From Chrysochromulina parva (taxonomy: Eukaryota; Haptophyta; Prymnesiales; Chrysochromulinaceae), in assembly GCA_002887195.1 (NCBI GenBank), contig PJAB01001744.1:1-12495 (forward strand): a stretch of DNA of 12,495 nt, in the 5' to 3' direction. The position numbers were made by a program, and so were the translations under genes. The notes below the pieces were generated by a model. That model ran no database searches. It worked only from the letters and a program-made list of their open reading frames with translations, and was not told where the DNA came from. Positions 1 through 12,495 of this stretch are shown here, in pieces; the first letter of the stretch is position 1; each line of letters begins with the position of its first letter.

Positions 1-595
1 TGTTGTCGGCGTTCACGGCAAGGTTCCACAGCGCCCCCGCCGCCTTCTCCTTTGCCACCGCGCTGCCGCTGCGAGTGAGCTCGACGAGTGGAGCGATCCC
101 GCCCGCCTGCGCGATCGCCATTTGGTTGTCGTCGTTCCAGGCTAGGCTACACAGCGCCGCAGCCGCGTTCTCCTTTGCCACCGCGCTGCCGCTGCGAGTG
201 AGCTCGACGAGTGGAGCGATCCCGCCAGCCTGCGCGATCGCCACGCTGTTGTCGTCGTTCAGGGCAAGGTTCGCTTGCGCCGCCGCCGCGTTCTCCTTTG
301 CCCCCGCGCTGCCGCTGCGAGTGAGCTCGACGAGTGGAGCGATCCCGCCCGCCTGTGCGATCGCCGCGCTGTTGTCATCGTTCACGGAAAGGCCCCACAG
401 CGCCCCCGCCGCGTTCTCCTTTGCCACCGCGCTGCCGCTGCGAGTGAGCTCGACGAGTGGAGCGATCCCGCCCGCGCGCGCGATCGCCACTTTGTTGTCG
501 TCGTTCACGGCAAGGGTCCGCAGCTCCGCTGCCGCCTGCTCCTGGGTCCGCGCGCTGCCGCTGCGCAAATCCTGGATGATCTGCTCCACTGGTTC
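1..595 (-). repeat. 123-bp tandem repeats encoding 41-residue ARM units
   Basis: The block CGCTGCCGCT recurs at 61, 184, 307, 430 and 553, an exact 123-bp period. On the minus strand the units run 595-473 (degenerate, first), 472-350, 349-227, 226-104 and 103 to the edge. The core coding for GGIAPLVELTRSGSA is almost invariant in DNA across the four regular units. Changes cluster in the stretch between AA and NDDN, read as LWGLSV, QANLAL, LCSLAW and LWNLAV, and just after DDN. Concerted evolution of the framework, with variation confined to one helix end, is the visible pattern. Confidence 0.92.
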
Positions 596-649
596 GCCCT
601 CGCTCGACCCAGCTGCCCAAGCAAGAATGATGCACATGGCCACTTTCAT
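1..649 (-). CDS. Armadillo (ARM) repeat protein, 5' part, runs off left edge
   Basis: The minus strand is open from an ATG at 649-647 to the window edge (216 codons) and an in-frame TGA lies just upstream at 670-668, so 649 is the first usable start unless a 5' exon was missed. After a short N-terminus (MKVAMCIILAWAAGSS, a hydrophobic run that could be a signal peptide) comes one degenerate ARM-like unit and then units of 41 residues with the pattern GGIAPLVELTRSGSA-x-AKExAA, followed by (N)DDNxxAIAQA. GGIxPLVxL and the N-L-A-x-N-D-N helix end are typical of ARM/beta-catenin-like repeats, which fold into a superhelix that binds peptides or other proteins. The partner and pathway cannot be read from the sequence. 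Repeats are nearly identical at DNA level, which points to recent duplication or gene conversion. The C-terminus is outside the window. A signal peptide on an ARM protein would be unusual and is uncertain. Confidence 0.85.
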   Translation of the reverse strand, partial: MKVAMCIILAWAAGSSEGEPVEQIIQDLRSGSARTQEQAAAELRTLAVNDDNKVAIARAGGIAPLVELTRSGSAVAKENAAGALWGLSVNDDNSAAIAQAGGIAPLVELTRSGSAGAKENAAAAQANLALNDDNSVAIAQAGGIAPLVELTRSGSAVAKENAAAALCSLAWNDDNQMAIAQAGGIAPLVELTRSGSAVAKEKAAGALWNLAVNADN

Positions 650-959
650 CTTTCCACGGCCGCAGGATCACGGAGGATTCTGGACGCGGGAACGCGGCAC
701 GGGCCGAGGGGAGCGGAGCAGAAGCGGAAAGCCAGGCACTGAGAAATTGCGGTTGCAGAAGGCGAGCGAGAGCGAAAAAAGCGAGCGATGTGTAGAAAAA
801 AGCGCGCATCGTTCACTTTCACGTTTCTATGGTTTTACATGTAAGAACCTTCAGGGAGTCTTCAGGGAGGGTCGCTGCGCGTCGAGTTGAGTCGTTCCCC
901 GCTCTCCCTCCCCACAAAATCAGATAAACGAAACCGCCGATGCCTCACTAAGCACAGGT
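650..959. promoter_or_regulatory. Divergent intergenic region with both 5' ends
   Basis: About 310 bp separate the minus-strand ARM start (649) from the first plus-strand ATG (960), so promoters and 5' untranslated regions of both genes must lie here if the annotated first exons are complete. The stretch is less GC-rich than the genes and has two A-runs (about 776-781 and 797-802, both in AAAAAAGCG), a duplicated CTTCAGGGAG near 850-870 and a pyrimidine-rich stretch near 896-914. I see no clear TATA box. The sequence just before 960 (CTCACTAAGCACAG followed by GT) resembles a 3' splice site, so a 5' untranslated intron is possible. No RNA gene was recognised. Confidence 0.5.
940..951 (+). other. 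Possible minimal upstream ORF
   Basis: ATG at 940 is followed by CCT CAC TAA, giving a three-codon ORF that ends 8 bp before the ATG at 960. If the transcript includes this stretch, it could affect initiation at 960 or at the later in-frame ATG at 1068. It is too short to be more than a candidate. Confidence 0.25.
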
Positions 960-3900
960 ATGCATTCCCGTCGTGCGGCTGGCTTCCTGCAACCAAACTT
1001 GGCGGGCGAGCTTCGTCCCGCTAAAGAAGTCCGCAAAAAAGTCCGATTGCCGCCATTGCGGCTCGAGATGCTCGACTCGCTCTTGAGCTGGCTGATCCTG
1101 AAGAACCTCCGACCCTTTGTCGAGGACACGGTCGACCTCGGATTGCACCTGCGCAATGGCTGCCTGCTGCTCGAGGACGTCACCCTCTCGCCTACGCTGC
1201 TCGCCAGCCTAGCGCTGCCGCTCACCATCAAGGCGGTGAGGATCGCGCGGCTTGAGATCCTGCTTCCGTGGCGCCAGTCGGGCAGCAGCCTGCCACTTGT
1301 GGTGGTCGTCGACGGTGTACGTGCAATCGTAGGGCCGCTCGACGAGTGCAGCGCGCGTGACCGGCTCGGTGGCTGGCTTGGTAAGCGCAAGCAGAAGCGC
1401 CTACTCGCATCGAGCGGGGCCGAGTCGCCAGCGGTCGAAGCGCCTGTCGCAGGCGATCCGGCGAGTACCTCCAGCAGCTGGCAGACGCGGACGCTCGTCG
1501 ACGCGCTGCTGCGCGATCTGCAAGTGCATCTGAGGAACCTGGTCATCTGCTTCGAGTCCGCGCCCGGCGGCGTCGCCGTGAGCGCGACGCTGAGCAGCCT
1601 GCAGCTGCGCGCGCAGCGGCGGCAGGCGCTGCCGCGCCTGCTCTCACTCTGCCTCGGCCGCGGAGCCGAGCTCAAGGAGCATTCGGCCGAGGTGCATCTA
1701 GAGCTCACAGTGGGCATCCAGTGGCACCCGAACGGACTTGGGGACCTGCCGCCGCCCGTCGGTGCGGCGGCGTCGCGGCCGCCAGATCCGGAGCTCGCTC
1801 CGCCAGATCTGGATCTCGCTCCGCCAGATCTGCGGCCGCCGGCGGAGGCTCGAGCGCGTGCTCCATCCGCCGCCGCTCCGGCCGCTGCCGCCGACTCGAG
1901 CGGCCCGCCTGCCAAATTAGGGTCGGTGCCGCCTGCCAAATTAGGGTCGGTGCCTCTTCTCGAGCCATGGCGTAGCGTGGCCGACGTAACCGTTCGCATC
2001 GAGTGGCCCTCGGCCGAGGCGCCCACGACGGCGCCCACGCTGCACCTCGACGGGAGCGTGCAGCTCGAGCCGCTGCGCGTGCGCATGAGTGCTTCACAGC
2101 TCGAGTCCCTCAGCACCTTCGCGCGGCGCACAGCACAGCTCGCGAGCGGGAGCCATCGATGGAGCGTCCCTGGCGCGACTTGCCGCACCGCGCCGCGCCC
2201 TGCCAGTCCGCGCCCTGTCATGCCGGTAGGCGCAGCGCCGTATTGGGCATGGTGGCGGTACGCGACCGGCGCCGTACTGGGCGACCTGCTGGAGGAGCGG
2301 AGGCGCCAGTCGTGGCAGTGGCTGCGCGCGCGCGTCGCGCTGCAGCGAGCGTACGAAGCGGCGTGGACCGTTCACATTCACAGCATCAGCCCCGCCGCCG
2401 CGGCGGCGCTCGAGACGGCGCTCCCGCCTCGGCAGGCGGCGCTCGAGACGGCGCCGCTGCTCGACGCGAGGATGCAGGCGGCCGTTGCCGTTGCCATCGA
2501 CGCCGCCGCGCTCGCGGACGAGTTCGCGGCACGCGCATCCGACCGAGACTCAACGAGATTCACCGAGATGCGACGAGATGCGACGAAATCGGCACGCGCA
2601 CCCGCTGTGCCGCTGATGGCTGCCGCCTCCTCCACGCCCGCCGTGCCGACGGGCGCCGTGCCGAGCGCCATGCCGACGGGCGCCACCTCCGCGGCCGAGG
2701 CGCTCGCGTGGCTCGAGAGCACGCTTGACGTCGAGACCGTCGAGCGCTGTCGTGAGCGCGCCCGGCAGCGACTCGCGCTCGGGACAGCGCGCCCAGCGCA
2801 CGGGCGCTCACGACAGCGCTCGGGCTCCGTCCCTACCAACGCCGACGCCACCCGCGCCATCGCCCGCGGAGCGCCCACGACAGCGCCCGGTGCCACGGCC
2901 GCTGCCGACCCTGCCGACCCTGCCGGTGCCCAGCACGGCGCCCCCGCAGCCGAGCGGTTTCGTCTCGGAGCGCCCACGACAGCGCCTGTCGACCCTGCCG
3001 GTGCCCAGCACGGCGCCCCCGCAGCCGAGCGGTTTCGTCTCGAAGCAGCGCTGCACGTGCATGCGGCCGGTATGGTGGTGCGGCTCGGCCTCCCCGTGGG
3101 CGCCGTCGTGGGCGCCAAGGGCGGGCGGGCGGGCAGCGCTGCGGCGCGCGGCCGCCTATGGGGCACGAGCGCCGTCGCGAGCGCTGTGGGGTCGGCGGTA
3201 CCGGTACCGGTAGGCGCTGAGCTGACTGTGAATGAGGAGCTGACTGTGAATGAGCTGACTTTGATCCTCGACGAGTTCAGCATGGATCTACGTCACAGCC
3301 TCGGCCTCGGACGCGGGGGCGGCGGCGGCGGTGGCGGCGGCGGTGGCGGTGGTGGTGGTGGTGGTGGTGGTGTTGGTGGTGGCGGCAGCGGTGGTGGTGG
3401 TGGCGGAGGCGTCGGCGGCGTGCGGGCCGCTCTCGACTTCACTGCCTCGCTGCTCTCACTTCGCGTCCTCCATTGGCGTCCGGCCGCACCTTCATGGATG
3501 AGCACAGCCGGTGGTGCAGGTGGTGCAGGCGGCGGCGGCACGCGCGGCGGCGGCGGAAGCGGCGGCGCGAGCGGCGGCGGTGGCGGTGGCGGCGGCGGCG
3601 GCGGTGCCGGTGGCGGCGGCGATGCAGCCGGGCCAGCGAGTGGGTGGCATGCCGTGAACGTGGTGTGCTGCGGAGGCGCGGAGGAGAGCGGTGTGAACAC
3701 GACAACTTCAGAAGTATCCGGTGTGAACACGACGACTTCGAGCGGGCCCTCGCCCACGACGGCGCCCGTGCTGTCGGCGGCCGCCGCAGCGGCACGGCGG
3801 CGCCCTTTGTGCAGCTTCACGTGTCACTTCGACATGCGGGCTGATCGAAGCTCCCCACTGGTCGCCGGGATCGGGCTCCATGTCGGGCGTCCGGTCACCC

Positions 3901-4727
3901 TCTGTGCGGACCTTTCCCTGCTACGGGATGTAGCCAGCCTCGTCGCGCTCGCGACGGCGCCCATCGGCGGCACCCCCTTCTCGCTCGCCCCCGGTGCTGC
4001 GGCGGCCGCCGAGGCTGCCGCTGACCTCGCGAACGGGCTGGCAGACCTGGTGCCCACTACGGCGCTCCGACGAGGCGAGGGCGAGGGCGGCATCAGCGGT
4101 GGCATCGGTATCAACGGCGGCAGCAGTGGCAGCAGTGGCAGCTGCGGTAGCGGTGCATTCACCCGCCCATCGCCTCAGCTGAGCCTGCAGTTCGATGCCA
4201 GCGAGCCGCTCATCGCGATGGCCAGCGCCCTCGAGCGCCCCGACCTCTCGGTGCCGATTGCAAGACTCATCAGGCTGCATGCGCATGTGACCAACGCAGC
4301 GCCCAGCGCAGCGCCCGATCCCGTGGGCGCCGTGACGGGCGCCCTCGGCTCTGGGATGAACGTCGCTCAGCACGGCGCTCCGCCCGGCGCTCCCCACGCA
4401 GCTCCGAGCAGCGGCGTGTCCGGACGGTGGAGGGTTTGGGCGCACGTGCAGCTCGGTGCCTCGTTCGCATCGCAGCGGCGCCTGCTGCCGCTGCTGGTCA
4501 GCCCGCCCCCGCCCCTGAACTTGACGAGCGCTCAGGACGGCGGCGCCGACGATGGGCGTGATGAGGCAGAACCGGCGGCGGTGGCGGCGGCGATGGCGAA
4601 TGAGGAGCGGCCGTCTTCCTGTGAACGATCGAGGGCTGTGAACGTCGAGGAGCGGCCGTCTGCCTTGGCAGAGCGACCCATCGGCAGGCCCACCGGCCGG
4701 CGCTCGCCCGGCCTGAGCAGCGGCGAG

Positions 4728-4758
<31 letters not shown>

Positions 4759-7700
4759 CGGACTCCGACCTTTCGGACGAGTCGGTGCCGGTGGCGCAGG
4801 TCGTCATCACGCGCGATGAGCTCCTGGCGCTTGGCGTGGACGTGCTCAACACAGCGCGCACCGGTGCGCCCAGGGAGGAGCTCGACGCGCGTGGCAAGCT
4901 GTCCCACGCGCTGTCCCGCACGAGCTCTTCTCCAACGGTCCTTTTGCCGTCTCCGGAGGAGGAGTTGACGCAGCCCGAGCTCGCCCACTGGGGCCGCGCC
5001 GCTACTGCACCGGATGCGCGCGGAGACGAGGCGCGCAGTGGAGGTGGGCGACTCGCGAGCCTGCATCCTAATGAAGGAGGCACTCATCCTAATGAAGGAG
5101 GCACTCATCCTAATGAAGGAGGCACTCATCCTAATGGAGGAGGGCGACTCACGAATCTGGGCGACATGCAGGCCACTTGGCGATCGCACACGCTGCACAC
5201 TGGCGGGAGCGGCGGCACCGGCGGGAGCAGCGGCGACACGACCAGCTCGCGTAGCTTCTCATTGCTTGCCGGTTCACATTCACAGCCGAGTCACATTCAC
5301 AGCTCGCGCAGCTTCTCATTGCTAGAGCGTGGCCTTGAGCTCGCGATGGCGGGCCATATCGAGCTTGCCATACGGCTCATCATACCGCCTCCTTCCCCAT
5401 CCGAGAGTTCGCCGGTTCACATTCACAGCCTCTCCATCGACGAGCGACCGCTGCCGCCGCCGGTGAGCCAAGCGGCGTTGCTCGCCTGCGCTGAAGAGGT
5501 CCTCAGCCCATGTACACTGAGCGCCGAAGTGAGCGTCCCCGAGAGCTTGCTGCATCAGGCGGCGCGGCCGGCAGCGCCACCGCCCACTTCTGAAGCGCCA
5601 CCATCGAGCCGCGTCGACGCCGCCACCGCCGCCGCCGCCACTGGTAGCCTCGGCCACCCGCCCGTGTCGCATTGCCTCCGCCTGCACGGCACATTGCCCT
5701 CGATCAGTCTGCATGTGTGGCCGGCGCTCCTCACCGAGTCATTCTCCCTTGTGCGCTTCGTCCTCCCAGCGGTGTCCGAGGCCTTGCGCCCGCTCACGCG
5801 AGTCTCGGCCGACCAGAGGACCAAAGCGGCGGGTGGCGTGGGAGGCGACGGGTGGCGAGAGGGGGCGACGGGCGGCGTGGGAGGCGACGCCAACGCGAGA
5901 CGCGATCCCATCGTTCACAGCCTTCGATCGTTCACAGCCCTCGCTGCCAACGCCAGACGCGATCCCATCGGCAGCGAGGGCTGTGAACGATCGAGGGCTG
6001 TGAACGATCGCGGATCGACAGAGTTTGGAACGATGGCCGCCGCCGCGCCGCTTGCGGCGGTGACGCTGCAGCTGCACCTGCCGTCGGTCGAGCTGCACGT
6101 GCACGAGCAGCGCCCTCGGCCAGGCGACCCCGCCGACCGTTCACATTCACAGCAGCGCCCTCGGCCAGGCGACCCCGCCGACCGTTCACATTCACAGCAG
6201 CGCCCTCGGCCAGGCGACCCCGCCGACCTGCTGCTTGCCAAGCTCACGGGCCTCACCGTCTGCTGCGACGCCGACCCAACGGCGGGCGTCGATGCGGACG
6301 TCTACCTTGGCAGCCTCTCAGTCCTCGACGCGCGGCGCCACGTGCCCGAGGCGCTCGCGCTCATCGTGTCGCTGCGCGCGGAGGCGGCCATGTGCCCGCC
6401 GCCGCAGCTGAGCGCGTCCATCGTACCGGTAGACTTGCGGCCAGCCGGTGCGACACGCGAGCGGGCTCGTGCCGCTGTGGGGAGAGCGCCTGTGGGGAAA
6501 GCGGCCCAAAACCCGAGCGCCGCTGTGGGGAGAGCGCCTGTGGGGAAAGCGGCCCAAAACCCGAGCGCCGCTGTGGGGAGAGCGCCTGTGGGGAAAGCGT
6601 CCCAAAACCCGAGCGCGTCGAAGCCTCGTGGCGCTCAACACAGCGCTCCCGGAAGCTTCGTGGAAGCTTCATGGAAGCTTCCTCGCCACCTCGTCGCCAT
6701 CCCCGGCGCCACCGCCTCTGTCGACGCCCCCCCCAAGCCGCTGCTGCGTGCTCTCGTGCGCCCTCCCGATGCGCACGGCACCCTCGCCGTCCGTCTCGTG
6801 GCCGTGTGCCAGGCGCTCGGCATGCAATGGAACCCAGGGCTGATTGCCGCGCTCATCAACGTGCTCGTCGACCTACAACGGCACGCCCGGCCGCCTCCGT
6901 CCCCGCTCTCGCCCTCTGCCGCGGGTGCGCCGCCGCGAGCGCCCGCGCAGACGACGGCGAGCGAGGGCGTGCCGGCGTCTTCTTCCTCTGCGCCGCTGCG
7001 TCTCGAGTTCGAGCTTGAGGCGACCGTAGGCTCGACGAGTATCTCGCTCAATCTCGAGGAGCGAGCTCGCCATCTCGAGAAGCGAGCGCCCGAGGGCGCG
7101 CCGCTCCATCAGCTGGTGCTCATCCTCGCTCGGGACGTGGGCGTCTCACTCGCGCTCGCTCAGGACGGCGCGCTCAGGATGGCACTCGGCGCGACGCTCG
7201 GGAGCATCCGCATGCCGAGCCACTCGCCACCGGCGACGACGTCCTTTGAGGTGGTGCGCCCCATCGATCGCGAGGACGCCGCGGTGGTCGTCGAGGTGCT
7301 CAAGAACGAGGCGACCAAGCACGTGCCCGACATCACCGTCCAGTCACGGCCAGTCAACTTCGAATTCCGCAACCAGACGCTGCTCCAGGCTGTCGACTAC
7401 ATGGACCGCGGCATCCTTGCCTTATTCACGCCGCTCCGGCCTCCTGGCGGCAAGTCGTCGGTGCAGCCGCTCTGGCGCGTGCGCGCGCCCTCCGCCACCA
7501 TGCGAATCCCGACCGATCACGAAGGCGTCCTCGAGTTCCTCGTCGGCCCCGTGTCGGTGGGTTGCGAGGTGCTCTTCCCGAGAGGCATCCAGACACAGAA
7601 GATTGTGCTCAGGGCGCAGCGCGTCTCTGCGTACGTGCTGCGCCCGCCCAAGCAGCCGACGCAGCCGACTGCGGCGGAGGCGGTCGCCGCCTCGTCCGCC

Positions 7701-9295
7701 GCCTCGGATGAGGCCGCGCAGGTGCGCTGTGAATGTGAACTGGTGCGCTCGCAGCTGCCTTTGCTCGAAGAGATGTCCAACGTGCAGCTGAATATCATCG
7801 TGCCGCTGCGCAAGGTGGACGGTGCCAAGCAGGGCCTTCCGTTCATGACACTCGAGGTGCTCCCCACAGCGCCCCATAGCGCCCCACAGCTCCCCACAGC
7901 GCCCCACAGCGCCCCACAGCGCCCCACAGCGCCCTTCATGACGCTCGATGTGCCCGATGTCCCCGGTGATGACCTCTGATGGCCTCTTGATGACCTGTGA
8001 TGGCCTCCTGATCGCCTCCCTCATCAGGTGCCCGATGTGGGGAGCACGGTGCACGTGGGTTTGCAGCCAGAGGACTTTCGAACGATCATGGCGCTCTGGT
8101 TCGACAACTTCTCGCGCAACCCCCCACCCGCCCCGCCAGACCCTGCCAGGCTGGCGCTGCCTCGGAACTGCAACGGGATGGCCGTGTCACTCAACCTGGA
8201 GCAGACTGTCCTTTGGCTGCATCCGACGGAGGCGCAGCCAGCGTTCCTGCGCGTCGAGATCAACGAGCTGCGCCTCGACGTCGCGAAGACCCTCGCGCTG
8301 TGCACGCACGTGAGTGTCGAGGTCGGCTCCCTCATTAGGGTGATTGCCTCCCTCATCAGGATGATTGCCTCCCTCATCAGGTGAGTGTCGAGGTCGGCTC
8401 GCTGGCCGTGCACGGCCGTTGGCAGAGCGAGCCGCAGCAGCCGCCCGTGTGGTTACAGCTTTTGGGCCCGCCGCTCCCGCCCCCTTCGCTTGCTGCTATG
8501 CGACGAGGAGCTGCAGGCATGTTTGGACAGGGCAAGCCACCACCCAAGTGGAAAGGGTATAGCCCCGAGGACGACGTGTCGGCCGATGCGCCACCACCAC
8601 GTGGCACGCCACCTGCCAGGGCGGCGCCCGTTACGGCGCCGGCAACGCCGCCCGCCACGCCGCCCGCCATGCCGCCCAGCACGGCGCCCGACGCGGCGCC
8701 CGACACGGCGCCCGTCTCGAATCCGATCGTGTGCCGCATCAAGATCGGGGAGCCGGCGGGGCTGCCCAACGAGATCCACGTGGACGTCGGCCGGCAGGCG
8801 CTCACGCCGGCGCCCATCCCAGTGCTCCTGCTCGCGGACTTCACGCTGAATGTGCTCGCGGGCCTGCTGGGTGTGATGCCCAAGACGACGGCGGCCGCGG
8901 CGGCGGGCGGGACGGCCGAGATGCATCTGGCCGTCCAGATCGCGCAGCTGCAGCTCTGCATTCCACAGCCCATGCTCTGTGAACAGCCCATGCTCTGGGA
9001 AGAGACGAAGCCGAGCGCCGCCGGTCCGCCCGGCACGGCGCCCGGCGCGACGCCCGGCACGGCGCCCGGCACGGCGCCCGGCGCGACGCATGCCATCGGC
9101 GCCATCGGGGACGCATTGCTCGAGGGTGCGATGGAGCTCGCCCGCGTGCCCCCGTTTTGGTGCCTGTCGGACGAGGCCGCGCGGCTCGTGCGCCCAAGGA
9201 TGCTCGTCCTTCAACTCTCGTCGTCAGTTGAGGTGCAGAAGAGCAAGGACCAAGGGCAACGGCTTGCGCCCGTCACGGCGCCCTCGTTCGATGGC

Positions 9296-9358
<63 letters not shown>

Positions 9359-12292
9359 GGTGGCGGCGGCAGCAGCAGCGTGCCCGGTGTCGGAGCGAGC
9401 TGTGGGGAAACATGGAGCCTCATACAACACGTGATGGTGCATGCAAGCGTCGAGTACACTTGCATGTGTGTCGGCCACTACACCGAGCCAGCGAAACGGT
9501 TCGGCGTGCCCGACACGACGCCCGTCGGATCAGGGGGGTGGCGCCCGACATGGCGCTCCGGGGGGCACGCGCCGCCCACCCATGGCGACCGCGCAAGTGC
9601 GCTGCTGGCTCAGGTGCGCGAGCAGCCGATCGAGTCTCCCTCATTAGGATGAGTGCCTCCCTCATTAGGATGAGTGCCTCCCTCATTAGGATGAGTGCCT
9701 CCTTCATTAGGATGAGTGCCTCCCTCATTAGGATGAGTGCCTCCCTCATTAGGATGAGTGCCCCCCTCATCAGGTGCGCGTGCAGCCGACCGAGCTGGAC
9801 GACCAGCCGTGCGTCCTCGAGCGGCTTGTCGCCCTCTTCGACTTGACCAAGCGCCCGAGGGCTGGTGGCGCCGTCTCGGGCGCCGACGGCTCGGGCGGAG
9901 GAGCGCCCAGCGCGACGCAGCAGCAGCTCTCGATCCTCTTTCAAGATCCGATCTGCATCTCGATCTCCGCCGCCCAGATCGTCTTCGCTCTCGCTGTGGG
10001 CGCCCAGTACACGCTAGCGGCTCTCGCGCTCCCGATCACGGTGCCGCCCGTACTTCTCGCGCCGCCGCCGGACAAGAGCTCGGACAGCAGCTTGGACAAG
10101 AGCTTGGACAAGAGCTTGGACAGGGGCGCGTCGGCCGAGGAGGTGGCGAGCTCGGCCCTCATCAGGATGATTGCCTCCCTCATTAGGATGATTGCCTCCC
10201 TCATCAGGATGATTGCCTCCCTCATCAGGATGATTGCCTCCCTCATTAGGATGATTGCCTCCCTCATTAGGATGATTGCCTCCCTCATCAGGATGATTGC
10301 CTCCCTCATCAGGATGATTGCCTCCCTCATCAGGATGATTGCCTCCCTCATCAGGTGGCGAGCTCGGCCCTCATCATGGTCAGTTGCCCGTATGTGCAGC
10401 TGACCATCTTGTCGGCGCAAGTGCCCACGCTGCCCTTTGTGCAGCTGATCGTGGGCGATGAGGAGGCGCCGCTCTCAGTCACCATCGAGAAGCATGCGGG
10501 CACGCGCCTGAACGCGACGGAGCTGTCCATGCGCCTCTCTGCACGCTTCTACAACGCGTCGCTCTTCGCATGGGAGCCCATCGTCGAGCCCTTCGTGTCG
10601 ACCCTCTCGCTGCGCTCTGGCGGCATGCCCGACGTCGCGGTGCATCTCCACATCGGCGACACGCTCAATCTCAACGTGTCCGACGGCATGCTCCGCGCGC
10701 TCCAGGCCAACCTGCGCACAGGCCACCAGACGTTTGAGAAGCAGCTGGCGCACACGCTGCGGTACGCGACGGCCGCGTGGGATGGCGTCGGCGCCTCGGC
10801 CGGCGGAGGCGGGCAAGCGCAGCCTCACGTGCCTCCTCGCGTCGAGTTGGGCGTCGTGTCCAAGCCGCGCCGCACCGAGGGCGTCGTGTTGGGCGAGCCT
10901 CGGCGTCATAGGGAGTTGCGTGACTCGCGCTCGCCCTCTTCGCCTCCGGCGCCGGACTTGAGCGCTTCGTCTGCCTCGGTGCCCAACGGCTCGCCAGCCT
11001 CGGTGCCCAGCGGCCCAAGCGTCGTGTTGGGCGAGCCTCTCCAACGGCCGCCCCTGCCCGGCAGCGCCGTGCTGGGCGGCCCGACGGCTCGCGTGGCCGA
11101 GGCGCAGCCTGCGCCAGGCGCGGTGCCTTCGTTTCTGACCAACGAGACCGGCGGCATGATACGTTGTTGGGTGGCGCAGCGCGTCGAGCCTGACGGCGGT
11201 GGCAGCGGTCATCATTCGCCCATGACGACGCTCGGCCCACCGGGCGTCGTGCCGGGCGTCGTCGGCGGCAGCAGCCACGTGCCCCCCGAGCACTGCCAGC
11301 TCGCGCTGCCCGCGGGTGCGACGAAGCTGCTCCCGTTTTGGGACGCGGACGCGCGCTCGTTGCAGCGCGACTGGCACGAGGACGGCCCGCGTGAGCTGTG
11401 CGTGCAGCTCGAGGGCGACTGGATGCCCCTTGTCGGCATCATCGTCAGCCAGCCAAACACCACCGTCCTACCGCTCCAGCGCTCGGCGAGCGGCCGGACA
11501 TGTGACTGGGAGCGAGAGAAGCCGTGGACGCCGGGGACGGGCAGAGGGCCACCTCGCGCTCCTCGGTGCGTCGTGTGCGAGGTGGTGCTGCACGAGCGTG
11601 GCACGCGCCTCACAATCCGCTCGATGCTCACGCTGATCAATGGCACCTCCCGCACACTCATCGCGGACCTCGCGTCGGACCTCGCGCCGCTCCGTCATCT
11701 CGGGATCCTCGCGCCGGCCGACGTCCTCCCCATCCCATCAGGCTGCCTCGAGGGCGGATTGCGCCTCATCGACGCTGGGGTGCAGGGCGACGCCGAGGCG
11801 CAGCGCGCGGCGCTCGACGCGGCCGACGTGGCAGAAGCCTTTGGCGAGGTGAGGAACGTCATGTGGCTCTCGCCGCTCACGTGCCCGTACGACGGCAAGC
11901 CGACGGCGGAGGAGGAGGCCACGTGGCGCTCCACGTTTGAACGGCCGGACGCTGAGCACCTGGTGCGCTACTACCCGTCGTGCACGCTTGGAGAGAAGAG
12001 CGGCGACCTCTACCTGGGCTCGTTCTCGATGCACTTCAAGCCCAAGGATGGAGCCCTCTCCATGGCGAGTAAGGCGAACCGGCTGCTCAAGTGGTACAGC
12101 CTCGAATGGCACCGCGTGCTCACGATCATCAAGAAGAGCGGCAAGCTCTCGGGCTACAAGGGTTTCGTCATCCTGCTCGCGCCCGCCGACCGCGCCGGCG
12201 CCGGCGCCAGCGCAGCGGCGGCGGCGCCAGCGACGGCGCCGCCGGCGGGCCGCCGCGGCGGCGCCGACAAGGGTGACTCCATCACACTCTGA
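960..12292 (+). CDS. VPS13: VPS13-type bridge-like lipid-transfer protein (chorein family), 5 exons seen, probably incomplete at 3' end
   Basis: Proposed exons are 960-7949, 8028-8309, 8381-9613, 9774-10142 and 10355 to 12272 or 12292 (about 3600 codons). VPS13 proteins are rod-like bridges that move glycerolipids between membranes at contact sites. Evidence: the segment from 1068 starts MLDSLLSWLILKNLRPFVED and continues LHLRNGCLLLEDVTL, matching the chorein N-terminus; LVDALLRDLQVHLRNLVICF fits the next VPS13_N strand; WAWWRYATGAVLGDLLEERR (about residue 430) and LAWLESTLDVETVERCRERA (about residue 583) fit the conserved helical WWRY and LE..L/D/E segments; the last exon has VAB/SHR-BD-like repeats (RSMLTLINGTSRTLIADL). 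Usual VPS13 starts correspond to the ATG at 1068, so the 36 residues from 960 may be untranslated. Long Gly, Ala/Pro and acidic inserts and many in-frame duplications enlarge it. No VPS13 C-terminal (ATG2_C-like, PH) region is seen, so the stop at 12290-12292 may be intronic. Exact paralogue (A/C/D type or other) is not determined. Confidence 0.87.
1068..1614 (+). other. Chorein N-terminal domain of the VPS13 protein
   Basis: Read from the ATG at 1068, the order is an initial amphipathic helix (MLDSLLSWLILKNLRPFVED), a strand LHLRNGCLLLEDVTL, the helix/strand LALPLTIKAVRIARLEILLP ending in PW, then LVVVVDGVRAIVGP, and after a charged linker LLRDLQVHLRNLVICFES. This order (L-x-K/R-x-G-x-L-x-L-x-D/N-V-x-L, then P-x-x-I/V-K-x-x-x-I-x-x-L-x-x-x-I-P-W, then V-x-x-D-G-V/L-x-x-I/L-V-x-P) is the signature of the chorein_N cap that opens VPS13 and ATG2 proteins and contacts the donor membrane. 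It begins at or within one residue of the start in known family members, which favours 1068 as the real initiator. Confidence 0.88.
1906..1953 (+). repeat. 24-bp perfect tandem duplication in exon 1
   Basis: CGCCTGCCAAATTAGGGTCG and four more bases occur at 1906-1929 and again at 1930-1953, giving PPAKLGSV twice. It lies in a Pro/Ala-rich linker that also has APPDL repeats (about 1782-1840). Confidence 0.92.
2741..2822. repeat. 19-bp perfect inverted repeat in exon 1
   Basis: CGAGCGCTGTCGTGAGCGC at 2741-2759 is the exact reverse complement of 2804-2822, with a 44-bp loop. The left arm falls in the VPS13 helical motif ETVERCRERARQR, so the right arm is probably the copied one. Confidence 0.88.
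2868..3042 (+). repeat. 75-bp duplication in exon 1
   Basis: A 52-bp block (GACCCTGCCGGTGCCCAGCA...) is at 2916-2967 and 2991-3042 with only in-frame difference (offset 75 bp). GGAGCGCCCACGACAGCGCC precedes the second block (2967-2986) and also occurs at 2868-2887. Protein: DPAGAQHGAPAAERFRL twice. Confidence 0.9.
3309..3422 (+). repeat. Polyglycine (GGC/GGT)n tract 1
   Basis: GGC/GGT repeats encode an almost pure glycine run with rare V and S, between DLRHSLGLGR and VRAALDF. It is a trinucleotide expansion that keeps the frame and is probably a flexible loop leaving the lipid-transfer rod. Confidence 0.95.
3511..3633 (+). repeat. Glycine-rich tract 2
   Basis: GGT/GGC repeats encode GGAGGAGGGG, then GGGGSGGASGGGG and more glycine, ending before DAAG. 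Same kind of expansion as tract 1, about 90 bp downstream. Confidence 0.93.
3690..3733 (+). repeat. 30-bp offset direct repeat with GGTGTGAACACGAC
   Basis: GGTGTGAACACGAC is at 3690-3703 and 3720-3733 and gives GVNTTTS twice, separated by EVS. It is another exonic duplication with a length divisible by three and a TGTGAAC core. Confidence 0.85.
4602..4661 (+). repeat. 15-bp direct repeat around a TGTGAAC...TGTGAAC insert in exon 1
   Basis: GAGGAGCGGCCGTCT occurs at 4602-4616 and 4647-4661 (offset 45 bp). Between them lies an insert whose core CTGTGAACGATCGAGG...CTGTGAACG (4619-4644) is the same as the right arm of the palindrome at 5980-6005. Protein: EERPS, insert SCERSRAVNV, EERPS. Confidence 0.9.
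4725..4762 (+). repeat. GAGGAC/GACGAG acidic tract
   Basis: GAGGACGAGG... hexanucleotide-like repeats code for EEDEDEDEDEDAD. The acidic stretch precedes LSDESVPVAQVVITRDELL and is probably disordered. Confidence 0.9.
5064..5140 (-). repeat. Same 21-bp minisatellite in reverse orientation inside exon 1
   Basis: Reading plus strand, units CCTAATGAAGGAGGCACTCA(T) recur with a 21-bp period and translate as HPNEGGT repeats. The reverse complement is ATGAGTGCCTCCTTCATTAGG, the unit found in intron 3. The array is flanked by direct repeats (5045-5063 and 5141-5159, 15 of 19 matching, offset 96 bp), which show in protein as GGRLASL and GGRLTNL. The frame stays open, so here the element seems to be translated. 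Confidence 0.9.
5244..5323 (+). repeat. 23-bp direct repeat around GTTCACATTCACAG elements in exon 1
   Basis: AGCTCGCG(T/C)AGCTTCTCATTGCT is at 5244-5266 and 5301-5323 (22 of 23, offset 57 bp) and encodes SSRSFSLL both times. The insert holds GTTCACATTCACAG (5272-5285) and a variant GTCACATTCACAG (5290-5302). Confidence 0.9.
5889..6008. repeat. Long imperfect palindrome (39-bp arms, 21-bp loop) and overlapping direct repeat in exon 1
   Basis: Arms at 5910-5948 and 5970-6008 are reverse complements except for one T/G opposition (5923/5995), which can still pair as U-G in RNA. The inner 24 bp are perfect. The loop is 5949-5969. The left arm and loop also overlap a 25-bp direct repeat, 5889-5913 and 5946-5970 (24 of 25 matching, offset 57 bp), which reads as ANARRDPI twice. 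The arms are built from GTTCACAG...GTTCACAG motifs. The translation is open through it. Confidence 0.92.
6108..6228 (+). repeat. 31-bp direct repeat in three copies separated by GTTCACATTCACAG
   Basis: Copies at 6108-6138, 6153-6183 and 6198-6228 (CAGCGCCCTCGGCCAGGCGA and 11 more bases) alternate with GTTCACATTCACAG at 6139-6152 and 6184-6197, a 45-bp period. Protein: QRPRPGDPAD repeated, joined by RSHSQ. Confidence 0.95.
6471..6614 (+). repeat. 48-bp tandem repeat, three copies, in exon 1
   Basis: Units at 6471-6518, 6519-6566 and 6567-6614 begin GCCGCTGTGGGGAGAGCGCC and encode AAVGRAPVGKAAQNPS (the third has S for the second A of KAA). Near-perfect identity implies a recent, in-frame expansion. 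The basic, low-complexity peptide is probably a disordered loop. Confidence 0.95.
7842..7952 (+). repeat. CCCCACAGCG array between 18-bp direct repeats, directly before intron 1
   Basis: TTCATGACACTCGAGGTG (7842-7859) and TTCATGACGCTCGATGTG (7935-7952) are 16 of 18 identical with an offset of 93 bp, giving FMTLEV and FMTLDV. Between them about 75 bp of GCGCCCCACAG-type repeats encode PTAPHSAPQ units. The second flank overlaps the start of intron 1 (7950). Confidence 0.9.
7950..8027 (+). other. Intron 1 (78 bp), flanked by 11-bp direct repeat
   Basis: Exon 1 ends in MTLD (GAT at 7947-7949). The intron runs GTGCCCGATG... to CTCATCAG, and the next exon resumes VPDVGSTVHVGLQPEDF in the same frame. 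The in-frame stop met by reading on (TGA, 7977-7979) is inside it. GTGCCCGATGT occurs at the intron start (7950-7960) and again at the exon start (8028-8038). The body holds degenerate TGATGGCCTC-like repeats. A second possible donor at 7966 would break the downstream frame. Confidence 0.75.
8310..8380 (+). other. Intron 2 (71 bp), flanked by perfect 20-bp direct repeat
   Basis: Splicing CAC|GTGAGT to CTCATCAG|GTGAGT joins LRLDVAKTLALCTH to VSVEVGSLAVHGRW and moves from the frame of 8028 to that of 8381, as needed. GTGAGTGTCGAGGTCGGCTC is present at 8310-8329 and identically at 8381-8400, so the 5' splice site is a copy of the first bases of the next exon. About 2.5 copies of the 21-bp minisatellite fill the rest. 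Confidence 0.85.
9292..9371 (+). repeat. Polyglycine tract 3 in exon 3
   Basis: A GGC run interrupted by AGC and GGT codes for about 25 Gly with one Ser, followed by SSSVPG. It lies in the third exon between the QRLAPVTAPSFD and GASCGETWSL segments. Confidence 0.93.
9614..9773 (+). other. Intron 3 (160 bp), minisatellite body, flanked by 21-bp direct repeat
   Basis: Splicing CAG|GTGCGC to CTCATCAG|GTGCGC joins ALLAQ to VRVQPTELDDQPCVLERL and shifts from the frame of 8381 to that of 9774. The copy at 9614-9634 matches the exon start 9774-9794 at 19 of 21 positions. The in-frame stop of exon 3 read-through (TGA, 9650-9652) lies inside the intron. The body is six 21-bp minisatellite units. Confidence 0.87.
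9649..9774 (+). repeat. 21-bp minisatellite, 6 units, in intron 3
   Basis: Six head-to-tail units begin ATGAGTGCCTCC and end CATTAGG or, in the last unit, CATCAGG. The last G is the first base of the next exon. One unit has CCTTC in place of CCCTC and the last has CCCCCC in place of CCTCCC. Each unit is a pyrimidine tract plus AG, so each carries a possible 3' splice site. Confidence 0.95.
10072..10126 (+). repeat. 15-bp repeat encoding (S)LDKS in exon 4
   Basis: GACAAGAGCTTGGACAAGAG-type units (period 15 bp) encode DKSSDSSLDKSLDKSLDRG immediately before intron 4. The array is in frame. Confidence 0.88.
10143..10354 (+). other. Intron 4 (212 bp), minisatellite body, flanked by perfect 22-bp direct repeat
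   Basis: Splicing GAG|GTGGCG to CTCATCAG|GTGGCG joins ASAEE to VASSALIMVSCPYVQLTI and shifts from the frame of 9774 to that of 10355. The 22 bases at 10143-10164 and 10355-10376 (GTGGCGAGCTCGGCC... to CTCATCA) are identical. The body is nine 21-bp units. Read in the upstream frame it stays open (repeated MIASLIR), but the length is not a multiple of three, so retention would frameshift. Confidence 0.87.
10167..10355 (+). repeat. 21-bp minisatellite, 9 units, in intron 4
   Basis: Nine units (9 x 21 = 189 bp) begin ATGATTGCCTCC and end in CATTAGG (units 1, 4 and 5) or CATCAGG (units 2, 3 and 6-9). The only variable base is this T/C. The last G belongs to exon 5. The unit differs from that of intron 3 by ATT for AGT, so the two arrays are sub-families of one repeat. 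Confidence 0.95.
11284..12180 (+). other. VAB / SHR-BD-like region near the right end of the VPS13 protein
   Basis: Exon 5 encodes LPFWDADARSLQRDW, then GDWMPLVGIIV, CEVVLHERGTRLTIRSMLTL, INGTSRTLIADL, and later LGILAPADVLPIP followed by GGLRLI. The alternation of a short beta strand ending I-x-x-x-L-x-L-x-N with a later LPxP turn and a hydrophobic strand fits VAB repeats, in which one Asn per repeat is conserved (here the N of INGTS). In VPS13 proteins this domain binds proline-containing adaptors that place the protein on particular organelles. The segment KWYSLEWHRVLTIIKK further on is well conserved in appearance but I cannot assign it. The assignment rests on motif reading only. Confidence 0.6.
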
Positions 12293-12495
12293 GCGCATGC
12301 TGAGTGCCTCTAATTGCCTCTGATTGCATGCTGATTTCCTCCCTCATCAGGTGACTCCATCACGCTCTGAGCGCATGCTGAGTGCCTCTAATTGCCTCTG
12401 ATTGCATGCTGATTGCCTCCCTCATCAGGTGACTCCATCACGCTCTGAGCGCATGCTGAGTGCCTCTAATTGCCTCTGATTGCATGCTGATTTCC
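12273..12495 (+). repeat. 78-bp tandem repeat containing the apparent stop, likely further intron material
   Basis: Units start at 12273, 12351 and 12429 (the third is cut by the window end). Each begins GTGACTCCATCAC, contains CTCTGA, and ends GCCTCCCTCATCAG or TTCCTCCCTCATCAG, the same 3' end as introns 1-4. The first copy has A at 12286 where the others have G. Each unit thus has a possible donor (GTGACT) and acceptor (CTCATCAG). The last codons before the stop at 12290-12292 are inside the first unit. Confidence 0.85.

Follow-up and report, generated by a model that had tools for sequence, protein, structure and literature searches.

How did the introns of one algal gene come to be bordered by a sequence that is also the start of the following exon? 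The question is raised by the window analysed here, a stretch of 12,495 nucleotides that makes up one entire contig (PJAB01001744.1) of the Chrysochromulina parva genome assembly (45.07 Mb, 2199 contigs, G+C content of 64% in a 200-kb sample). The 58 matches to light-harvesting proteins found in this genome indicate that the host alga is photosynthetic. The gene lies on the plus strand (exons 1 to 5, positions 1068 to 12272), with a frame that is still open where a fifth, putative intron begins. It is VPS13-like: the Pfam domain VPS13_N was matched at its start with an E value of 2.4e-9 and 36 bits, short of the curated cut-off of 80, and VPS13_M was matched in the same gene with an E value of 0.069. 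Removal of the four introns originally proposed left positions 960-12290 open over 3603 codons, or 3572 codons when intron 1 was started at position 7857. All four introns are in phase 0, and three of them (71, 160 and 212 bp) are not multiples of 3. The exons between 2391 and 6616 contain many in-frame tandem duplications (45 bp x 2.7, 48 bp x 3 and 21 bp x 3.8) as well as long polyglycine tracts, so local duplication seems to be very active in the C. parva genome. On the minus strand, an Armadillo-repeat gene (Pfam Arm, 1.7e-34) occupies positions 2-649; it is built from 123-bp (41-aa) tandem repeats that are nearly identical.

The original prediction described four direct repeats flanking the introns, and base-by-base comparison confirmed them all: 7950-7960/8028-8038 for intron 1 (11 of 11 bases identical), 8310-8329/8381-8400 for intron 2 (20 of 20), 9614-9634/9774-9794 for intron 3 (19 of 21) and 10143-10164/10355-10376 for intron 4 (22 of 22). 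In all four cases, CTCATCAG is followed by the start of the next exon, a copy of which is found upstream, at GTG. The further claim that every intron starts with a copy of the next exon held for introns 2, 3 and 4, each of which is made of the duplication followed by an insert of a family that we call F1. Intron 2 (8310-8380) consists of the duplication at 8310-8329 and an insert at 8330-8380, intron 3 (9614-9773) of the duplication at 9614-9634 and an insert at 9635-9773, and intron 4 (10143-10354) of the duplication at 10143-10164 and an insert at 10165-10354; in intron 4, the final 9 bp of the target stretch are identical to the F1 unit. Beyond the four introns predicted, a putative fifth one of the same type starts at 12273 and would run off the contig end (12273-12495). 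It contains 2.9 copies of a 78-bp unit made of an exon-start copy and an F1 insert.

The claim did not hold for intron 1. Its 5' end is very probably at position 7857 (GAG/GTGCTC, the slash marking the splice junction) rather than at 7950, and the corrected intron (7857-8027) would hold two nested insertions, as judged from reading frames, homologous proteins and a second duplication. This duplication, TTCATGACxCTCGAxGTGC (7842-7860 and 7935-7953, 17 of 19 bases identical), brackets an array of the 10-bp unit CCCCACAGCG at 7862-7934, a minisatellite that by eye resembles an amplified piece of a second insert family, F2. With a start at 7857, the 11-bp copy at 7950-7960 would probably lie inside intron 1, where it is followed by an F1-type insert (7961-8027) ending in CTCATCAG. 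Two distant homologs, P0002 (LE-IPD) and P0004 (LE-ILP), are continuous across the array position and lack the array. Another homolog, P0003, covers 41% of the query and is 100% identical to it there; judged from the protein, its array is about 40 bp longer and its frame is shifted, which makes the array unlikely to be an exon. By itself, an 11-bp repeat is unremarkable within the window, since 4 of the 74 AG/G[TC] sites outside the introns also have an identical upstream stretch of at least 11 bp. One of these control copies is 60 bp long, and all four are probably exonic tandem arrays.

F1 is a minisatellite ending in CTGATTGCCTCCCTCATCAG. Across the whole genome, the F1 end TTGCCTCCCTCATCAG was found 559 times before GT, 121 times before GC, 52 times before GA or GG and 135 times before A, C or T; one intron may contribute several copies to these counts, and some copies are array-internal units, for example the six followed by GGA in the window. 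The reversed TTGCCTCCCTCATCAG pattern, used as a control, gave 0 occurrences in the genome for each count; for the antisense F1 unit before GT, a slightly longer pattern was used and 5 occurrences were found. By eye, the ends of F1 (CTGAT...ATCAG) are inverted repeats, so that a branch-point-like motif and an AG are available on either strand. One insert, on the plus strand of locus L054 (274-348), is formed by an antisense F1 unit (ATGAGGGAGGCAATCAG).

The association between F1-type acceptors and duplications was analysed in an unselected sample of 20 evenly spaced 10-kb loci. A copy of the exon start with a score of at least 11 was present at 4 of 10 C[TC]C[AC]TCAG/G[TC] acceptors as compared to 107 of 3647 other AG/G[TC] sites (p = 1.5e-4), CACAG acceptors being excluded from both groups and at least one of the ten being an F2 acceptor. 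When only strict CTCATCAG acceptors were considered in these loci, the copy was found at 3 of 7. In 22 loci chosen for the presence of F1, it was found at 22 of 52 F1-type acceptors and at 98 of 794 other sites. The duplication was absent at the same threshold from 30 of the 52 F1-type acceptors in the selected loci and from 6 of the 10 in the random loci, which may be due to decay. Sites with a pyrimidine tract in the random loci had a copy in 5 of 97 cases when the tract was followed by AG and in 15 of 2692 cases with other dinucleotides (p = 4.7e-4); one of the five AG sites, in L035, resembles a coding repeat. Two scans of the random loci that ignored splice context gave no such signal: the first returned 774 direct repeats, 9 of them with AG/G[TC], and the second, sorted by start dinucleotide, found no enrichment of AG/GT (6 of 1193). 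These scans were probably swamped by coding tandem repeats, and a repeat scan became informative only when either an F1-type end or a pyrimidine tract was required.

The second family, F2, is made of GCATGCAAGTGCTCACCACGGCGC, a pyrimidine tract and CCCACAG. It contains no minisatellite and often occurs as a single unit. This F2 core had 1669 matches in the genome with at most 2 mismatches, and the reversed-pattern control had 0. Among 27 F2-like matches in the fetched loci (at most 4 mismatches), 10 had a duplication scoring at least 7, nine of these scoring at least 13, and duplications of 33/33, 41/41 and 47/47 bases were among them; the 17 matches lacking a duplication include F2 copies in tandem and two or more look-alikes from coding sequence. 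The description of the intron body as a bare minisatellite therefore has to be amended, as F2 shows the same habit of duplication. A catalogue of 27 F1 and F2 sites in unrelated genes, all picked for having a duplication, gave lengths of 11-47 bp with a median of 23; an additional F2 site outside the catalogue has an 8-bp duplication, so that the overall range is 8-47 bp. Since two different insert families share this habit, the data suggest that the insertion process, and not the element, is the common factor. When a donor of the filler was sought for one F2 insertion, on the minus strand of L038, the 15-mer was found at two other places, apparently coding and with no F2 adjoining.

Two further observations concern F2. 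In L020, L026 and L038, its left end is often near CTTGCATGCAAG, a would-be perfect 12-base palindrome that by eye was exact in no copy seen. An F2-like unit followed by CACAG/GTGAG was also found at the end of a 4.5-kb contig filed as viral (L063:4487-4554); this contig is otherwise phage-like by the appearance of its open reading frames, and its end is probably chimeric.

Reading frames and domains were used to ask how these inserts sit in genes. The flanks were joined at 21 sites, and at all but 2 of these a frame stayed open for 15 codons on either side. Seven joined products, chosen from the 21 for their protein-like look, were scanned for domains. A known domain spans the junction in six of them (Ion_trans 6e-19, Filamin 1e-8, NHL 2e-8, UBX 1e-7, HEAT_Maestro_2 3e-19 and SbmA_BacA 2e-6) and none does in the seventh; phases 0, 1 and 2 are all represented among the scanned sites. 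From frames and domains only, we infer that the inserts are spliced as introns. The F1 ends before GT or GC and the F2 cores, the gene context of which was sampled, amount to similar introns at many unrelated positions, as in introners. Collectively, the recurrent inserts, the duplications in unrelated genes and the unselected sample support the original proposal of an introner-like insertion with flanking duplication.

The insertions had also been proposed to be recent. In agreement with this, introns 1, 2 and 4 are absent from the same positions in relatives, as judged from predicted proteins; orthologous introns at these positions, which the original proposal had named as counter-evidence, were thus not seen at that level. 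P0001, which is 81% identical, is uninterrupted at the position of intron 4; it is not a further copy in the C. parva genome, a search of which returned the window alone. P0002 is continuous at the positions of introns 1 and 2, and P0004 at that of intron 1. No homolog spans the position of intron 3, where P0005 has an identical 5' end (VREQPIESPSLG). Introns also seem to be present in relatives at positions where the window has none. P0001 terminates in ...HIGDDL, and P0006 and P0007 in ...SGIDDDL, at points where the window continues. The DDL-stop is the translation of GATGACCTCTGA, an F1-type stretch that also terminates the unspliced frame of the window, and the contigs of these three proteins would therefore be genomic rather than cDNA, with F1 introns of their own. 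Between VGLQ and LQPEDF, P0002 has about 43 additional in-frame residues, which are repetitive and look like a different unspliced intron at a position that is empty in the window.

The insert brings a pyrimidine tract, an AG at its end and a branch-point-like motif (which we take to be CTGAT in F1 and CTCAC in F2), and lies directly before a target stretch that is often duplicated on the other side of the insert. Because this stretch begins with GT (sometimes GC), its upstream copy can act as a 5' splice site; the coding sequence would be continuous again once the intron is spliced out. AG precedes the duplication at 6 of 22 sites as compared to 5.8% of GT sites in the sample, an excess for which selection of a 5' splice site alone could suffice. 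At the junction between the duplication and the insert, the last bases of the target match those that precede the insert start in other copies. The mean best match was 3.26 bases against 1.25 expected at random joins, a value reached in 0 of 2000 null draws, with 19 of the 28 junctions testable; these 28 rows are not all independent because some are secondary copies or share one locus. A shorter key made 25 of 28 junctions testable (3.12 against 1.70) and a longer one 11 of 28 (3.45 against 1.24). In window intron 4, the microhomology extends over 9 bases (CCCTCATCA). A match of ten bases (CATCACGGCG) to a later part of the insert itself is visible by eye in L025, where the computed value was 4.

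We consider it likely that these are introner-like insertions made by microhomology-primed copying at a staggered break, the duplication supplying the 5' splice site. A break in the target DNA would leave a stagger of about 10-50 nt between the ends. Through a few homologous bases, a free 3' end would pair with an existing F1 or F2 copy, either DNA or RNA, and copy it; the remaining end would then be joined, and filling in of the stagger would yield the duplication. Most landings in coding sequence would be purged, and the survivors would be those in which the duplication starts with GT and the insert ends with AG, allowing it to be spliced out. Afterwards, unequal exchange between the copies could multiply the unit made of copy and insert, and array slippage could alter the length of the insert. 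Tandem units of this kind were found in intron 5 and in L006, L010, L052 and L056, the pattern that would be expected of unequal exchange between both copies. Of the mechanisms weighed, copying from a resident cassette, primed by microhomology at a staggered break, is the most likely, and reverse transcription comes second.

In target-primed reverse transcription, a LINE-type enzyme would nick the exon and copy an excised intron RNA with CAG at its 3' end, leaving a duplication of variable length. The 3' end of the inserts is indeed sharp at CAG whereas their 5' starts are ragged, there is a strong sense bias beside GT, and the duplications are variable. Microhomology is found at the 5' junctions of LINE insertions as well, so a reverse transcriptase is compatible with the junction data. 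This explanation is nevertheless unlikely. The genome has reverse-transcriptase (RVT_1) matches, but just five of them, with E values between 3.8e-7 and 8.8e-6; no A-rich tail was seen on the inserts, and duplications of up to 47 bp exceed the usual length of L1 target duplications, which is 7-20 bp. Moreover, a terminal AG is missing from two insertions that apparently occupy the 5' end of existing introns, namely the array at 7862-7934 in the window, the duplication of which starts with TTCATGAC, and the F2 core of L020, the duplication of which starts with GTAG when extended leftwards by eye. Since these two lack a terminal AG, the AG end found elsewhere was probably selected and not built in.

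Tandem duplication alone is an improbable explanation, whether what was duplicated was an exon segment containing AGGT or the tail of an old intron together with the exon start. The arrays of exon start and insert listed above agree with it, as do the duplications in which the exons of the VPS13-like gene are rich. In the F1-selected loci, a TCAG stands before the 5' copy itself at 10 of the 22 sites; some of the set could therefore be no more than tandem duplications of an intron end and an exon start. However, the 5' copy does not lie behind an intron tail in 22 of the 28 junction rows (21 without a preceding TCAG, plus window intron 3, where TCAG is the end of the exon itself), the insert is found throughout the genome, and introns 1, 2 and 4 are missing from relatives at the protein level. 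Movement by a DDE transposase, as with the ordinary introners of Micromonas or Symbiodinium, is the least credible possibility and a very remote one, as the inserts are similar and high-copy but the duplication lengths vary too widely (11-47 bp, median 23 at the 27 catalogued sites, against 3-9 bp), no extended terminal inverted repeats were seen by eye (F1 has only CTGAT...ATCAG, F2 none) and the junctions show microhomology.

Microhomology-primed copying at a staggered break can be compared to several described routes of intron gain. In the accessible text of Gozashti et al. 2022 (PMC9860276), introners are similar introns found in many unrelated genes, which leave mRNA length mostly unchanged, and their hosts include the haptophyte alga Chrysochromulina sp.; duplications are 3-9 bp in earlier families and 4 bp in Chrysochromulina, where the element carries the 5' splice site instead. 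The introns described here are alike in being recurrent and similar, and the same division of splice sites is known in that work. They differ from those introners by duplications of 8-47 bp that vary within a family, by the minisatellite bodies of F1 and by junction microhomology. New introns of Daphnia pulex were attributed to the repair of staggered breaks (PMC4202315), with 33 repeats of 4-12 bp and repeated insertions at one site. There too, the adjacent exon end is repeated at the far end of the intron over a variable length, whereas here the repeats are longer and two high-copy families provide the fill; as we read the Daphnia model, its fill involves no high-copy family, and the F1 and F2 inserts do not fit it.

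Direct repeats of 4-30 bp at intron borders were explained by insertion at breaks by Rogers and Bendich 2025 (PMC11782384). Their survey covers 213 introns of all classes with repeats that are 71-100% alike, and its available text notes no recurrent family or empty sites. The introner elements of the aquatic protist Amoebophrya (PMC7789003) are also repeated introns in which direct repeats cover the splice sites; they differ by direct repeats of 3-5 nt, inverted repeats of 8-20 nt and non-canonical splice sites. In intron gain by tandem duplication of an AGGT segment, as covered by the excerpt of a review (PMC3443670), a duplicated exon segment gives the splice site and the intron body is the duplicate itself, whereas here the body is a sequence repeated genome-wide. 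Within the accessible literature, excluding preprints and most subscription journals, no report was found of introners whose duplications exceed about 10 bp or whose bodies are minisatellites, and the available text of the Chrysochromulina tobin and Phaeocystales papers held nothing on such introns. What is new here is the combination of high-copy families with long, variable duplications and microhomology; introners themselves are already known.

How thousands of introns arise simultaneously is an old question, and most of the cases described point to DNA transposons and short duplications. Because the long and often intact duplications of C. parva mark the target, the insert and both junctions, the mechanism becomes readable from sequence at the scale of a genome, and positions that differ between near relatives would allow a direct comparison of empty and filled alleles. 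We tentatively suggest, at somewhat less than even confidence, that mass intron gain in this alga may proceed by repair and not by transposition, through microhomology-primed copying of the F1 and F2 3'-splice-site cassettes, a route not previously described. The cell's own repair machinery would put 'half introns' into genes, and the target duplication would complete each of them.
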